Source: an uncultured Pelagibacteraceae bacterium | GTDB lineage: Bacteria; Pseudomonadota; Alphaproteobacteria; Pelagibacterales; Pelagibacteraceae | Length of the DNA: 64,000 nucleotides | Reading direction: 5' to 3' | Assembly (NCBI GenBank): GCA_902588965.1 | Contig: CACIRD010000001.1 | Span: 1 to 64,000 of the forward strand | In this document: positions 1 to 64,000 of the stretch, one piece after another | How positions within the stretch are numbered: the first letter of the stretch is position 1 | Layout of the letters: the number at the start of each line of letters is the position of its first letter | Notes under the pieces: model-generated | Database searches by the model: none | Seen by the model: only the letters and a program-made list of their open reading frames with translations | Told to the model about the DNA's origin: nothing | Program-made: the position numbers and the translations under genes

Positions 1-416
1 CCCTTTGCTTGCCAATCGTTAAAGATATCTTTCATATATTTTGTGCAGTCTTTTTCTCCTTCTATAAATACAGACTCATAGCCAATTGCTTTCTGTTGTT
101 TATAAATACTATCTACATCTTTATGCATTATTTCGGGCGAAATTTGCATATAACCTACAGGATTATACTTGAATGCTTTTGGATCACTTTCCCAAACTTC
201 TACAGAATGAGCCATTAGTTCTCTCATTGCAGGTTGAAAATAATTATTTCTTACAACGCCACAAGCAATACCACTTGCACCTGCTGCCGTATCTTTTTTT
301 TCTAGAACTACAATATCATTAGAATTTTTATAAGTTTCTGAAAGTTTCCAAGCAGTGCTTAATCCGTGGATACCACCGCCAATTATAACGACTTTTGCTT
401 TACTTGGTAAAGACAT
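1..416 (-). CDS. FAD-dependent oxidoreductase (DAO family), partial
   Basis: Only the first 138 residues are present; the gene runs off the left edge. Reading from the ATG at 416, residues 9-20 form a Rossmann FAD-binding motif (VVIIGGGIHGLS), followed by an acidic end to the second strand (VVLEKK) and a GASG stretch. This is the N-terminal pattern of D-amino-acid oxidase-type flavoproteins such as sarcosine or dimethylglycine oxidases and dehydrogenases. It lies downstream of a GcvT-type gene on the same strand, 101 bp after the winged-helix gene, which suggests N-methylated amine (betaine-derived) catabolism. The substrate is inferred from context only, and sarcosine, dimethylglycine or another amine are all possible. 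Confidence 0.8.
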   Translation of the reverse strand, partial: MSLPSKAKVVIIGGGIHGLSTAWKLSETYKNSNDIVVLEKKDTAAGASGIACGVVRNNYFQPAMRELMAHSVEVWESDPKAFKYNPVGYMQISPEIMHKDVDSIYKQQKAIGYESVFIEGEKDCTKYMKDIFNDWQAK

Positions 417-454
417 AAAGCCAACTCTATGTTCCAGTGGATAGAAATATATAA

Positions 455-474
455 TTTTTTATATATATAAAAAA
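455..474. repeat. 20-bp all-AT perfect palindrome
   Basis: Six T, four AT steps and six A make a perfect 20-bp palindrome in the 101-bp gap between the winged-helix gene and the FAD oxidoreductase gene. It could form a weak hairpin in RNA or lie in a promoter. In such AT-rich DNA it may also be chance. Confidence 0.35.
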
Positions 475-517
475 TATAAGTAAAAAAGAACACAACTCAA
501 AATTCAATATCTTTGGC

Positions 518-868
518 TCAAAAAGTTAAATTCTTAAGAGTATCTAGATACTGATTAAATTCTTTTATAAAACTATCACTAGGTTTGATGTATTTTTTTC
601 TTTGGTCGTTAGAGGTTTTTTCAAGAAAAAAAAACCCTTTTTCGCAAGCTTCATTTATAATTAGTGCTGATTTTGGTCTCGAAGTTTTGAAAAGTTTAGT
701 TTTTAGCTCTTCGACAGATAAATTTTCTTTTAACTTGTAGGCTGTCATTACTAACAACATCATATGGTAATGAGAAGGAGACTTACGGAAAAAGTAATTA
801 CTTGAAGTGTGAGATAGTTTCATTTGATCTTCCCAAAATTCAAGCAAGTCTTTTGTAGAGTTTGGCAT
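518..868 (-). CDS. small winged-helix (MarR-like) regulator
   Basis: A 116-residue protein. The middle (about residues 45-95) reads as a helix-turn-helix followed by a wing: an LSVEELKTKL helix, a short turn, a second helix (SALIINEACEKGF), then a charged KTSNDQRKKYIKPS stretch. That last stretch resembles the beta-wing of MarR-family regulators, which often read 'D.R.k...lT..G'. The ATG at 868 directly follows the stop of the DUF1989-GcvT gene at 869, so the two are probably translationally coupled. Its place inside a one-carbon operon suggests it regulates this cluster, but no operator could be assigned. The fold call rests on pattern only. Confidence 0.6.
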   Translation of the reverse strand: MPNSTKDLLEFWEDQMKLSHTSSNYFFRKSPSHYHMMLLVMTAYKLKENLSVEELKTKLFKTSRPKSALIINEACEKGFFFLEKTSNDQRKKYIKPSDSFIKEFNQYLDTLKNLTF

Positions 869-3214
869 TTATGATCTTACTCTTAATTTTTTTGGGTCAT
901 AATGTGGAAAAGGAACAATTTTTGCAGGGATTCTTTTTTGATGACCATCAATTTTTCCAATCTCAACTTCAGTTCCAATCTCAGAGTGACCAATATCAAT
1001 TCTGGACAAAGCAATATTTTTATTTAATGTTGGCGAAATGCACCCACTTGTTATAATACCAACTTGAGCTCTACCAATATGAACACAATCTCCGTGATTT
1101 GCCTTTTCTTTGCCAACAAGTTCAAGACCAACCAATTTTTTTTGCGGATTTTCTTTTCTTTTTAATAAACTTTCTTTCCCAATAAAATTATCTGTTTTTG
1201 TTTTTAGAGGTACTGTGAAACCAACACCAGCCTCAAAAGGATCAATCTGACCATCAAATTCATTTCCAAAAAGTATTAATCCCGCTTCTATTCTTAACAA
1301 ATCCAAAGCTCCAAAACCAGCTGGTATTAATCCTTCATCTTTTCCATTTTCCATTACAACATCCCATACTTTAGGAGCATCAGATGGGTGGCACCATATT
1401 TCATATCCAAGTTCACCAGTGTAACCTGTTCTTGAAACTATAAGCGGTATACCATTTAATTCTTTAACTCTACAAATTGTAAATCTAAACCATTGCAATT
1501 CTGGGACAGATGGTTGTGTTGGTGGCGTAAAAATAAACTTTTCTAAGATTTTTCTACTGTTGGGACCCTGTAAAGATATATTATTGATTTGATCTGTAGA
1601 ATTTTTAATCAAAACTTTATAATTTTTTTTTTGAGCTTGCTCTTTCAACCATTCTCCAGCGTACTCATCACCACAAACCCATCTAAAGCCATGGTCACTC
1701 ATTTTAAACAAGGTTCCATCGTCAAACATTAATCCATTTTCATAGCACATTGATGAATAAACAATCTGACCAACTGACAATTTTTTAATATTTCTAGTTA
1801 ATGTATAGTTCATTAACTCTTCTGCATCTGGTCCAAGAATTTCAAATTTTCTTAGCGAAGACAAATCAACTAAAACAGCTTTTTCACGGCAAGCTATGTA
1901 CTCATTTGTAACACCATGTTTTGTATAATCGTTAGGTAACCAAAAACCTCTTGCATCGATAAAATTTCTAGTAAGTTTTGAAGTTCTTTCAAAAAAACCT
2001 GTATTTCTTGTTAACTTTTTTTCTGAGTCTGTTTTCATTCTAAATGCAAATGATTTTGTAAATTCTTTTTTTTTATCATAAGTTCTAACAAAAATATCAG
2101 TTGGGTTCCACGAATTACATGCATCTATATCACTTGGACATGCTGTTGTGCCACAAGTTAAATCTTTTAAAGCCCGAAATATTACATAATCTCCTGGTCT
2201 AGCAAAAGACTCATCAGATAAAACAGAATTTAGTCCACCAGCAGAGGTATTAAAAAAAAGATTAATTGCATGCCAACCTTTTTTATTTTCAACTCCAAAT
2301 TTTTCCATAGACTTATTTAAGTTATCTGAACAGTTTGGATGTCCAAAATAGCCGGCATCTTCATAATATTTTGAAGTGCAGGCTAAATTAAAAGTATCAT
2401 GTCTTCCTACTGTATCCCTTATTACTTCAACAAGGGGCTCATGATCAGTATCGTAAAATTTAGAAAATAAACCTGGGCCTGGAAATGTATTACCCATAAA
2501 AGTTCTAGTTGTTTGCCAATCAAGTCCTTTTTCAATTCTCTTATCTAACTTTTTTGTATCAAATGCTACGAAATCAGAACATTGTCTTCCTGTGGGAGAA
2601 ATGACTTGAATAAAATCTCCCTCTTTAACCTCAAAGGAAATTGCTGTCTGTCTTTCTATATTCATCTCGCTATGAGGGTCAAATACCGGGTCCGGAATAA
2701 AAGAGTGTTCTTTATCTTTAGTAATTTTTGTTCTTTTAACAAATACAGTCAAATCAGTTGGTGGATTTTGATTGTGTATCAACATTTGAGGTCCTGGAGC
2801 AGAAAAAATACAATAACATTTATCATTTGATTTTATTTTAATCTTTTCACCCCAGCCAGTATCTTTATTAAATATTATCGAAGATTTAGCTTTAGCTATA
2901 TCCAGGTTTCTTTTTTTTAACTGGTAAGCAGCTATTTGTGAACTCTCATCTTTCTTTGAAAGAAGTTTTTTAATTTCTTGTGCATCTTTTTTTTCTTTAA
3001 GACTCAAAATTCCAAGATCAGATTTTCCATTCTTATTGAAAACTGAAACTTCACAAATTTGATTTCCTTCATTGTTAACTATTTCAATTTCATCATCTGC
3101 AAAGATTTGTATTCCAGTAATTCCACCTCCATTTACGACATATCTTTCAACCCCAGGTGGCAAAACATTTAAACCTGGTTCTTTGATGTTTTGACTAGTT
3201 TTGTTCATATTCAT
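869..3214 (-). CDS. DUF1989-GcvT fusion, THF-dependent aminomethyltransferase-like
   Basis: A 781-residue protein in three parts. Residues about 18-60 (PPGVERYVV, then FADDEIEIVNNEGNQ) look like a degenerate first DUF1989/urea-carboxylase-associated barrel. Residues about 190-380 are a clear DUF1989 domain, with the strand GDFIQVISPTGRQCSDFVAF and the late motif CGTTACPSD near 354-362. Residues about 405-775 are a GcvT/aminomethyltransferase domain, the fold that passes one-carbon units to tetrahydrofolate. It is the first gene of an operon with the winged-helix regulator and the FAD oxidoreductase, and it diverges from a betaine-type binding protein. I infer a role in demethylating an N-methyl amine. 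It is not simply the glycine-cleavage T protein, which is about 370 residues. A second ATG at 3208 is equally possible as the start. Confidence 0.85.
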   Translation of the reverse strand: MNMNKTSQNIKEPGLNVLPPGVERYVVNGGGITGIQIFADDEIEIVNNEGNQICEVSVFNKNGKSDLGILSLKEKKDAQEIKKLLSKKDESSQIAAYQLKKRNLDIAKAKSSIIFNKDTGWGEKIKIKSNDKCYCIFSAPGPQMLIHNQNPPTDLTVFVKRTKITKDKEHSFIPDPVFDPHSEMNIERQTAISFEVKEGDFIQVISPTGRQCSDFVAFDTKKLDKRIEKGLDWQTTRTFMGNTFPGPGLFSKFYDTDHEPLVEVIRDTVGRHDTFNLACTSKYYEDAGYFGHPNCSDNLNKSMEKFGVENKKGWHAINLFFNTSAGGLNSVLSDESFARPGDYVIFRALKDLTCGTTACPSDIDACNSWNPTDIFVRTYDKKKEFTKSFAFRMKTDSEKKLTRNTGFFERTSKLTRNFIDARGFWLPNDYTKHGVTNEYIACREKAVLVDLSSLRKFEILGPDAEELMNYTLTRNIKKLSVGQIVYSSMCYENGLMFDDGTLFKMSDHGFRWVCGDEYAGEWLKEQAQKKNYKVLIKNSTDQINNISLQGPNSRKILEKFIFTPPTQPSVPELQWFRFTICRVKELNGIPLIVSRTGYTGELGYEIWCHPSDAPKVWDVVMENGKDEGLIPAGFGALDLLRIEAGLILFGNEFDGQIDPFEAGVGFTVPLKTKTDNFIGKESLLKRKENPQKKLVGLELVGKEKANHGDCVHIGRAQVGIITSGCISPTLNKNIALSRIDIGHSEIGTEVEIGKIDGHQKRIPAKIVPFPHYDPKKLRVRS

Positions 3215-3251
3215 TATTTTTTTATGTCTATATTATATAAATATGTTCTGG

Positions 3252-3280
3252 TTGACTATAAATTTACTTAAGCACATAAT
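3252..3280 (+). promoter_or_regulatory. sigma70-type promoter of the binding-protein gene
   Basis: TTGACT at 3252-3257 and CATAAT at 3275-3280 are separated by exactly 17 bp, close to the -35/-10 consensus. A purine-rich ribosome site (AAAGGGG, 3301-3307) precedes the ATG at 3313. This is one of the best-looking promoters in the window and fits an abundantly made periplasmic protein. Confidence 0.65.
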
Positions 3281-3312
3281 TAAACACTTAATATATTAAG
3301 AAAGGGGAAAAA

Positions 3313-4251
3313 ATGAGAAAAATAATATCTCTACTTTCTGCTATCGTTATTTCTCTAGTAAGTTTTGCTAGTTTGTCTAACGCAGCAGATAGTAAAAAGC
3401 CCGTTGTTATTCCAACTCACAACTGGTCAAGTCAAGTTGTAATGGCATATGTGATCGGTGGAATTATGGAGAGCATGGGAAATAATGTTAAATATGTTCC
3501 AGCTGACTCTCAAGCTGTATATGAGTCTATTCGTATAGGCGATGTTACACTTTCACATGAAGTGTGGGAATCAGCTTTTGGTAAATCTTTTGATACTGCA
3601 AGAGATAAAGGTGGTTTATTAGACTGGGGTGATCACGAAGCGAGAACTCTTGAAGATATGGGTTATCCAAATTGGGCTGTAAAATATTGTCCAGGTCTAC
3701 CAGATTGGACAGCGTTACAGAATGCAGATTGCGCAAAAAAATTTGCAACACCAGACTCAGGTGGTAAAGGAAGAATGCTTGAAGGTCCACAAAGTTGGCA
3801 CGGCGATCTAATCCCTCAAAGGATTGAGGCTTTAGGTTTAGGTGATTTATGGACTGTTAAGTTTGCTGGTGGTGCTGATGCACTATGGGCTGAACTTAAA
3901 GCAGCAGAGAAAGAAGGAAGAGGAACTATAATTTTTAATTGGACACCAAATTTTACTGATGGTGCTGGTTTTACATTTATTGATTTTCCACCATATTACG
4001 AAGGCTGTAGACCAGTCGACGGTGGTGATGGAAAATGTGGTTCTCCTGATGGTTATTTGAAAAAAGCTGTTAACGAGAATTTTCCAAAAACTCATCCTAA
4101 AGCAGCAGCAATGTTTAAAAAATTATCTTTTAACACAAGTCAAATTGGAGCAATGGCTGCTCTAGTGGATGAAGATAAACTATCACATGAAGATGCTGCA
4201 AAAAAATGGCTAGCTGATAATAAATCAGTATGGCAAAAGTGGACAAAGTAA
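3313..4251 (+). CDS. glycine betaine/proline-type ABC substrate-binding protein
   Basis: A 312-residue periplasmic binding protein. Residues 1-24 are a Sec signal peptide ending SNA before ADSKK. The rest matches the OpuAC/ProX family: an early HNWSSQVV segment, a VWESAFGKSF stretch, and many Trp/Tyr residues that in this family form the aromatic cage for quaternary amines. The gene is monocistronic here. It has its own promoter and a strong ribosome site, and a terminator follows. No permease or ATPase gene lies in the window, so it must work with a transporter encoded elsewhere. Divergence from the DUF1989-GcvT operon suggests that uptake and breakdown of betaine-like compounds are linked. 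The exact ligand is not shown by the sequence. Confidence 0.88.
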   Translation: MRKIISLLSAIVISLVSFASLSNAADSKKPVVIPTHNWSSQVVMAYVIGGIMESMGNNVKYVPADSQAVYESIRIGDVTLSHEVWESAFGKSFDTARDKGGLLDWGDHEARTLEDMGYPNWAVKYCPGLPDWTALQNADCAKKFATPDSGGKGRMLEGPQSWHGDLIPQRIEALGLGDLWTVKFAGGADALWAELKAAEKEGRGTIIFNWTPNFTDGAGFTFIDFPPYYEGCRPVDGGDGKCGSPDGYLKKAVNENFPKTHPKAAAMFKKLSFNTSQIGAMAALVDEDKLSHEDAAKKWLADNKSVWQKWTK

Positions 4252-4278
4252 AATTTTAAATTTCACTTTTTAAGATTT

Positions 4279-4312
4279 AAAACTCTCTCGATTTATTAAT
4301 TGGGAGAGTTTT
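4279..4312. terminator. bidirectional rho-independent terminator
   Basis: AAAACTCTC at 4279-4287 pairs with GAGAGTTTT at 4304-4312 (9 bp, extendable by a G-T and a C-G pair) around a 14-16 base loop. A T-run (CTTTT) follows on the plus strand, and on the minus strand the stem itself ends in T's. It lies just after the binding-protein stop (4251) and overlaps the 3' end of the convergent small gene, whose stop is at 4296-4298, so it probably serves both directions. Confidence 0.75.
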
Positions 4313-4526
4313 CTTTTAATGAATTAATGTATTTAATTACTTCCTCTAGTTTTTCATCATCAATATCTCTATAACTTGAATTAAATTTACTTTTCACAGA
4401 AATAGCTACATGCGCGTAAGAGTTTCTGCCGTTAGGATGGTTTGGGTGATCTGGAAGTTTATTACGTAAATAATCACCTGTTTCTTGGATTATTTTCCAG
4501 AGTTTATTTGCATTTTCTTTGTTCAA
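4296..4526 (-). CDS. conserved-looking hypothetical protein, 76 aa
   Basis: A 76-residue soluble protein of unknown function. It is charged, with a central DHPNHPNGRNSYAHV motif rich in His, Pro and Asn and a C-terminal helix (DEKLEEVIKYINSL). The only start available is TTG at 4526, two bases after the TGA of the upstream coiled-coil gene. Translation therefore probably depends on coupling to that gene. I do not recognise the family. No cysteines, signal peptide or membrane segment are visible. The last codons overlap a terminator hairpin. Confidence 0.6.
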   Translation of the reverse strand: MNKENANKLWKIIQETGDYLRNKLPDHPNHPNGRNSYAHVAISVKSKFNSSYRDIDDEKLEEVIKYINSLKENSPN

Positions 4527-4528
4527 AT

Positions 4529-5248
4529 TCAGTTTTTTGTAGTTTTGTCTACCTCAAAATTTTCTAATCTTCCACTTAAATTTTGCTCAGATTCATCTTT
4601 TTGTGCTTCTTTAGATTTTATACTTTCTAATTCTCTCTGCTTTATTTTTTCATCCTTTAGTATTTCTTCTTGTTCTTTTCTTTTTTGTTCTTCATCAAAT
4701 TTTTTTTCCCATTCCTTTAACTTTAATAACTCAAAATTTTTAATTCGTGAATCTTCTTCTTCCTTTGCTTTCTGCTCTCTTAATTTTCTTCTTCTTTCTT
4801 TTTGCTCCTTTATCTTTTGCTCATCTTCTCTAACTTTTAAATCTATATCTTTTCTTTTTTGTTCGTCTTCTTTTAAATTTATATCTTTTTCTTTAATTGA
4901 TAGTTCTTTATCTTTTTTTCTTATATCAAGATCTTTTTGCCTTAAGTACTCATCTTTTTTTCTATATTCCTCGTCCTTAATTTTTTGCTCATTACTTTTC
5001 TGATTTAATTCATTTTCAAAAGCTTTTAACCTTTCTTCTTCTTTTTTGATTTTTTCTTCTCTTGCTATTAAATCCTTTTTGTCCTGAAGGAGTCTTTTAG
5101 TTTCCTCTCTCTCTTCGAGTTTAATTTTTTTTAATTTATTAATTTCCTGCTGTTTTTTAAATTGCTGGTATGCTTTTCCAAAAGGTTTTGGTAATATCTC
5201 TCCAATTAAGGATACATTTTTGGCTGTTCTTTTTTTTTTCTTTCTCAT
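4529..5248 (-). CDS. highly charged heptad-repeat coiled-coil protein
   Basis: A 239-residue protein of unknown function made almost wholly of Lys, Glu, Asp, Arg and Gln. Residues 95-150 form eight consecutive 7-residue units of the type x-x-x-K/R-D/E-x-D/E (for example LRQKDLD, IRKKDKE, LSIKEKD, INLKEDE), a pattern expected for a long, continuous, very polar helix. There is no signal peptide and no membrane segment. The N-terminus (residues 1-30) is basic, then has a short hydrophobic SLIGEILPKPFGKAY stretch that could be a docking segment. It is co-transcribed with the 76-residue gene. Possible roles include structural filament or spacer, nucleic-acid or ribosome binding, or scaffolding; none can be chosen from the sequence. 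Confidence 0.7.
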   Translation of the reverse strand: MRKKKKRTAKNVSLIGEILPKPFGKAYQQFKKQQEINKLKKIKLEEREETKRLLQDKKDLIAREEKIKKEEERLKAFENELNQKSNEQKIKDEEYRKKDEYLRQKDLDIRKKDKELSIKEKDINLKEDEQKRKDIDLKVREDEQKIKEQKERRRKLREQKAKEEEDSRIKNFELLKLKEWEKKFDEEQKRKEQEEILKDEKIKQRELESIKSKEAQKDESEQNLSGRLENFEVDKTTKN

Positions 5249-5344
5249 TTTTTAAAACAACATTTTAAGCAAAAATTATTTAATCCAGCAAGCAAATCAG
5301 GAAAATTTTATTTTGTTTTTACAACCTAGAAGAGATCTATTTAT

Positions 5345-6661
5345 CTATTTCTTTTCATTTTTTGAAAAGTCTACCCCTGTATCTGGATCTAATTGTATAC
5401 CAACCGGGGTAATATTTCTTGGTAATGGAGTAAAGGTATTGTCATTTTCCGGAAGTTCATCCCTTGATCTTTTGGTCATTCTGTAAATACCAAAAATCAC
5501 AATGATTGTTTGAAAAATAAATAAAAAAATAAAAAAACCATTAGGACCAAATTCTTTCATAAAAAAAGAGCATAAAAATGGAGCTGACATAGCACTTAAT
5601 CCGAAAATAATTTGTAGTCCAGCTCCTGCAGAAACAAATTTTTCTTTGGGTAAAAAATCATTTACATAAGCTAAATTAAGTGAAAATAGGGGCAAACACA
5701 TACCCGCATAAAGACTGATAAAAATATAAAATAATAATCTATGATTGCTAATATGTTGAAAAATAATTTTCCAATCTGAAGATAAATTAATAAAGTCTGG
5801 TGAAACTGTTACTGAAAAATAACATAGGATTGAAAAAAGTGATCCAAATAAAGCTGTTATAACAATTATTACTCTTCTATCAAAACGATCAGATAAGTAA
5901 CCAATTGGCCATTGAAATAATGCTCCAGAAATCGTTATTAAAGAAAGATATAAAGAAATTTCTAAAACTGAGAAATTCATCAAAGCTCCATAAACTGCGC
6001 CCATTGTGAATATAACGGGATGCAGAAAACCAACACAAAACATACTAACCGTTCCAAGAGGTGATGTTTTATAAAGATCCCTAATTTTAATGGATGTAAT
6101 TTTTTTAAAAGTTGGAGGCTTTCTCTTTGTAAGAAGAATAGGTATTAGAGCAACTGATAATAGCAATGATACTAAAATAAATGGCTCGTATTGTTTTGGA
6201 TTGTTAAAGTTTAATAATAGGACTCCCAATGCAAGGCATGTAAAAGTAATTACCATATAAATTGATAAAACTTTACCTCTAGTTTTATTTGTCGCCCTAT
6301 CATTCAACCAACTTTCTACAACTACAAAAATACTAAGCATACTAAAGCCAGTTAAAAATCTTCCAACAGCCCAAACATACGGATTTACAAATATAGCATG
6401 AAGCAGAATACTTAAGGATGCCACTGATGCAAATGCAGCAAACACCCTGATATGTCCTACTTTTCCAACTAAGTTAGGAACTATATTTCCTGCTGTAAAG
6501 TATCCAATGAAATAGCCCGACATTATGATACCTGTGGTAATAATATTAAAATTTTCTAAAACAGATCTTAAACCTAATAGATTTCCTTGAAATCCATGAG
6601 CGAGCATTATAACTCCATAGCCCAGAAAAAGTGCCCAAGAATTTTTAAATAATTTTCCCAT
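5345..6661 (-). CDS. MFS transporter (YcaD-like)
   Basis: A 438-residue membrane protein with about 12 predicted transmembrane helices and the major-facilitator signature GYLSDRFDRRVI in the central cytoplasmic loop. The N-terminus begins close to the first helix, and a roughly 40-residue polar tail (residues about 400-438, rich in Pro, Asp, Lys) follows the last helix. The overall pattern resembles the YcaD/UhpC-like branch often found as single genes in alphaproteobacteria; the substrate cannot be read from sequence. It is the last gene of a long minus-strand run, 46 bp after the EamA transporter gene. Confidence 0.82.
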   Translation of the reverse strand: MGKLFKNSWALFLGYGVIMLAHGFQGNLLGLRSVLENFNIITTGIIMSGYFIGYFTAGNIVPNLVGKVGHIRVFAAFASVASLSILLHAIFVNPYVWAVGRFLTGFSMLSIFVVVESWLNDRATNKTRGKVLSIYMVITFTCLALGVLLLNFNNPKQYEPFILVSLLLSVALIPILLTKRKPPTFKKITSIKIRDLYKTSPLGTVSMFCVGFLHPVIFTMGAVYGALMNFSVLEISLYLSLITISGALFQWPIGYLSDRFDRRVIIVITALFGSLFSILCYFSVTVSPDFINLSSDWKIIFQHISNHRLLFYIFISLYAGMCLPLFSLNLAYVNDFLPKEKFVSAGAGLQIIFGLSAMSAPFLCSFFMKEFGPNGFFIFLFIFQTIIVIFGIYRMTKRSRDELPENDNTFTPLPRNITPVGIQLDPDTGVDFSKNEKK

Positions 6662-6707
6662 GAAACCTCAGTATGCTTTTTATTAAGAAAAGCAAGTAGT
6701 TAAGTTT

Positions 6708-7571
6708 CTATTTTGTTTTTTTTAAGGCTAAAAATGAATGAATTGCTATAGTGAATATAATTACCAATCCTCCTAAAATTGTTTCAAAGCTAGGTTGTTC
6801 TTTAATTACAAACCAAACCCAAATTGGACCAAGAATAGTTTCAAGCAGAAAAAAAAGGTTAACTTCGGCACCTGTTATAAAACGAGGTGCAATAGTAACT
6901 AAAACAAATGGTATAGCTACACACATAATACACATTAGGGGTATAATGAATAAATCATCTTCAATTAAAGCAAAATTCTCTACAAAAAAAAATGCAAACA
7001 AAGCTACACAGAGTTTACCTATAACTGCAGAAGGAACTAAATCTCTATCTTTTGCATATCTAGCAAGCGTAGCATTACAAGCTAGTCCAAATGCTGTTAT
7101 AAAACCAAATAGATCTCCATAAATATTTCCCAATTTAAGAGAGTCATGAAAAATATAAATACATGCACTAAAAGTGATGAGAATTGCAGTCCATGTTTTT
7201 TTATCAGGCGTTTCTTTTAAAATAAAAGCCCCAAGTATAGCTGAAAGCATGGGAGCAAGTGCTATCATGACTAGAGTGTTGGCCACATTTGTATTTTGAA
7301 TTGATATTATAAAAGTAATATTACAAACAGAAAAACTTATCACATATAATAAACCCGGATAACCAATATTAAATAAGGCCTTGAAAAAATTACTTTTGTA
7401 GAAAAAAAAAAGACCTAATAAAACAACAAAAAAGGGAATTGCACCTCTATAAAACAACATTCCCCAAGTATCAACATTAGACAATCTTATAAGTAAGGAA
7501 TCTGGGGTAATAAAAACTACTGCTATAAATGCTAATAATGAGCCTTTTTGTTGGTTAGATAGATTTTTCAT
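6708..7571 (-). CDS. EamA/DMT-family transporter
   Basis: A 287-residue protein with ten hydrophobic helices in two repeats, typical of the drug/metabolite transporter superfamily. The conserved end of repeat one reads [15 protein letters not shown] and that of repeat two reads [14 protein letters not shown]...KEQPS. I chose the ATG at 7571; an in-frame TTG at 7586 would add five residues. The gene overlaps the 3' end of the upstream DUF255 gene by 17 bp, so it is translationally coupled to it. Members export or import amino acids, nucleosides or other small metabolites; the substrate is unknown here. Confidence 0.85.
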
Positions 7572-9507
7572 TAAGATAATTTTCAACTTCTTCTAAATTC
7601 TTAAGCTTTTCTGAACAGGTTTGGTTTTTGCAAATTAGAACATAATTTTCACTATTATTTTCCTTGTATATAAATGTTGCTTTCTCAAAATATTTTCTAA
7701 TCAGATGAGTTTTTATATTTTCAAGTGTTTTATTGTTTCCATTAAATGTAAAAGTAATATTTGCATCACAAATATCTAAAATTTTTATATAGCTAAACAT
7801 TTGTGAATAACTATTGTTTATTGAGGAGTGATAAGATTTTTTTAGTGTCTCAATCTTTTCTTTCCAAAAATTATCTTCAGTAATATTGAATATTTTGTTA
7901 CATACTAATAAAAAAATACTGTTACCATTGGGTATATTATTATCAATAATATCAATTGGTTTTACGAAAATATCATTAAAACTTTTAATATTTTTTTGTA
8001 ATAAATTGTTTTCTTCGTCATAAAATAATTCCCAAACTTCTTTTAATAGCTTTGAGCATTTCTTAAGTGAAACTTCATCTTTATTAATTTCATACATTGA
8101 AATTAAAAGAAGACAGAAATAAACGTAATCTTCTAAAAAAACATCAATCTCATTTCGATTTTTATCGTAACAATGGAAAAGATTATTACTAAGTATTTTT
8201 TTAAGATTGTTATAATAATTTATTGCTTGATTATAAATTTCATCATCATCTAAAACAAAAGACGAGTGTAAAATTGAGTAAATCCAGTAGCTATTTAAAT
8301 CAGTTTGAGATTTATCATCAAAAAATGGTTTAATTCTTTTCTCTCTTATGGAGCAAAGCTTTTGTTCTATATTTTTTATATTCTCTCTTTCGACAGTATT
8401 AATATTGATATCATTTTTCTCTACCAATATATTTGCTCCTTCAAAGTTTCCCTCTTTTGTAATTTCATATTTTTTTTTAAAAAGTTCTAGATCATCTTTA
8501 AGTAAATTTTCTAATTCCTTATATTCCCAAACATAGTATTTGCCCTCTATACCTTCACTGTCTGCGTCATACGCCGAGCCAAGTAAGTCACTTTTGTTTT
8601 TAAATTCAGAATTTATAAATTTAATTGTTTGTTTTAGTTTTTCTTTAAAATAAGAATCATTCGTATGATTAACAAAACTATTTAAAATTTTAACAAATAA
8701 AATATTGTCATAAAGCATCTTTTCAAAATGTGGAACAATCCATTTTTCATCTACAGTATATCTGGCAATACCCCCTTGTAGATGATCGTATATTCCTTTT
8801 GATGAAATATTTTTTAAAAGTTTATGTACTACATTTAAAAAATCTTCTTTTTTATTCTTTAAATAGAAATACATAATTGTATCAAATATATAAAACTGTG
8901 GAAACTTAGGGGCTCCTTGGAATCCTCCGTTTTCATTGTCCATATACTGTATTATTTTTTCTGCTAAAGGTTCCAAATCTTGTTTGAGAACAGAATTCTT
9001 AAGATTTAATTCTTTAAAAACCATTTTCATCTGAGAAACTTGTGCAATAATTTTTTCTCTATTTTCAGAATAAACTTTTGAAACATTTTCTAAGACTTGG
9101 TTAAAGCTTGGTCTTCCTTGAAAATTTTTTGGAGGGAAATAAGTTCCACCAGTAAATGGTACACCATTTTCATCTAAAAACATTGAAAGAGGCCAGCCTC
9201 CCTGTGTTCCAGTTAATATTCCTAGGCTTTTTTGAAAAATGAAATCTAAATCAGGTCTTTCTTCTCTATCAACTTTAATATTAATAAATTTATGATTCAT
9301 TAATTTTGCTGTTTCTTCGTTTTCAAAACTTTCATGGGCCATCACATGACACCAATGACAACTTGCATAGCCAATACTTAAGAAAATTGGCTTTTTTTCA
9401 CTTTTAGCTTTAATCAAAGTTTGTTTATTCCAAGGAAACCAATCGACAGGATTATTTTCGTGCTGCTTTAAATAAGGACTCTTTTCGTTGCTAAGTTTAT
9501 TTGTCAC
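7555..9507 (-). CDS. DUF255 thioredoxin-domain protein (YyaL/SSP411-like)
   Basis: A 650-residue protein. Residues 1-165 form a thioredoxin-like DUF255 domain with the hallmark CHWC (Cys50, Cys53) followed by HVMAHESFE and [10 protein letters not shown]. The C-terminal about 450 residues resemble the alpha/alpha six-hairpin fold of glycan epimerases, with conserved GGI(A)RY and [10 protein letters not shown] motifs. The family (human SPATA20, B. subtilis YyaL) is widely conserved but its biochemical role is unsettled. The start is GTG at 9507, one base after the HD-protein stop, with AAGG just upstream. It is part of the cvpA-purF run. Confidence 0.85.
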
Positions 9508-9508
9508 C

Positions 9509-10066
9509 TTAAAGAATACTATAAGGTTTTCTTGAGAAAATTTTTTTTACCATTGGAGCAAAATGTCCAAGAGGAAAAGATTTATAATTAGGATCAAAAC
9601 ATCCTTGATCATAGTTTTCGCAGAAATCTATTGTTGCTTGATAGTATTTGTGTTTTTTATATTGCTCTCTTTGGTTTCTATCTCCACCTAGGTGATGAGC
9701 ATAATAATAAGTTTGAAACAATCCGTGCATTTTTACTATCCAGTATGTTTTTTCACTTACATATGGCCTTAATATTGCAGCTGCATACTCTGAGTGGTTC
9801 ATAGGTGCTAATTCATCACCAATATCATGAAGTAGAGCTGCAACAACTATCTCTTCGCTCTCTCCTGCTTTTTCAGCTTTAGTAGCACTTTGGAGTGAAT
9901 GTTCAAGTCTTGAAACTTGGTAACCTTCAAGTGTTTCATTTAGCCCAGACATAAACTTAAGAATTCTTTCAGCAGTTTCTCCAGCAAATTTTTTTTCATG
10001 CTTTTCTAAAAATAAATAGTCCTCTTTTGTCCCATGTTTCATTTCTGTAAAACTTACTTTTTTCAT
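9509..10066 (-). CDS. HD-domain protein, PhnZ-like (predicted phosphohydrolase or diiron oxygenase)
   Basis: A 185-residue HD-superfamily protein. Metal-ligand candidates are His56 (in RLEHSLQSA), His80-Asp81 (ALLHDIGD), His91, His114 and a late Asp (about 153). The RLEHSLQ segment and its spacing to the HD pair resemble PhnZ, the mixed-valence diiron phosphonate oxygenase, more than ordinary HD phosphohydrolases. However, the Tyr and Glu that PhnZ has 10 and 7 residues before this His are Leu46 and Tyr49 here, so oxygenase activity is not assured. It starts at ATG 10066, two bases after the purF stop. No phosphonate gene is nearby. Confidence 0.72.
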
Positions 10067-10068
10067 AA

Positions 10069-11538
10069 TTAATTATTTGAAGCTGTGCTTAATAAAGATA
10101 ATTGGGTTATTTTATTATCACCGAGTTCATCAATTGGCTTAACTGGATATTCTCCAGTAAAATAATGATCAGTTAACTGTGGATATATTTTATTTCTACC
10201 TTCAAAACCTATAGCCTTGTATAAACCATCTATAGATAAAAATTTTAGTGATTTAGCATTAATATATTTACAGATTTCATCTACAGTTTTATTAGCTGCT
10301 AACAATTCTTTTTTTGTAGGCATGTCAACTCCATAGAAGTCGGGAAATTTAATTTCTGGGCATGCAATTCTTAAATGAACCTCTTTTGCGCCAGCATCAT
10401 AAAGCATATTAACAATTTTATGAGACGTGGTACCTCTGACTAAAGAGTCATCAATTAATACTATTTTTTTATTTTTTATAGAAGATTTATTAGCATTAAG
10501 TTTTAATTTAACACCAAAACTTCTAATTTTTTGTGCTGGTTCAATGAATGTCCTACCAACATAGTGATTTCTTATTAAGCCCAAATCAAAATTAATACCA
10601 GAATATTTACTATAACCTATTGCAGCGGCATTACCAGAGTCTGGCACAGGAACAACAACATCGACATTAAGATTTGACTCTTTAGCGAGTTCTGCACCAA
10701 GTCTTTTTCGGTATTCGTATGCACATTCACCATTTAATATACTGTCTGGCCTTGAGAAATAAATATATTCAAAAACACATGGTCTTATTTTTTTTACAGG
10801 AAATGGTTTTAAACTTTGTAATTTGTCGTTTTCAACATAAACAATTTCTCCATTTTCAACATCCCTAATATATTTTGCTCCTATAATATCTAAAGCACAT
10901 GTTTCAGAGGCAAATACATAAGAGTTTTTTACTTTACCAATTACTAATGGCCTGATTCCATAAGGATCTCTAACACCTATCAAGGTATTTTGTGTTAACA
11001 TTACTAACGCATAACCACCTTGAATTTGAAATAACGCATCAACTACTTTATCTATAGTTTTGTTTCTTTTAGATTTTGCTATTAATTGAACAATAGTTTC
11101 AGTATCCGATGTAGTATAAAAAATAGCACCATCCTCTACTAACTTTTTTCTTAATGTTATTGCATTTGTTAAATTTCCATTATGAGATAAACCAATTCCA
11201 CCAGTATTTGTATCTGCATAAAAAGGCTGTAGATTTCTTAAAGTAGTTCCACCTGTAGTACTATATCTGTTATGACCAATAGCATAATTTCCAGGCAAGC
11301 CTTTTAAAACTTTTTGCTTATTAAAATTATCACCAACTAAGCCAAATCTTTTTTCAGAGTGATATTTTTTTCCATCATATGATACGATTCCACAACCCTC
11401 TTGACCTCGGTGCTGAAGCGCATGCAATCCTAAGGCAGTGAGCGCAGATGCATCCTCGCTATTGCTTATACCAAAAACTCCACACTCTTCCTTGAGTTTA
11501 GGATTATGTATCCGTAACCTTTTCTTTTGCATCCTCAT
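10069..11538 (-). CDS. purF: amidophosphoribosyltransferase
   Basis: Catalyses the first committed step of purine synthesis: PRPP plus glutamine to phosphoribosylamine. The N-terminal Ntn-glutaminase domain starts at the Cys in KEECGVFG (Cys19 with the chosen start), which is exposed after removal of a short propeptide. The typical HALQHRGQEG and HNGNLTNA segments follow. The C-terminal phosphoribosyltransferase domain carries the PRPP motif VLIDDSLVRGTT. I chose ATG 11538; ATG 11532 is as good, and an upstream in-frame TTG (11565) is less likely. The gene overlaps cvpA, as in many proteobacteria. Length is normal for the family. Confidence 0.96.
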   Translation of the reverse strand: MRMQKKRLRIHNPKLKEECGVFGISNSEDASALTALGLHALQHRGQEGCGIVSYDGKKYHSEKRFGLVGDNFNKQKVLKGLPGNYAIGHNRYSTTGGTTLRNLQPFYADTNTGGIGLSHNGNLTNAITLRKKLVEDGAIFYTTSDTETIVQLIAKSKRNKTIDKVVDALFQIQGGYALVMLTQNTLIGVRDPYGIRPLVIGKVKNSYVFASETCALDIIGAKYIRDVENGEIVYVENDKLQSLKPFPVKKIRPCVFEYIYFSRPDSILNGECAYEYRKRLGAELAKESNLNVDVVVPVPDSGNAAAIGYSKYSGINFDLGLIRNHYVGRTFIEPAQKIRSFGVKLKLNANKSSIKNKKIVLIDDSLVRGTTSHKIVNMLYDAGAKEVHLRIACPEIKFPDFYGVDMPTKKELLAANKTVDEICKYINAKSLKFLSIDGLYKAIGFEGRNKIYPQLTDHYFTGEYPVKPIDELGDNKITQLSLLSTASNN

Positions 11539-12046
11539 AATTTTTTTTATTTGGGAATTCTTCAATTAAATAAATACTACCTTTTTCTACATATGAAAAG
11601 GTAAATGATTTACTAGAATCTATCGGCCATTTTTCTGAGTTATAAACAATATCTATAGAGGCAAATATACAAACAGAAACAGCATAAGCTTTAACGAATC
11701 CAAACAAGAAACCAAACATAGTATCCAATTTTCCTAGTCCAGAGTACCTGATGGTTTTGCTTATACTTTTATTAACTAGTAAAATAATAAATATTACAAC
11801 TGCAAATATTGATACACCTAATGCAATATCCAACACATATTCATTATCAATTATATCAATCATAAAAGGTTTTATTTTAGGAAACAAAAGTAAAGTAACC
11901 ACGTAAGCAAGGAGCCATTTAAAAACAGATAATAAGCTTAGAACGAAACCCTTAGTTGAACACTGCATTAAATAAAAGATTGTAATTAACAAATATATCA
12001 AATCAAAAATAGATAATATTTCATATATATTTTTGATTACTTCCAT
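11504..12046 (-). CDS. cvpA: CvpA family membrane protein
   Basis: A 180-residue inner-membrane protein with four predicted helices in the first 135 residues. The family pattern includes GFVLSLLSVFKWLLAY and a glycine-rich LDTMFGFLFGFVKAY segment. CvpA proteins are linked to colicin V export, envelope integrity and stress. The cvpA-purF pairing is a long-known gene order and supports the call. The gene overlaps purF by about 35 bp at its 3' end and begins six bases after the exporter stop, so it is inside the long minus-strand run. Confidence 0.88.
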   Translation of the reverse strand: MEVIKNIYEILSIFDLIYLLITIFYLMQCSTKGFVLSLLSVFKWLLAYVVTLLLFPKIKPFMIDIIDNEYVLDIALGVSIFAVVIFIILLVNKSISKTIRYSGLGKLDTMFGFLFGFVKAYAVSVCIFASIDIVYNSEKWPIDSSKSFTFSYVEKGSIYLIEEFPNKKNYEDAKEKVTDT

Positions 12047-12052
12047 TAACTC

Positions 12053-14437
12053 TTAATTTTTAAAAGGTTTGGTTAATAAAATTAATGAAGGTAATAGAGT
12101 TAGAACTGAAACCATTGCAAGTAGCATCGCAATCCCTGTAAAAATTCCAAAATAAATAGTTGGTATAAAGTTAGAAAAAACTAATATAGAAAAACCAAAA
12201 ACAATTGTAATGGAGGTATTTAATATTGCAATACCAACAGTTGAGTGGCAAAGTTTTATGGTCTGATTATAATCTTTCAGTTGAGCAAACTCTTCTCTAA
12301 AACGATATATATAATGAATACTATTATCTACAGCGATACCAATTGTTATAGCAGCGATAGTAATAGTCATCATATCTAAAGGGATACCCATAAGACCAAT
12401 TATGCCCAATATAAAGAAAGCTGCTAAAAAGTTAGGTACTACTCCTATAACTGATAGTTTTAAATTTTTAAATAAAATTAAAAACATACCAAATATACCA
12501 ACCATAACAAATCCCAAAGTTAATATTTGAGACTTGAACAAGCTTTGGAGCAAGTTGTTAAATAAGATTAATACACCAGCTAATTTGAATTCTTTTTCTT
12601 TTAGATTTAATTTATTTTTAAGATCATAATTGATTTTATTAATCAATTCATTTCTTCTTAGATTTTCTTTAGAATCTTTTATTCTTAAACTTATTCTTGC
12701 TTCATTATCCTCAATTGAAATATAAGGATCAATTATATCTTTTTTTATTGTTTCTGGAATTTTCGAATAAAGAACACCCATTTCTAATGTTCCGAGTGGT
12801 TTATTATTATTAAGTTGTGTTGCGACTTCTATAATAGATGAAAAAGATAAAACCTTCCCTACAGCAGGCAAACCATCCAGATAGTCATGGACTTTCTTAA
12901 TTTTATCAATCTTATCTTTTGTAAACCAGTATTTTTCATTATTTTGATTTTCGCTAGTGTCCCAATCTTCGAATTCATCATTTTCAACATCATTAGAATT
13001 TTCTATTTTGTCAGCAAATTTTATTATTACTTCAAGGGGCGTAGTTCCTCCAAGTTTATCATCTATTAGTTTCATTCCTTTATAAATTTCAGTCTTTTTA
13101 TTGAAATAGTTTATAAAGCTATTTTCCACTTCAAGCCGGCTTATTCCTAACAAACTTAGAATTATAATTATTGTAGATATAACGAAAATAAAATTTTTAT
13201 TATTAATAGATAAGTTAGAAAAATATTCAGTTATTTTTGAATCTTTTTTTTCTAATACTTCAATATTGTTGTTAGAAACAAAATTCAAAAGAGTTGGTAA
13301 CAAAGTGAATGTAATTATAAAAGATGTAATTAAACCTAATGTCATCATCCAGCCAAAATCTATAATTGGTTTTATTTCACTAAAAATTAGAGATAAAAAA
13401 GCACAAATTGTTGTTAAAACTGTATAAAGAATTGGCCAAAACATTTTCTGAGTAGTCATAAGTATAATTTCAAAATTAGTTGAATCCGAAAACTTTTTTT
13501 TTAATTGCAAAAATCTTGTACTCATATGAATATTCATTGCCATCGTTAAAATTAACATTAACGCAATAAAGTTTGAGGATATTACTGTAACTTTCCAACC
13601 CAATAGACCTAAGAGCCCCATCATGATTACTACAGAGAAAAAACAACTACTTATTGGAACTATAATCCAGATTAACTTTCTGAAAACAAACCATAATGTT
13701 CCTATAATGAATAACAAAACACCTAGACCAAAAACAACTATATCATTTTTAATAAACGTCATCATGTCATCAGCAATCATAGGAATACCACCAAGATAAA
13801 TTTTTCCTACATTTTGGTAAGTTTTAATAATTTCCCTTATTTCTAAAATATTTTGATGATTTTTTTTCTTAAGTTCTTCTTTATATTTTTCTATTTCTTT
13901 TTTATTTTGTATATTTTTTAAAACATCATCTTTTTTGATGTTAACTATTATTCCTGTTGTACCTCCATCTTCACTAATTACAAAATTTCTAAAAACGGGA
14001 CTGTCCAGTATTTCTTGAAATCCTCTTTCCTTATCAACATTTTTATCTTTTAATGTAACAAAGTTTTCAAGTCTTTCTTGAAGGGGAGCATCGGAGTTGT
14101 TTAATAATGGAATATCTAAAAGAGTAATTACATTATAAACCCAATCCAGACTTTGTAGTTTGTATTTTAAACTTAATAAATTATTTATAGAATTTTCTGA
14201 AGTAAGTGGATCATTCGGTGTAAAAGTAAGAACTAAAAAATCTTTTGCTCCATATCTCTCTGTAACTTCTCTTAAGTATTTTAAATCAGGATCACCTTCT
14301 ATTAACAATGTATCTGATGAAGCATCCAACTTAAAATCTTTTGAAAAGAAGCCAAAACCTACTAAAGTAAAAATTAAAATACAAAAAATTATCTTTGTTT
14401 TTTTAAGAACTAAATTTTGATATAATTCAGCATACAT
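12053..14437 (-). CDS. RND/MMPL-family exporter (HAE3-type)
   Basis: A 794-residue inner-membrane protein with two repeats, each one transmembrane helix, a large periplasmic loop, then about five helices. Motifs typical of the RND superfamily (MMPL/sterol-sensing type) include GGIPMIADDM before the second helix and TIAAITIGIAVDNSIHYIYRFRE in pieces near residue 705. Relatives export lipids, hopanoids or hydrophobic compounds. It sits between dnaB (23 bp) and cvpA (6 bp), where many alphaproteobacteria carry alr and radA. The substrate is unknown. With no membrane-fusion partner nearby it probably acts alone or with lipid carriers. Confidence 0.85.
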   Translation of the reverse strand: MYAELYQNLVLKKTKIIFCILIFTLVGFGFFSKDFKLDASSDTLLIEGDPDLKYLREVTERYGAKDFLVLTFTPNDPLTSENSINNLLSLKYKLQSLDWVYNVITLLDIPLLNNSDAPLQERLENFVTLKDKNVDKERGFQEILDSPVFRNFVISEDGGTTGIIVNIKKDDVLKNIQNKKEIEKYKEELKKKNHQNILEIREIIKTYQNVGKIYLGGIPMIADDMMTFIKNDIVVFGLGVLLFIIGTLWFVFRKLIWIIVPISSCFFSVVIMMGLLGLLGWKVTVISSNFIALMLILTMAMNIHMSTRFLQLKKKFSDSTNFEIILMTTQKMFWPILYTVLTTICAFLSLIFSEIKPIIDFGWMMTLGLITSFIITFTLLPTLLNFVSNNNIEVLEKKDSKITEYFSNLSINNKNFIFVISTIIIILSLLGISRLEVENSFINYFNKKTEIYKGMKLIDDKLGGTTPLEVIIKFADKIENSNDVENDEFEDWDTSENQNNEKYWFTKDKIDKIKKVHDYLDGLPAVGKVLSFSSIIEVATQLNNNKPLGTLEMGVLYSKIPETIKKDIIDPYISIEDNEARISLRIKDSKENLRRNELINKINYDLKNKLNLKEKEFKLAGVLILFNNLLQSLFKSQILTLGFVMVGIFGMFLILFKNLKLSVIGVVPNFLAAFFILGIIGLMGIPLDMMTITIAAITIGIAVDNSIHYIYRFREEFAQLKDYNQTIKLCHSTVGIAILNTSITIVFGFSILVFSNFIPTIYFGIFTGIAMLLAMVSVLTLLPSLILLTKPFKN

Positions 14438-14460
14438 TACAATTTTACTTATAATTTAAA

Positions 14461-15879
14461 TTAACTATTTTGAGTATCTTTAAATTTCGTAAACATTGGC
14501 TCAAATTCAAGCATTACATTCCCGGTAGGCCCATGTCTTTGTTTGCCAATTATAATTTCTGCTAAATTTGATACTTCGTTCATTTTAGCTTGCCATTCAG
14601 CATGTTCAACTGTTGCCATTCTTGGCTCTTTGCCTTGCAAATAATATGCTTCCCTGAAAACAAACATTACAACATCGGCATCCTGCTCAATAGAGCCAGA
14701 CTCTCTTAAATCAGATAGCATAGGTTTTTTATCATCTCTTTGTTCTACAGCCCTAGATAATTGAGATAAAGCCAAAACCGGAACTGATAATTCTTTTGCA
14801 AGAGCTTTTAATCCTTGAGTTATTTCAGAAATTTCTTGAACCCGTCCATCTTTAAATGAACGAACTGCTCGCATTAACTGTATGTAATCTACTACTATTA
14901 AATCAAGTCCATAAATTCTTTTAATTCTTCTAGCTCTATTACTTAGTGCAGCAATACTTATTGCTGGAGTCTCATCAATATAAAGTGGTAATTCAGAAAT
15001 ATTTTTTGAAGTTTCTAGAAATTTATCAAACTGTTCCTCTGAAATTTTTCCTCTTCTAATATCATTCGATTTAATTCTGGATTGTTCAGCCAATATTCTT
15101 GTTGACAATTGTTCAGATGACATCTCTAAAGAAAAAAAAGCAACAGATGATTTTTTTCCACTTTCCTGTATTTTTTGGGCTGCATTAAAGGCTATATTTG
15201 TTGCTAAAGCAGTTTTACCCATAGAAGGTCTACCTGCTATTACCAATAAATCTGAATTATGCAAACCACCGAGCCTATCATCTAAATCTCTTAGACCAGT
15301 TGGTACACCAACAATACCTTCTTCATTTTTGTAGGCGTTAGATGCCATTTCAATAGTTAATTTCATTGCATCATCAAATTTTACTAATGATGAATGAAAA
15401 GATCCTTTTTCAGCTAAATCAAATAACAACTTTTCAGAATTTTCTATTATGCTTTGTCCCGATGTATTTAAATCATTTATCTTCGCGATATCGATTGTAT
15501 TTTCAGAAATTTTAATCAATTCTCTTCTTACAAACATATCATAAATAATTTTTGAATATTCTATCGCTTGCCGTGTTGAGGTTGAAAATTTTGTAACTTT
15601 AACTAAATATTCTGGAACATTAATTTCATCTTTCTCTTTTTCAAAATAATTTTTTAATGTTATTGGATTTGCTAACATTCCTTTAAAAATTAAATTTTCT
15701 ATTGCAGCAAATATTTTTTGATGCATTGGATCATAAAAATTATTATTTGAAATAATTGTATTTATTTCATCAAAGATCTCATTTGTAAGTAGTATTGATC
15801 CAAGCACAGCTTGTTCTGCTTCAATATTATTTGGGAGTTCTTTGAAAGTATTTTGTATTACGCTGAAACTTTTTTCCAT
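14461..15879 (-). CDS. dnaB: replicative DNA helicase
   Basis: The ring helicase that unwinds DNA at the replication fork. 472 residues: N-terminal primase-interacting domain (about 15-120), linker, then the RecA-like domain with Walker A GRPSMGKT (216-223), Walker B LIVVDYIQLM and the DnaB signature LSDLRESGSIEQDADVV. Length is normal. It follows rplI by 67 bp, the usual alphaproteobacterial order rpsF-rpsR-rplI-dnaB. No intein or insertion is visible. Confidence 0.97.
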   Translation of the reverse strand: MEKSFSVIQNTFKELPNNIEAEQAVLGSILLTNEIFDEINTIISNNNFYDPMHQKIFAAIENLIFKGMLANPITLKNYFEKEKDEINVPEYLVKVTKFSTSTRQAIEYSKIIYDMFVRRELIKISENTIDIAKINDLNTSGQSIIENSEKLLFDLAEKGSFHSSLVKFDDAMKLTIEMASNAYKNEEGIVGVPTGLRDLDDRLGGLHNSDLLVIAGRPSMGKTALATNIAFNAAQKIQESGKKSSVAFFSLEMSSEQLSTRILAEQSRIKSNDIRRGKISEEQFDKFLETSKNISELPLYIDETPAISIAALSNRARRIKRIYGLDLIVVDYIQLMRAVRSFKDGRVQEISEITQGLKALAKELSVPVLALSQLSRAVEQRDDKKPMLSDLRESGSIEQDADVVMFVFREAYYLQGKEPRMATVEHAEWQAKMNEVSNLAEIIIGKQRHGPTGNVMLEFEPMFTKFKDTQNS

Positions 15880-15946
15880 AAATTTAGATTATACCAGAAT
15901 ATAAATTTATATACTCAAAAAAAAGTATGGGGATAATATTGTATAA

Positions 15947-16405
15947 TTATTGGATTGTTTCTGCAGGTATTACTTTAATTTTAATTTTTGCCTGGACTTG
16001 AGGATGCAAATTTATTACCACAACAAATTCACCCAAAGTTTTAATATCATCTTTTAGTTGTATCATAGATGGTTTAATTTCAATCTTATCATTTTCAAAA
16101 ATTATTTTAGATATTTCTGTAGGTTTTACAGATCCGTATAATTCTTTATTTTCAGTACTTAGTTTTTTTACTGTATATTCTTTAGATTTAATTTTTTCAA
16201 AAATATCTTTTGCATTTTTCTTTTTCTCTAAGTCTTTTTTGTTAAGTTCACTCTTAATTTTTTCAACTTCTTTAATATTTTCTTTAGACGCATATAAAGC
16301 TTTCTTATTTGCGATTAGAAAGTTTCTTGCAAATCCTCTCTTAACATCAATTACTTCTCCAATTGATCCAATTTTACCGATATTTTCTAATAATATAACT
16401 TTCAT
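15947..16405 (-). CDS. rplI: 50S ribosomal protein L9
   Basis: 152 residues with the L9 N-terminal signature (LLENIGKIGSIGEVIDVKRG, then GFARNFLIANKKA) that binds 23S rRNA, a long connecting helix rich in Lys/Glu (about 40-75) and the C-terminal domain ending near residue 149. Its ATG overlaps the rpsR stop by one base (TAATG), so translation is coupled. Confidence 0.97.
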   Translation of the reverse strand: MKVILLENIGKIGSIGEVIDVKRGFARNFLIANKKALYASKENIKEVEKIKSELNKKDLEKKKNAKDIFEKIKSKEYTVKKLSTENKELYGSVKPTEISKIIFENDKIEIKPSMIQLKDDIKTLGEFVVVINLHPQVQAKIKIKVIPAETIQ

Positions 16406-16677
16406 TAAATTAAAGCTAGATTTCTGGCCCTTTTAATTGACAAAGAAAGTTCTCTTTGTTTTTTTTGGCTAACATTTGTTATTCTTGATGGCAATATTTT
16501 ACCATTCTCTGAAACATATTTTTTTAATAATTTTATATTTTTGTAATCAACGATCGGAGCACCTTTTGCTGACAAAGGACATGATTTTTTAAATTTATAT
16601 TTGTTAGGTTGAAAAATACTTAGCTTAGCAAAGTTACTTTGTGATTTTTTTTTGTTTCCACCTCTTTTTTTTTGCAT
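16405..16677 (-). CDS. rpsR: 30S ribosomal protein S18
   Basis: 90 residues. The S18 core is plain: [19 protein letters not shown] and [17 protein letters not shown], ending in a basic helix. A basic N-terminal extension (residues 1-25, [11 protein letters not shown]) is somewhat longer than in E. coli, as in other alphaproteobacteria. The stop and start codons overlap by one base with rpsF upstream and rplI downstream. S18 pairs with S6 on the 30S platform. Confidence 0.96.
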
Positions 16678-17039
16678 TAATTTAAATCCTTATTTTCAAT
16701 ATTTTTCTTATCGTTTTCATCTTTTTTTCTAAAATAGTTTGTTTCTAGGTCAAATTTTTTTACTTTGACTGTTAAATATCTTAACAAATTTTTATCCATA
16801 CTTTCATTCTTTTCTAAATCTCCAATAATTTTTGTAGGTCCTTTAAATTTAAAGTGAATAAAATTACCTTTTTTATTTTTCTTTATAATGTAAGAAAGAT
16901 CGAGCAGACCCCAATTTTGAGTTTGAACAACCTCTCCATCATTTTTTTCGACTATTTTCGAATATTTCTCAGTTAACTGTTTCAGCTGAGAAGTAGTTGC
17001 ATCTTGTCTTGCTACTATTGTATGTTCGTATAAGTTCAT
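16677..17039 (-). CDS. rpsF: 30S ribosomal protein S6
   Basis: 120 residues. The S6 alpha/beta fold is recognisable from [28 protein letters not shown] and [10 protein letters not shown]. The C-terminal tail is strongly charged ([14 protein letters not shown]). It is the first gene of the rpsF-rpsR-rplI-dnaB operon. A TATAAT-like -10 on the minus strand lies at 17072-17077 in the 87-bp gap shared with the divergent fabD, but no clear -35 was found. Confidence 0.96.
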
Positions 17040-17126
17040 AATAGTTATTTAATAAAAAATGAGGATATACTATTATAACCCTTTAATTACAATACTTAAA
17101 ACAATAATAAAAAATAAAAAAAATAT

Positions 17127-18056
17127 ATGTTTTCTGTGATATTTCCAGGTCAGGGGTCCCAAATTGTAGGTATGGGCAAAGAATTATATTTAAAACATGA
17201 TTATATCAAAAAACTTTTTAAAAATGCAGATGACATACTTGAATTTCCAATTTCTAAATTAATTTTAGAAGGTCCAAAAGAAAAACTTAATTTAACTGAA
17301 AATACTCAACCAGCTATATTCTTAGTTGGTTACTCAATTTTTAATTTATTAAAAGATGAGTATTCTATAAATTTAAATAAGGCTAATTTTCTCGCAGGAC
17401 ATTCGTTAGGCGAGTACACAGCATTAGCATCTGCAAAATCTTTGAAATTTTCTGATACTTTAAAAATTTTGAAAATAAGAGGAATGGCAATGCAGTCATC
17501 TGTCCCAAAAGGCGAAGGTGGAATGGTTGCTGTATTAGGAAGTGAAGTTGAAAAAATTGAAAATATAATTAATAATCAGGAAGACTATGAGTGTTTTATT
17601 GCAAATGATAATTCCGATGGTCAAATAGTAGTTAGTGGTAAACTTATAGAGCTTGAAAAATTTATTTTAGATTTAAAAAAGAATAGTATTAAAAACATTT
17701 TGTTGCCCGTTAGCGCACCTTTTCATTGCAAACTAATGAGCAAAGCAACTGAAATTATGACAAGGGAAATTGAAAAAATTAATTTAAATCTTCCAACAAA
17801 CTTTATTGTTTCTAATGTAACTGCTAAAAAAGTTGCAAGCATTAAAGAGATAAAAGATCTTCTTATAAAACAAATTGAAAGCAGAGTAAGATGGAGAGAA
17901 AGTGTCTTGTTTATGATAAAAAATGGTGTTAATAAATTTATTGAAATAGGCCCAGGAAAAGTTCTGACTGGTTTAATTAAAAGAATAGATAAAAATGTAA
18001 AAGTTAGTGCAATAAATACAGAAGAAGATATAAAGTTAGTAAATATAAATGAATAA
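17127..18056 (+). CDS. fabD: malonyl-CoA:ACP transacylase
   Basis: Loads malonyl groups onto acyl carrier protein for fatty-acid synthesis. 309 residues: oxyanion-loop motif FPGQGSQ at 6-12, nucleophile Ser93 in GHSLGE, and catalytic His200 in SAPFHCKLM, all at family positions. It is the first gene of fabD-fabG-acpP-gmk and overlaps fabG by 8 bp. It diverges from rpsF across 87 bp. Confidence 0.96.
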   Translation: MFSVIFPGQGSQIVGMGKELYLKHDYIKKLFKNADDILEFPISKLILEGPKEKLNLTENTQPAIFLVGYSIFNLLKDEYSINLNKANFLAGHSLGEYTALASAKSLKFSDTLKILKIRGMAMQSSVPKGEGGMVAVLGSEVEKIENIINNQEDYECFIANDNSDGQIVVSGKLIELEKFILDLKKNSIKNILLPVSAPFHCKLMSKATEIMTREIEKINLNLPTNFIVSNVTAKKVASIKEIKDLLIKQIESRVRWRESVLFMIKNGVNKFIEIGPGKVLTGLIKRIDKNVKVSAINTEEDIKLVNINE

Positions 18057-18786
18057 CTTTGAAGGAAAAAAAATAATTGTTACTGGAGCTACAGGAGGAA
18101 TTGGCGCCTCTATAGTTGAAAAATTTGTTAAGCTTAAAGGTTCAGTTTTAGCCTCAGGAAGAAATGAGAAAAAGCTTGATGATCTTCAAACTAAATTTAA
18201 AGATATTAAAACATTGAAATTTGATAATTCACAACATGAAAATATTGAAAATTTTATTGAAAATTCATCAAAAGAACTTGGTGGTTCTATAGATATTTTA
18301 ATTAATAATGCAGGTATTAACCAAGATAATTTAACTATTAGAATGGGAATCCAGGAATGGAAAAACGTAATTGACACAAATTTAACTTCAACATTCCTAT
18401 TATCTAAATTTGCAATAAAAAAGATGTTAAAAAACAAATTTGGAAAAATTATTAATATTACTTCAGTGATAGGCCATACAGGAAATGTAGGACAATCCAA
18501 TTATGCAGCATCAAAGGCAGCAATTATTTCCATGTCTAAGAGTTTAGCTTTAGAGTATGCAAAAAAAAATATAGCCGTGAATTGTATATCACCTGGCTAT
18601 ATAACAACTAGTATGACTGATCAAATCAATGAAAAATGGAAAGAAATAATTAAAACAAAAATACCAATGGATAGATTTGGCATGCCTGAAGATGTTGCAA
18701 ATTCAGTGGTATTTCTGTCATCTGATGAGGCAAATTATATAACAGGTCAGACAATACATGTTAATGGGGGCATGTATATGGCTTGA
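18049..18786 (+). CDS. fabG: 3-oxoacyl-ACP reductase
   Basis: NADPH-dependent short-chain reductase of fatty-acid synthesis. 245 residues with the cofactor motif TGATGGIG (12-19), NNAG at 86-89, catalytic Ser139-Tyr152-Lys156 (NYAASK) and the C-terminal INVNGG-like end (IHVNGGMYMA). It overlaps fabD by 8 bp and precedes acpP by 51 bp, the normal fab order. Confidence 0.95.
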   Translation: MNNFEGKKIIVTGATGGIGASIVEKFVKLKGSVLASGRNEKKLDDLQTKFKDIKTLKFDNSQHENIENFIENSSKELGGSIDILINNAGINQDNLTIRMGIQEWKNVIDTNLTSTFLLSKFAIKKMLKNKFGKIINITSVIGHTGNVGQSNYAASKAAIISMSKSLALEYAKKNIAVNCISPGYITTSMTDQINEKWKEIIKTKIPMDRFGMPEDVANSVVFLSSDEANYITGQTIHVNGGMYMA

Positions 18787-18837
18787 CAAAGCCTAGTAAT
18801 AATCTAATAACGAAAATATAACAAACAAAGGATTAAT

Positions 18838-19077
18838 ATGTCTGAAGATATTTCAAACAAGGTAAAAAAAATTGTAGCAGATCATTTAGGAATTGATGAA
18901 GCCAAAGTAACTGAGGAATCAAGTTTTATAGATGATTTAGGAGCTGATAGTTTAGATACTGTTGAATTAGTTATGGCGTTCGAAGAAGAATTTGGTTCAG
19001 AGATTTCAGATAGCGAAGCCGAAAAAATTTTAACGGTTGGAGACGCAATTAAGTTTATCGAGAGCAAAAGTAACTAA
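18838..19077 (+). CDS. acpP: acyl carrier protein
   Basis: 79 residues, acidic, four-helix ACP. Ser38 in GADSLD is the 4'-phosphopantetheine attachment site. A ribosome site (AAAGGA) lies about 6 bases before the ATG. A separate, better-expressed translation unit is plausible because this gene, unlike its neighbours, has a 51-bp leader. The gene that follows is gmk rather than the usual fabF. Confidence 0.97.
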
Positions 19078-19100
19078 CAAAAGTAGGTGTCCTTAAAAAC

Positions 19101-19721
19101 ATGGATGGGATAATTGTTATATTGTCATCACCATCTGGAGCTGGCAAAACAACGCTGGTAAGTTTAATATCTGAAAAAGAAAATTTTATAAACTCAATAT
19201 CACATACCACTCGAAAACCTCGAAGCAATGAGGTGAATGGTAAGGATTATTACTTTATAAAAAAAAAAGAATTTGAAAAATTAATTAAAAATAATGAGTT
19301 TTTAGAATATGCAGAGGTTTTTAATAATTTTTATGGAACCTCAAAAAAACCAGTCCTTGAAAATTTAAAAAATGGAAAAAATGTTATATTTGATATTGAT
19401 TGGCAAGGAACAAAACAAATTAGACAACAAAATATAAACTATAAAATAATTACCTTTTTTGTTTTACCCCCAAGTAAACAAATACTTTATGAGAGATTAT
19501 CAAATAGAGATATGAAAGATAAATTAATAGCTTCAGAAAGAATGAAAGAATTTTATAAGGACGTGAAACACTGGAAAGATTATGACTATGTTGTAATCAA
19601 TGACAATCTTAATAAATGTTACCAAGAAATTGTAAAAATCATTAATGACTCACTATCTGGGAAAAAGATAGATTATGACAAGAATTTTATAGAGAAGCAT
19701 ATTGAAAAAATAACATTATAA
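19101..19721 (+). CDS. gmk: guanylate kinase
   Basis: Phosphorylates GMP to GDP. 206 residues with P-loop [10 protein letters not shown] (9-18) and the GMP-binding [17 protein letters not shown] segment (in pieces about 34-50). The final Leu and stop codons (TTATAA) are shared with the stop of the convergent ksgA, a 6-bp overlap. It directly follows acpP (23 bp). Confidence 0.96.
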
Positions 19722-20498
19722 GTTTTCATATTCCTTCACAATACTATAATAAGTTTCAGGCTTTAGATTTTGTGGTCTTAAATTTAAATCTAAATTATAC
19801 TTTTTTAAAATACCCAGTTTACTTTTAAATAAAAAATTAATAGGTTTTTTTATCTTCTTTCTTCTTTGGTTAAAAAAAATATTAGTTATATGTTCAAGGT
19901 TTTTCACATCTTTGAACTTAATAATATTTTCTTTTGGTATAAAGATTAATAATGAGCTCATAACTTTTGGCCTTGGTAAAAATGAATTTGGGTTTACATC
20001 TATTACTTTTTTAATATCGAATTTCCAGTTTGCTAATATAGAAAATCTACCATAATTAGAGCTATTTACTTTAGCAAGAATTCTGTCAGCTAACTCTTTT
20101 TGAAACATAAAAATTAATTTTTTGAATTTAAAATTATTTTTATTTATTATAAACTTAACAAGAACTTGCGATGAAATATTATATGGTAAGTTACCGATAA
20201 TAATTAATTTATCACTTCCAATTGAACTACCTGTATAATTTAAAATATCTTCATTTATAATATTTATATTTTTTTTAAATTTATTTTTTAGTATTTGAAC
20301 AAGATTTTCATCTTTTTCAATTACATGAATTTTTTTTGGTTTTTTTTGATTTATAAAATCTGTGAGATTTCCACTACCTGGTCCTATTTCGAGAACTTCA
20401 CTATTGTTGTCTATTTTTGCAAAATCTATAATTTTTCTTAAAATATTTTTATCTATTAAGAAATTTTGCCCAAGACTTTTTTTTGCTTTTATTATCAC
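19716..20498 (-). CDS. ksgA: 16S rRNA dimethyladenosine transferase
   Basis: Dimethylates two adjacent adenines near the 3' end of 16S rRNA. 260 residues: SLGQNFLID at 8-16, SAM-binding [10 protein letters not shown] (37-46), and the catalytic motif NLPYNIS. The start is GTG at 20498, overlapping the pdxA stop (GTGA, 4 bp). Last gene of the lptFG-lptD-surA-pdxA-ksgA run. Confidence 0.95.
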
Positions 20499-21475
20499 TT
20501 TGTTTTTTTAATAAACTTAAAAACTTCAATAAGACTATCTGGACTAGAATAATTTTTACCCAACATTTCATTGTTAGTTCCATGATCTGGAGTTATTCTT
20601 AAAAATGGAAGACCAAGTGTAATATTTATTGCGTTAAATCCATATAAGGCTTTAATTGGCGTTAGTACCTGATCGTGATACATGCCAATTATCACATCAA
20701 AATTAGGTAAATTTTTTTTCAAAAATATAGTATCAGCCGGATAGGGGCCATTTATTGATAGACCCTCCTTTTTCAATTTTCTTATAGCTGGACTTATAAT
20801 TTTATCTTCTTCAGAAAAGCTATCTTGTGTTTCGCAGTGTGGGTTTAAACCAGTTACTGCAATTCTAGGTTTTTTATTGAAGTTTTTTTTATAAAATCCA
20901 TTAATTGTTCTAGCTTGTAAAATTATTTTTTTTTTTGATATTTTTTTTACTACATTTTTAATAGGAATATGTGTTGAAATAGGACTTACAGCGAGTTTTT
21001 TATTATAAATTAACATAACCTGTTTATTCAGCCTCTTTGTCTCGGATGCAAAAAACTCTGTCATACCTGGAAATTTTTTATTTAATAAAAATTTTTTAGA
21101 TATAGGACCATTTACAAATGACTTTACGCCAAATTTTTTTACTATTTTAAAACCCAAACTGAAGCATTCATATATATATTTATTTGATTTTATAGAAATT
21201 TTATCAAAAGTTTTGGTAAAATTAAAATCTACATTCAGTATGTTTATTTTATTATTACTTATTTTTACACTACTTAGATTTGAGAAGAAAATATCATTTA
21301 TGTTAAAATTATACCCAAATTTTTTCATTTGATTGTAAAATAACTTTCTTGAACATATTAAAATGATTGGGTTTTTAAATTTTAAAAAAACTTTTTTTTT
21401 AAAACTTTTCAAAAAAATTTCAAAAAAAATACTGTATGGTTCACCGGCAACTATAACTATTGGTTTATCTTTCAT
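20495..21475 (-). CDS. pdxA: 4-hydroxythreonine-4-phosphate dehydrogenase
   Basis: An NAD-dependent step of pyridoxal 5'-phosphate synthesis. 326 residues. Metal-binding histidines are in STHIPIKNV, MYHDQVLTPIKALYG and TPDHGTNNE, as in the family; INGPYPADTIF is also conserved. It overlaps surA upstream by 11 bp and ksgA downstream by 4 bp, the standard alphaproteobacterial order surA-pdxA-ksgA. Confidence 0.95.
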   Translation of the reverse strand: MKDKPIVIVAGEPYSIFFEIFLKSFKKKVFLKFKNPIILICSRKLFYNQMKKFGYNFNINDIFFSNLSSVKISNNKINILNVDFNFTKTFDKISIKSNKYIYECFSLGFKIVKKFGVKSFVNGPISKKFLLNKKFPGMTEFFASETKRLNKQVMLIYNKKLAVSPISTHIPIKNVVKKISKKKIILQARTINGFYKKNFNKKPRIAVTGLNPHCETQDSFSEEDKIISPAIRKLKKEGLSINGPYPADTIFLKKNLPNFDVIIGMYHDQVLTPIKALYGFNAINITLGLPFLRITPDHGTNNEMLGKNYSSPDSLIEVFKFIKKTK

Positions 21476-22409
21476 AAATTTTGGTATTTAATTCAATTTT
21501 TTTATAATATATTGCTGAAAAACGATTTAGCTGCTTATTCCTCTCAGAATTTACTTTTTTAGATAATTGATCTTCTAAAGATAAATCATTTTTAACTTGT
21601 CTTTTATCTTTTAAAAATAAAATTAATTTCCCACTAGGAACATTTATTGGATCTGTTATTTCTCCTATATTTAATTCACTAATTTTTTTCAAAATTATTT
21701 TTGAAAGCTGATTTTCGTTTATCCATCCTATTTTTCCCCCAAATTTAGATGAATTAGATATACTAAATATATTAGCCGTATTTTCAAAACCAATATCTTG
21801 AATACTTTTTGTAATTTTTTGAATGTCTGCATCAAGATCAGAAGTTGTTTTAGGTGAAAAAAGAATTTCATACAAATTATATTCATTTACTTTATTTGCT
21901 TGATTATTAATTGTTGTTTTTAATTTTTCTTTAATTTCTTCTTCATCAATTAGCAACTTGTCTTTGTACATTTCATAAATTAATCTATTCCAAATTAACT
22001 CGATTTCTATTTTTTTACTTAAAAATTCTTTTGAAAGATCAATGCTTGAAAGCAAACTATTAAATTCATTTTCTTCAGTTATATTTAAATTAAGCATCAT
22101 TCTATTTAAATTGTTGTTTACAATATTTTTGTTTTTTCCAAATTTATAATATTTTATTATTTCTAATTCTTTTATTTTTTCTTTTAAAATAGATTTTGAT
22201 GCATATTTTACAAGTGTTTCCTTATCAATCTCTTTTAGTTTAGGGTTTATTAACAAAAGATATTTAATTTCATTATTAATTTCTACATTTGTAATGGGTT
22301 GATTTTCAACAACATAAATTATTGAGACCTTATCAGATATGGCTCTACTTTGAAAAATTGCCAATAGAATAAAAATTATAATTAAATAAAGACTAATTTT
22401 ATTTTTCAT
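21465..22409 (-). CDS. surA: SurA-like periplasmic peptidyl-prolyl isomerase
   Basis: Periplasmic chaperone/foldase for outer-membrane proteins. 314 residues: an N-terminal hydrophobic signal (about 5-25), SurA N-domain helices (about 30-155), and one parvulin domain (about 180-270) recognised by NLYEILFSP, KFGGKIGWINE and GEITDPINVPSGK. E. coli SurA has two parvulin domains and about 430 residues, so this is a short form, as seen in other alphaproteobacteria. It lies between lptD and pdxA, with a 1-bp overlap with lptD. Confidence 0.88.
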   Translation of the reverse strand: MKNKISLYLIIIFILLAIFQSRAISDKVSIIYVVENQPITNVEINNEIKYLLLINPKLKEIDKETLVKYASKSILKEKIKELEIIKYYKFGKNKNIVNNNLNRMMLNLNITEENEFNSLLSSIDLSKEFLSKKIEIELIWNRLIYEMYKDKLLIDEEEIKEKLKTTINNQANKVNEYNLYEILFSPKTTSDLDADIQKITKSIQDIGFENTANIFSISNSSKFGGKIGWINENQLSKIILKKISELNIGEITDPINVPSGKLILFLKDKRQVKNDLSLEDQLSKKVNSERNKQLNRFSAIYYKKIELNTKIYER

Positions 22410-24826
22410 TAGTTTTTAAAGTTTGTAGTATTAAATTTACTAAATGGCACAATGGTTAAAGTGAAGAAGAGTTCTTCTTCTGGCTTAAGATCGCTATCAT
22501 TATAAAATGTTTTGTTATATTCAATAGCTGCCTTCAAACAATCATTTTCATATTGGTACATAAGATTGTAAAATTCTGTTAAATCCAATTCTTTATTTCT
22601 TCTAGTAGAAAAATTAATTGAGTTATTTTCGTCAAATTTATACGAAGTCTGATTTCCAATATAGTTAACTGTTCCGATCTCCCCTTTTTCTTCAAGATAT
22701 TCAAAGTTAGTAATAAAATTATTTACATTAAGGCCTGTTATTATCGAGTCATAATTTGATTTATTAAGATCTTTATCTAAAATGAAGTTATATTCTAAAT
22801 TAAGATTATCAATTAAGTTAAACTTCAGTCTACCAATTACATCGGAATATTTTTTATTTAAAGTACTGCTTTTGGGTAAGTCTGGGTTTGCAGTGTCGCT
22901 ATAAACTTGAGCAATATCAAGAGTTATTTTTTCTTCATCTAGTTTATTTGTTAATTTATATTCTAGTCCCAGTGTTAAAGATTGTCCACCCTCTACGCCG
23001 TCGCTTATCGCCAATCTATTAAATGAATTAATATTACTTATATCAATCCTTCTATCTGATGATGAAATATTTTTTGTTTTATTAGGACTCAATCTCAATG
23101 AAACAGTTGGTGTAATAAAATTATCATAAATTTGACTTTCTTTTTTAAGTGGATAACTTAAATTATACATTATTTTAGATAGAAACTTATTTGTAGATGT
23201 ACTTTGATCATTAGATCCAGTCTCAAACTTTTCATTAACATTCTTAACCAACAACTTATAATCATTTAAAAAACCAGTTAACCCCACATTTGATCGTGAA
23301 GTAAAAAGTAAATCATTTATAAAACTTTGTTTATAGATATTAGTGTCATATTTTTTTTGATAAATATTTGAAGATAAATTTAGGTTTCCTGGCAAATCAA
23401 AATATTTATCTATATCTTTTGAAAAGTCTATATTAGGATAAATAATTTCAAACCTATCATTTTCTTTTTTTGTAAGGTCTTCATAAGTTTCAAAAGAAAG
23501 GTTTATTGAAGTATCATCATTATATCCAAAATACTCAATATAAGAATGCATTAGTGTTTCATTTTGGATTATTGGTGACTTAATTTTATATTTTTTTAAA
23601 TATGTATCATTTGAAACTTGTTCTAAATTTATTTTTAATAAAGACTCTTCAAATAAAGAATTATTTAGGTTAAGAACTGTATTAGAAAAGAAGTGAGACT
23701 TTGATGTTTGTTGATCATTGCTTAGTGCAGAGGTAAATAAACCAAAATCGATTATTGTATTAAAATCTTTTCCAACCTCTCTATATTCATTTTGTAAGAT
23801 TAAATTTTTATCTGCAAATATAGTTGGTGTAAGAGTTAAGTCCTTGTCAATATCTAAAACTTTAAAATATGGAATTTGAAATGAGGATCCTGTGTTACCA
23901 GACTCTGAAAATTTGGGAATTAAAAATCCAGATTGTCTTTTAACCGTTGGATCTGGGTGAAAAAATTTTGGGAAATAAATTATCGGTTTATCATAAATTT
24001 GAAGCCACGCATCTTTATAATTTATTATCTTTTTTTCTTTATCATGAACTACTTTCTTAGCTTTTATTGTCCATGGTGGGCACTTATCTCTTTTTTTGCA
24101 TGTTGTAAAAATACCTTTTGTTATTATAGTTTCATTTTGATTTGTTATTAATGTATTACCATATAATCTAGGCTCATTGTTTTTATTTCCAAAAGTTTCA
24201 CTTTGAAAAAGCACTTTAACATCTTTACCATAAAAATCTTTTTCTGAAAGATTTCCAAAAAAACTGTCAAAAAATGATTTATTTCCATCTATATCTTTTA
24301 AAGAAACATTTTTTCCTTTTAATATTTTATCATCTGTCAAAAATAAAAATTTTTCAGATGAAAAGATATTTCCATATTTATCAGAAACATTAGTTTTATA
24401 ATCAGATCTTATCTCTTTTTTATCTCTTAAAAATGTAATGTCATAAGAATTAATAATATAATTATTATCAACTTTTATATTTGTATGACCTTCAGATAAT
24501 AATTTTTCAAGATTTCTGAAATATTTAATTTTTTCTGTATTTATTATTGTTTTGTTATTTTGATCATTAATTATTACATTTCCCTTTAAAATAAGTTCAG
24601 ATTTAATTTTATCGTAATCAAATTCGTTTGAAGTAATAATTAAATTATCAGAGGATGTGATTTTCACTTTTTCTTTTGAAAGTAGTCTATTCCCATTATT
24701 TAAAATTTCTATTTCATTACCTTCAAAAAAAAACTCATCTGAACTTGAAAAACTTTGAAAACTAAAATTAATCAGTATAAAAATAATAAGAATTTTTAAG
24801 TTTTTAATCATTTTTTTATTTTTCAT
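22409..24826 (-). CDS. lptD: LPS-assembly protein LptD
   Basis: Outer-membrane beta-barrel that inserts lipopolysaccharide. 805 residues: signal peptide (about 1-27), an N-terminal OstA/LptA-like jellyroll of beta repeats (about 35-190), then the barrel. The family signature is plain: TTCKKRDKCPPWTIKAK in pieces, DAWLQIYDKPIIYFPKFFHPDP and RQSGFLIP (about 245-310). The barrel strands that follow end in a C-terminal Phe-Lys-Asn. Its start overlaps lptG by 11 bp. This supports an LPS-bearing outer membrane. Confidence 0.93.
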   Translation of the reverse strand: MKNKKMIKNLKILIIFILINFSFQSFSSSDEFFFEGNEIEILNNGNRLLSKEKVKITSSDNLIITSNEFDYDKIKSELILKGNVIINDQNNKTIINTEKIKYFRNLEKLLSEGHTNIKVDNNYIINSYDITFLRDKKEIRSDYKTNVSDKYGNIFSSEKFLFLTDDKILKGKNVSLKDIDGNKSFFDSFFGNLSEKDFYGKDVKVLFQSETFGNKNNEPRLYGNTLITNQNETIITKGIFTTCKKRDKCPPWTIKAKKVVHDKEKKIINYKDAWLQIYDKPIIYFPKFFHPDPTVKRQSGFLIPKFSESGNTGSSFQIPYFKVLDIDKDLTLTPTIFADKNLILQNEYREVGKDFNTIIDFGLFTSALSNDQQTSKSHFFSNTVLNLNNSLFEESLLKINLEQVSNDTYLKKYKIKSPIIQNETLMHSYIEYFGYNDDTSINLSFETYEDLTKKENDRFEIIYPNIDFSKDIDKYFDLPGNLNLSSNIYQKKYDTNIYKQSFINDLLFTSRSNVGLTGFLNDYKLLVKNVNEKFETGSNDQSTSTNKFLSKIMYNLSYPLKKESQIYDNFITPTVSLRLSPNKTKNISSSDRRIDISNINSFNRLAISDGVEGGQSLTLGLEYKLTNKLDEEKITLDIAQVYSDTANPDLPKSSTLNKKYSDVIGRLKFNLIDNLNLEYNFILDKDLNKSNYDSIITGLNVNNFITNFEYLEEKGEIGTVNYIGNQTSYKFDENNSINFSTRRNKELDLTEFYNLMYQYENDCLKAAIEYNKTFYNDSDLKPEEELFFTLTIVPFSKFNTTNFKN

Positions 24827-25895
24827 TTATATTAACAAGACCAATTGAGCAAAATAATGAAATAACTAATAAAGGTAACCATATTGACAATGCTTCAGGC
24901 AACCTTTCGTTTTGTCCCAAAAGACCAGAGAAATAATTAATATAGTATATAAATACTGAAAATAAAGTTCCCATTATTATATGAAATATTTTGGATTTAT
25001 TTCTCTTTACGTTTAACATTACGATTGCGCTAAAAACTGTCATAATTGTTAAGTAAAAGGGATATGAAATTAACTTTTGAAAATGAATATTTATGTTAGT
25101 TATGGAATAACCCAATTTTTTGTAGTCATTTTTCAACTCATTTAGTTCAAAAAAATTAAGTGAGGATAAGTCCGAAAATAAATTATTAATCTGATTTGCA
25201 TTAAAATTAGTTTTAAAAACCATATTTTCTATGTCTTTCAATCTAGAATTATCTTCCGAAAGATTTCCACTTTTAATTATCCAATCTTTATTAGTTACGT
25301 CAATTTCATAAGCCACAATATTCTTTTCATTTTTGTAATCTTTTGAGAATTGATTTATCGTAACATCTTTAAGAGTCTCATTTTCCATTTTAGCTGCATT
25401 TATAATATTAATGTTTCCATCTATCTCGTCTTTTATCCACAGACCGTTTTCTGTAACTATTGCTAAATATTTATTGTCCTTTGAGTATTTATTTTTAAAT
25501 TCTAAATACATAAATTTAAAATTTGATGAGAGATTGTAAAAAATAATAACAATTACAATTGATAAAAGTAAAGAAAACAAAGATAAAATAGAAATTAATT
25601 TATAATTACTAAGACTAATTTTTTTAAAGATATCTAATTCTTCTCTATCTAATAATCTTATAAAAAAAAATTGTGTTGAAATAAAAAATATAAATGGGAA
25701 CGTTTCATATACAATTGATGGAGAGTTAAGCAATGTTAAAATAAATGGTAGAAAAGGACTTGCATCTGTATCTTTAAAAAAAGACACTTCTTCAAAAATA
25801 TTTAAAATAATAGTTAAAGAAAAAAATAAAAAAAATATGAATAAAAATATTTTAAAGTAGGATCTAATAATATAGTTCTGATATAATTTTATCAT
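24816..25895 (-). CDS. lptG: LPS export permease LptG
   Basis: 359-residue YjgP/YjgQ-family protein: three N-terminal helices, a periplasmic beta-jellyroll (about 125-265) and three C-terminal helices. With LptF and the LptB ATPase (not in this window) it extracts LPS from the inner membrane. It is the second of two paralogous permeases, overlapping the upstream one by 4 bp and lptD downstream by 11 bp. Assignment as G rather than F rests on gene order. Confidence 0.88.
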   Translation of the reverse strand: MIKLYQNYIIRSYFKIFLFIFFLFFSLTIILNIFEEVSFFKDTDASPFLPFILTLLNSPSIVYETFPFIFFISTQFFFIRLLDREELDIFKKISLSNYKLISILSLFSLLLSIVIVIIFYNLSSNFKFMYLEFKNKYSKDNKYLAIVTENGLWIKDEIDGNINIINAAKMENETLKDVTINQFSKDYKNEKNIVAYEIDVTNKDWIIKSGNLSEDNSRLKDIENMVFKTNFNANQINNLFSDLSSLNFFELNELKNDYKKLGYSITNINIHFQKLISYPFYLTIMTVFSAIVMLNVKRNKSKIFHIIMGTLFSVFIYYINYFSGLLGQNERLPEALSIWLPLLVISLFCSIGLVNINEK

Positions 25896-27013
25896 ATTTT
25901 AACTCTTAGTTTTAGCAATAAATAAAAGTAGCTCGCGAAAAAAATAAGTATTGGCAATGTAATAAAAATAATTGGCATAAAATCATTTGATATATAACGC
26001 GCCGATATTTCAGATAAAACAATTGTAAAAAAACCAATTGTAAATAAAGTGTACTGAATTCTTGAATAATTAAAATAGTCCTTATTATAAAGAACTATTA
26101 TAGATGCTATTAAAACTATGACAGGAATAAAAAGAGGCTTTATAACTCTTTTAAAAACTTCTTCCTTAATATCACCTTCCGAATTTTCATTACAACTTAT
26201 TAAATAAGACGATAAAATAAAGTTTTTATTAAATTTTAATTTGTATAAACACTCTAGTAAAAAATTTGTATCTATTTCTTGAAACTTTGGGAATGTTGTG
26301 CTTGTAGTTACATATTTTGATAAATTAAATTCGGTTTTTTTAAAAGCGAAACTTGTAATTTTATCTTCTTCAATATCTATAAAGTTTCCATTATTTAATA
26401 TTAAAAAATTGGAATTGTCTTTAGTAATAAATTTACCATTTTTTGCAATAATAATTTGAGATTGATATTTATCGATTTGATCTTTTAGATATACATTTTT
26501 CAGTTCTCCATCTTCATTTTTTGATTCTATAAAAATAGTTAAATTCTCGACGGCATCTATGAATTTTTTTTCTTTAATTAAGCTAGGAAAAAAATCTATA
26601 TTTGATTTCCTAATATATTCTCTAGCCTCGTCTAAAGAACGAGGGACAATTAGAGTATTCAAAAAAATTTGAAAAATCAAAAATAGTAGAGAAAAAAGAA
26701 CTAATATATTTATGAATTTTATTTTTTTTATTCCTATATTCCAAAAAATTACTAATTCATTTTTTACCTCATATTTGTTTAATATGTAAAAACAAGATAC
26801 AAAAATACAAAAAGGCATAATTCTTGAAAAGATTTTGGGAAAATTTAGGATTGTTATGTAGAAATAGGTTTTAAAACCGTGACCATCTTCAGATATATAA
26901 TCCAAAAAGTTTACAGCCTGAACTACCCATATAATTAGAGATAAACTTAAAGATATTAATAAGAAAAATTTAAAAACATCCCTAATTAATTTGTTAAAAA
27001 TAATTTTTTTCAT
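25892..27013 (-). CDS. lptF: LPS export permease LptF
   Basis: 373-residue YjgP/YjgQ-family permease with the same 3+3 helix arrangement and a periplasmic jellyroll (about 130-285). The NxPxxFSRIMPFCIF-type segment near residue 55-70 (LNFPKIFSRIMPF) is a family hallmark. First gene of the lptFG-lptD-surA-pdxA-ksgA run, divergent from pepA across 83 bp. F versus G assignment follows position. Confidence 0.88.
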   Translation of the reverse strand: MKKIIFNKLIRDVFKFFLLISLSLSLIIWVVQAVNFLDYISEDGHGFKTYFYITILNFPKIFSRIMPFCIFVSCFYILNKYEVKNELVIFWNIGIKKIKFINILVLFSLLFLIFQIFLNTLIVPRSLDEAREYIRKSNIDFFPSLIKEKKFIDAVENLTIFIESKNEDGELKNVYLKDQIDKYQSQIIIAKNGKFITKDNSNFLILNNGNFIDIEEDKITSFAFKKTEFNLSKYVTTSTTFPKFQEIDTNFLLECLYKLKFNKNFILSSYLISCNENSEGDIKEEVFKRVIKPLFIPVIVLIASIIVLYNKDYFNYSRIQYTLFTIGFFTIVLSEISARYISNDFMPIIFITLPILIFFASYFYLLLKLRVKI

Positions 27014-27096
27014 TGAAATCCTGCAAGATAATACCTATATATTTTCAACTATAAGTTTATAATTTAATTACAACCTAAAGTACATATTAATAAAAA

Positions 27097-28566
27097 ATGT
27101 CAATAAAAATAAGCTACAAAAAGGGTATTAGCGAAAAAACTATTAAAAATTATGTTTTGTTTGCCAATGAAGAATTCAAAATAAATGGATTAAACAAATT
27201 ATCATTAAGCAAACAATCAAATCAAATAAACAGGACTATAATATCAAACAAATCTAAGAAAAAGGATTTTATTACCTTCAACCATAGTCCAGATCAAAAA
27301 ATTATTTTAATAAAAATTAAAAACAACCTAAGTTCAACCGAGAATGAGAAAATAGGAGCAAATTTTTATAATTTTGTTAAATCTAATTTGCTAACAAATT
27401 TAACATTTTTCGATAATAACATTTATGAAACCCAAAATAAAAACAATATTTTTATTGAGGAATTTTTACATGGTATGCAAATAAAATCATACGAATTTAA
27501 TAAATATAAAACAAAAAAAGAAATGATAGATACGAATATTGATATTGTATTCAGAAAAAAAATTCCAACAAAAATTAAAAGTAATAGATTTACTTCTTTG
27601 CTCGAAGGTACAAATTTTACTAAAGATCTTGTATCAGAACCGGGCAATATTCTTCATCCAGACGAATATGCAAAAAGAATACTTAAATTAAAAAAAATTG
27701 GACTTAAAATTAAAGTTTATAATAAAAAAGAACTTAAAAAATTAGGTATGGGAGCTCTACTTGGGGTTGGTCAAGGTAGTATAAGAGGATCTTATTTAGT
27801 TACTATGGAATGGAATGGTAATAATTCAAAAAATAAACCTTTAGCTTTTGTAGGTAAGGGTGTTTGTTTTGATACTGGTGGTTATTCACTTAAACCAGCT
27901 AAGTTTATGGAAGATATGACCTATGATATGGCAGGTTCAGCGGCTGTAGTAGGACTAATGAAAACTTTAGCTTTAAGAAAAGCAAAAATTAATGCCGTAG
28001 GTGTAGTAGGTCTTGTTGAGAATATGGTAAGTGGTAATGCTCAAAGACCTGGTGATATTGTAAAATCTTATAGTGGAAAAACTATAGAAGTTTTAAATAC
28101 TGATGCTGAAGGCAGGCTAGTTTTAGCAGACGCTTTAACTTTCACTGAAGAAAAATTTAAACCTAGATTCATAGTTGATTTAGCAACTTTAACTGGTGCT
28201 ATAATTGTCTCTTTGGGTTCAGAGTACGCGGGTCTTTTTTCTAACGATGACAAGCTATCAAAACAATTAATTAAAGCCGGTGAAAAAGTTGACGAAAAAT
28301 TATGGAGAATGCCTCTTCATAAAAACTTTGATAAACTGATGAATTCTAAAAATGCTGATATGCAAAACATTAATTATGTTGGAGGAGCTGGCTCAACAAC
28401 TGCTGCACAATTTTTACAAAGATTTATTATTAATAAAACACCTTGGGCTCACTTGGATATTGCAGGTATGGCTTTTTCAAAATATGGGGGCGCTTTAAAT
28501 TCTGGAGGAGCTACAGGATATGGAGTTAGGCTACTAAATAAACTTGTTGAAGATTATTATGAGTGA
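27097..28566 (+). CDS. pepA: leucyl aminopeptidase (M17)
   Basis: Dizinc/dimanganese cytosolic aminopeptidase, 489 residues. C-terminal catalytic domain from about 165: Lys254 and Asp259 in GKGVCFDTGGYSLKP, and NTDAEGRLVLADAL near 337-350, contain the metal and bicarbonate ligands. The N-terminal domain is divergent and very Lys/Asn-rich. It diverges from lptF, a common alphaproteobacterial arrangement, and overlaps ndk by 8 bp. Confidence 0.94.
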   Translation: MSIKISYKKGISEKTIKNYVLFANEEFKINGLNKLSLSKQSNQINRTIISNKSKKKDFITFNHSPDQKIILIKIKNNLSSTENEKIGANFYNFVKSNLLTNLTFFDNNIYETQNKNNIFIEEFLHGMQIKSYEFNKYKTKKEMIDTNIDIVFRKKIPTKIKSNRFTSLLEGTNFTKDLVSEPGNILHPDEYAKRILKLKKIGLKIKVYNKKELKKLGMGALLGVGQGSIRGSYLVTMEWNGNNSKNKPLAFVGKGVCFDTGGYSLKPAKFMEDMTYDMAGSAAVVGLMKTLALRKAKINAVGVVGLVENMVSGNAQRPGDIVKSYSGKTIEVLNTDAEGRLVLADALTFTEEKFKPRFIVDLATLTGAIIVSLGSEYAGLFSNDDKLSKQLIKAGEKVDEKLWRMPLHKNFDKLMNSKNADMQNINYVGGAGSTTAAQFLQRFIINKTPWAHLDIAGMAFSKYGGALNSGGATGYGVRLLNKLVEDYYE

Positions 28567-28969
28567 AACAGAGCAAACTTTATCAATTATTAAACCAGAT
28601 GCTGTAGAAAGAAATCTTGACGAAAAAATTAAATTAATTTTTAAAGAAAATGGTTTTAAAATTATAAAAGAAAAAAAAATTCAGTTAGAAAAATCTGAGG
28701 CTGAGCAATTTTATAAAGTTCACGAAACAAAGCCTTTTTACAACGATTTATGCAATTATCTATCTTCCGGACCTATTGTAGTTATGATAATTGAAAAAAT
28801 AGGCGCAGTAGCCGAAAACAGACGACTTATGGGTGCAACTGACCCTAAAAAAGCAGAGGAAGGAACGATAAGAAAACAATATGGTATTTCTATAGATAAA
28901 AACTCTGTTCATGGATCAGATAGCATAGAAAATGCAAATACAGAAATTAAATTTTTTTTTAATTCTTAG
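28559..28969 (+). CDS. ndk: nucleoside diphosphate kinase
   Basis: Transfers the gamma phosphate between NTPs and NDPs through a phosphohistidine. 136 residues from ATG 28559, with SIIKPDAVER near the N-terminus and the active-site His118 in NSVHGSDS. An upstream in-frame start (28544) lies inside pepA and would add only five non-conserved residues. Its 3' end overlaps the convergent purN by 11 bp. Confidence 0.96.
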   Translation: MSETEQTLSIIKPDAVERNLDEKIKLIFKENGFKIIKEKKIQLEKSEAEQFYKVHETKPFYNDLCNYLSSGPIVVMIIEKIGAVAENRRLMGATDPKKAEEGTIRKQYGISIDKNSVHGSDSIENANTEIKFFFNS

Positions 28970-29531
28970 ATAAAATTTTTGTTATAGCTTTCGGGTAAAT
29001 TTTATATTCTTCTTTTAAAATCTTTCTTTCTAAAGATCTAATTGTATCTCTTTTTTTTATTTTAATTTTCTTTTGTAAAATTATTTGACCAGAATCAAGT
29101 TTAGAATTTACAAAGTGAACTGTGCATCCGGAAAATTTTTCATTATTCATTAATACTCTTGCGTGAGTATTAAGACCTTTGTATTTGGGAAGTAAAGATG
29201 GATGAATATTAATAATTTTACCCTTAAATTTTTTTATGAAGTTTTTTGATAAAATTTTCATAAATCCTGCTAGACAAATTAGTTTTATTTTATTTTTTTT
29301 TAGAATATCTAAAGCCAGTTTTTCAGCCTTTTTTGAATTTTTAAAATCAAAATTTTTTTTTTTTATTTTGTTATTTAATGCGTAACTGATCCCTTTAGCA
29401 TATTTGTTATTTGATATTAATAACTTTATAACAATAGGTGAATTTTTTTTTTTTGAAAAATTAATGAGGTTTTTAAAATTAGATCCCCTGCCAGAGATAA
29501 AAACTGCCGTTCCTAACTTTTCTTTTACCAC
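28959..29531 (-). CDS. purN: phosphoribosylglycinamide formyltransferase
   Basis: Transfers the formyl group from 10-formyl-THF to GAR in purine synthesis. 190 residues. FISGRGSNFKNL near the N-terminus binds the phosphate; the catalytic Asn-His pair is in INIHPSLLPKYKG and the Asp in KLDSGQII. The start is GTG at 29531, overlapping the purM stop by 7 bp, so purM-purN form one unit as in many bacteria. Confidence 0.95.
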   Translation of the reverse strand: MVKEKLGTAVFISGRGSNFKNLINFSKKKNSPIVIKLLISNNKYAKGISYALNNKIKKKNFDFKNSKKAEKLALDILKKNKIKLICLAGFMKILSKNFIKKFKGKIINIHPSLLPKYKGLNTHARVLMNNEKFSGCTVHFVNSKLDSGQIILQKKIKIKKRDTIRSLERKILKEEYKIYPKAITKILSKN

Positions 29532-30550
29532 TTTATTCTTTTTTTAAGACTAACTTTAGCTTTCGATGACACTATCTTTCCAATAACATATGGTCTAAAT
29601 CTTTTATCAAAATATTTATTAATTTTAATTGTATTTTTTTTATCGATAATTAAACAAAAACCAACACCACAATTAAATGTTTTCATCATTTCCTTATCAG
29701 ATATACTTTTCTTTTTTAACCATTTAAATATTTTTTTTGTTTTAATTTTAGATAAATCAATTTCTGCACATAGCCCATCAGGTATTATTCTTTTAATATT
29801 ATCAGGAATTCCTCCACCGGTTATATTTGCACATCCATTTATTAATTTTTTATCTAATAATTTAAGAATTTCTCTAACGTAAATTTTTGTTGGCTTTATT
29901 AATTCATTTTTTAAAAAATTATTTTTTTTTAAGTTTATTTTCTTTTTTTTTAAAATATATCTTATTAACGAAAAACCATTTGAATGAACCCCATTTGACG
30001 GTATTCCTAATATAAGATTTCCTTTTTTTATTTTTTTTTTATTTAAAACTTTTTTCTCGTCGACTATACCAACAGAAAAACCTGCTAAATCAAATTTATC
30101 TTTCCCATATGTACCTGGCATTTCTGCTGTCTCGCCGCCCACCAATTCACATCCAGAAATTTTACATCCATTACTTATGCCAGTAATAATAGCCTTTAGT
30201 TTTTTCAGATCTAACTTATTTAAAGATATATAATCTAAAAAAATAATAGGCTTTGCACCTTGAACGATTATGTCGTTAACACACATTGCTACAAGATCTA
30301 TACCTATTGTATCGAATTTTTTTAGTTCGTTAGCTATTTCAATCTTTGTTCCAACACCATCTGTGCTTGCTACTATTTTTGGATTTTTGTAAATTTTTGG
30401 TATATTAGTTATTGATCCAAAACCTCCAATATTTTGAAATATTGAACTCTTTTTATTACCTTTGGTTTTTTTAGAAATAAAATCTACAAATCGGTCAGCA
30501 GTTGTTATATTTACGCCACTTTTTTGATATGTAAACTTACTATTATTCAT
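29525..30550 (-). CDS. purM: phosphoribosylformylglycinamidine cyclo-ligase (AIR synthetase)
   Basis: ATP-dependent ring closure in purine synthesis. 341 residues with YQKSGVNITTADRFV at the start, NIGGFGSI, the substrate loop STDGVGTK, and VGGETAEMPG. Length matches the family. It is followed by purN and diverges from the DUF2066 gene with only 11 bp between the two start codons. Confidence 0.96.
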   Translation of the reverse strand: MNNSKFTYQKSGVNITTADRFVDFISKKTKGNKKSSIFQNIGGFGSITNIPKIYKNPKIVASTDGVGTKIEIANELKKFDTIGIDLVAMCVNDIIVQGAKPIIFLDYISLNKLDLKKLKAIITGISNGCKISGCELVGGETAEMPGTYGKDKFDLAGFSVGIVDEKKVLNKKKIKKGNLILGIPSNGVHSNGFSLIRYILKKKKINLKKNNFLKNELIKPTKIYVREILKLLDKKLINGCANITGGGIPDNIKRIIPDGLCAEIDLSKIKTKKIFKWLKKKSISDKEMMKTFNCGVGFCLIIDKKNTIKINKYFDKRFRPYVIGKIVSSKAKVSLKKRIKW

Positions 30551-30561
30551 TAAGATACAAT

Positions 30562-31638
30562 ATGTGTTTAAAAAATTTTTTATTTAGTTTGAAGAAAACT
30601 TATATATTTTTTTTTGCGACAGTTCTATTTTTAAATTTATCCACATCAGATGTTAAATCGTCAATATTTAGAGTTAATGATATTGAAATAGAAGAACCAT
30701 TTGAAACAAATTTCAATAAAGAACAAGTAATTGATAAATCTTTTAAAAATGCTTTTGATCAACTAATTAAAATGACAGTAGCCACTAATCAAATTGGAAA
30801 GCTTAATAATGTAAGCATTTCTGAGATAAAAAACTTAATAGATTCATTTAATATAAAGGATGAAAAATTTGTACAAAATTCTTATTTTGCAAAATTTGAA
30901 GTAAATTTTAACAAACAAAATACACTTTTATTTTTTGAAAAAAAAAATGTTTTTCCCTCTATTCCAAACAAAAAAGATATTTTAATTTTACCAATCTTAA
31001 TTGATACAGAAAAAAATAGTGTAAATTTATTTAATCAAAATCCTTTTTTTAATGAGTGGGAAAAAGAAAGTAAAAAATATTACTTACTAAACTATGTTCT
31101 TCCGACTGCGGATATAGATGTAATAAATATTATTAATAGAAATTTAAATAATCTTGAAGAGTATAATTTTGAAGAAATTATTAATAAATACGACTTTGAT
31201 GAATATGTGGTTAGTTTAATTTATAAGGATAAAAACAATTATAAAGTTTTTTCTAAAATTAAAATCAAGGAAAATGTAAAAATTTATAGTAATACTTATA
31301 AAAATATTAATATTTCTCAAAATGAAAGTTTAACTCAATTAATCTCAAAAATGAAAAATACATATGAAGATATCTGGAAATTGGATAATCAAATTAATCG
31401 CTCAGTAAAGTTACCAATTAACATTAGTATATCGTCAAAGGATTATAAAAAAACTATTAAATTTAATAATTTTTTAAAAAATACTGAGTTAGTTTATGAT
31501 TTTTATATAAAAGATTTTAATAATAAAAAACTAAATTATAAAATTATTTTTAATGGATCTCCAAAGCAATTTTTAGATATAGTTAAAAGTAATAATATTA
31601 ATGTAGATACCAATCAACAATCTTGGGAAGTAAATTAA
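30562..31638 (+). CDS. DUF2066 family secreted protein
   Basis: A 358-residue protein with an N-terminal signal (hydrophobic about 12-28, after FSLKK), then a DUF2066-like N-domain (VNDIEIEE, then KNAFDQLIKMTV...). The function of the family is unknown. The location between purM and the hda/dnaA-like gene is the typical alphaproteobacterial context and strengthens the call. The ATG at 30562 is only 11 bp from the purM start. A TTG at 30589 would give a more conventional signal peptide (LKKTYIFFF), so the start is uncertain. Confidence 0.75.
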   Translation: MCLKNFLFSLKKTYIFFFATVLFLNLSTSDVKSSIFRVNDIEIEEPFETNFNKEQVIDKSFKNAFDQLIKMTVATNQIGKLNNVSISEIKNLIDSFNIKDEKFVQNSYFAKFEVNFNKQNTLLFFEKKNVFPSIPNKKDILILPILIDTEKNSVNLFNQNPFFNEWEKESKKYYLLNYVLPTADIDVINIINRNLNNLEEYNFEEIINKYDFDEYVVSLIYKDKNNYKVFSKIKIKENVKIYSNTYKNINISQNESLTQLISKMKNTYEDIWKLDNQINRSVKLPINISISSKDYKKTIKFNNFLKNTELVYDFYIKDFNNKKLNYKIIFNGSPKQFLDIVKSNNINVDTNQQSWEVN

Positions 31639-31639
31639 A

Positions 31640-32302
31640 ATGAGTGAGCTAGATCAGCTTCTTTTAAATTTTAAATTTAGTAAAAACTTTCAAAAAGATG
31701 ATTTTTTTGTGTCGAAAAGTAATTTTTTTGCTTATAATTTAATAAATTCTTGGCCAAATTGGGAAAAAAATATTTTAAATATTTGTGGTGAAAAATATTC
31801 AGGCAAATCGCACTTACTGAAAATTTTTCAAGAAAAAAATAAAGGTAAATTATTTGATTCAAGAACTTTTACTCTAGAAGATGTTAAAAATCTTAGACTA
31901 TATCAAAATATAATTTTAGAAAACTTTGATGAAAAAGTTGAAGAAAAAGCAATTTTTTCTCTTATTAATTTTGTTGATCAAAATAACAAGTACTTATTAA
32001 TTGTTTCAGAATTACCAATTAATGAAATTAACTTTAAACTTAATGATCTTAAATCAAGATCAAAAAACTGTTTGATAGCTAAAATTGAACAACCAGATGA
32101 TGATTTAATAAAAGTATTAATTGCTAAAAGTTTATCAGATAGACAGATAAAAATTGATAACAAACTAATAGAATATGCAGTAAAAAGAATATCAAGGTCT
32201 TATGGAAAAATATTTGAATTTATATATAAGATTGATGAAGTGAGTTTAAAAAAGAAAAAATCGATCGATCTAAAAACTGTTAAAAAAGTACTAGGTAATT
32301 AA
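31640..32302 (+). CDS. hda: HdaA/DnaA-homologue, regulator of replication initiation
   Basis: A 220-residue AAA+ protein lacking the DNA-binding domain of DnaA. An N-terminal QLLLNF (residues 6-11) fits the beta-clamp-binding consensus of Hda. The Walker A motif is GEKYSGKSHLL (near 49-59), and the C-terminal lid (RISRSYGKIFEFIYKID) matches DnaA-type AAA+. Hda with the sliding clamp stimulates ATP hydrolysis by DnaA and prevents re-initiation. The Walker B region (NIILENFDE) is weak, with Glu-Asn instead of Asp-Asp. It starts one base after the DUF2066 stop. Confidence 0.85.
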   Translation: MSELDQLLLNFKFSKNFQKDDFFVSKSNFFAYNLINSWPNWEKNILNICGEKYSGKSHLLKIFQEKNKGKLFDSRTFTLEDVKNLRLYQNIILENFDEKVEEKAIFSLINFVDQNNKYLLIVSELPINEINFKLNDLKSRSKNCLIAKIEQPDDDLIKVLIAKSLSDRQIKIDNKLIEYAVKRISRSYGKIFEFIYKIDEVSLKKKKSIDLKTVKKVLGN

Positions 32303-34084
32303 TTGAATACTTATAGAACACATACTTGTGGTGAATTAACCAAAAAGGATTCAGGACAAACAGTTATTTTATCGGGCTGGATAAACAAGAAAAGGGATCA
32401 CGGAAACTTGCTTTTTGTAGATCTGAGAGACAATTATGGAATAACCCAATGTTTAATAGATAAGGAAAATAAATTTTTTAAAGATTTAGAAAAAATCCAA
32501 CTTGAGAGCGTAATAAAAGTATCCGGCAAAGTTAATGAGAGAAGTGAGGATACTTTAAATAAAGAATTAAAAACAGGAGAGGTTGAAGTATTAATAAATA
32601 CTTTTGAAATTTTAGGTAAATGTAAAGAACTTCCAATGCCAGTTTTTAGTGATCAAGAATACGCTGAAGATATTAGATTAAAATATAGATTTTTAGATTT
32701 AAGAAGAAAAAAAGTTCATCAGAATATCTTACTAAGATCACAAGTTATATCTTTTATTAGAAGTGAGATGATTAACTTAGGATTTAACGAATTTCAAACA
32801 CCAATTTTAACTTCATCTAGTCCTGAGGGAGCTAGAGATTTTTTAGTTCCGAGCAGATTAAATCCTGGAAAGTTCTATGCTTTACCTCAAGCACCTCAAC
32901 AATTTAAACAATTAATAATGGTTTCAGGTTTTGATAAATATTTTCAGATTGCACCTTGCTTTAGAGATGAGGATGCCAGAGCAGACAGAAGCCCTGGTGA
33001 ATTTTATCAATTAGATTTAGAAATGTCATTTGTAGAACAAGAAGATATTTTTGAAGTAGTTGAAAAGCTTATGTCCAAACTATTCAAAAAATTTTCTAAC
33101 AAAAAAGTTCTTTTTGATAAATTTCCAAAAATAACATTTGATAATTCGATGCTTAAATATGGAACTGATAAACCAGATTTAAGAAATCCACTCGAAATAT
33201 CTGATATTACAAAAATTTTTAAAAGGGATGATGTAAAATTTGATATATTTAAAAAGTTAGTAAAATCTGGTTCAATTGTTAGAGGTATAGTAACAAAAAA
33301 CACAAAAGGTAAACCTAGAAGTTTTTTTGATAATATAGATAAATGGGCAAAAGACCAAGGTGCCTCAGGTCTGGCATACTTTACTTTAGAATGTGAAAAA
33401 AATATAAGTGCAAAAGGACCTGTAGGAAAGTTTTTTTCAGAAGATTCACTTAAAGAAATTATGAAAATCACAAACGCTAAAATTGGAGACAGTTTATTTT
33501 TAGCATGTAATAAAAAAAATGATGTTTTGAAATTACTTTCAGCCGCAAGAGATAAAATTGCTGAAGACTTAGATATTATAAACAAGAATACTTTTGCATT
33601 TTGTTGGATTGTTGATTATCCAATGTTTGAAGTAGACGAAAAGACAAATAAAGTTATTTTTAGCCATAACCCATTCTCAATGCCGCAAGGAGAAGAAAAA
33701 AGCTTAAACTTTTCAAAACCACTTGAGATGAAAGCATATCAATATGACATTGTTTGCAATGGAATAGAGTTGTCCTCAGGAGCAATAAGAAATCATAAGC
33801 CAGATTTAATGTATAAATTATTTTCTATTGCAGGTTATACTAAAGAGGATGTTGATAATAAATTTGCAGGCATGATAAATGCTTTAAGTTATGGTGCCCC
33901 ACCACATGGAGGTATTGCACCAGGTATAGATAGAATAGTAATGTTGCTAGCTAATGAAAAAAACATAAGAGAGGTAACTCTGTTTCCCATGAATCAAAAT
34001 GCTCAAGATCTTATGATGAACTCACCCTCTGAAGTTAATGATCAACAGTTAAAAGAGTTAAATTTAGCAATTAAAAAGAAATAA
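32303..34084 (+). CDS. aspS: aspartyl-tRNA synthetase
   Basis: 593-residue class II synthetase: N-terminal OB-fold anticodon domain (TCGEL..., [13 protein letters not shown]), catalytic domain with motif 2 ([20 protein letters not shown] in pieces) and motif 3 ([12 protein letters not shown]), plus the bacterial GAD insertion (about 290-420). The only usable start is TTG at 32303, immediately after the hda stop; the family's usual 'RTH.CGEL' beginning follows it at once. Alphaproteobacterial enzymes of this type are often non-discriminating (also charging tRNA-Asn); that cannot be decided here. Confidence 0.96.
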
Positions 34085-34087
34085 ATA

Positions 34088-34927
34088 TTATTTCTTTCCC
34101 TTAAGGTTTATTCTGATATCAGACAAATCAACCATTTTTTTTTTATAATTACTTCGCACAAAACCTTTGCTTGTAATGTTTTTAACCAGTTTTAAAAACT
34201 GATTTTGATCGTCGTTATCGTAAATATCACTTTCTTTAGATTTATCATTTGTTGAACCAATCGAAGGAGTATGTGCTAAGTCTTCTCTATTTGAATATGA
34301 AATTGCTAATTCTCTAAAAATATAATCAAGCATAGATGAAGCGCTTAGAATTCTATCGTTACCGGTAACCTTTCCTGACGGCTCGAATTTTGTATCGACA
34401 TAAGCACTTACAAACTCATCCAGCGGAACACCGTATTGTAATCCCAATGAGACCGCAATCGCAAAGTTATTCATTAGCGCTTTTACCAACTCTCCCTCTT
34501 TACTAGTGTCTATAAAAATTTCTCCTATTTTACCATCTTCATATTCGCCCGTATGTAAATAAATTTTATGGTCACCAATTGTTGCTTTTTGAATATAACC
34601 TTTTCTTCTATCAGGCATACTAAATCTTTTATTAGCAACTTCAGTCAGTTTGTTCAAAAAAGTATTATTTTTTTCATCTAAAACTGGTTGGCTAGTTTGT
34701 TTTTCTGAGACTAAATTAATTTTATTTTTTTCATTTTTTTCAGGTACGTTTTTTGAATTTTTATCTAAACTTTTAGTTTTTCTATTATCCAATTTGACAT
34801 TTAAAATTTCAAACTTTCCATCATCTCTCTTTTCAAGATTTGAAAGATTCGTCTCATTTATGTCATCCAAGTAGTGACTTACTTTAAAAGTACAATTATA
34901 ATAAGTTTCTACTAAATATTTTGCCAT
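34088..34927 (-). CDS. orphan C-terminal (TSCPD) domain of class II ribonucleotide reductase
   Basis: A 279-residue protein. Residues about 105-215 closely resemble the C-terminal region of alphaproteobacterial NrdJ (adenosylcobalamin-dependent ribonucleotide reductase): [56 protein letters not shown] and [11 protein letters not shown]. The catalytic barrel (radical Cys, glycyl/thiyl loops) is absent, as is a C-terminal CxxC tail. Residues 1-55 are a different short domain ([33 protein letters not shown]). It diverges from NDUFA12. It could be a regulatory or assembly subunit for an NrdJ encoded elsewhere, or a free-standing TSCPD protein; function unknown. Confidence 0.75.
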
Positions 34928-35030
34928 TTTTTATTTTTTTTGAATCTTTGTTAAATTATTTATATACAAATAAAAAATTTAGTCTAATTTATTTTTTGCA
35001 ATTGGAAATTGAAAAAAAAACTAAAAATTT

Positions 35031-35393
35031 ATGTTGACATTGTTTAAGCAAATTTTTGTTTGGTGGAATCAGCAGACATTAGGAACAAAAATTTACACTA
35101 TTTTTTATGGAAAATTAGTTGGTAAAGATGATTTTGGAAATAAATATTATGAAAACAGAAAATCAAAAAAAAGATGGGTTATTTATTCTGGAGAAATAGA
35201 TGCCTCGAAAATATCAAATGAATGGTATTCATGGATTCATTTTATGCAAAATAAAATTGATATTAGCATATCAAGTAAAAAATATGAGTGGCAAAAACCA
35301 CATATGCCTAATTTAACCGGAACAGAAAATGCATATCACCCAAATAAGAAAAATGTTGAAATTGAAAAAAAATATAAAACCTGGAAAAATTAA
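35031..35393 (+). CDS. NDUFA12-family complex I accessory subunit
   Basis: A 120-residue protein matching the NDUFA12/B17.2 family: WWNQQTLGTKIYTIFYGKLVG, DDFGNKYYENR, RRWVIY-like KRWVIYSGEIDASKIS, EWYSWIH and a Pro-rich PHMPNLTGTENAYHP tail. In alphaproteobacteria and mitochondria it is a peripheral subunit of NADH:ubiquinone oxidoreductase near the membrane junction. No complex I operon is in the window, as usual for this gene. The next gene, DUF2155, overlaps its 3' end. Confidence 0.92.
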   Translation: MLTLFKQIFVWWNQQTLGTKIYTIFYGKLVGKDDFGNKYYENRKSKKRWVIYSGEIDASKISNEWYSWIHFMQNKIDISISSKKYEWQKPHMPNLTGTENAYHPNKKNVEIEKKYKTWKN

Positions 35394-35763
35394 TTCAGTA
35401 TTATATTCTCTTATACTATTTTTTTTTCTCATAAATTTTTCGCAATCATCAGAAAAAAATTTAGATGGTAATTTTTTAGAAATAAAAGTATTAGATAAGG
35501 TTAGTTCTAAAAGCTACACTTTAAATATCAGAATAGGTGAGGAAAAGATTTTTAAAAATATTTTAATTAAGGCACTTAAATGTCAAAACTCAGAATTTGA
35601 TGATAGTCCAGAAATTACTGCTTATCTCCAAGTTAAAGATTTAAAAAGTAAAGATAAGAATGAAGTCTTCGTCTTTAATGGATGGACATTTTCATCAAGT
35701 CCAACATTAAGACCATTTGATCATCCTGTTTATGATATTTGGTTAACCAAATGTTTTATTTAG
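35353..35763 (+). CDS. DUF2155 family secreted protein
   Basis: 136 residues from ATG 35353 (an upstream ATG at 35329 is also in frame). An N-terminal hydrophobic signal (INSVLYSLILFFFLINFSQS) precedes the DUF2155 domain, marked by LEIKVLDKVSSK, ALKCQNS, VFNGWTFSSSPTLRPFDHPVYDIWLTKC. Two conserved cysteines (KCQN and TKCF) may form a disulfide in the periplasm. Function is unknown; linkage to NDUFA12 is characteristic. The gene overlaps NDUFA12 by about 40 bp and the convergent GT2 gene by 8 bp. Confidence 0.85.
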   Translation: MLKLKKNIKPGKINSVLYSLILFFFLINFSQSSEKNLDGNFLEIKVLDKVSSKSYTLNIRIGEEKIFKNILIKALKCQNSEFDDSPEITAYLQVKDLKSKDKNEVFVFNGWTFSSSPTLRPFDHPVYDIWLTKCFI

Positions 35764-36520
35764 TTTTTTTAAATTTGTTTAAAATTATACAATAAATAAA
35801 TTCTACTAAATATCTAATCATAAAATTAATTTTTACAGTACTATCTCTATTTGACTCTATATATTCTGTTGAGATTTCTTGAATTGAATAATTTTTTTCC
35901 AAAATATTTAAAAGATTGTGTAAATGGCCAATAGGAGACTTAAAAATAATATTTTGATCCACAAACTTTTTTACTAATGAAAATTTGTAAAAACGAAAAG
36001 TATTAGAATAATCTGTTATTTTTTTATTGAATAATAATCTGCAAACTACCGTAATAAATTTACTTATTATTATCCTTAAAAATTGCCTATTTTTTACTAT
36101 TGAGTTACTTTTATATTTTGAAGCTATAATTAGATCACAATTAGAGTCCTTTAATTTTTTTAAGCCTTTAATAACATCTTTAGGGTGATGAGATAAATCT
36201 GAATCAATTTCAACTATGTAATCAGCCTCAAGGTTGGCAACTATCCATCTAAATCCATCTAATGATGCAGAATATCTAGTTGAGTATTCTTCTTTTTTCT
36301 CTCTTCTAACAATATGGAATCCATCTAGAAAATTTTTTTTTATTTCTAATGAAGTAAGGTCATTTTTACTATCATCTACAAAACATACAAAAAAATTATA
36401 ATTAGATAAATATTTTAAAATTTCTGTTTTTAAATTCTTTATTTTATTTTCATTATGGAAAACTGGTATAAGAATTGCAAAATCGAATTTTTTATATTTT
36501 TTCACCTTCTCCAATTTCAA
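35756..36520 (-). CDS. family 2 glycosyltransferase (dolichol/polyprenyl-phosphate sugar synthase-like)
   Basis: A 254-residue GT-A enzyme: nucleotide-binding start FAILIPVFHNENKI, VDDS near residue 50, and a DXD-type motif in VEIDSDLSHHPKDV, the pattern of DPM1-like polyprenyl-phosphate glycosyltransferases. A C-terminal hydrophobic stretch (MIRYLVEFIYCIIL) may touch the membrane. Start codons are weak: TTG 36520, or GTG 36505 with GGAG close upstream. It overlaps the nucleotide-sugar dehydrogenase gene by about 29 bp. Probably it transfers a sugar to a lipid carrier for surface glycan synthesis; donor and acceptor are unknown. Confidence 0.82.
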   Translation of the reverse strand: MKLEKVKKYKKFDFAILIPVFHNENKIKNLKTEILKYLSNYNFFVCFVDDSKNDLTSLEIKKNFLDGFHIVRREKKEEYSTRYSASLDGFRWIVANLEADYIVEIDSDLSHHPKDVIKGLKKLKDSNCDLIIASKYKSNSIVKNRQFLRIIISKFITVVCRLLFNKKITDYSNTFRFYKFSLVKKFVDQNIIFKSPIGHLHNLLNILEKNYSIQEISTEYIESNRDSTVKINFMIRYLVEFIYCIILNKFKKTK

Positions 36521-37760
36521 TTATATTTACCCCATCTCTATTTTTGATATATCTAAATGGATCAAGAACATTAGATCCTTTTTTGAAATTTATATTTAAA
36601 AAAGCTTTATGTTGAGTACCAACAAAATAACAAATTTTTTTATTACTCAATGAGTTAATTTTTATGAAATTTTCTAAATTTATTTTGTCTACTTCCGGGT
36701 CCCATATATAAACATCCCTTTTCTTTTTTTTTAATGAATTAAATAGATATATACTTGGACTGCCGGTAACAATGTTTGTTTCCGGTTTAAAACTTTTTCC
36801 AAGAATTATAATACTTGCTTTTTTTGAATACTTTAAACACATTTCAGCTAACCAGTGATTATACTTTTGTCTTTGGAGCATAATTGCCTCAAAAATGTTA
36901 AAACTAACATTATGTCTTTTTGCTAAATAACTCATTGCAATATTGTCTCTAGGGTGACATCCTCCACCATCACCCATGCCCCCTCTCAAATATAAATTAC
37001 TTATAATTCTTTTTGTTGATAACGATAAAGCCCTAGTAACTTCATCTATACTTGTATTAGGAAGTCTATGACACATTTCAGTAATAGAGTTAATAAAGGC
37101 AATTTTTGTAGAAATGAAAGTATTATAAACAACTTTGATTAATTCTGCATTTTCTATTGTAGTTTCAAAAAAAGGTGAATTTGTCAAAGTCCTATAAAAA
37201 TTTTTTGCTTTATCACTAACAAACTTATTATCTGATCCAAATAAAATTATTTCAGAATATAAAAAGTCATCTATTGTTGTTCCCATAGCTATAAAAAAAG
37301 GATTATAACCTATTTGAGTGTACTTATTTGTGAGAGGTAAAACTTTTTTTCTTATAGTTCCAGGTAAAACAGTTGAAATTATAATTACTATTTTTTTCTT
37401 TTTAATTTTTTTTAACTCTTTAGAAATCATTTTTATTCCTTTTGTTAAAAAGGTATAATCAAAATCTTTTCTAGTTTTAGGTATATCATTTATTCCTTCG
37501 TATTTTTTATCATGGGGTGTCTGAATAGGCACAAAAATTATATCGGAGAGACTGACTAATTTTTTTAATTCTACAATTTCTATATTTGTTTTTTTAAGGA
37601 GTTCATTTGCATGTTTTTCTTTATAATCAATTTTTCTGTTTTTGATTTGGGTATAAATTTCTTTTTTAATATCGTACCCAAATACTTTATGACCTTTGCT
37701 CTCAACAGCTAAAGCTACCGGTAAACCAAGTTTTCCAAGCCCAACAAATCCAACTTTCAT
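36492..37760 (-). CDS. nucleotide-sugar dehydrogenase (UDP-glucose/GDP-mannose DH family)
   Basis: A 422-residue NAD-dependent enzyme that oxidises the C6 of a nucleotide sugar to a uronic acid. N-terminal Rossmann motif VGFVGLGKLGLP (3-14), catalytic Cys268 in GGGCHPRDN, and a C-terminal nucleotide-sugar-binding domain with LGKSFKPETNIVTGSPS. Spacing and length are normal. The substrate (UDP-glucose, UDP-ManNAc or another) cannot be fixed by eye. First gene of the minus-strand pair with GT2; the large membrane protein lies divergently 55 bp away. Confidence 0.85.
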   Translation of the reverse strand: MKVGFVGLGKLGLPVALAVESKGHKVFGYDIKKEIYTQIKNRKIDYKEKHANELLKKTNIEIVELKKLVSLSDIIFVPIQTPHDKKYEGINDIPKTRKDFDYTFLTKGIKMISKELKKIKKKKIVIIISTVLPGTIRKKVLPLTNKYTQIGYNPFFIAMGTTIDDFLYSEIILFGSDNKFVSDKAKNFYRTLTNSPFFETTIENAELIKVVYNTFISTKIAFINSITEMCHRLPNTSIDEVTRALSLSTKRIISNLYLRGGMGDGGGCHPRDNIAMSYLAKRHNVSFNIFEAIMLQRQKYNHWLAEMCLKYSKKASIIILGKSFKPETNIVTGSPSIYLFNSLKKKKRDVYIWDPEVDKINLENFIKINSLSNKKICYFVGTQHKAFLNINFKKGSNVLDPFRYIKNRDGVNIIEIGEGEKI

Positions 37761-37815
37761 AATTATTATTATTTAATATTGCGTTTAAATTTATAAATTA
37801 TACTTTTAATCAAAA

Positions 37816-39618
37816 ATGAAAAAAAATAAAATCGAATTTTTTTATCCTATCTTGGCATCAATTGCATCTATTATTGTATGTGTATTTCTTTGGGATAAAA
37901 TTATTGCGCCATACTCAAATCCTTATGAAATTATTGGTGAATACTCAAAACATGGACATAGCACTCATAACGATACAATGAGATATATTCTTTTTATTAC
38001 ACTTCCAATTTTATCTTTTTTCACAATTTTTATTTTAAGAAATAAAAAAAATAAAGATTTTAATTTTAATAAAAGTATTTTTTTTTTTAAAAAAGAAAAA
38101 AAATATGAAAATTTGGAAATTAAATTTCTAATAATAATTTTAATACCAGTTGTTTTATTATTTTTATTTGATGATTGGAATATGTACTCAACCCAATTAT
38201 TTGAAGAGGGTATGCCTTTGTCTGGATCAATGCTGTCTAAACTAAACCAAATACCATGGATCAATGTATACATAAATACAGGATTATTTTATGACATGCT
38301 TAATGCAAGAATTTCTTGGAACCTAACTGGGCATGAAACTATAGGATCGTACAAATTTTTTTTAAAATTTTTAAATTTATTATCCAAAATATTATTAATT
38401 TATTTTTTTTATAAAATTTCAAGTCAAACCTTTGAAAGAAAGAATTTAAAAGAATTATTTTTTTTATTTTTAAGTTTAACTTTTTTATTTTTTTTCGGAA
38501 AAAATGATTTTTGGAGAGAAATACCGTTAATTATTTTTTTAATTTCCATTTTAAATTATACAAATAATAAAAATAATTTTTATATTTTTTTAGTAAGTTT
38601 TATTAGTGTATTTTCTTTTTTTTGGAGTTTAGATAGAGGCTTTTTTATTTTACTGCCATTAATATTATTTTTGCTTTTGGTTTTTATAAATAATAAAAAG
38701 GAATTTTTTAAATTTATTTTTTCAATTATTTTATTCTGGTTAATTGCAATTTTAATAATGGGGCCAAGCACATTCATTAATTTTTTAATTCACGCAAGAG
38801 AAATCTTTACTCAACATGAACTAATTAATGGTTTAATTCACCCCAAACCATTCTCAACTGATGAACATTCTGCAAGAGCAAGCAAAGCTTTTTTGTTAAT
38901 AATTTTTAATTTTATATATTCGTTTTATCTAATTTTTAAAAAAAAAAGTAATTTTTTAAATAATACAAAAATATTATTCATTATTTTTTCATTTATGAAT
39001 TTCTTTATTTACAAATCAGCACTATCCAGATCTGATGGGGGACACATTAAATATGCCACATACTTTTCACTTATACTTTTTTTAATTTTTGCAACATCTT
39101 TTCTAATTAGTTATTTAAGAAAAAAAGAAAATTTTTTTAAAAAGAAAAAAAATTTATTTCCTACAGTTTATTTAATTTTTATTTTTGTTATTTTAATTAA
39201 TCAGGTTAAATCTATAAAAAACCTTGTTAATTTTCCAGTAGATATAAAAAATATAATAATAGCAAATGACGAAAAGTTTATATCAAAAGATCATTTTATT
39301 TTTATTAAAGATTTAGATGAACTTTTAAATGACTCAGATTGTGTTCAAACATTTTCTTATGATAACTCAATTTTTTATTTTTTAAAAAAAAAAAGTTGTT
39401 CAAAATTTTTTAATCTATGGACAGTTGGATCTAAAAAGAATCAAAAATTATACATAAATGAATTAATAACAAATAAACCAAAATTTATTATTACAGAAGG
39501 ACCTGTTAAATTTCAAAATTTAGGAGAGAGATATCCATATATTCAAAAATTTATAAGCCAAGAATATAACTCTTATAAAGTGTATGATGCTTGGAAAATT
39601 TTAAAAAAAATAGATTAA
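37816..39618 (+). CDS. large polytopic membrane protein, possible GT-C glycosyltransferase
   Basis: A 600-residue protein with roughly 10-12 hydrophobic helices spread over residues 10-460, then a C-terminal soluble region (about 465-600) rich in Lys and Asn, with ECYS-poor, aromatic segments such as NLWTVGSKKNQ and PYIQKFISQEYNSYKVYDAW. Such a layout (many helices, periplasmic C-terminal domain reporting 'NKPKFIITEGP') resembles GT-C enzymes that use lipid-linked sugars, but I do not recognise a specific family and no clear DXD/EXD is certain. Context beside GT2 and a nucleotide-sugar dehydrogenase supports a surface-glycan role. It overlaps convergent accC by 4 bp (TTAA). Confidence 0.65.
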   Translation: MKKNKIEFFYPILASIASIIVCVFLWDKIIAPYSNPYEIIGEYSKHGHSTHNDTMRYILFITLPILSFFTIFILRNKKNKDFNFNKSIFFFKKEKKYENLEIKFLIIILIPVVLLFLFDDWNMYSTQLFEEGMPLSGSMLSKLNQIPWINVYINTGLFYDMLNARISWNLTGHETIGSYKFFLKFLNLLSKILLIYFFYKISSQTFERKNLKELFFLFLSLTFLFFFGKNDFWREIPLIIFLISILNYTNNKNNFYIFLVSFISVFSFFWSLDRGFFILLPLILFLLLVFINNKKEFFKFIFSIILFWLIAILIMGPSTFINFLIHAREIFTQHELINGLIHPKPFSTDEHSARASKAFLLIIFNFIYSFYLIFKKKSNFLNNTKILFIIFSFMNFFIYKSALSRSDGGHIKYATYFSLILFLIFATSFLISYLRKKENFFKKKKNLFPTVYLIFIFVILINQVKSIKNLVNFPVDIKNIIIANDEKFISKDHFIFIKDLDELLNDSDCVQTFSYDNSIFYFLKKKSCSKFFNLWTVGSKKNQKLYINELITNKPKFIITEGPVKFQNLGERYPYIQKFISQEYNSYKVYDAWKILKKID

Positions 39619-40952
39619 ATTATCTTTTCTTTGTCAAGCCAACTTACATTAAAGTCTGACTCTACAAATTTTTTATGGCTTAATAGTTTTTTATGAAGAT
39701 CAATTGTTGTTGTTATTCCCTCCAAAACAAACTCATCTAAAGATCTTAACATTCTTTGTATTGCCTCTTGTCTATTTCTACCATGACAAATTAGTTTACA
39801 AACCATACTGTCATAATAAGGTGTAATTTTGTAACCTTGATAAATTGAACCATCTACTCTAGTTCTGAATCCAGAGGGCTGATGACACATCTTTATTACT
39901 CCTGGTGAAGGTTGAAAATTCTTGCTAGGATCTTCAGCATTTATTCTACATTCTATAGCATGACCCCTTGGATTTACATCTGATTGATTTAAAGCTGTTT
40001 CACCAGTGTAAGCAATCCAAATTTGTTCTTTAATTATATCAATACCAGTGACCATTTCAGTTACAGGATGTTCTACTTGAACTCTGGTATTCATTTCTAA
40101 AAAATAAAATTTTCTATCTTCGTAGATAAATTCTACTGTTCCTGCTCCCTCATAACCAATTTTACTAACCATATTTACTGTTTTTTTAAATAATTCATCT
40201 CGTATAATTTTATCTAAAACAGGACTTGGGGTTTCCTCTATAAGTTTTTGATGTCTTCTTTGAACAGAACAATCTCTTTCATGCAAATGAACGGTCCTAT
40301 TCTTTCCTGATAAAACTTGAACTTCTATATGTCTTGGATTTTGAAAAAATTTTTCGATGTATACTTCATCATTAGCAAAAAATTTTTTTGCCTCTGACTT
40401 AGCAGCTAAAAATAATTCTTCAAATTTTTTTTCATCTAACACAATCTTCATACCTTTTCCACCACCACCACCAGCTGCTTTAATTAAAACTGGAAAACCA
40501 ATTTTTTTACAAATCTCTTTTGCTTGTTTTATATCTGAAACACCACCATCAGATCCCTCAATTACAGGTAAATTATATTTTCTTGCGATCTTTTTAGCTT
40601 CAATTTTATCTCCCATCATTTTTATAAGTTTTGAAGAAGGACCTATAAATTTTATTTTAGAGTCTTCTAAAATTTTTGCAAAATTTGCATTTTCAGATAA
40701 AAAACCATACCCAGGGTGTACTGCTTCTGCTCCAGTAAGTTCAATTGCTGACATTAATGCAGGTATATTTAAGTAGCTATTTATGGGCTGGTGAGGACCA
40801 ATACAAACGCTTTCATCAGCAAGCCTTACATGCATGCTATTTTTATCCACATCAGAGTGAACTGCTACAGTAGATATTCCCCATTCTTTGCACGCTCTTA
40901 TTACCCTAACTGCAATTTCTCCACGATTAGCTATTAATATTTTTTTAAACAT
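39615..40952 (-). CDS. accC: biotin carboxylase subunit of acetyl-CoA carboxylase
   Basis: 445-residue ATP-grasp enzyme that carboxylates biotin on BCCP. N-terminal KILIANRGEIAVRVIRACKE, glycine-rich lid loop KAAGGGGGKGM, HERDCSVQRRHQKLIEE and the catalytic EMNTRVQVEHPVTEMVTG are all in place. The ATG overlaps the accB stop by one base (TAATG). Gene order aroQ-accB-accC is standard. Confidence 0.97.
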   Translation of the reverse strand: MFKKILIANRGEIAVRVIRACKEWGISTVAVHSDVDKNSMHVRLADESVCIGPHQPINSYLNIPALMSAIELTGAEAVHPGYGFLSENANFAKILEDSKIKFIGPSSKLIKMMGDKIEAKKIARKYNLPVIEGSDGGVSDIKQAKEICKKIGFPVLIKAAGGGGGKGMKIVLDEKKFEELFLAAKSEAKKFFANDEVYIEKFFQNPRHIEVQVLSGKNRTVHLHERDCSVQRRHQKLIEETPSPVLDKIIRDELFKKTVNMVSKIGYEGAGTVEFIYEDRKFYFLEMNTRVQVEHPVTEMVTGIDIIKEQIWIAYTGETALNQSDVNPRGHAIECRINAEDPSKNFQPSPGVIKMCHQPSGFRTRVDGSIYQGYKITPYYDSMVCKLICHGRNRQEAIQRMLRSLDEFVLEGITTTIDLHKKLLSHKKFVESDFNVSWLDKEKII

Positions 40953-41308
40953 TATTCTAGAACAACAAGTACTTGACCATATTCAACTGGCTGGCCATCT
41001 TCTACTGAAATTTTTTTTACTACTCCGTCTTTGTTTGACGGTACGTGATTCATAGTTTTCATTGCCTCAACTATCATAACAGTATCACCTTTTTTGATTT
41101 TTTTTCCAATTTCAACAAAATTTTTTCCTCCAGGTTCAGGAGCTAGGTAAGCCGTTCCAATAATTGGGCTTTTGATTGTATTTATTTCTTCTAACTCTTC
41201 AAATACAGTTTCATCTGTAGAAATTTCTTGATTGCTAGCTTTAATAGACTTTTTAAGATCTTCTAAAGCATCAATTAGTTTTTTAACAATTTTTTTATCA
41301 ATTTCCAT
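40952..41308 (-). CDS. accB: biotin carboxyl carrier protein of acetyl-CoA carboxylase
   Basis: 118 residues from ATG 41308 (an in-frame ATG at 41332 would add eight residues that lie inside aroQ). The C-terminal biotinyl domain carries the biotinylated Lys84 in VEAMKTMNH, with the BCCP 'thumb' and PI(I)GTAYLAPEPG segment upstream. The start overlaps the aroQ stop by 11 bp. Confidence 0.95.
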   Translation of the reverse strand: MEIDKKIVKKLIDALEDLKKSIKASNQEISTDETVFEELEEINTIKSPIIGTAYLAPEPGGKNFVEIGKKIKKGDTVMIVEAMKTMNHVPSNKDGVVKKISVEDGQPVEYGQVLVVLE

Positions 41309-41744
41309 CGCTAAGCAATTCATGCATTGCATTTATGGCTAAAATATAACCGTTGGAGCCTAATCCACATATTATTCCATTTACCACATCACTTATAAGG
41401 GATTTTTTTCTAAATTCCTCTCTTTTATATATATTTGAAATATGTAATTCTATTTTCGGTTTTTTATATATATCTAGAGCATCTCTTATAGAAACTGAGG
41501 TATGCGTAAAACCTGCAGCATTAATAATTATTCCATCATAATTATTTCTAGCATTTTGAATCATTGTGACAATTTCTCCCTCAATATTAGATTGTTTAAA
41601 ATCTAAATTTACATTTAAATCTTTACATTTTTGAATACATTTATCTTTTAATTGATCAAATGTAATTGATCCATATTGTGATTGTTCTCTTTCACCTAAT
41701 AGATTAAGATTTGGACCATTAATGATTAAAATTCTGTAAGTCAT
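41298..41744 (-). CDS. aroQ: type II 3-dehydroquinate dehydratase
   Basis: Third step of the shikimate pathway. 148 residues: ILIINGPNLNLLGERE at the N-terminus, catalytic Tyr in SQYG, NAAGFTHTSVSIRDAL, and HISNIYKREEFRKKS. The open frame continues upstream for 67 more residues, but that part is antisense to thiS; the family start (MTYRIL) is the ATG at 41744. Its start is only 16 bp from the divergent thiS start. Confidence 0.95.
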   Translation of the reverse strand: MTYRILIINGPNLNLLGEREQSQYGSITFDQLKDKCIQKCKDLNVNLDFKQSNIEGEIVTMIQNARNNYDGIIINAAGFTHTSVSIRDALDIYKKPKIELHISNIYKREEFRKKSLISDVVNGIICGLGSNGYILAINAMHELLSDGN

Positions 41745-41760
41745 AAAATATTTATATATT

Positions 41761-41979
41761 ATGAAAAAAATAAACAAAGTAAAAATAAAGATTAATGGGA
41801 AAAAGTGCTTAATTAACCAAAAAATGACTTTAAAAAAAGTAATTACTAAATTCAAAATACCTTTAGACAAAGTAGCAATAGAATTGAATGAAAATATAGT
41901 GGATAAAAGAAAAATAGCTAAAATTAACCTAAGGGAAAATGACAAAATTGAAATAGTACATTTTATAGGAGGAGGTTAA
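41761..41979 (+). CDS. thiS: thiamine sulfur-carrier protein ThiS
   Basis: 72-residue ubiquitin-fold protein that carries sulfur as a C-terminal thiocarboxylate for thiazole synthesis. It has INGKKC near residues 10-16, [12 protein letters not shown]-like [15 protein letters not shown], and the essential terminal Gly-Gly (…HFIGGG). The codons for these glycines (GGA GGA GGT) double as the ribosome-binding site of thiG. No thiamine riboswitch fits in the 16-bp upstream gap. Confidence 0.9.
41967..41975 (+). promoter_or_regulatory. Shine-Dalgarno of thiG inside the thiS C-terminal Gly codons
   Basis: AGGAGGAGG at 41967-41975 lies 8 bases before the GTG start of thiG at 41984 and encodes the C-terminal glycines of ThiS. 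It is by far the strongest ribosome site seen in the window and decides the thiG GTG start. Confidence 0.8.
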
Positions 41980-41983
41980 AAAA

Positions 41984-42754
41984 GTGTCTGATTATTTAAA
42001 AATTTCAAATAAAAAATTTAAGTCAAGATTAATAGTTGGAACTGGTAAATATCGAAACTTTATTGAATGCGCAAAAGCAATTAAACTTTCGGGTGCTGAA
42101 ATTGTTACTGTGGCAGTTAGAAGAGTAAATATTTCAGATAAAAAAAAACCTCTTTTGATGGATTATGTAGATCCAAAAAAAATAACTTATTTACCAAACA
42201 CCGCAGGGTGTTTTTCTTCATCGGAAGCTTTAAGAACTTTAAGACTTGCTAGAGAAATTGGAGGATGGAAACTTGTAAAGTTAGAAGTTTTAGGAGATAA
42301 AAAAACTTTATATCCTGATATGATAGAAACTTTAAACTCAACTGAAGTTTTATCAAGAGAAGGTTTTAAAGTTATGGTTTATTGTTCAGATGATCCATTG
42401 ATGGCAAAAAGATTGGAAAATGTTGGAGCAGTAGCAATAATGCCTTTAGCGGCACCGATTGGATCCGGTTTAGGAATTCAAAATAAAATTAATGTACAAA
42501 TTATTAGGTCACAAACTAAACTTCCCTTAATTATTGATGCAGGTTTAGGCCAAGCCTCAGATGCGACAACTGCAATGGAATTAGGCTGTGATGGAGTATT
42601 GATTAATACCGCAATAGCAAAAGCAAAGTATCCTTTTAAAATGGCTGAAGCAATGAAGCATGCTGTCATCGCAGGTCGAAGTTCCTATTTATCAGGAAGA
42701 ATTGAAAAAACAACGTTTGCTAAAGCATCTAGTCCTAGTAAAGGCATTATTTAA
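41984..42754 (+). CDS. thiG: thiazole synthase ThiG
   Basis: 256-residue TIM-barrel enzyme that builds the thiazole phosphate of thiamine from deoxyxylulose phosphate, dehydroglycine and ThiS-thiocarboxylate. [12 protein letters not shown], catalytic Lys99 in [11 protein letters not shown], and the phosphate-binding PLAAPIGSG and [10 protein letters not shown] segments are present. GTG start with a very strong ribosome site. ThiF, ThiE and ThiC are not in the window. It overlaps the convergent RNase gene by 8 bp. Confidence 0.95.
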
Positions 42755-44528
42755 TTTTTTTTTTATAATATTTCTTTTTATAATTTTTTTTAAATTTTGA
42801 TTTCTTAAAAGAAATTTTATTTTTTTTCTGAGAAAAATTAATAATATTATCTCTTTTTTCTTCTACATATTTTAATTCAGATATTTCCTCAACTTTATTA
42901 ATAATTTTTTTGCTTTTATTTCTAAATTCAATTTTATAATCTGGAATAATAAGAAGATTATCTGCTTTTAAATTAATTTTTATTTTATTCTTTTTTTCAA
43001 TATATTTTAAATTTTCACCAAGGTTTTCATTTATAAATTTAAGTACTTGCTCACATATGCTTAAATCCACAATTTTTGCTTTATTTTCTATAGAAAGAAC
43101 TTCTAAAAGCTTAATAATTTTTAATGCAAAGGTTTCATTTGTTAGAGATATTTTCCATTTTACTGAACTTTCTCTTAATCTTTGTCTTGACATTTCTAAC
43201 AGTCCAAAGCTGCTAATTCTACCTATTTGAATTCTAGCTCTATCACTTCTACATTTTTCTTTTAATTTTTTTTCTATAACTCTCCTATTTCCATAACTTA
43301 TCATATCAATAAAATCGATTATTATTAAACCAGAGAGGTCTCTTATTTTAATTTGTCTTGCAATTTCTTCAGCTGCTTCTAAGTTTGTATCTAAGGCAGT
43401 ACTTTCAACATTTTTTTGCTTTATAGATTTTCCTGAGTTTACGTCAATTGAAACAAGAGCTTCAGTAGGATTTATAACTAAATATCCCCCAGAATTAAGT
43501 TTAACCTGTGTGTCAAATATTTCATTTAACTTATTTTCAATTTTTTCTTTTATAAATAGTGGAATTTTATCTCTATATTTTTTAATTTTTTTTACATGAC
43601 TTGGCATTATAATTTTCATAAAGTTTTTTGCTTTTTGGTAACCCTCATTACCTTCAATAATTATATTTTGGGTATCTTCATCATACATATCTCTTAAAGT
43701 TCTTTTTATAATTTCACTTTCTTTATGTATTAATGAGGGTGCCATTGAATTCATCGCATTTTCTTTGATCGACTCCCAAACTTTAATTAAATTTTGCAAG
43801 TCACGATCAATTTCATTTTTTGTCTTATTCGATCCTGCGGTTCTTACAATAATACCCATTTCTTTAGGTATTATTATTTGATTCAAAATAGTTCTTATTT
43901 TTTTTCTTTCCGCAGGATTAAATATTTTTCTAGATATTCCGCCACCTTTAGGAGTATTGGGCATTAAAACAATATATTTTCCAGCTATAGATATAAAAGT
44001 TGTTAACGCAGCACCTTTAAAACCTCTTTCATCTTTTAAAACCTGTACAAGTATCACTTGATTTGGCTTTATAACTTCTTGAATTTTATATTTTTTAATT
44101 GGATATTTTTTTTCTTGGTTGGGTTTTTCTATATTGGTATTTTGTTCAGTATTTTTTTCAACAGGATCTTCTAAATCTGTATTATTTTCTATAATATTAA
44201 TTTCTTCTTGCTTTTCACTTTCTTCTAATAATCTTTCTCTGGCTTTTTCTTCCTCTTCCTTTATTTTTTCCAGGTCACTGCTTGGTATTTGATAATAGTC
44301 TGACTGAATATCGTTAAAAGACAAAAAACCATGTCTTTCTCTTCCGAAATCAATAAAAGCTGCTTGTAAAGATGGTTCTACTCTGCTTACTTTTCCCAAG
44401 TAGATATTATTTTTAACTAAAGTATTTTTTATGCTCTCGTATTCGTAATCTTCAATATTGCCATTTGATTTGAGTACAACTCTAGTTTCATTTGGATGCG
44501 AAGCATCAATATATAAATTCTTTTCCAT
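42747..44528 (-). CDS. ribonuclease E/G family endoribonuclease
   Basis: A 593-residue single-strand RNA endonuclease. S1 domain from about 38 ([27 protein letters not shown] in pieces), interrupted by an acidic/Lys-rich insertion (about 85-145), as in RNase E of alphaproteobacteria. DNase I-like catalytic domain with Asp362 (SIDVNSG) and Asp405 (IIIDFIDM). The [14 protein letters not shown] motif is intact, but the CPxC zinc-link that normally follows (near 460) is missing: the sequence continues SVKWKISL. The long scaffold domain of E. coli RNase E is also absent; only a short basic tail (Lys-rich, about 570-593) remains. It may be called rne or rng. Divergent from the PBP1A gene. Confidence 0.9.
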
Positions 44529-44625
44529 GTTTGTTTAGTTGATTTTTTCATTATACAAAAGTATCTATTTTCTTAAAAATTCTGATGCCATAACATTAAC
44601 AAATTTGTAAAATAAATAAACTAAA

Positions 44626-46968
44626 ATGAACAAATTGCTAAAAAAAATTCTAGTATTAGTAGGTGGTGGTTTTTTGTTATCCCTTTTAAGCATAATTACA
44701 ATTTTGTGGGTTTTTTCTAACAATTTACCAGATTATAAATTTTTAAAAAATTATAAAGCTCCAGTTTCAAGCAAAGTTTATTCTGGAGATGGTGAGCTTG
44801 TAAGCGACTTTTCCTCAGAAAAAAGAATTTTTGTACCATATGAAGCTATACCAAACAGAATAATTAACTCTTTTTTATCAGCAGAAGATAAGAATTTTTT
44901 TTCTCACCCAGGGGTTGATGCAAAAGGGGTGATGAGAGCTGTAGTAAACAATATATCAAATATACTCTCTTCAAAAAGACTAGAAGGAGCTTCAACAATA
45001 ACCCAACAAGTTGCTAAGAATTTCCTTTTAAGTAACGAAGTAAGTTTAAATAGAAAAATAAAAGAAGCAATTTTAGCTTTTCGTATAGAGCGAGCCTTAA
45101 CAAAAGAAAGAATTTTAGAGTTATACTTAAACCAGATTTATCTTGGGGAAGGAACTTATGGGGTAGCTGCTGCCAGTCTAGCTTATTTTGACAAACCAAT
45201 TACTGAACTCTCATATGTTGAGGCAGCTTTACTTGCTGCTTTACCGAAAGCTCCAAGTAGATACAACCCTTATAAAAATAAAAAACTCGCAAAATTTAGA
45301 AGAAATTTAGTTGTTAAAAATCTTTTAGAAAATAATTTTATAAACAAAGCTCAGTACAATTCATACATCAACGAGAATATAAATTTAAAAAAAAGAAAAA
45401 AAATTTATTTAGAAGATGCAAGATATTATGTTGAGGATATAAGAAAGAATATACTAGAAAAGTTTGGTTTTGATAAAGTTTATAAGAACGGATTGAATAT
45501 TAAATCACCATTAAACTTGAAACTTCAGTCAAATGCCACTGAAGTTTTGAGAAAAGGTTTGATGAATTACGATAAAAGAAAAGGTTGGCGAGGACCATTA
45601 GCAAATAAAAATTATAATGAGCAATGGTTTAATGGATTAGATAATTATAAAATTGAAAAATCACTTAATTGGGAACTTGCAATAGTTAAAAAAACTAATC
45701 CAGTATCTATTGAAATTGAAACTAAGGATAAAAAAAAAGGAATTATTAAACTTAAAAATATATCTTGGACTAAAAAAAAACCTGAAGAATTAGTTAAAAT
45801 TGGAGATGTAATTTTTGTAAAACAAATAAACTTAGGTTTATATAGTTTAAAACAAATACCTAAAGTTAATGGAGCAATAGTTGTTATGGACCCTTACACA
45901 GGAAGAGTTTTGGCTATGAGTGGTGGTTTTAGTTTTTTACAAAGTGAATTTAATAGAGCATCCCAAGCTTTAAGACAACCGGGTTCAGCATTTAAACCTT
46001 TTATATATGCTCTTGCATTGGAAAATAATTACACGCCATCAACAGTTATACTTGATGCACCTTTAGTACTTGAACAAGGGAGCGATCTTAAATTATGGAA
46101 ACCTGAAAATTATGGTAAAAAATTTTATGGGTTATCTACTTTAAGAACAGGTATTGAAAAATCTCGAAATTTAATGACAGTGAGGATAGCTCAAGATTTA
46201 GGATTAAAAAAAATAGTTAATTTTTCAAAAAAATTAAAAATATATGATAACCCAAATGAACTTTTGTCTATATCTTTAGGATCCGCTGAAACCACACTTT
46301 TAAAATTAACTTCCGCATATTCATCTTTTTTAAATGGAGGCAAGCTCGTTTCTCCAGTTATAATTGACAGAATACAAGACAGCGAAGGTAATACAATATT
46401 AAATACAGAGAATAGAAAGTGTAGCAGGTGTGAAGAAATTTCTCATTTAAGCAAAGATTACCCAAAGATTATTGATAATTTTGAGCAAATTTTTTCTCCC
46501 GAAACAGCTTATCAAATAACATCAATGCTAGAGGGAGTAGTAAAAAGAGGCACTGGGAAAGGACTAAGAGACTTAAAATTAGATCTCGCAGGAAAAACTG
46601 GCACTACCAACAAAAATACCGATACTTGGTTTGTAGGCTTCACTTCAAAACTTGTAGTTGGTGTTTATGTAGGCTTTGATAACCCTCAAACTTTGGGTAA
46701 AAAAGAAACTGGAGCTAGAACTGCAATGCCAATTTTTAAAGAATTTATAAAAAAAGCAGTTGAAAAAAAAGATGCTAGGCCATTTAAAGTTTCTCAAAAT
46801 ATAACAATGATGGTTATAGATCCTAAAACAGGAAAAAAAGCATCATTTGGCACAAGAAAAACTATAATTGAAGTTTATAAAAAAGATAAGTTTCAGCAAG
46901 GAATTTTGTCAAGTCAACAATTTAATAATAGATTAAAAGAAGATAATAATATACTAAGGTTTTATTAA
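44626..46968 (+). CDS. mrcA: penicillin-binding protein 1A, bifunctional
   Basis: A 780-residue class A PBP: N-terminal membrane anchor (about 8-31), GT51 glycosyltransferase domain with catalytic Glu87 in SAEDKNFFSHPG and EGASTITQQVAKN, an OB-like insertion (about 330-400) typical of PBP1A, and a transpeptidase domain with Ser454 in SAFKP, SRN (EKSRNLMT) and KTGTT near 655. Its stop overlaps the prfB start by one base, a linkage common in alphaproteobacteria. It builds and cross-links peptidoglycan. Confidence 0.94.
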   Translation: MNKLLKKILVLVGGGFLLSLLSIITILWVFSNNLPDYKFLKNYKAPVSSKVYSGDGELVSDFSSEKRIFVPYEAIPNRIINSFLSAEDKNFFSHPGVDAKGVMRAVVNNISNILSSKRLEGASTITQQVAKNFLLSNEVSLNRKIKEAILAFRIERALTKERILELYLNQIYLGEGTYGVAAASLAYFDKPITELSYVEAALLAALPKAPSRYNPYKNKKLAKFRRNLVVKNLLENNFINKAQYNSYINENINLKKRKKIYLEDARYYVEDIRKNILEKFGFDKVYKNGLNIKSPLNLKLQSNATEVLRKGLMNYDKRKGWRGPLANKNYNEQWFNGLDNYKIEKSLNWELAIVKKTNPVSIEIETKDKKKGIIKLKNISWTKKKPEELVKIGDVIFVKQINLGLYSLKQIPKVNGAIVVMDPYTGRVLAMSGGFSFLQSEFNRASQALRQPGSAFKPFIYALALENNYTPSTVILDAPLVLEQGSDLKLWKPENYGKKFYGLSTLRTGIEKSRNLMTVRIAQDLGLKKIVNFSKKLKIYDNPNELLSISLGSAETTLLKLTSAYSSFLNGGKLVSPVIIDRIQDSEGNTILNTENRKCSRCEEISHLSKDYPKIIDNFEQIFSPETAYQITSMLEGVVKRGTGKGLRDLKLDLAGKTGTTNKNTDTWFVGFTSKLVVGVYVGFDNPQTLGKKETGARTAMPIFKEFIKKAVEKKDARPFKVSQNITMMVIDPKTGKKASFGTRKTIIEVYKKDKFQQGILSSQQFNNRLKEDNNILRFY

Positions 46969-48057
46969 TGGAAAATGAATTTTTACAAAACAAGTCTGAA
47001 ATAGAAAAAACAAATCAAAGAATACAGGAGTATCTTTGAAAAAAATAACATTCGTATAAAAATAACTGAAAATAATAAAAAGATTTTAGAGCCAAATTTC
47101 TGGCAAAACAAAACACTTGCCCAAAAAATAATCAAAGAAAAAAAGTTTTATGAAGACCTATTAAGTTCTTATGAAAATTCTGTGCAAGAGGTTAAAGATT
47201 TATTTGACTTATACAATCTAGCAATAGAAGAAAATAATATAAATATGGCTACTGAGACTATGGATAATATTATTAAATTAAGAGATAGGTCTAAAAAAAA
47301 TGAAATTAAGTGTTTTTTATCAAACGAAAGTGACTCATTAGATTGTTATTTAGAAATCCACGCAGGTGCAGGTGGAACAGAGAGTCAGGATTGGGCTGAA
47401 ATGTTAAAAAGAATGTATTTAAAGTGGGCGCAAAGCAAAAAATATAAAACCAATCTAATAAGTGAACACAAAGGGGATGAAGCAGGAATTAAATCAACTA
47501 CTTTAAAAATAGAAGGAGAATACTTATACGGCTGGTTAAAGTCCGAGTCTGGAATACATAGACTTGTAAGAATATCTCCTTTTGACTCGGGAGCTAGAAG
47601 GCACACAAGTTTCGCAAGTGTGTGGGCTTATCCAGTTATTGATGAAAGTATAAGTATAGATATTAAAGATAAAGATTTGAGAATTGACACTTATAGATCT
47701 AGCGGAGCTGGAGGACAGCACGTTAATACTACTGATAGTGCTGTAAGAATAACGCATCTACCTTCCAAAATAGTTGTTCAATGTCAAAATGAGAGGTCGC
47801 AACATAAAAACAAAGAAACTTGTATGAAAATGTTGAGAGCTAGATTGTATGATTTTGAAATAAAAAAAAAAGAAAAAGAAACAGAGAACCTTGATGGTTT
47901 AAAAACTGATATAGGTTGGGGACATCAAATTAGATCTTATATACTTCACCCATACAGATTAGTTAAAGACAATAGAACAAATTTTGAAAGTTCTGACCCA
48001 TCTAAAATTTTAGATGGAGATATAGATGAATTTTTAGAAAGTTCTTTATTTAGATAA
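46968..48057 (+). CDS. prfB: peptide chain release factor 2, expressed through a programmed +1 frameshift
   Basis: Terminates translation at UGA and UAA. The gene is join(46968..47036, 47038..48057). The first frame gives 23 codons from ATG 46968 and stops at TGA 47037-47039; a +1 shift at CTT-TGA continues into the long frame, for a total of 362 residues. The product has SPF (about 203-205, the stop-codon reader) in VRISPFDSG and GGQ (about 248-250) in SSGAGGQHVN, both within a couple of residues of their places in E. coli RF2. Taking only the later in-frame ATG (47182) would lose the N-terminal domain, including the EPNFW segment typical of RF2. It lies between the PBP1A and AsmA-like genes. 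Confidence 0.96.
47026..47039 (+). promoter_or_regulatory. RF2 programmed +1 frameshift site
   Basis: AGGAG (47026-47030), TAT, CTT, TGA: an internal Shine-Dalgarno three bases before the slippery CTT and the in-frame stop, the same arrangement as the E. coli prfB site (SD, UAU, CUU, UGA). The base after the stop is A rather than C. When RF2 is scarce the ribosome slips from CUU to UUU and reads on. Confidence 0.93.
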
Positions 48058-50241
48058 ATGATAAGAAAACTTATAAAATTTACAATTTATTTATTAGTAA
48101 TATTATTTTTAATAATTATTTACTTAAGTTTATATGGTATAAAAACAGATAGGTTTAATCAGGTTATATCAAACCAAATAAAAAAAAATAATCAAAAAAT
48201 ATCAGTTAAATTAAATGATATAAAGCTACATTTAGACCCTTTTAATTTCAATATTAAGCTAGAAACAAAAGATCCAAAAATTATTTTAGAAAATAAAGAA
48301 ATTTTATTAAAAAAAATTACCACTAGTTATAGCATTATAGCATTTTTTAAAAAAGAATTTGGATTAAATAAAATTTATTTTGAAACAAAAAAAAATAAAA
48401 TAAGTGAAGTAATTAAATTTTTAAGAACAAATAAAGACTCACCTCAATTATACCTTTTAGATAAATCAACAAAATCAGGAGAAATATATATAATAGCAAA
48501 AATAAATTTTGATAAAAATGGAATAATTAAAAAAGATTATTTTGTTGAAGGAAGGATTACAAACCTAGATTTAAGTTTTTTAAAAAAAAAAATTAACAAT
48601 GGTGAATTTAATTTTATTTACTCTAGTAAAAATCTAGTTCTAAACAAATTAAATTTAGAATTTCAAAATATTAAAATCACTTCACCAGAATTAACTTTTG
48701 AAGAAAAAAATAATTTTTATTTAATTAAAGGAATTGTTAAAAACCCCGAAACTAAAGTATCTGATGAAATGGCAAAAGTATTATTAAAAAATAAATTATT
48801 TGAAAATATTACTTTATCTTCAACAAATGATCTAAGTTTTAAGCTAAGTAAAAAATACAAGATCTCAGAATTAAAAATTGAAACGAAAATTAATTTAAAA
48901 GAAGCTACTTTTAACCAAGAAAATAAAATAATTAAAAATTTTATACCCAATTACAATAATAAGATAAATTTTTCTAACCATAAAATTAATATTAATTATG
49001 CAGATAAAATAAACATCAACGGTGAAGGTGATTTTTTTATTGAAAAAGCGATAGATAGAATTAATTATGACCTGGTTTTTTTTAATGATGATAGCATTAA
49101 ATATAATTTAGAAACCTCTATAAATAACATACCAATTAATTTTAATTTGATAAATTTTAAAAAAGAAAAAAAAGCACCAGGAAATTTTAAAATTAAAGGG
49201 TCCAAAAATAAAAATGGAATAACAATTAATGGTGCTACTTTAAAAATTCAGAATAATTTATTTGAAATTTATGATCTCAAATTCAATACAAAAAATCAAA
49301 TTTCCTACTTCGAAAAAATAAATCTTAATTTTGTTAATAATAAAAACAGAAATAACGATTTATTGATAAAAAAAAATAATAAAGATTATATATTAAAAGG
49401 TAAAAATTTTAATATCAGTAAAATAATTGAAGAAATTTTAATTGGTAAAAAAAATAAAAACAAAAAATTATTTGATCAAAAAAATAGAACATTTAAAGTT
49501 GAATTTAATAAAAACTATATTGATGACGATTATTTTATAAAAGATCTAAATGGAAATTTCATGTTTAAAAATAATGAAATTCAAGAGTTGGAGTTTACCT
49601 CTAATTTTAACACTAACAAAAATGTTTCTTTGTCTATAAAATCTAGAAATAACAGTAAAGTTACTGCTTTTTACTCTGATATAGCCGAGCCTTTTGTTAA
49701 AAAATTCAAATTTATAAAAGGTTTTGAAGGTGGAAGAGTAGATTTTACATCAATTAAAAATAATAATGAAACAAATTCTAAAATTAAAATTTATGATTTT
49801 AAACTTAAACAATTGCCTGCTTTAACCAAAATACTAACACTTGCTTCTTTGCAAGGCATTGCAGATATTCTTTCTGGAGAAGGGGTTAGATTTGATGAAT
49901 TCGAGATGAATTTTAAAAATAAAAAGAATTTAATGGAAATTCTTGAAATATATTCTATAGGGCCAGCAATATCAGTATTAATGGAAGGATATGTGCAAGA
50001 TGACGATATTATAAGTCTCAAAGGAACTTTGGTGCCCGCAACAACAATTAATAAGTTTGTTGGATCATTGCCTGTATTAGGAGAAATCTTAGTAGGAAAA
50101 AAAACAGGCGAAGGTGTTTTTGGTGTTAGTTTTAAAATTAAAGGACCACCAAATGACCTTAGAACAACTGTTAATCCAATTAAAACTTTAACACCTAGAT
50201 TTATTACCAGAACTTTAGAAAAAATAAAAAAAACTAATTAA
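48058..50241 (+). CDS. AsmA-like (YhdP/TamB-type) envelope protein
   Basis: A 727-residue protein with one N-terminal membrane anchor (about 8-28) and a long beta-rich periplasmic region of Lys/Asn-rich strands. The C-terminal 150 residues have AsmA-like features: LPALTKILTLASLQGIADILSGEG, FDEFEMNF, GPAISVLMEGYVQDD, SLKGTLVPATTINKFVGSLPVLGEIL. Relatives bridge the periplasm and are implicated in lipid transport to the outer membrane. It starts right after the prfB stop. Its 3' end overlaps the convergent tyrS by 8 bp. Confidence 0.82.
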   Translation: MIRKLIKFTIYLLVILFLIIIYLSLYGIKTDRFNQVISNQIKKNNQKISVKLNDIKLHLDPFNFNIKLETKDPKIILENKEILLKKITTSYSIIAFFKKEFGLNKIYFETKKNKISEVIKFLRTNKDSPQLYLLDKSTKSGEIYIIAKINFDKNGIIKKDYFVEGRITNLDLSFLKKKINNGEFNFIYSSKNLVLNKLNLEFQNIKITSPELTFEEKNNFYLIKGIVKNPETKVSDEMAKVLLKNKLFENITLSSTNDLSFKLSKKYKISELKIETKINLKEATFNQENKIIKNFIPNYNNKINFSNHKININYADKININGEGDFFIEKAIDRINYDLVFFNDDSIKYNLETSINNIPINFNLINFKKEKKAPGNFKIKGSKNKNGITINGATLKIQNNLFEIYDLKFNTKNQISYFEKINLNFVNNKNRNNDLLIKKNNKDYILKGKNFNISKIIEEILIGKKNKNKKLFDQKNRTFKVEFNKNYIDDDYFIKDLNGNFMFKNNEIQELEFTSNFNTNKNVSLSIKSRNNSKVTAFYSDIAEPFVKKFKFIKGFEGGRVDFTSIKNNNETNSKIKIYDFKLKQLPALTKILTLASLQGIADILSGEGVRFDEFEMNFKNKKNLMEILEIYSIGPAISVLMEGYVQDDDIISLKGTLVPATTINKFVGSLPVLGEILVGKKTGEGVFGVSFKIKGPPNDLRTTVNPIKTLTPRFITRTLEKIKKTN

Positions 50242-51481
50242 CCAACTTTATTATAACATGTTTTTTTTTACCATGTGATAATTTACAAAGAGTTGAATTA
50301 TTTTTAAAGTCTGATAATGATATTGAATAGCTATCTTGTTCAACAGGAATATCATTAATTTTAACACCTCTATCTTTAATTGATCTCCTTGCCTCACTTT
50401 TAGAATTTAATAACTTAGAACGAACAACTACATCAAGAATATTAACACCTATTTCAAATTCACTTTTTTTAATTTTTATTACTGGAAGATTTGAATTTTC
50501 ACTAATAATTTTATTTGAGAATGTTTCTAATGAAGTTTTTAATGCTTTTTTTGCTTTGTCAGAGCCATACAACATCTTGGTTGCGCTCTCCGCTAATAAC
50601 ACTTTTGCATCATTAATATTACCATCTTTCATATTCTCCACTTCACTCAATTTTAAATCTGTAAACATTTTTAAAAATCTAAATACATCTTTGTCATCTG
50701 TGTTTCTCCAAAATTGAAAATAGTCGTATGGAGATAAAAGTTTTTCATCTAACCAAATTGCTCCTTTTTCAGTTTTTCCCATTTTGGCTCCAGAAGCTAG
50801 TGTGATTAATGGAGTAGTTAGTCCATATGAGGTTTTATTTGAGTGTCTTCTGATTAAGTCAACACCATTAACAATATTTCCCCATTGATCTGACCCACCT
50901 ATTTGTAAAATACAATTTTTAGACCTGTTTAATTCCAAAAAATCATATGCTTGTAATATCATATAATTAAATTCCATATAACTCAAAGATTGTTCTCTAT
51001 CTAGTCTCAACTTTACGCTATCGAAATTAAGCATTTTATTAATAGTAAAATGCTTACCAATATCTCTCAAAAATTTTATATAGTTTAGTTTACCTAACCA
51101 CTTGTAGTTATTAACGAATATTGGTCTTGTTTTTGGATTTTTAGTATTTAAAAATTTTTTAAATACATTTTGAATATTTTTAATATTTTTCTCGATTTCT
51201 TTTTCAGGTAAAACTTTTCTTGTTTCCTCTTTTCCAGAAGGGTCACCAATTCTGGTCGTTCCTCCACCAAGAAGAACTATTGGTTGATGCCCGTATTTTT
51301 GAAGCATTCTTAAACACATAATTTGTAATAAACTACCGACATGAAGGCTTTTAGCTGTACAATCAAAGCCAATATAGGCTCTAACTTTTTTTTTGCTCAT
51401 TAAAAGTTCTAATTCATCAAAATTAGTACATTGATTAAAATATTCTCTGTTTTTAAATTCTTTTAAGAATGAATTTTCCAT
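50234..51481 (-). CDS. tyrS: tyrosyl-tRNA synthetase
   Basis: A 415-residue class I synthetase. HIGH-type motif HVGS in FDCTAKSLHVGSLLQI (near 45-50), QIGGSDQWGNI, and KMSKS variant KMGKT near 238. The C-terminal S4-like RNA-binding domain (about 350-410) includes KSEARRSIKDRGVKIND. Length is normal. It is divergent from anmK. Confidence 0.96.
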   Translation of the reverse strand: MENSFLKEFKNREYFNQCTNFDELELLMSKKKVRAYIGFDCTAKSLHVGSLLQIMCLRMLQKYGHQPIVLLGGGTTRIGDPSGKEETRKVLPEKEIEKNIKNIQNVFKKFLNTKNPKTRPIFVNNYKWLGKLNYIKFLRDIGKHFTINKMLNFDSVKLRLDREQSLSYMEFNYMILQAYDFLELNRSKNCILQIGGSDQWGNIVNGVDLIRRHSNKTSYGLTTPLITLASGAKMGKTEKGAIWLDEKLLSPYDYFQFWRNTDDKDVFRFLKMFTDLKLSEVENMKDGNINDAKVLLAESATKMLYGSDKAKKALKTSLETFSNKIISENSNLPVIKIKKSEFEIGVNILDVVVRSKLLNSKSEARRSIKDRGVKINDIPVEQDSYSISLSDFKNNSTLCKLSHGKKKHVIIKLVN

Positions 51482-51540
51482 ATTTTTTTAAAAAAAGTGT
51501 AGAATTAATATACTTTATTTAAATTAATTAAAAAATACTT

Positions 51541-52626
51541 ATGAGTAAAACATTTTATAGTCTTGGATTAATGAGCGGAACATCAATGGATGGCATTGAT
51601 GCTTCAATAATCCAATCAGATGGTAAGGACAGTTATAAGACAATTTTGAATGATTTTACCGAATATAGCCCAGAAATATATGACAAATTAAATTATTTAA
51701 GAAACAAGATTCATAAACCAACAGATTTGCTTGAATTATCAAAAGATTTAAATTTACTTGAAAAAAAATTAACATTATTTCATGCAAAGTTTGTAAATAA
51801 GATTATAAATCAAGTAAATTTTGATATTAATTTTCTTGGTTTTCATGGACAAACAATCTTTCATAGTGCAGATGAAAAAATTTCAAAACAGTTGGGAGAT
51901 GGAAATCTTTTGTCTCAAATTGTAAAAAAAATAGTTATTTATGATTTTAGGTCAAATGATTTAAAAAACGGAGGAGAAGGAGCTCCACTTACTCCTATAT
52001 TTCATTTACTGCTTAATAAAAAAATTAAAAAAAATAATAATTCATTTTTAAATATAGGAGGTATATCAAACTTAACGGTTATAAAGGATAAAGATAATTT
52101 TTTTGCTAAAGATATAGGACCAGGCAACTGTATGATTGATAAATGGATTAAGCAAAACTCAAAAATTTCTTACGACAAAAATGGAGATAAAGCTAGAAAA
52201 GGTAAGGTAAATAAAATCATTCTTGATCAAGCTTTAGATATTTATTTAAATAACAGTATTAATGATAAAAAAACTTATGATATAAATGATTTTGATATCT
52301 CATTTGCAAGAGGTTTGTCTTTAGAAGATGGCGCTGCAACAATTACAGAATTTACTGCTGAAGTTTTATCTAAAAAAATTAATAACAACAATATTTTTGT
52401 AAGCGGTGGAGGAAGAAAAAATAAATATCTTCTTGAAAGAATAGAAAAAAAAATAAATAGTAAAATAAATTTAATTGATAGTATAGGTGTAGATGGTGAC
52501 TTTGTTGAGTCACAAGCTTTTGGCTACTTAGCAATTAGATCTTATTTAAAATTACCAATTACATTTCCAGAAACAACAGGATGTAGCAAACCTTTATCAG
52601 GCGGCTTAATAGCAAAAAATTTTTAG
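51541..52626 (+). CDS. anmK: anhydro-N-acetylmuramic acid kinase
   Basis: 361 residues. Phosphorylates and opens 1,6-anhydro-MurNAc during peptidoglycan recycling. LGLMSGTSMDGIDAS at the N-terminus binds phosphate; GFHGQTIFH and NIGGISNLT are conserved, and the catalytic Asp region is in FAKDIGPGNCMID. It follows tyrS divergently, a usual neighbourhood. Its stop overlaps the next gene by 4 bp (TTAG). Confidence 0.93.
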   Translation: MSKTFYSLGLMSGTSMDGIDASIIQSDGKDSYKTILNDFTEYSPEIYDKLNYLRNKIHKPTDLLELSKDLNLLEKKLTLFHAKFVNKIINQVNFDINFLGFHGQTIFHSADEKISKQLGDGNLLSQIVKKIVIYDFRSNDLKNGGEGAPLTPIFHLLLNKKIKKNNNSFLNIGGISNLTVIKDKDNFFAKDIGPGNCMIDKWIKQNSKISYDKNGDKARKGKVNKIILDQALDIYLNNSINDKKTYDINDFDISFARGLSLEDGAATITEFTAEVLSKKINNNNIFVSGGGRKNKYLLERIEKKINSKINLIDSIGVDGDFVESQAFGYLAIRSYLKLPITFPETTGCSKPLSGGLIAKNF

Positions 52627-53279
52627 AAAAGAGTGCTTTCTTTTTTTATATATTTATCCAATGATTGTGATAAATTTTTCTCATTTTTCGAAAAAAAATG
52701 ATTTGCATCTGGTATAGATTGAAAATCTACTTTTATTCCTTTTTGAGAACTAAGTCTTTTGTTTAATTCATTTATGAATTCAATAGGAACTAATTCATCT
52801 CTTTTACCATAAACCATAAGTCCAGATGTAGGGCATGGTGATAAAAAAGAAAAATCATAAACATTTGGTTGAGGTGACACGGCAACAAATCTGTTAATTT
52901 CTGGTCTTCGCATTAAAAGTTGCATAGCAATCAAAGTTCCGAATGAAAAACCGGATATCCAGCATTGCGAATTATCCAGATTTTCTCTTTCGATCCAGTC
53001 TAGAGCTGCAGCAGCATCAGCCAATTCTCCTTGTCCATTATCAAACTCACCATCACTTCTACCAACTCCTCTGAAATTAACTCTACACACAGAGAAATTA
53101 TTTTCCACAAATGTGTTAAATATTTCAACAACAACTTTATTATTCATGGTTCCTCCATACTGAGGATGTGGTTGTAAAACTAATGCTATTGGCGAAGTAT
53201 TTTTTTTACTTTTAAAATATTTTGCTTCGAGCCTACCAGCAGGTCCTGGTATAAAAATTTCAAGTATTTTATTATCCAT
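52623..53279 (-). CDS. alpha/beta hydrolase (COG2945-like)
   Basis: A 218-residue cytosolic hydrolase fold. It has PGPAGRLEA at the start, HPQYGGTM (oxyanion region), VNFRGVGRSDG, nucleophile Ser112 in GFSFG, Asp near 170 and His in DANHFF near the C-terminus, i.e. a complete catalytic triad. Relatives are predicted esterases or dienelactone hydrolase-like proteins with no fixed substrate. Divergent from the suf regulator; a common alphaproteobacterial neighbour of the suf operon. Confidence 0.85.
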   Translation of the reverse strand: MDNKILEIFIPGPAGRLEAKYFKSKKNTSPIALVLQPHPQYGGTMNNKVVVEIFNTFVENNFSVCRVNFRGVGRSDGEFDNGQGELADAAAALDWIERENLDNSQCWISGFSFGTLIAMQLLMRRPEINRFVAVSPQPNVYDFSFLSPCPTSGLMVYGKRDELVPIEFINELNKRLSSQKGIKVDFQSIPDANHFFSKNEKNLSQSLDKYIKKESTLF

Positions 53280-53365
53280 AAATGTTATTGATAACTATTC
53301 TCACAAAAAATGTTTATATAACAATCATGGGACGATATGCGAGTCTTTTTAATCTTTAGTAAATC

Positions 53366-53395
53366 TTGACTAATTTAGTCGGGTATATATATAAG
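53366..53395 (+). promoter_or_regulatory. suf operon promoter with palindromic operator
   Basis: TTGACT (53366-53371) and a run of overlapping -10 candidates (TATATA at 53388-53393, spacing 16, or TATAAG at 53390-53395, spacing 18). The perfect inverted repeat GACTAA-T-TTAGTC (53368-53380) covers most of the -35 and reaches the spacer. It lies 34 bp before the ATG of the Rrf2 regulator, so autorepression of the suf operon is likely. Confidence 0.65.
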
Positions 53396-53413
53396 TCGCA
53401 TAAATAAACAATT

Positions 53414-53839
53414 ATGAAGCTAAATACTAAATCAAGATATGCAGTTATGGCCCTTGCCGATCTTGCAAAATTTTCATCTCAAAAACCAGTTAGTTTGAGA
53501 GATATTTCTTTAAGGCAAAATATTTCTATTCTTTATTTAGAGCAAATATTTTTGAAATTAAAAAAAAGCAATGTTGTAAAAAGTGTAAGAGGCACAAAAG
53601 GTGGTTATGTTCTTAATAAAGATCCTAAAGAGGTAAAAATTGCAGAAATTTTTTTAGCATTAGATCAAAAAGTTAAAACAATGGCATGTAAAAAAGATAT
53701 AAAAAAGAGTTGTACAGGAAGATCAGTTAAATGCATTACTCACAATTTGTGGGATGAGCTTGATATTCATATAAATAGTTTTTTTGAAAGCAAAAATCTA
53801 AGTGATTTAATTAACCAACAAACAAATAGAAATTCATGA
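53414..53839 (+). CDS. Rrf2-family Fe-S-dependent regulator (IscR/SUF-type)
   Basis: A 141-residue winged-helix repressor: N-terminal [18 protein letters not shown], recognition region [20 protein letters not shown], and wing [10 protein letters not shown]. Three cysteines (92, 100, 107) with C-x7-C-x6-C spacing are placed like the [2Fe-2S] ligands of IscR. It leads the suf operon and its stop overlaps sufB by 4 bp (ATGA). It probably senses Fe-S or iron status and controls the operon through the palindrome at 53368-53380. Confidence 0.9.
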
Positions 53840-55272
53840 GAGAAAAAGAAATAGAAAAATTAAAAGATTATAAATACGGATTTTCAACAGATATCGAAAA
53901 TTTTAAGGCACCCAAAGGACTAAATGAGAAAGTTATTAGATTTATTTCTAAAATTAAAAAAGAACCAAAATGGTTACTTGATTGGAGATTGAAGGCATTT
54001 GAAAGATTAAAAGTTTTAAAAGAACCTGATTGGCAGAAACCTAAGTATCCTAAAATTAATTATCAAGATCTTTATTATTATTCAGCGCCAAAAAGCTTTA
54101 AGGAAAAACCAAAAAATCTTGACGACCTAGATCCAAAGCTTTTAGAAACTTACAAAAAACTTGGAATACCTTTGCAAGAACAAAAAAGATTAAATGGTAT
54201 TGCTGTTGATGCGGTATTCGATTCTGTATCTGTTGCAACAACTTTTAAAGATAAGTTGACAGAAAAAGGTATTATATTTTGCTCAATATCTGAAGCTGTT
54301 CAAAAACATCCGGAACTAGTAAAAAAATATCTTGGCACAGTTATTCCGTTGTCTGACCATTTTTTTGCAACATTAAATTCAGCAGTATTTACAGATGGTT
54401 CTTTCGTTTATATTCCACCAGGAGTTAGATGCCCAATGGAATTATCAACTTATTTTAGAATAAATGCTTCAGATACAGGACAGTTTGAAAGAACTTTAAT
54501 CATTGCTGATAAAGGAAGTTATGTAAGTTATTTAGAAGGTTGTACCGCTCCTATGAGGGATGAAAACCAGTTGCATGCAGCAAATGTTGAATTGGTAGCT
54601 TTAGATGATGCAGAGATTAAATATTCAACGGTTCAAAACTGGTATCCAGGCGATAAAGATGGAAAGGGTGGTATTTATAATTTTGTCACAAAGAGAGGTC
54701 TATGCAAAGGAAATAATTCAAAAATATCTTGGACACAGGTTGAAACGGGTTCTGCAATAACCTGGAAGTATCCTAGTTGTATTCTTCGTGGAAATAATTC
54801 AATCGGTGAATTTTACTCAATAGCAATCACTAACAATCATCAAAAAGCTGACACAGGAACAAAAATGATTCACATTGGTAAAAATACTAAAAGTAAAATT
54901 ATTTCAAAAGGTATCAGCGCAGGTTACTCTGATATGACTTATAGAGGACTGGTTGATATTTCTCAAAAAGCAAAAAATTCTAGTAATTATACGCAATGCG
55001 ATTCATTGTTAATGGGAAATAAATGTGGAGCACATACAGTTCCTTATATAAAAAATAAAAATTCAGACTCAACAATTGCTCACGAAGCAACCACTTCCAA
55101 AATAAGTGAAGAGCAACTTCATTATTGTCAACAAAGGGGATTGAATCAAGAGGAGGCAGTAGGACTTATTGTCAATGGATTTTGTAAAGAGGTATTGCAA
55201 CAACTTCCCATGGAATTTGCAGTGGAAGCGCAAAAACTAGTGGGAATAAGTTTAGAGGGAAGTGTAGGTTAA
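53836..55272 (+). CDS. sufB: Fe-S cluster assembly protein SufB
   Basis: A 478-residue scaffold subunit of SufBC2D. The beta-helix core runs about 130-440; the conserved segment [21 protein letters not shown] appears in pieces near 230-255, with the candidate cluster/sulfur Cys, and [18 protein letters not shown] near 390. Length is normal. It overlaps the regulator by 4 bp and abuts sufC exactly. Confidence 0.96.
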
Positions 55273-56007
55273 ATGCTTAAAATTAATAATTTATCAGCAA
55301 ATATAGACAAAAAATCTATTTTAACAGGATTTAATCTTGAAATTAAAGCAGGTGAGGTTCATGCAATAATGGGTCCAAACGGTTCTGGTAAAAGCACATT
55401 ATCAAACATTCTATCTGGCAAAAAAGGATATGAATTATCAGGAGAAGTATTATTTGAGAACAAAAATCTATTTGATTTAGAAACAGAAGAAAGAGCTCAC
55501 AAAGGTATATTTCTAGCATTTCAATACCCTTTAGAGATACCTGGAGTAAATACAAATATATTTCTAAAAACATCACTTAATGCAATTAGAAAAGCAAGAG
55601 GTGAGAAAGAACTTGATGCAATTGAATTTTTAAACTTAGTTAAACTTAAATCAAAAGAGCTTAAATTTGATGAAGATAAACTTAATAGACAATTAAATGT
55701 AGGTTTTTCTGGAGGAGAGAAAAAGAAAAATGAAATTTTGCAAATGTCTATTTTAAATCCAAAATTATCTATTTTAGATGAGACAGATTCAGGATTAGAT
55801 ATTGATGCTTTAAAAGTTGTTGCAGATGGTGTTAATGCATTGAGAAAAAAAAATAATTCATTTTTGATCATAACTCATTACCAACGATTATTAGATTATA
55901 TTAAACCAGACTTTGTACACGTACTAATGAATGGAAAAATTATAAAATCAGGTGGACCAGAACTAGCACTTGAGCTTGAAAAAAAAGGTTACGAAAATTT
56001 TAATTAA
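55273..56007 (+). CDS. sufC: Fe-S cluster assembly ATPase SufC
   Basis: 244-residue ABC-type ATPase: Walker A GPNGSGKST (near 35-43), Q-loop FQYP, signature FSGGEKKK, Walker B LSILDETDSGLD, and H-loop ITHYQR. It drives conformational change in SufBC2D. Coding starts on the base after the sufB stop and ends on the base before sufD. Confidence 0.96.
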   Translation: MLKINNLSANIDKKSILTGFNLEIKAGEVHAIMGPNGSGKSTLSNILSGKKGYELSGEVLFENKNLFDLETEERAHKGIFLAFQYPLEIPGVNTNIFLKTSLNAIRKARGEKELDAIEFLNLVKLKSKELKFDEDKLNRQLNVGFSGGEKKKNEILQMSILNPKLSILDETDSGLDIDALKVVADGVNALRKKNNSFLIITHYQRLLDYIKPDFVHVLMNGKIIKSGGPELALELEKKGYENFN

Positions 56008-57249
56008 ATGGAAAATAGAGCAAAAACAGATTTTGGAAAAACCTTTAAAGATCATTTATCAAAGGATGATGTAAATACAAAAGAAAAATACTTAAATAAT
56101 TTTTTAAAAAAAGGATTTCCGAGTAGGAAATTAGAAAACTGGAAATTTTCTGATCTTAATCAAATAATAAGAAACAATATTGGGGAATTAAATTTTTACA
56201 ATAATTTTTCAAATAAAAATGATCTTGATAGTTCAATTTTAACAAATAAATTTGAACATAATAAAATTGTATTTATTAATGGCAAGATTGAACAGATAGA
56301 TTTTAGTTCTGAGGATCAAAAACAAATTGATATAGAAAAAAATAGAAAAATTAAGATTATAAAAGAAGAAAACTCATTATTGGATTTAAACAATGCTTTT
56401 AATGATAATAACTATTTAGTTAGAATTAAAAGTAATTATAAACTTAAAAAACCTTTAATTGTCTACCATACAACAAATAAGAAACTTAAGTCTACGAACA
56501 TTAATTTACAGCTAAATTTTTTATTAGAAAAAAATAGTTCTTTAAGAATTATTGATATCTTTAATGAAAAATCAGAAAAGAATTTTATTAATATTTTTTA
56601 TAATTTTGACTTAAAAAAAGATGCTATTTTAAAAAATTATAAAATTGATTATTTAAAAAATAATAATATTAAATATTTCTACAATAATATAGATCAGGAC
56701 GCTAACAGCATTTCAGAAACATTTATATTATCTAGTGGCTCAAAATTTATTAAAAACGAAATTAATTGTAATCTAAAAGATAAATATTCTTCTGCATTTG
56801 TTAATGGGATATTTTCTTTAGAGGATCAAAATCATCATGAAATAAGAACAACAGTTAAACACTTGAACGAAAATACAAAGAGTTATCAATTAATAAAAAG
56901 TGTTTTAAATGACAAATCAAAGGCAGTTTATCAAGGAAAGATTTATGTAGACTCCATAGCTCAAAAAACAGATGGATATCAACTAAGTAAAGCTGTGTTG
57001 CTAAATGAGGATACAGAATTTAATGCAAAACCAGAGTTAGAAATTTATGCTGATGATGTAAAATGCTCTCATGGTTCTGCATCAGGTAGTCTAAATGAAA
57101 ATTCAATTTTTTACTTAAGATCAAGAGGCTTAAATTACAAAGAGGCAAAAAATCTTTTAATTAAAGGTTTTTTACTAGACGTGATTGATAAAATAACTGA
57201 CGAAGAAATTAAAAATTTTATTAAAGACACAATGGGTTTTAAAGAATGA
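56008..57249 (+). CDS. sufD: Fe-S cluster assembly protein SufD
   Basis: 413 residues, paralogue of SufB. FPSRKLENWKFSDLN near the N-terminus is typical of SufD. The C-terminal HGSASGSLNE (His for iron binding) and YLRSRGLNYKEAKNLLIKGF are conserved. The central third is unusually Asn/Lys-rich. It overlaps sufS by 4 bp. Confidence 0.94.
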   Translation: MENRAKTDFGKTFKDHLSKDDVNTKEKYLNNFLKKGFPSRKLENWKFSDLNQIIRNNIGELNFYNNFSNKNDLDSSILTNKFEHNKIVFINGKIEQIDFSSEDQKQIDIEKNRKIKIIKEENSLLDLNNAFNDNNYLVRIKSNYKLKKPLIVYHTTNKKLKSTNINLQLNFLLEKNSSLRIIDIFNEKSEKNFINIFYNFDLKKDAILKNYKIDYLKNNNIKYFYNNIDQDANSISETFILSSGSKFIKNEINCNLKDKYSSAFVNGIFSLEDQNHHEIRTTVKHLNENTKSYQLIKSVLNDKSKAVYQGKIYVDSIAQKTDGYQLSKAVLLNEDTEFNAKPELEIYADDVKCSHGSASGSLNENSIFYLRSRGLNYKEAKNLLIKGFLLDVIDKITDEEIKNFIKDTMGFKE

Positions 57250-58463
57250 ATATAGATAATATAAAAAAACAATTTCCAATTTTTGATAACAAGGTTCAAA
57301 ATAATGATCTTGTTTATCTAGACAGTGCAAATTCTTCACAAAAACCGCAAGTTGTTGTAGATAGAATTTATGATTTTTATACTAAAGAATTCTCTAATGT
57401 AGGTAGAAGCGTTCACTATCTAGCAGTAGCAGCAACAAATTTATATGAAAATACTAGAGTTTTAGTTCAAAAATATATTAATGCCAAGGACCCTAATGAG
57501 ATAGTTTTTACAAAAGGAGCGACGGAGGCTATTAATTTGGTTGCAAACACATTCGGGCAAAAATTTTTAAATGAAGGAGATGAAATTTTGCTCACAGAAC
57601 TAGAGCATCATTCGAACTATGTACCATGGCATTACTTAAGAAAATCAAGAGGAATTAAAATAAATTTTGCTGAAATAAATTCAGATGGAGAAATAACTTT
57701 AGAGAGTATTGAAAAAAATATTAATCCAAAAACTAAAATGATTGCAATAACCCATTTATCAAATGTTACAGGTGCTATTTTACCAATAAAAGAGATTACA
57801 AAATTAGCTCACTCTAAAAATATACCTATTTTGATTGATGGCTGTCAAGGAGCCCCTCATCTTAAATTAGATATGCAAGATATTGATTGTGACTTTTATG
57901 CTATATCTTGCCATAAAATGTACGGACCAACAGGTCTCGGAATACTATATGCAAAAAAAAAATGGTTAGATATTTTACCACCATATCAAGGTGGAGGAGG
58001 AATGATACGAGAGGTTAAAAAAGAGGGAATAACTTTTGGTGATTTGCCAAATAAATATGAAGCTGGCACTATGGCAACTGCGCAAGTAATAGCTTTTGGC
58101 GAGTCCATAAAATTTCTTAATAACATAGGAATTAAAAATATTGAGCATCATGAGAGTGAACTTACAAAGTATGGGGAAGAAGTTTTGAGAAAAAATAACT
58201 CAGTTAAATTGATTGGAAACCCAAAGAACAAAGGTTCTGTTTTATCTTTTACCTTAGATGGAATACATGCTCACGATATTGCAACAATTTTAGATGAAGA
58301 TGGAGTAGCTATTAGAGCAGGCCACCATTGTTGTCAAATTTTACACGATAAGTTGGGATTGCAAGCTACTGCAAGGGCATCACTGGGTGTTTATAATACA
58401 AAAGATGATATAGATAAATTAAATGAATCTATAAATAAATGTAAGAAAATATTTGATAAATAA
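57246..58463 (+). CDS. sufS: cysteine desulfurase SufS
   Basis: 405-residue group II PLP enzyme that mobilises sulfur from cysteine. LDSANSSQKP near the start, PLP Lys in SCHKMYGPTG, IDGCQGAPH, and the active-site Cys in RAGHHCCQ. It overlaps sufD by 4 bp and the next gene by one base. Confidence 0.95.
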   Translation: MNIDNIKKQFPIFDNKVQNNDLVYLDSANSSQKPQVVVDRIYDFYTKEFSNVGRSVHYLAVAATNLYENTRVLVQKYINAKDPNEIVFTKGATEAINLVANTFGQKFLNEGDEILLTELEHHSNYVPWHYLRKSRGIKINFAEINSDGEITLESIEKNINPKTKMIAITHLSNVTGAILPIKEITKLAHSKNIPILIDGCQGAPHLKLDMQDIDCDFYAISCHKMYGPTGLGILYAKKKWLDILPPYQGGGGMIREVKKEGITFGDLPNKYEAGTMATAQVIAFGESIKFLNNIGIKNIEHHESELTKYGEEVLRKNNSVKLIGNPKNKGSVLSFTLDGIHAHDIATILDEDGVAIRAGHHCCQILHDKLGLQATARASLGVYNTKDDIDKLNESINKCKKIFDK

Positions 58464-58933
58464 TGGACCTTAAAGAATTATATCAAGAAATAATTTTAGA
58501 TCATGGAAAAAATCCAAGAAACCTAAAAAAATCAGATAACTTTAATAAAGATGCAAAAGGTCATAATCCTTTATGCGGCGATAAGGTTCATGTATTTTTA
58601 AAAGTTGATGAGAAAAATAAAATATCAGATATAGCTTTTGAAGGAAGTGGATGTGCAATTTCAATGGCCTCAGCTTCCATAATGACTGAATTAATGAAGG
58701 AAAAAAAAGAAATTGAAGTAAAAGAATTAGTTGATGATTTTTTAGAAATGATAAAGCAAAATCCGGAGCTTAAATCTAAAATTTTAGAAGATAATGAGAA
58801 AACTAAATTAATGTCTTTATCAGGTGTAAAAAAATACCCGATGAGAGTTAAATGTGCAACTATGGCCTGGCATACTCTTACAGCAGCAATGAAAAATTCA
58901 AATGATGAAACTAATACGGAAAAATTTGATTAA
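58463..58933 (+). CDS. sufU: SufU/IscU-like scaffold or sulfur-transfer protein
   Basis: 156 residues. NPRNLKKSDN, Cys38 in PLCGD, Cys64 in GSGCAIS and the third Cys in RVKCATMAW are the zinc/cluster ligands of the IscU/SufU fold. The insertion between the second and third Cys and the location after sufS favour SufU, which accepts sulfur from SufS, over IscU. Whether it acts as scaffold or as sulfur relay cannot be told. It starts on the last base of sufS. Confidence 0.9.
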   Translation: MDLKELYQEIILDHGKNPRNLKKSDNFNKDAKGHNPLCGDKVHVFLKVDEKNKISDIAFEGSGCAISMASASIMTELMKEKKEIEVKELVDDFLEMIKQNPELKSKILEDNEKTKLMSLSGVKKYPMRVKCATMAWHTLTAAMKNSNDETNTEKFD

Positions 58934-59233
58934 ATGGAACTAAAAGAAAAAATAATAACAGAAATAAAAAAAATTTATGATCCAGAAATACCTGTGAACA
59001 TATATGAGCTAGGATTAATTTATGATATAAAAATAGAAAAAGAAAATTCAATTAAAGTAAAAATGACTTTAACCACACCAAATTGCCCAGTTGCTGAAAG
59101 TTTGCCAAAAGAAGTTAAAGATAGTATTATGAAATTAAAAGAAGTAAAAGATGTAGATCTACAATTAGTATGGGATCCGCCTTGGGACAAAACAATGATG
59201 TCTGAGGCAGCAAAATTAGAGTTAAATTTATGA
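58934..59233 (+). CDS. SufT-like DUF59/MIP18 Fe-S assembly protein
   Basis: 99-residue DUF59 domain: IYDPEIPVNIYELGLIYDI in pieces, TTPNCPVAESLPKEV with a conserved Cys, and the end motif VWDPPWDKTMMSEAAKLEL. Relatives mature Fe-S proteins, perhaps as a carrier. It abuts sufU and overlaps sufA by 4 bp. Confidence 0.9.
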   Translation: MELKEKIITEIKKIYDPEIPVNIYELGLIYDIKIEKENSIKVKMTLTTPNCPVAESLPKEVKDSIMKLKEVKDVDLQLVWDPPWDKTMMSEAAKLELNL

Positions 59234-59559
59234 AACAGATAATTAAATTAAGCGATAAAGCAGCCACGAGAATCAAAGAAGTACTTTCTAATGATAAAAA
59301 TTCTGTAGGAGTTAGAATTGCTGTAAAAAGTGGTGGTTGTGCTGGCATGGAATACGTAATGGAATATGCAAAAGTTTCAAAACCTGAAGATGAAGTTATT
59401 GAAGATAAAGGAGTGAAAGTTTTTGTTGACCCGGCAGCAGTCATGTACCTATTAGGCACCGAAATGGACTTTAAAGAAGAGGAGTTTTCATCTTCTTTTG
59501 TGTTTAAAAACCCTAATGAAACAGAGCGCTGTGGATGCGGAGAGTCCTTTAAAATATAG
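59230..59559 (+). CDS. sufA: A-type Fe-S carrier (SufA/IscA)
   Basis: 109 residues. Three cysteines of A-type carriers: Cys37 in GGCAGM and Cys101/Cys103 in the C-terminal ERCGCGESF. It receives clusters from SufBCD and delivers them to apoproteins. Last gene of the suf operon (53414-59559). IscA and SufA cannot be separated by sequence alone; context favours SufA. Confidence 0.93.
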   Translation: MKQIIKLSDKAATRIKEVLSNDKNSVGVRIAVKSGGCAGMEYVMEYAKVSKPEDEVIEDKGVKVFVDPAAVMYLLGTEMDFKEEEFSSSFVFKNPNETERCGCGESFKI

Positions 59560-59616
59560 TCCCATTTTGAACATAGCAGAGTTGCAATAAATGCATAGAT
59601 AGGTTATTTGTATATA

Positions 59617-59787
59617 ATGAATCTTTTTGAATTTAGAAACCTGCTTAAGTCAGAGGATAGAAAAGAGAAAAGAAAAGGATTTCTAAGATCTCTAATTAAA
59701 TCTGTCGAGACTGGAGCAAATGGCACACAAGATTACGTTGTTAAAAAGGGTCCTGGCAAAGATAAAGTTGCTTCAACAAGACAGTAA
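59617..59787 (+). CDS. putative 56-aa small protein downstream of suf
   Basis: An ATG at 59617 opens a 56-residue frame ending TAA at 59787, four bases before the glnA stop. It is basic: a Lys/Arg-rich region SEDRKEKRKG, then a short amphipathic part FLRSLIKSVE and a Gly/Lys C-terminus (YVVKKGPGKDKVASTRQ). No cysteine and no membrane segment. In such AT-rich DNA a random frame of this length is uncommon, and codons are not purely AT-driven, which supports a real gene. The ribosome site is weak (AGG 14 bases upstream). I do not recognise the family. Confidence 0.45.
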   Translation: MNLFEFRNLLKSEDRKEKRKGFLRSLIKSVETGANGTQDYVVKKGPGKDKVASTRQ

Positions 59788-59790
59788 TAA

Positions 59791-61197
59791 TTAACAACTG
59801 TAATACATATCGAACTCTATTGGGTGTGGCGTGTGTTCAAAATTGTGTATTTCCTCAAATTTCAGAGCAATGTATGCATCTATTTGATCATCAGTAAATA
59901 CATTACCTTGTTTTAAAAAATCTCTATCTTTATCTAAGCTCTCCATAGCTTCTCTTAAAGAACCACAGACGGTTGGTATTTTTTTGACTTCATTTTCTGA
60001 TAGTGCGTATAGATCTTTATCAAATGATTTTCCAGGATCAATTTTATTTTTAATCCCATCAAGGCCTGCCATTAGCATAGCTGCGAAAGTTAAATAAGGA
60101 TTACCTGCTGCATCGCCGAATCTAATTTCACATCTTGCAGCTTTTTTACTTAGAGTAATTGGAATTCTACAAGATGCAGATCTGTTTCTTGCTGAGTAAG
60201 CTAACAAAACTGGTGCTTCAAATCCTGGAATTAATCTCTTATAACTATTTGTTGTAGCATTTGAAAAAGCATTTATTGCTTTAGCATGTTTTAAAATTCC
60301 ACCTATATAATTTAAAGCTAATTCAGATAAACCAGCATACTTATCACCTGAAAATAATGCAGAGTCTCCCTTCCAAATAGATTGATGTACATGCATCCCT
60401 GAACCGTTATCTCCTTTAACAGGTTTTGGCATGAATGTTGCAGTTTTACCAAATGAGTGCGAGACCATATGAACTGCATATTTATAAAGTTGTAAATTAT
60501 CTGCTTGATCAACTAAGGTTCCAAAATACATTCCTAACTCATGTTGACTAGGTGCCACTTCGTGGTGATGTTTTTCAACTTTAATACCCATATCTTTCAT
60601 TGCTTTTAAATATTCACTTCTCATGTCCTGAGCGCTATCAACTGGAGGTACAGGAAAATAACCTCCCTTAATTCCTGGTCTGTGACCCATATTTCCATTT
60701 TCATATTCTTTTCCAGTATTATAAGGACCTTCTGTACTATCAATTTTAAAGCCTGTTTCGTTCATATCGTTTTTAAATCTCACATCGTCGAATACAAAAA
60801 ATTCTGCCTCAGGTCCAAAATATGCCTTATCTCCTATCCCAGAAGTTTTTAAATATGCCTCTGCTTTCTTTGCAGTTCCTCGTGGATCTCTTTCGTAAGG
60901 ATCTTTTTTTATAGCATCTAAAATATCGCAGAATAAATTTAAAGTATTATGAGATGTAAAAGGATCAACTATTGCTCTTGTCAAATCAGGCTTAAGTATC
61001 ATGTCAGATTCATTAATAGCTTTCCACCCAGCAATTGATGATCCATCAAAAAATATTCCCTCATTTAACATTTCTTCATCCACAACTTTTGTATCCATCG
61101 TTACATGTTGAAGTTTACCTCTAGGGTCAGTAAATCTTAAGTCTACGTATTCTATATCTTTATCTTTAATTGTTTTTAATACATCATTTGCACTCAT
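59791..61197 (-). CDS. glnA: glutamine synthetase, type I
   Basis: 468 residues. Assimilates ammonium into glutamine. [18 protein letters not shown] near 48-65, [31 protein letters not shown] and NRSASCRIP are the catalytic/metal segments. The adenylylation Tyr lies in DLYALSENE near 397, so the enzyme is probably controlled by adenylylation (type I-beta). glnB, which usually precedes glnA in alphaproteobacteria, is not here; an inverted repeat and ybaK lie upstream. An AGGAGAAG ribosome site precedes the ATG. Confidence 0.97.
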
Positions 61198-61252
61198 AAT
61201 CTTCTCCTGTTAACCGTGGTTATTACCAAAAAAAAATGTAATAATAACGCTT

Positions 61253-61305
61253 ATATAACTAATATCTCCTATGCATTTGGCGCATACATAGAATATTAGT
61301 TATAT
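61253..61305. promoter_or_regulatory. 13-bp perfect inverted repeat with nested stem, upstream of glnA
   Basis: Arms ATATAACTAATAT (61253-61265) and ATATTAGTTATAT (61293-61305) are perfectly complementary. Inside them CTATG (61269-61273) pairs with CATAG (61287-61291). It is the longest perfect hairpin noticed in an intergenic region of this window, in the 134-bp gap between divergent glnA and ybaK. No T-run follows, so a terminator is unlikely. It may be an operator or a 5'-leader structure of glnA. Confidence 0.6.
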
Positions 61306-61320
61306 GCATAAAGCAATCAA
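61293..61320 (-). promoter_or_regulatory. possible glnA promoter
   Basis: On the minus strand TTGATT (61315-61320) is followed after 16 bp by TAATAT (61293-61298). The -10 would lie inside the right arm of the inverted repeat, so a protein bound there could block it. No GG-N10-GC sigma54 element was seen. Confidence 0.4.
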
Positions 61321-61331
61321 TTTATAGTTGT

Positions 61332-61814
61332 ATGAACAATTTATTAGATAGAGATACTGTTAAAAGAGTAAAGGCGACTTTAGAAAAATTTAATAAATCG
61401 ATTAAAGTCCAAATTTTAGACCAATCAGCTAGAACAGCCGTTGATGCTGCAAATGCTCTTTCCTGTGAGGTAGGTGCTATCGTAAAATCCCTTTTAATAA
61501 AAACTGATGATACTTTTATTCTCTGTCTAATATCTGGGGACAAAAGATGTTCACTTAACAAGTTAAAAAAAATAACTGGAAAAAAAGATGTTTGTATGGC
61601 TAATGCCGAGTTAGTTAAAGAAAATACAGGTTTTACAATTGGAGGTGTTTCGCCTGTCGGTCTTAAAAATAACTTAGAAATTATGATTGATAAAGAACTA
61701 AGTAGATTTGAAAATATATATGCAGCAGCAGGCCATCAAAATGCAATATTTAAAATTAATTTAGAAAATTTGATTAAAGTAACTAAAGGCACAGTTAGGG
61801 AAATTTCTGAATGA
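61332..61814 (+). CDS. YbaK/EbsC-family aminoacyl-tRNA deacylase
   Basis: 160-residue single-domain protein of the YbaK/ProX-tRNA-editing fold that hydrolyses mischarged tRNA. Conserved segments are CEVGAIVKSLLIK (catalytic Lys region), ISGDKR, TGFTIGGVSPVG and AAAGHQNAIFKI. Which mischarged tRNA is edited is unknown. It overlaps the EamA gene by 4 bp. Confidence 0.9.
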   Translation: MNNLLDRDTVKRVKATLEKFNKSIKVQILDQSARTAVDAANALSCEVGAIVKSLLIKTDDTFILCLISGDKRCSLNKLKKITGKKDVCMANAELVKENTGFTIGGVSPVGLKNNLEIMIDKELSRFENIYAAAGHQNAIFKINLENLIKVTKGTVREISE

Positions 61815-62698
61815 AACAAGCAACTTTAACTGATTATATTTTTTTAGTTGTTTTAGCATTAATTTGGGCATCAGCATTTTTTAATATTAAAATATCTACC
61901 TATTCGTTTGGACCAACTACCATAGCTTTTTTAAGAGTTCTATTTGGATCTATACCAGTTCTTTTACTCTGTTATTACAAAAAAATAAAAATTGAAGCAT
62001 TTTCAAAAGATTGGAAATGGTTTGCCTCAATAGGTTTTATAAATTTAGTTATACCATTTTTTTTAATTGCCTATGGGGTAAAATCTGTTCAAAGTAATCT
62101 TGCAGCAATTTTAATGTCAACAACCCCATTAAGCGCAACTATATTGGCTCACTTTTATACAAAAAATGAGAAATTTAATTTTACCAAAACAATAGGAGTT
62201 CTTATAGGTTTTTTTGGAGTTATTTACTTATTTTCTGACAATATTGTTATAAATGAAAACAATTTTGTAGCAGCGTTACTAATTTTACTTGGATCAACTT
62301 GTTATGTTATTGGCGGGATACTTACTCTTAAAATTAGCAAAAAAAAAAATGAAAATGTTACGGGATCAATTTTAATATGGGCAACAATAATATTATTGCC
62401 ATTAGTTTGTTTTTTAGAGCAACCTTGGAATTATACTCCAAGATTAGACTCTACAATATCAGTTATATATCTAGGAATTGTCTCAACAGGAGTTGCGTGG
62501 CTTTTAAGATTCAGAATTTTAATGAAGAATGGATTAATATTCCAGTCCCAAGTTGCTTATCTAATACCAATATTTGGTGTGATATTAAGTTATATTTTTT
62601 TAAAGGAGATAATAACAACAAAAGTTTTAATATCTCTTATAGCTATTATTATTGGAATTTATTTTGTAAAAAGGGCTGACCAAAAAAAAACTACTTAA
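61811..62698 (+). CDS. EamA/DMT-family transporter
   Basis: 295 residues, ten helices in two EamA repeats; ALIWASAFFNIKIST starts repeat one and PIFGVILSYIFLKE closes repeat two. Exports or imports small metabolites; the substrate is unknown. It is coupled to ybaK (ATGA overlap) and its stop overlaps the convergent homocysteine methyltransferase gene by 8 bp. Confidence 0.88.
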   Translation: MKQATLTDYIFLVVLALIWASAFFNIKISTYSFGPTTIAFLRVLFGSIPVLLLCYYKKIKIEAFSKDWKWFASIGFINLVIPFFLIAYGVKSVQSNLAAILMSTTPLSATILAHFYTKNEKFNFTKTIGVLIGFFGVIYLFSDNIVINENNFVAALLILLGSTCYVIGGILTLKISKKKNENVTGSILIWATIILLPLVCFLEQPWNYTPRLDSTISVIYLGIVSTGVAWLLRFRILMKNGLIFQSQVAYLIPIFGVILSYIFLKEIITTKVLISLIAIIIGIYFVKRADQKKTT

Positions 62699-63608
62699 GC
62701 TTAGATATTGCTGATATGTGCAATGTATTAGTTTCACAACAACCACCTAGAATAGTTGCTCCTTTATCTTTTAATTTTTTTGCAAAATCATGAAAAACTT
62801 CACCCGTTACCTCTTTTCTTGATCCAAGAGATATATTAGGATTTTGACCAATTTCATCAGGTTTAGATTTATTAAAAGTACTTACTGGCAAAGGTTCTTC
62901 TTTACCCCACAAATTAGCTTTAAAACCAAATGGTAATCCTAATTTTTTGAACTCATAAATATTATTTTCTATTATTTCTAAAGAAACGCATGACGCTATT
63001 AAACCTAGCCAATTATTACTTTTATAATTTTTAACAATTTCACATACAGTTTCATTTGATGGAAGTTTGCCATCTTTTTTTAAATGAAATCCAACTAGAA
63101 CAGGTTTATTTAATCTCTCAACAACATTTAAAGCTAATTCAATTTCCCAGCTACTTGAAAAAACATCTAAGTAAAAAAAATCTATATAAGGATCAATTAA
63201 CTTTGCTTGATCGTCAAAACTTTGTTCAATTATTTTTCTATCTCTATTATCAACTACATAAGTCCCATTTTGAGGAGGTAGGCCACCCGCAATCAATATA
63301 TCTTTTTTTGAATTGTCTCTAGCTTTTGTTGCAAGTTCACCTGCTTTTTTATTTGCATAATCAAACATCTGCAATACTTTATTTTCTTCCAGCCTTACTT
63401 TTCTTGAACTAAAAGTATTTGTAACTATTACATCAGCACCCGCCTCTATAAATGCAGAGTGGGTATCTACGACTAAATTATGATTTTTCTCATCAATTAA
63501 TGCACTAGCTGACCACAGAGATCCATAAGAAACCAAACCTCTTGAAAGAAGTTCTTGTCCCATACCACCATCTAAAATTCTTACTTTTTTAAAAAAATCT
63601 AAATTCAT
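62691..63608 (-). CDS. homocysteine S-methyltransferase family protein (MmuM/BHMT-like)
   Basis: 305 residues from ATG 63608; an upstream extension inside the neighbour is not conserved-looking. Zinc-type ligands are Cys207 (LIASCVS) and the pair Cys290-Cys291 (LGGCCETN). The N-terminal ILDGGMGQELLSRG is typical. Methyl donor could be betaine, S-methylmethionine or another compound. A betaine role would fit the one-carbon cluster at the left end of the window. It starts one base after the TauE/SafE stop. Confidence 0.88.
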   Translation of the reverse strand: MNLDFFKKVRILDGGMGQELLSRGLVSYGSLWSASALIDEKNHNLVVDTHSAFIEAGADVIVTNTFSSRKVRLEENKVLQMFDYANKKAGELATKARDNSKKDILIAGGLPPQNGTYVVDNRDRKIIEQSFDDQAKLIDPYIDFFYLDVFSSSWEIELALNVVERLNKPVLVGFHLKKDGKLPSNETVCEIVKNYKSNNWLGLIASCVSLEIIENNIYEFKKLGLPFGFKANLWGKEEPLPVSTFNKSKPDEIGQNPNISLGSRKEVTGEVFHDFAKKLKDKGATILGGCCETNTLHISAISKLK

Positions 63609-63609
63609 A

Positions 63610-64000
63610 TTAAAAAAACAATTTAATACCCATTCTAATTGAAACAAATAAAACAAGTCCCGAGGTTATAAGTGCTAATATTTTTGTTGGTAAAATTTTC
63701 AAATTTAGAAAATTACCTATCTGTCCTCCAATTAATACTACAAAAAGCAGGTACCAATAATCTAATAGCTGATTAAAAACATATTGTTTAGAAATTTGAC
63801 CGAATATTCCAGCTACTGAATTTATCAATATAAAAATAGAAGCTAATGAAACTATTTCTCTTGGCTTCGCTGCTTTAAGTAAAAAAAGTATAGGACTTAA
63901 AAAAATTCCACCTCCTATTCCGACTATACCAGAAATAAAACCAAGCACTGAACCAATAAGTAAAGAAAAAGAGAAGGAAATCTTATTATAATCATTTTTA
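63610..64000 (-). CDS. TauE/SafE-family sulfite/organosulfonate exporter, partial
   Basis: The frame is open to the right edge, so only the C-terminal 130 residues are seen. GFISGIVGIGGGIFLSP is the glycine-rich start of the second TauE/SafE repeat, followed by four hydrophobic helices. These proteins move sulfite or sulfonates across the inner membrane. It immediately precedes the homocysteine methyltransferase gene, which may hint at sulfur/methyl metabolism. Confidence 0.82.
   Translation of the reverse strand, partial: KNDYNKISFSFSLLIGSVLGFISGIVGIGGGIFLSPILFLLKAAKPREIVSLASIFILINSVAGIFGQISKQYVFNQLLDYWYLLFVVLIGGQIGNFLNLKILPTKILALITSGLVLFVSIRMGIKLFF

Follow-up and report, generated by a model that had tools for sequence, protein, structure and literature searches.

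Class II ribonucleotide reductases (RNRs) end in a C-terminal region, termed CRD, that combines an IscU-like domain with a zinc finger (excerpts of PMC5704485 and PMC9669993). According to the former source, as excerpted, electron transfer is assigned to the cysteine tail of the enzyme, and the CRD governs an oligomerisation with dATP or dGTP; there are also indications of a third nucleotide site. For the IscU-like domain itself, the relevant extract of PMC9669993 gives no role reported as of 2022. A C-terminal region of NrdJ can also be encoded by a gene of its own, as in the split class II RNR of P. aeruginosa, where, in the excerpted account, NrdJb brings in the redox cysteines as the partner of NrdJa (PMC4520616).

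The window analysed here is a stretch of 64,000 nucleotides from an uncultured member of the Pelagibacteraceae. Members of the SAR11 group, whose genomes are streamlined, rank among the most abundant bacteria of the ocean. The window encodes a free-standing protein that retains the IscU-like half of the CRD, called TSCPD in Pfam, and from which the electron-transfer half is gone. The TSCPD domain and the split NrdJb are known; neither the SAR11 gene nor a reductase-dead NrdJ is reported in the open-licence PMC literature searched, among the matches listed.

A free-standing TSCPD protein and its modules

The gene occupies positions 34088–34927 (minus strand, open frame with an ATG start) and encodes 279 amino acids, which the initial annotation had read as a free-standing C-terminal domain of NrdJ, fused to a new N-terminal domain (residues 1–55) and with no reductase core attached. 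Each part of this reading is borne out. The TSCPD profile search, set beforehand as a check, gave a match, with Pfam family PF12637 covering residues 113–208 at 45.8 bits, above its curated cut-off of 22.8. The NCBIfam NrdJ model PRK07562, whose cut-off for a whole protein is 1737 bits, aligns to residues 61–267 with 221 bits and only at model positions 928–1132 of 1222, so just the NrdJ tail is present. RNR barrel and N-domain families yielded no Pfam match at E-values up to 1; the barrel family PF02867 is accordingly unmatched, and the finger-loop cysteine of the NxCxE motif is gone with the absent core. Residues 1–60 have no match in Pfam or NCBIfam.

By alignment, residues 99–222 and the beginning of the C-terminal tail derive from NrdJ. 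The tail starts opposite the SSQGYLR motif of NrdJ, at the point where NrdJ continues into its zinc-finger tail, and the CPEC...CLKC...GCS tail of NrdJ is missing. All eight of the eight intact NrdJ proteins have six cysteines within their last 75 residues; the SAR11 protein lacks this C-terminal redox array, and its sole cysteine, C12, lies in the N-terminal domain. The TSCPD family is named after a cysteine-containing motif that this protein does not possess, and as the domain (residues 99–222) has no cysteine at all, it is without ligands of the IscU/SufU type. Compared with the homologous C-terminal domain of alphaproteobacterial NrdJ (PRK07562, PF12637), the SAR11 protein is therefore without the core, the PF08471 domain, the zinc finger and the redox cysteines, and has in addition a new N-terminal domain and a C-tail. 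A PDB sequence search with the whole protein returned nothing at E-values up to 1. A profile search gave a sole match, of the C-tail to part of UvrA in PDB entry 4dfc (E 1.4), probably by chance, and a match of residues 27–127 to PF20817 (XopL_C, E 0.003), which falls below the cut-off of that family, was taken as chance as well. An Rfam scan of the window and of five loci found no element at its gathering score.

Five modules, all on the minus strand, can be distinguished. The N-terminal domain (residues 1–55, positions 34763–34927), described from an 18-sequence alignment, dN/dS and an AF2 model, is followed by a variable linker (residues 56–98, 34634–34762, mean identity 19%), the TSCPD or IscU-like domain (residues 99–222, 34262–34633), a second variable linker (residues 223–241, 34205–34261, mean identity 34%) and a conserved C-tail (residues 242–279, TSKGFVR...DLSD, 34091–34204). 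Across 77 sequences of the window's family, the median dN/dS is 0.036 for the TSCPD domain, 0.10 for the C-tail and 0.22 for the N-terminal domain, these medians being approximate since they rest on pairs with 0.05 < dS < 1.5 only (451 of 2926 pairs for the domain). The second linker has a median of 0.87 and the first, for which no median was obtained, a pN/pS of 0.95. Purifying selection acts on the three modules, strongly so on the TSCPD domain, and exempts the linkers. Between the window protein and 18 sequences from other genera, identity amounts to 83% in the domain, 69% in the C-tail and 51% in the N-terminal domain, next to 72% for the neighbouring aspS and 51% for NDUFA12 (BLAST local identities). 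The 23 NrdJ rows share 75 invariant positions, of which 62 are also invariant in 47 SAR11 rows and 13 are changed or relaxed there; at 20 positions SAR11 has become fixed for a residue other than the NrdJ consensus. The domain has thus been both retained and retuned.

Confidence in the AF2 model of the full-length protein is low overall (mean pLDDT 66, pTM 0.44) and good over residues 111–220 (blocks of 81–92); the linkers come out as unstructured (pLDDT below 50 at residues 56–87). Structural matches of the modelled TSCPD domain include IscU, SufU and CsdE, the best with a weak Z of 5.2 and an rmsd of 3.8 over 91 residues (1q48), and domains of lipoate ligase, PURA and flavoenzymes score like these; a Foldseek search against the PDB gave no match with E below 0.2. 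The IscU-like matches, weak when taken alone, agree with the description of class II C-termini in the excerpt of PMC9669993.

Modelled alone, the N-terminal domain is predicted to form a strand (residues 4–17), a helix (25–29) and a further strand (38–53) with a mean pLDDT of 86.7, and the model has no useful match among the folds listed. Thirteen of its residues are invariant in 18 sequences (E7, Y10, C12, F14, K15, H18, L20, R34, D36, G37, R49, K50 and T51). Nothing reliable on its source emerged from Pfam, NCBIfam, PDB sequences, the listed PDB folds or two scans of the class, which covered overlapping samples of 385 and 240 genomes. Over the N-terminal part of 18 family members there were three weak Pfam matches, in one member each, the best with E 0.046. 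At E-values up to 0.01 a profile of the domain had matches in six of the 385 genomes from the class. Five belong to the window's family; the sixth, G431 (E 0.0045), was discarded as a relative because the match falls in an unrelated protein. Weaker matches followed in G119, G191, G228 and G279 (E 0.03–0.09), and seven nrdJ loci of the sister family and other families contained no trace of the domain (best E 0.3).

A remnant of nrdJ at its ancestral locus

The homologue is widespread in the window's family. The window's own genome (1.14 Mb, 96% complete) has this one TSCPD gene; 58 of 61 near relatives have a TSCPD match, and within its own genus 34 of 37 genomes, itself counted, have the gene as a free-standing frame. 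Our sample of the order comprised 137 genomes, 84 from the window's family (f1, taken as Pelagibacteraceae) and 53 from a sister family (f2). A free-standing homologue is present in 80 of the 84 f1 genomes, in frames of 269–307 amino acids without exception, which makes the gene more than a chance frame, and in 10 of the 10 f1 genomes assembled as a single contig. The four without a match (G626, G650, G699 and G711) are rated 94–99% complete and lie in 20–30 contigs. The best 80 of 527 relatives are all SAR11 (Pelagibacteraceae, Pelagibacter or Pelagibacterales). In f2 the domain is found in 48 of 53 genomes, inside NrdJ frames save for those cut by contig ends; likewise all 24 near-relative genomes of that family match, within frames of about 1200 amino acids, the exception being a contig-end fragment (G053). 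Across a sample of the class, 248 of 385 genomes match and 137 do not, and together with the four f1 genomes this indicates that the domain is no general need of alphaproteobacteria; it may be dispensable even in f1, unless the four matchless assemblies have a gap there. Seven phage and 16 plasmid records also match, none covering 80% of the query; annotated features among the listed matches include class II RNRs, and many of the rows carry no annotation.

The surroundings of the gene place it in the slot of nrdJ. On one side lies NDUFA12 (35031–35393, plus strand, PF05071 at 80.3 bits), the complex I accessory gene whose adjacency the initial annotation had pointed out, followed by a gene for a DUF2155 protein (35329–35763, plus strand, PF09923). 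With its first ATG the latter overlaps the end of NDUFA12, and its real start may be later. On the opposite side lies the convergent aspS (32303–34084, plus strand, found by a Pfam scan from 32327). In f2 the order is DUF2155, NDUFA12, nrdJ on the opposite strand, aspS and Hda, the ends of nrdJ and aspS being separated by 1 bp at locus L144, and in f1 the free-standing gene sits in the slot of nrdJ in the same orientation. Among 113 f1 loci, some of which are one contig under two identifiers, NDUFA12 is found in 111, aspS in 113 and DUF2155 in 110; NDUFA12 and aspS both flank the gene in 111, the remaining two being short contigs, and likewise in 18 of 18 loci from other f1 genera. Elsewhere in the alphaproteobacteria, too, NDUFA12 adjoins nrdJ or what is left of it. 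The gene is therefore the leftover of nrdJ at its ancestral locus, from which the core and the redox/zinc tail have been lost and where the TSCPD domain has been retained, and the adjacency of NDUFA12 is an inheritance from that locus and by itself no functional hint. The intact NrdJ of f2, a family of the same order as f1, speaks for a loss in f1 that was separate; horizontal acquisition was rejected as unneeded, given a slot common to the sister family. The NrdJ at L144:5778-9362, of the alphaproteobacterial type, has at residues 290–363 a stretch resembling the N-terminal domain of YebC/TACO1 (Pfam PF20772, E 3.5e-5; NCBIfam PRK12378, E 1.3e-6; both below cut-off).

No NrdJ and no NrdJa-type barrel was found in the window's genome, in which the only barrel protein detected, 646 amino acids long (PRK09102, 1004 bits), is class I NrdA, followed by NrdB. 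This NrdA has its own CxxC tail (YEECLSCQ) and no Pfam match to an ATP-cone. Barrel matches in f1 (75 of 84 genomes) all fall in frames of 645–669 amino acids and never in an NrdJ of about 1200; in f2 they occur in 46 of 53 genomes, of which 43 are in frames of 1180–1218 amino acids, two are cut by contig ends and one (G655) is weak. Barrels of class I size and of NrdJ size occur together in none of the genomes of the order sample, and those without any barrel match (nine f1, seven f2) are all assembled in ten or more contigs. Class I NrdAB stands in for NrdJ in the f1 lineage, and the suggestion in the initial annotation that the protein might dock on NrdJ as an accessory or regulatory subunit finds no support: NrdJ was found neither in this genome, which yielded only class I NrdA and NrdB, nor among the f1 barrel frames. 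Nor did we find a complete NrdJ with its own copy of the domain and no phylogenetic link to the free-standing protein. At one of the 113 family loci, the TSCPD gene has, at a distance of about 3.8 kb, a class I nrdA (L048:1-1211) that is cut by the end of the locus and is 87% identical to that of the window's genome.

Reductase-dead NrdJ proteins in other lineages

Loss of the reductase with retention of the domain extends beyond SAR11. In the class sample, where frame lengths cover 243 of the 248 matching genomes (150 by subtraction, plus 13 and 80), NrdJ-like proteins with a shortened or decayed core occur in ten genomes from seven families (three in f28, two in f65 and one each in f101, f147, f152, f162 and f174). 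Ten is a minimum from one sample and gives no rate, since the NPCSE motif was read in the shorter frames only; some short frames were assigned to contig-cut fragments, as observed for G336 and G434. In the sequences read, the NPCSE finger loop is absent from all ten decayed proteins and from none of eight intact controls. Against NrdJ of f2, the ten have 18–34% identity over the alignable core and 44–80% in the domain; the corresponding values are 57–80% and 58–93% in seven of the intact controls, and in the eighth (L268) core and domain are about equal, at 57 and 58%. The zinc-finger CxxC pairs are missing in six of the decayed proteins, and in the other four the six cysteines are down to four. 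Nine of the ten adjoin NDUFA12 and DUF2155, neither of which was seen for G278, and all ten genomes have a large subunit with the size and match pattern of class I. Frames were taken from stop to stop and the true proteins can be shorter; the frame of G394 overlaps NDUFA12, so its protein must be much shorter than 984 amino acids. G338 and G243 each encode, beside the dead protein in the NrdJ slot and the class I-type large subunit, a further barrel protein (frames of 773 and 582 amino acids, respectively).

A second free-standing form was found in family f10 (three genomes), where a protein of 278 amino acids (L269) occupies the same slot beside NDUFA12. Its N-terminal stretch shows no relation to the SAR11 one (profile E 2.3); the two complete copies have a four-cysteine zinc ribbon without the last two cysteines, the third copy being cut by a contig end. 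A tree of the domain (121 columns, 81 rows with some duplicates, quick method) places SAR11 beside f25 (support 81) and not f2. On this tree, NrdJ must have switched between dead and intact at least five times; resolution is poor, with 41 of 70 inner branches open, and a single origin of the dead forms would be compatible with its strongly supported (starred) branches alone. The decay of the core with the domain kept in ten genomes, taken together with the free-standing forms, shows that the IscU-like domain outlives reductase activity.

Possible functions of the retained domain

The TSCPD piece probably has a separate job of its own in SAR11, which fits the remark in the initial annotation that the domain may have been reused for another purpose. 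That the gene is a decaying relic without function is hardly credible, although it is cut down from an enzyme now lost and four f1 genomes yielded no homologue: median dN/dS lies at 0.04–0.22 in the three modules, the frame is open in 80 of 84 genomes (10 of 10 among those assembled as a single contig), and the new N-terminal domain is conserved. A redox subunit that, like NrdJb, would reduce the active site of an RNR has a precedent in the split enzyme of P. aeruginosa (PMC4520616, as excerpted), but here the C-terminal cysteines are absent, a ground on which we rejected this role, no NrdJa-type barrel was found and NrdA has a tail of its own, which together make such a function very improbable. 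The structural matches to IscU (Z 5.2), SufU and CsdE, along with the IscU-like fold described in the extract of PMC9669993, could point to a carrier of sulfur or Fe-S clusters of the IscU/SufU/SufE type, or to a decoy of one; a Z near 5 is weak, however, unrelated folds do equally well and the domain has no cysteine, and we consider this unlikely, if less so than the redox role.

The reading we favour, tentatively and at somewhat less than an even chance, is that the nrdJ remnant remains under selection as a non-catalytic regulatory subunit, which most likely acts on class I NrdA/NrdB. Modelled on the behaviour of the class II C-terminal region with dATP and dGTP, it would be a nucleotide-responsive, oligomerising regulator that works in trans; the most likely target would be the class I enzyme, in whose NrdA no ATP-cone was matched, and the new N-terminal domain would serve as an adapter that provides a new contact. 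The regulatory role, the response to nucleotides and the partner are what we infer here, and the published oligomerisation data, as excerpted from PMC5704485, concern the whole CRD of a distant enzyme and not the TSCPD domain alone. The distance of more than 100 kb between the TSCPD gene (C1:34091-34927) and nrdAB (about C1:149992-152930) counts against a partnership with NrdAB. In its general form, held with the same reserve, the proposal is that the IscU-like TSCPD domain embodies a lasting function of alphaproteobacterial NrdJ, that of a nucleotide-responsive regulator or adaptor in trans, with NrdJ having become a pseudoenzyme in several lineages and having been pared down to the domain in SAR11 and one other family.

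Almost as likely is a job independent of RNR, for instance as an adaptor that binds nucleic acids or proteins, whether original to a bifunctional NrdJ or gained later. It would explain the retention of the domain in lineages whose reductase is dead or has disappeared. Outside the class, TSCPD proteins of about 135–152 amino acids are encoded ahead of DUF2924 and a large serine recombinase, in what looks like a single cassette, at four of five loci chosen for short TSCPD frames (L224:3996-6425, L226:3661-6075, L227:1618-4056 and L228:4223-6625, all from other Pseudomonadota; identified with Pfam at L224 and L228 and with BLAST at the rest); at the fifth, L225, the TSCPD gene has neither DUF2924 nor a recombinase within 8.2 kb. 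Like the SAR11 protein, the recombinase-linked proteins stand outside RNR, which suggests that the domain can work there, but they are distant in sequence, differ in context and may have another function. Against a job independent of RNR, an RNR to regulate co-occurs with the domain in 75 of 84 f1 genomes and in all ten with a dead NrdJ. Extracts of a Zymomonas paper (PMC10746277) and of an RNR phylogeny (PMC9531940) were of no help.

The locus amounts to a natural deletion experiment, in which the reductase has been removed and what stays is visible, and in which the function of the domain can be tested with a small protein in place of a big multidomain enzyme. Annotation by best match could mislabel this gene, or a dead NrdJ, as a B12-dependent reductase and so suggest a false need for B12. 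SAR11 has lost a vitamin B12-dependent enzyme for making DNA building blocks, yet a single non-catalytic part of that enzyme survives as a tightly conserved gene of its own.
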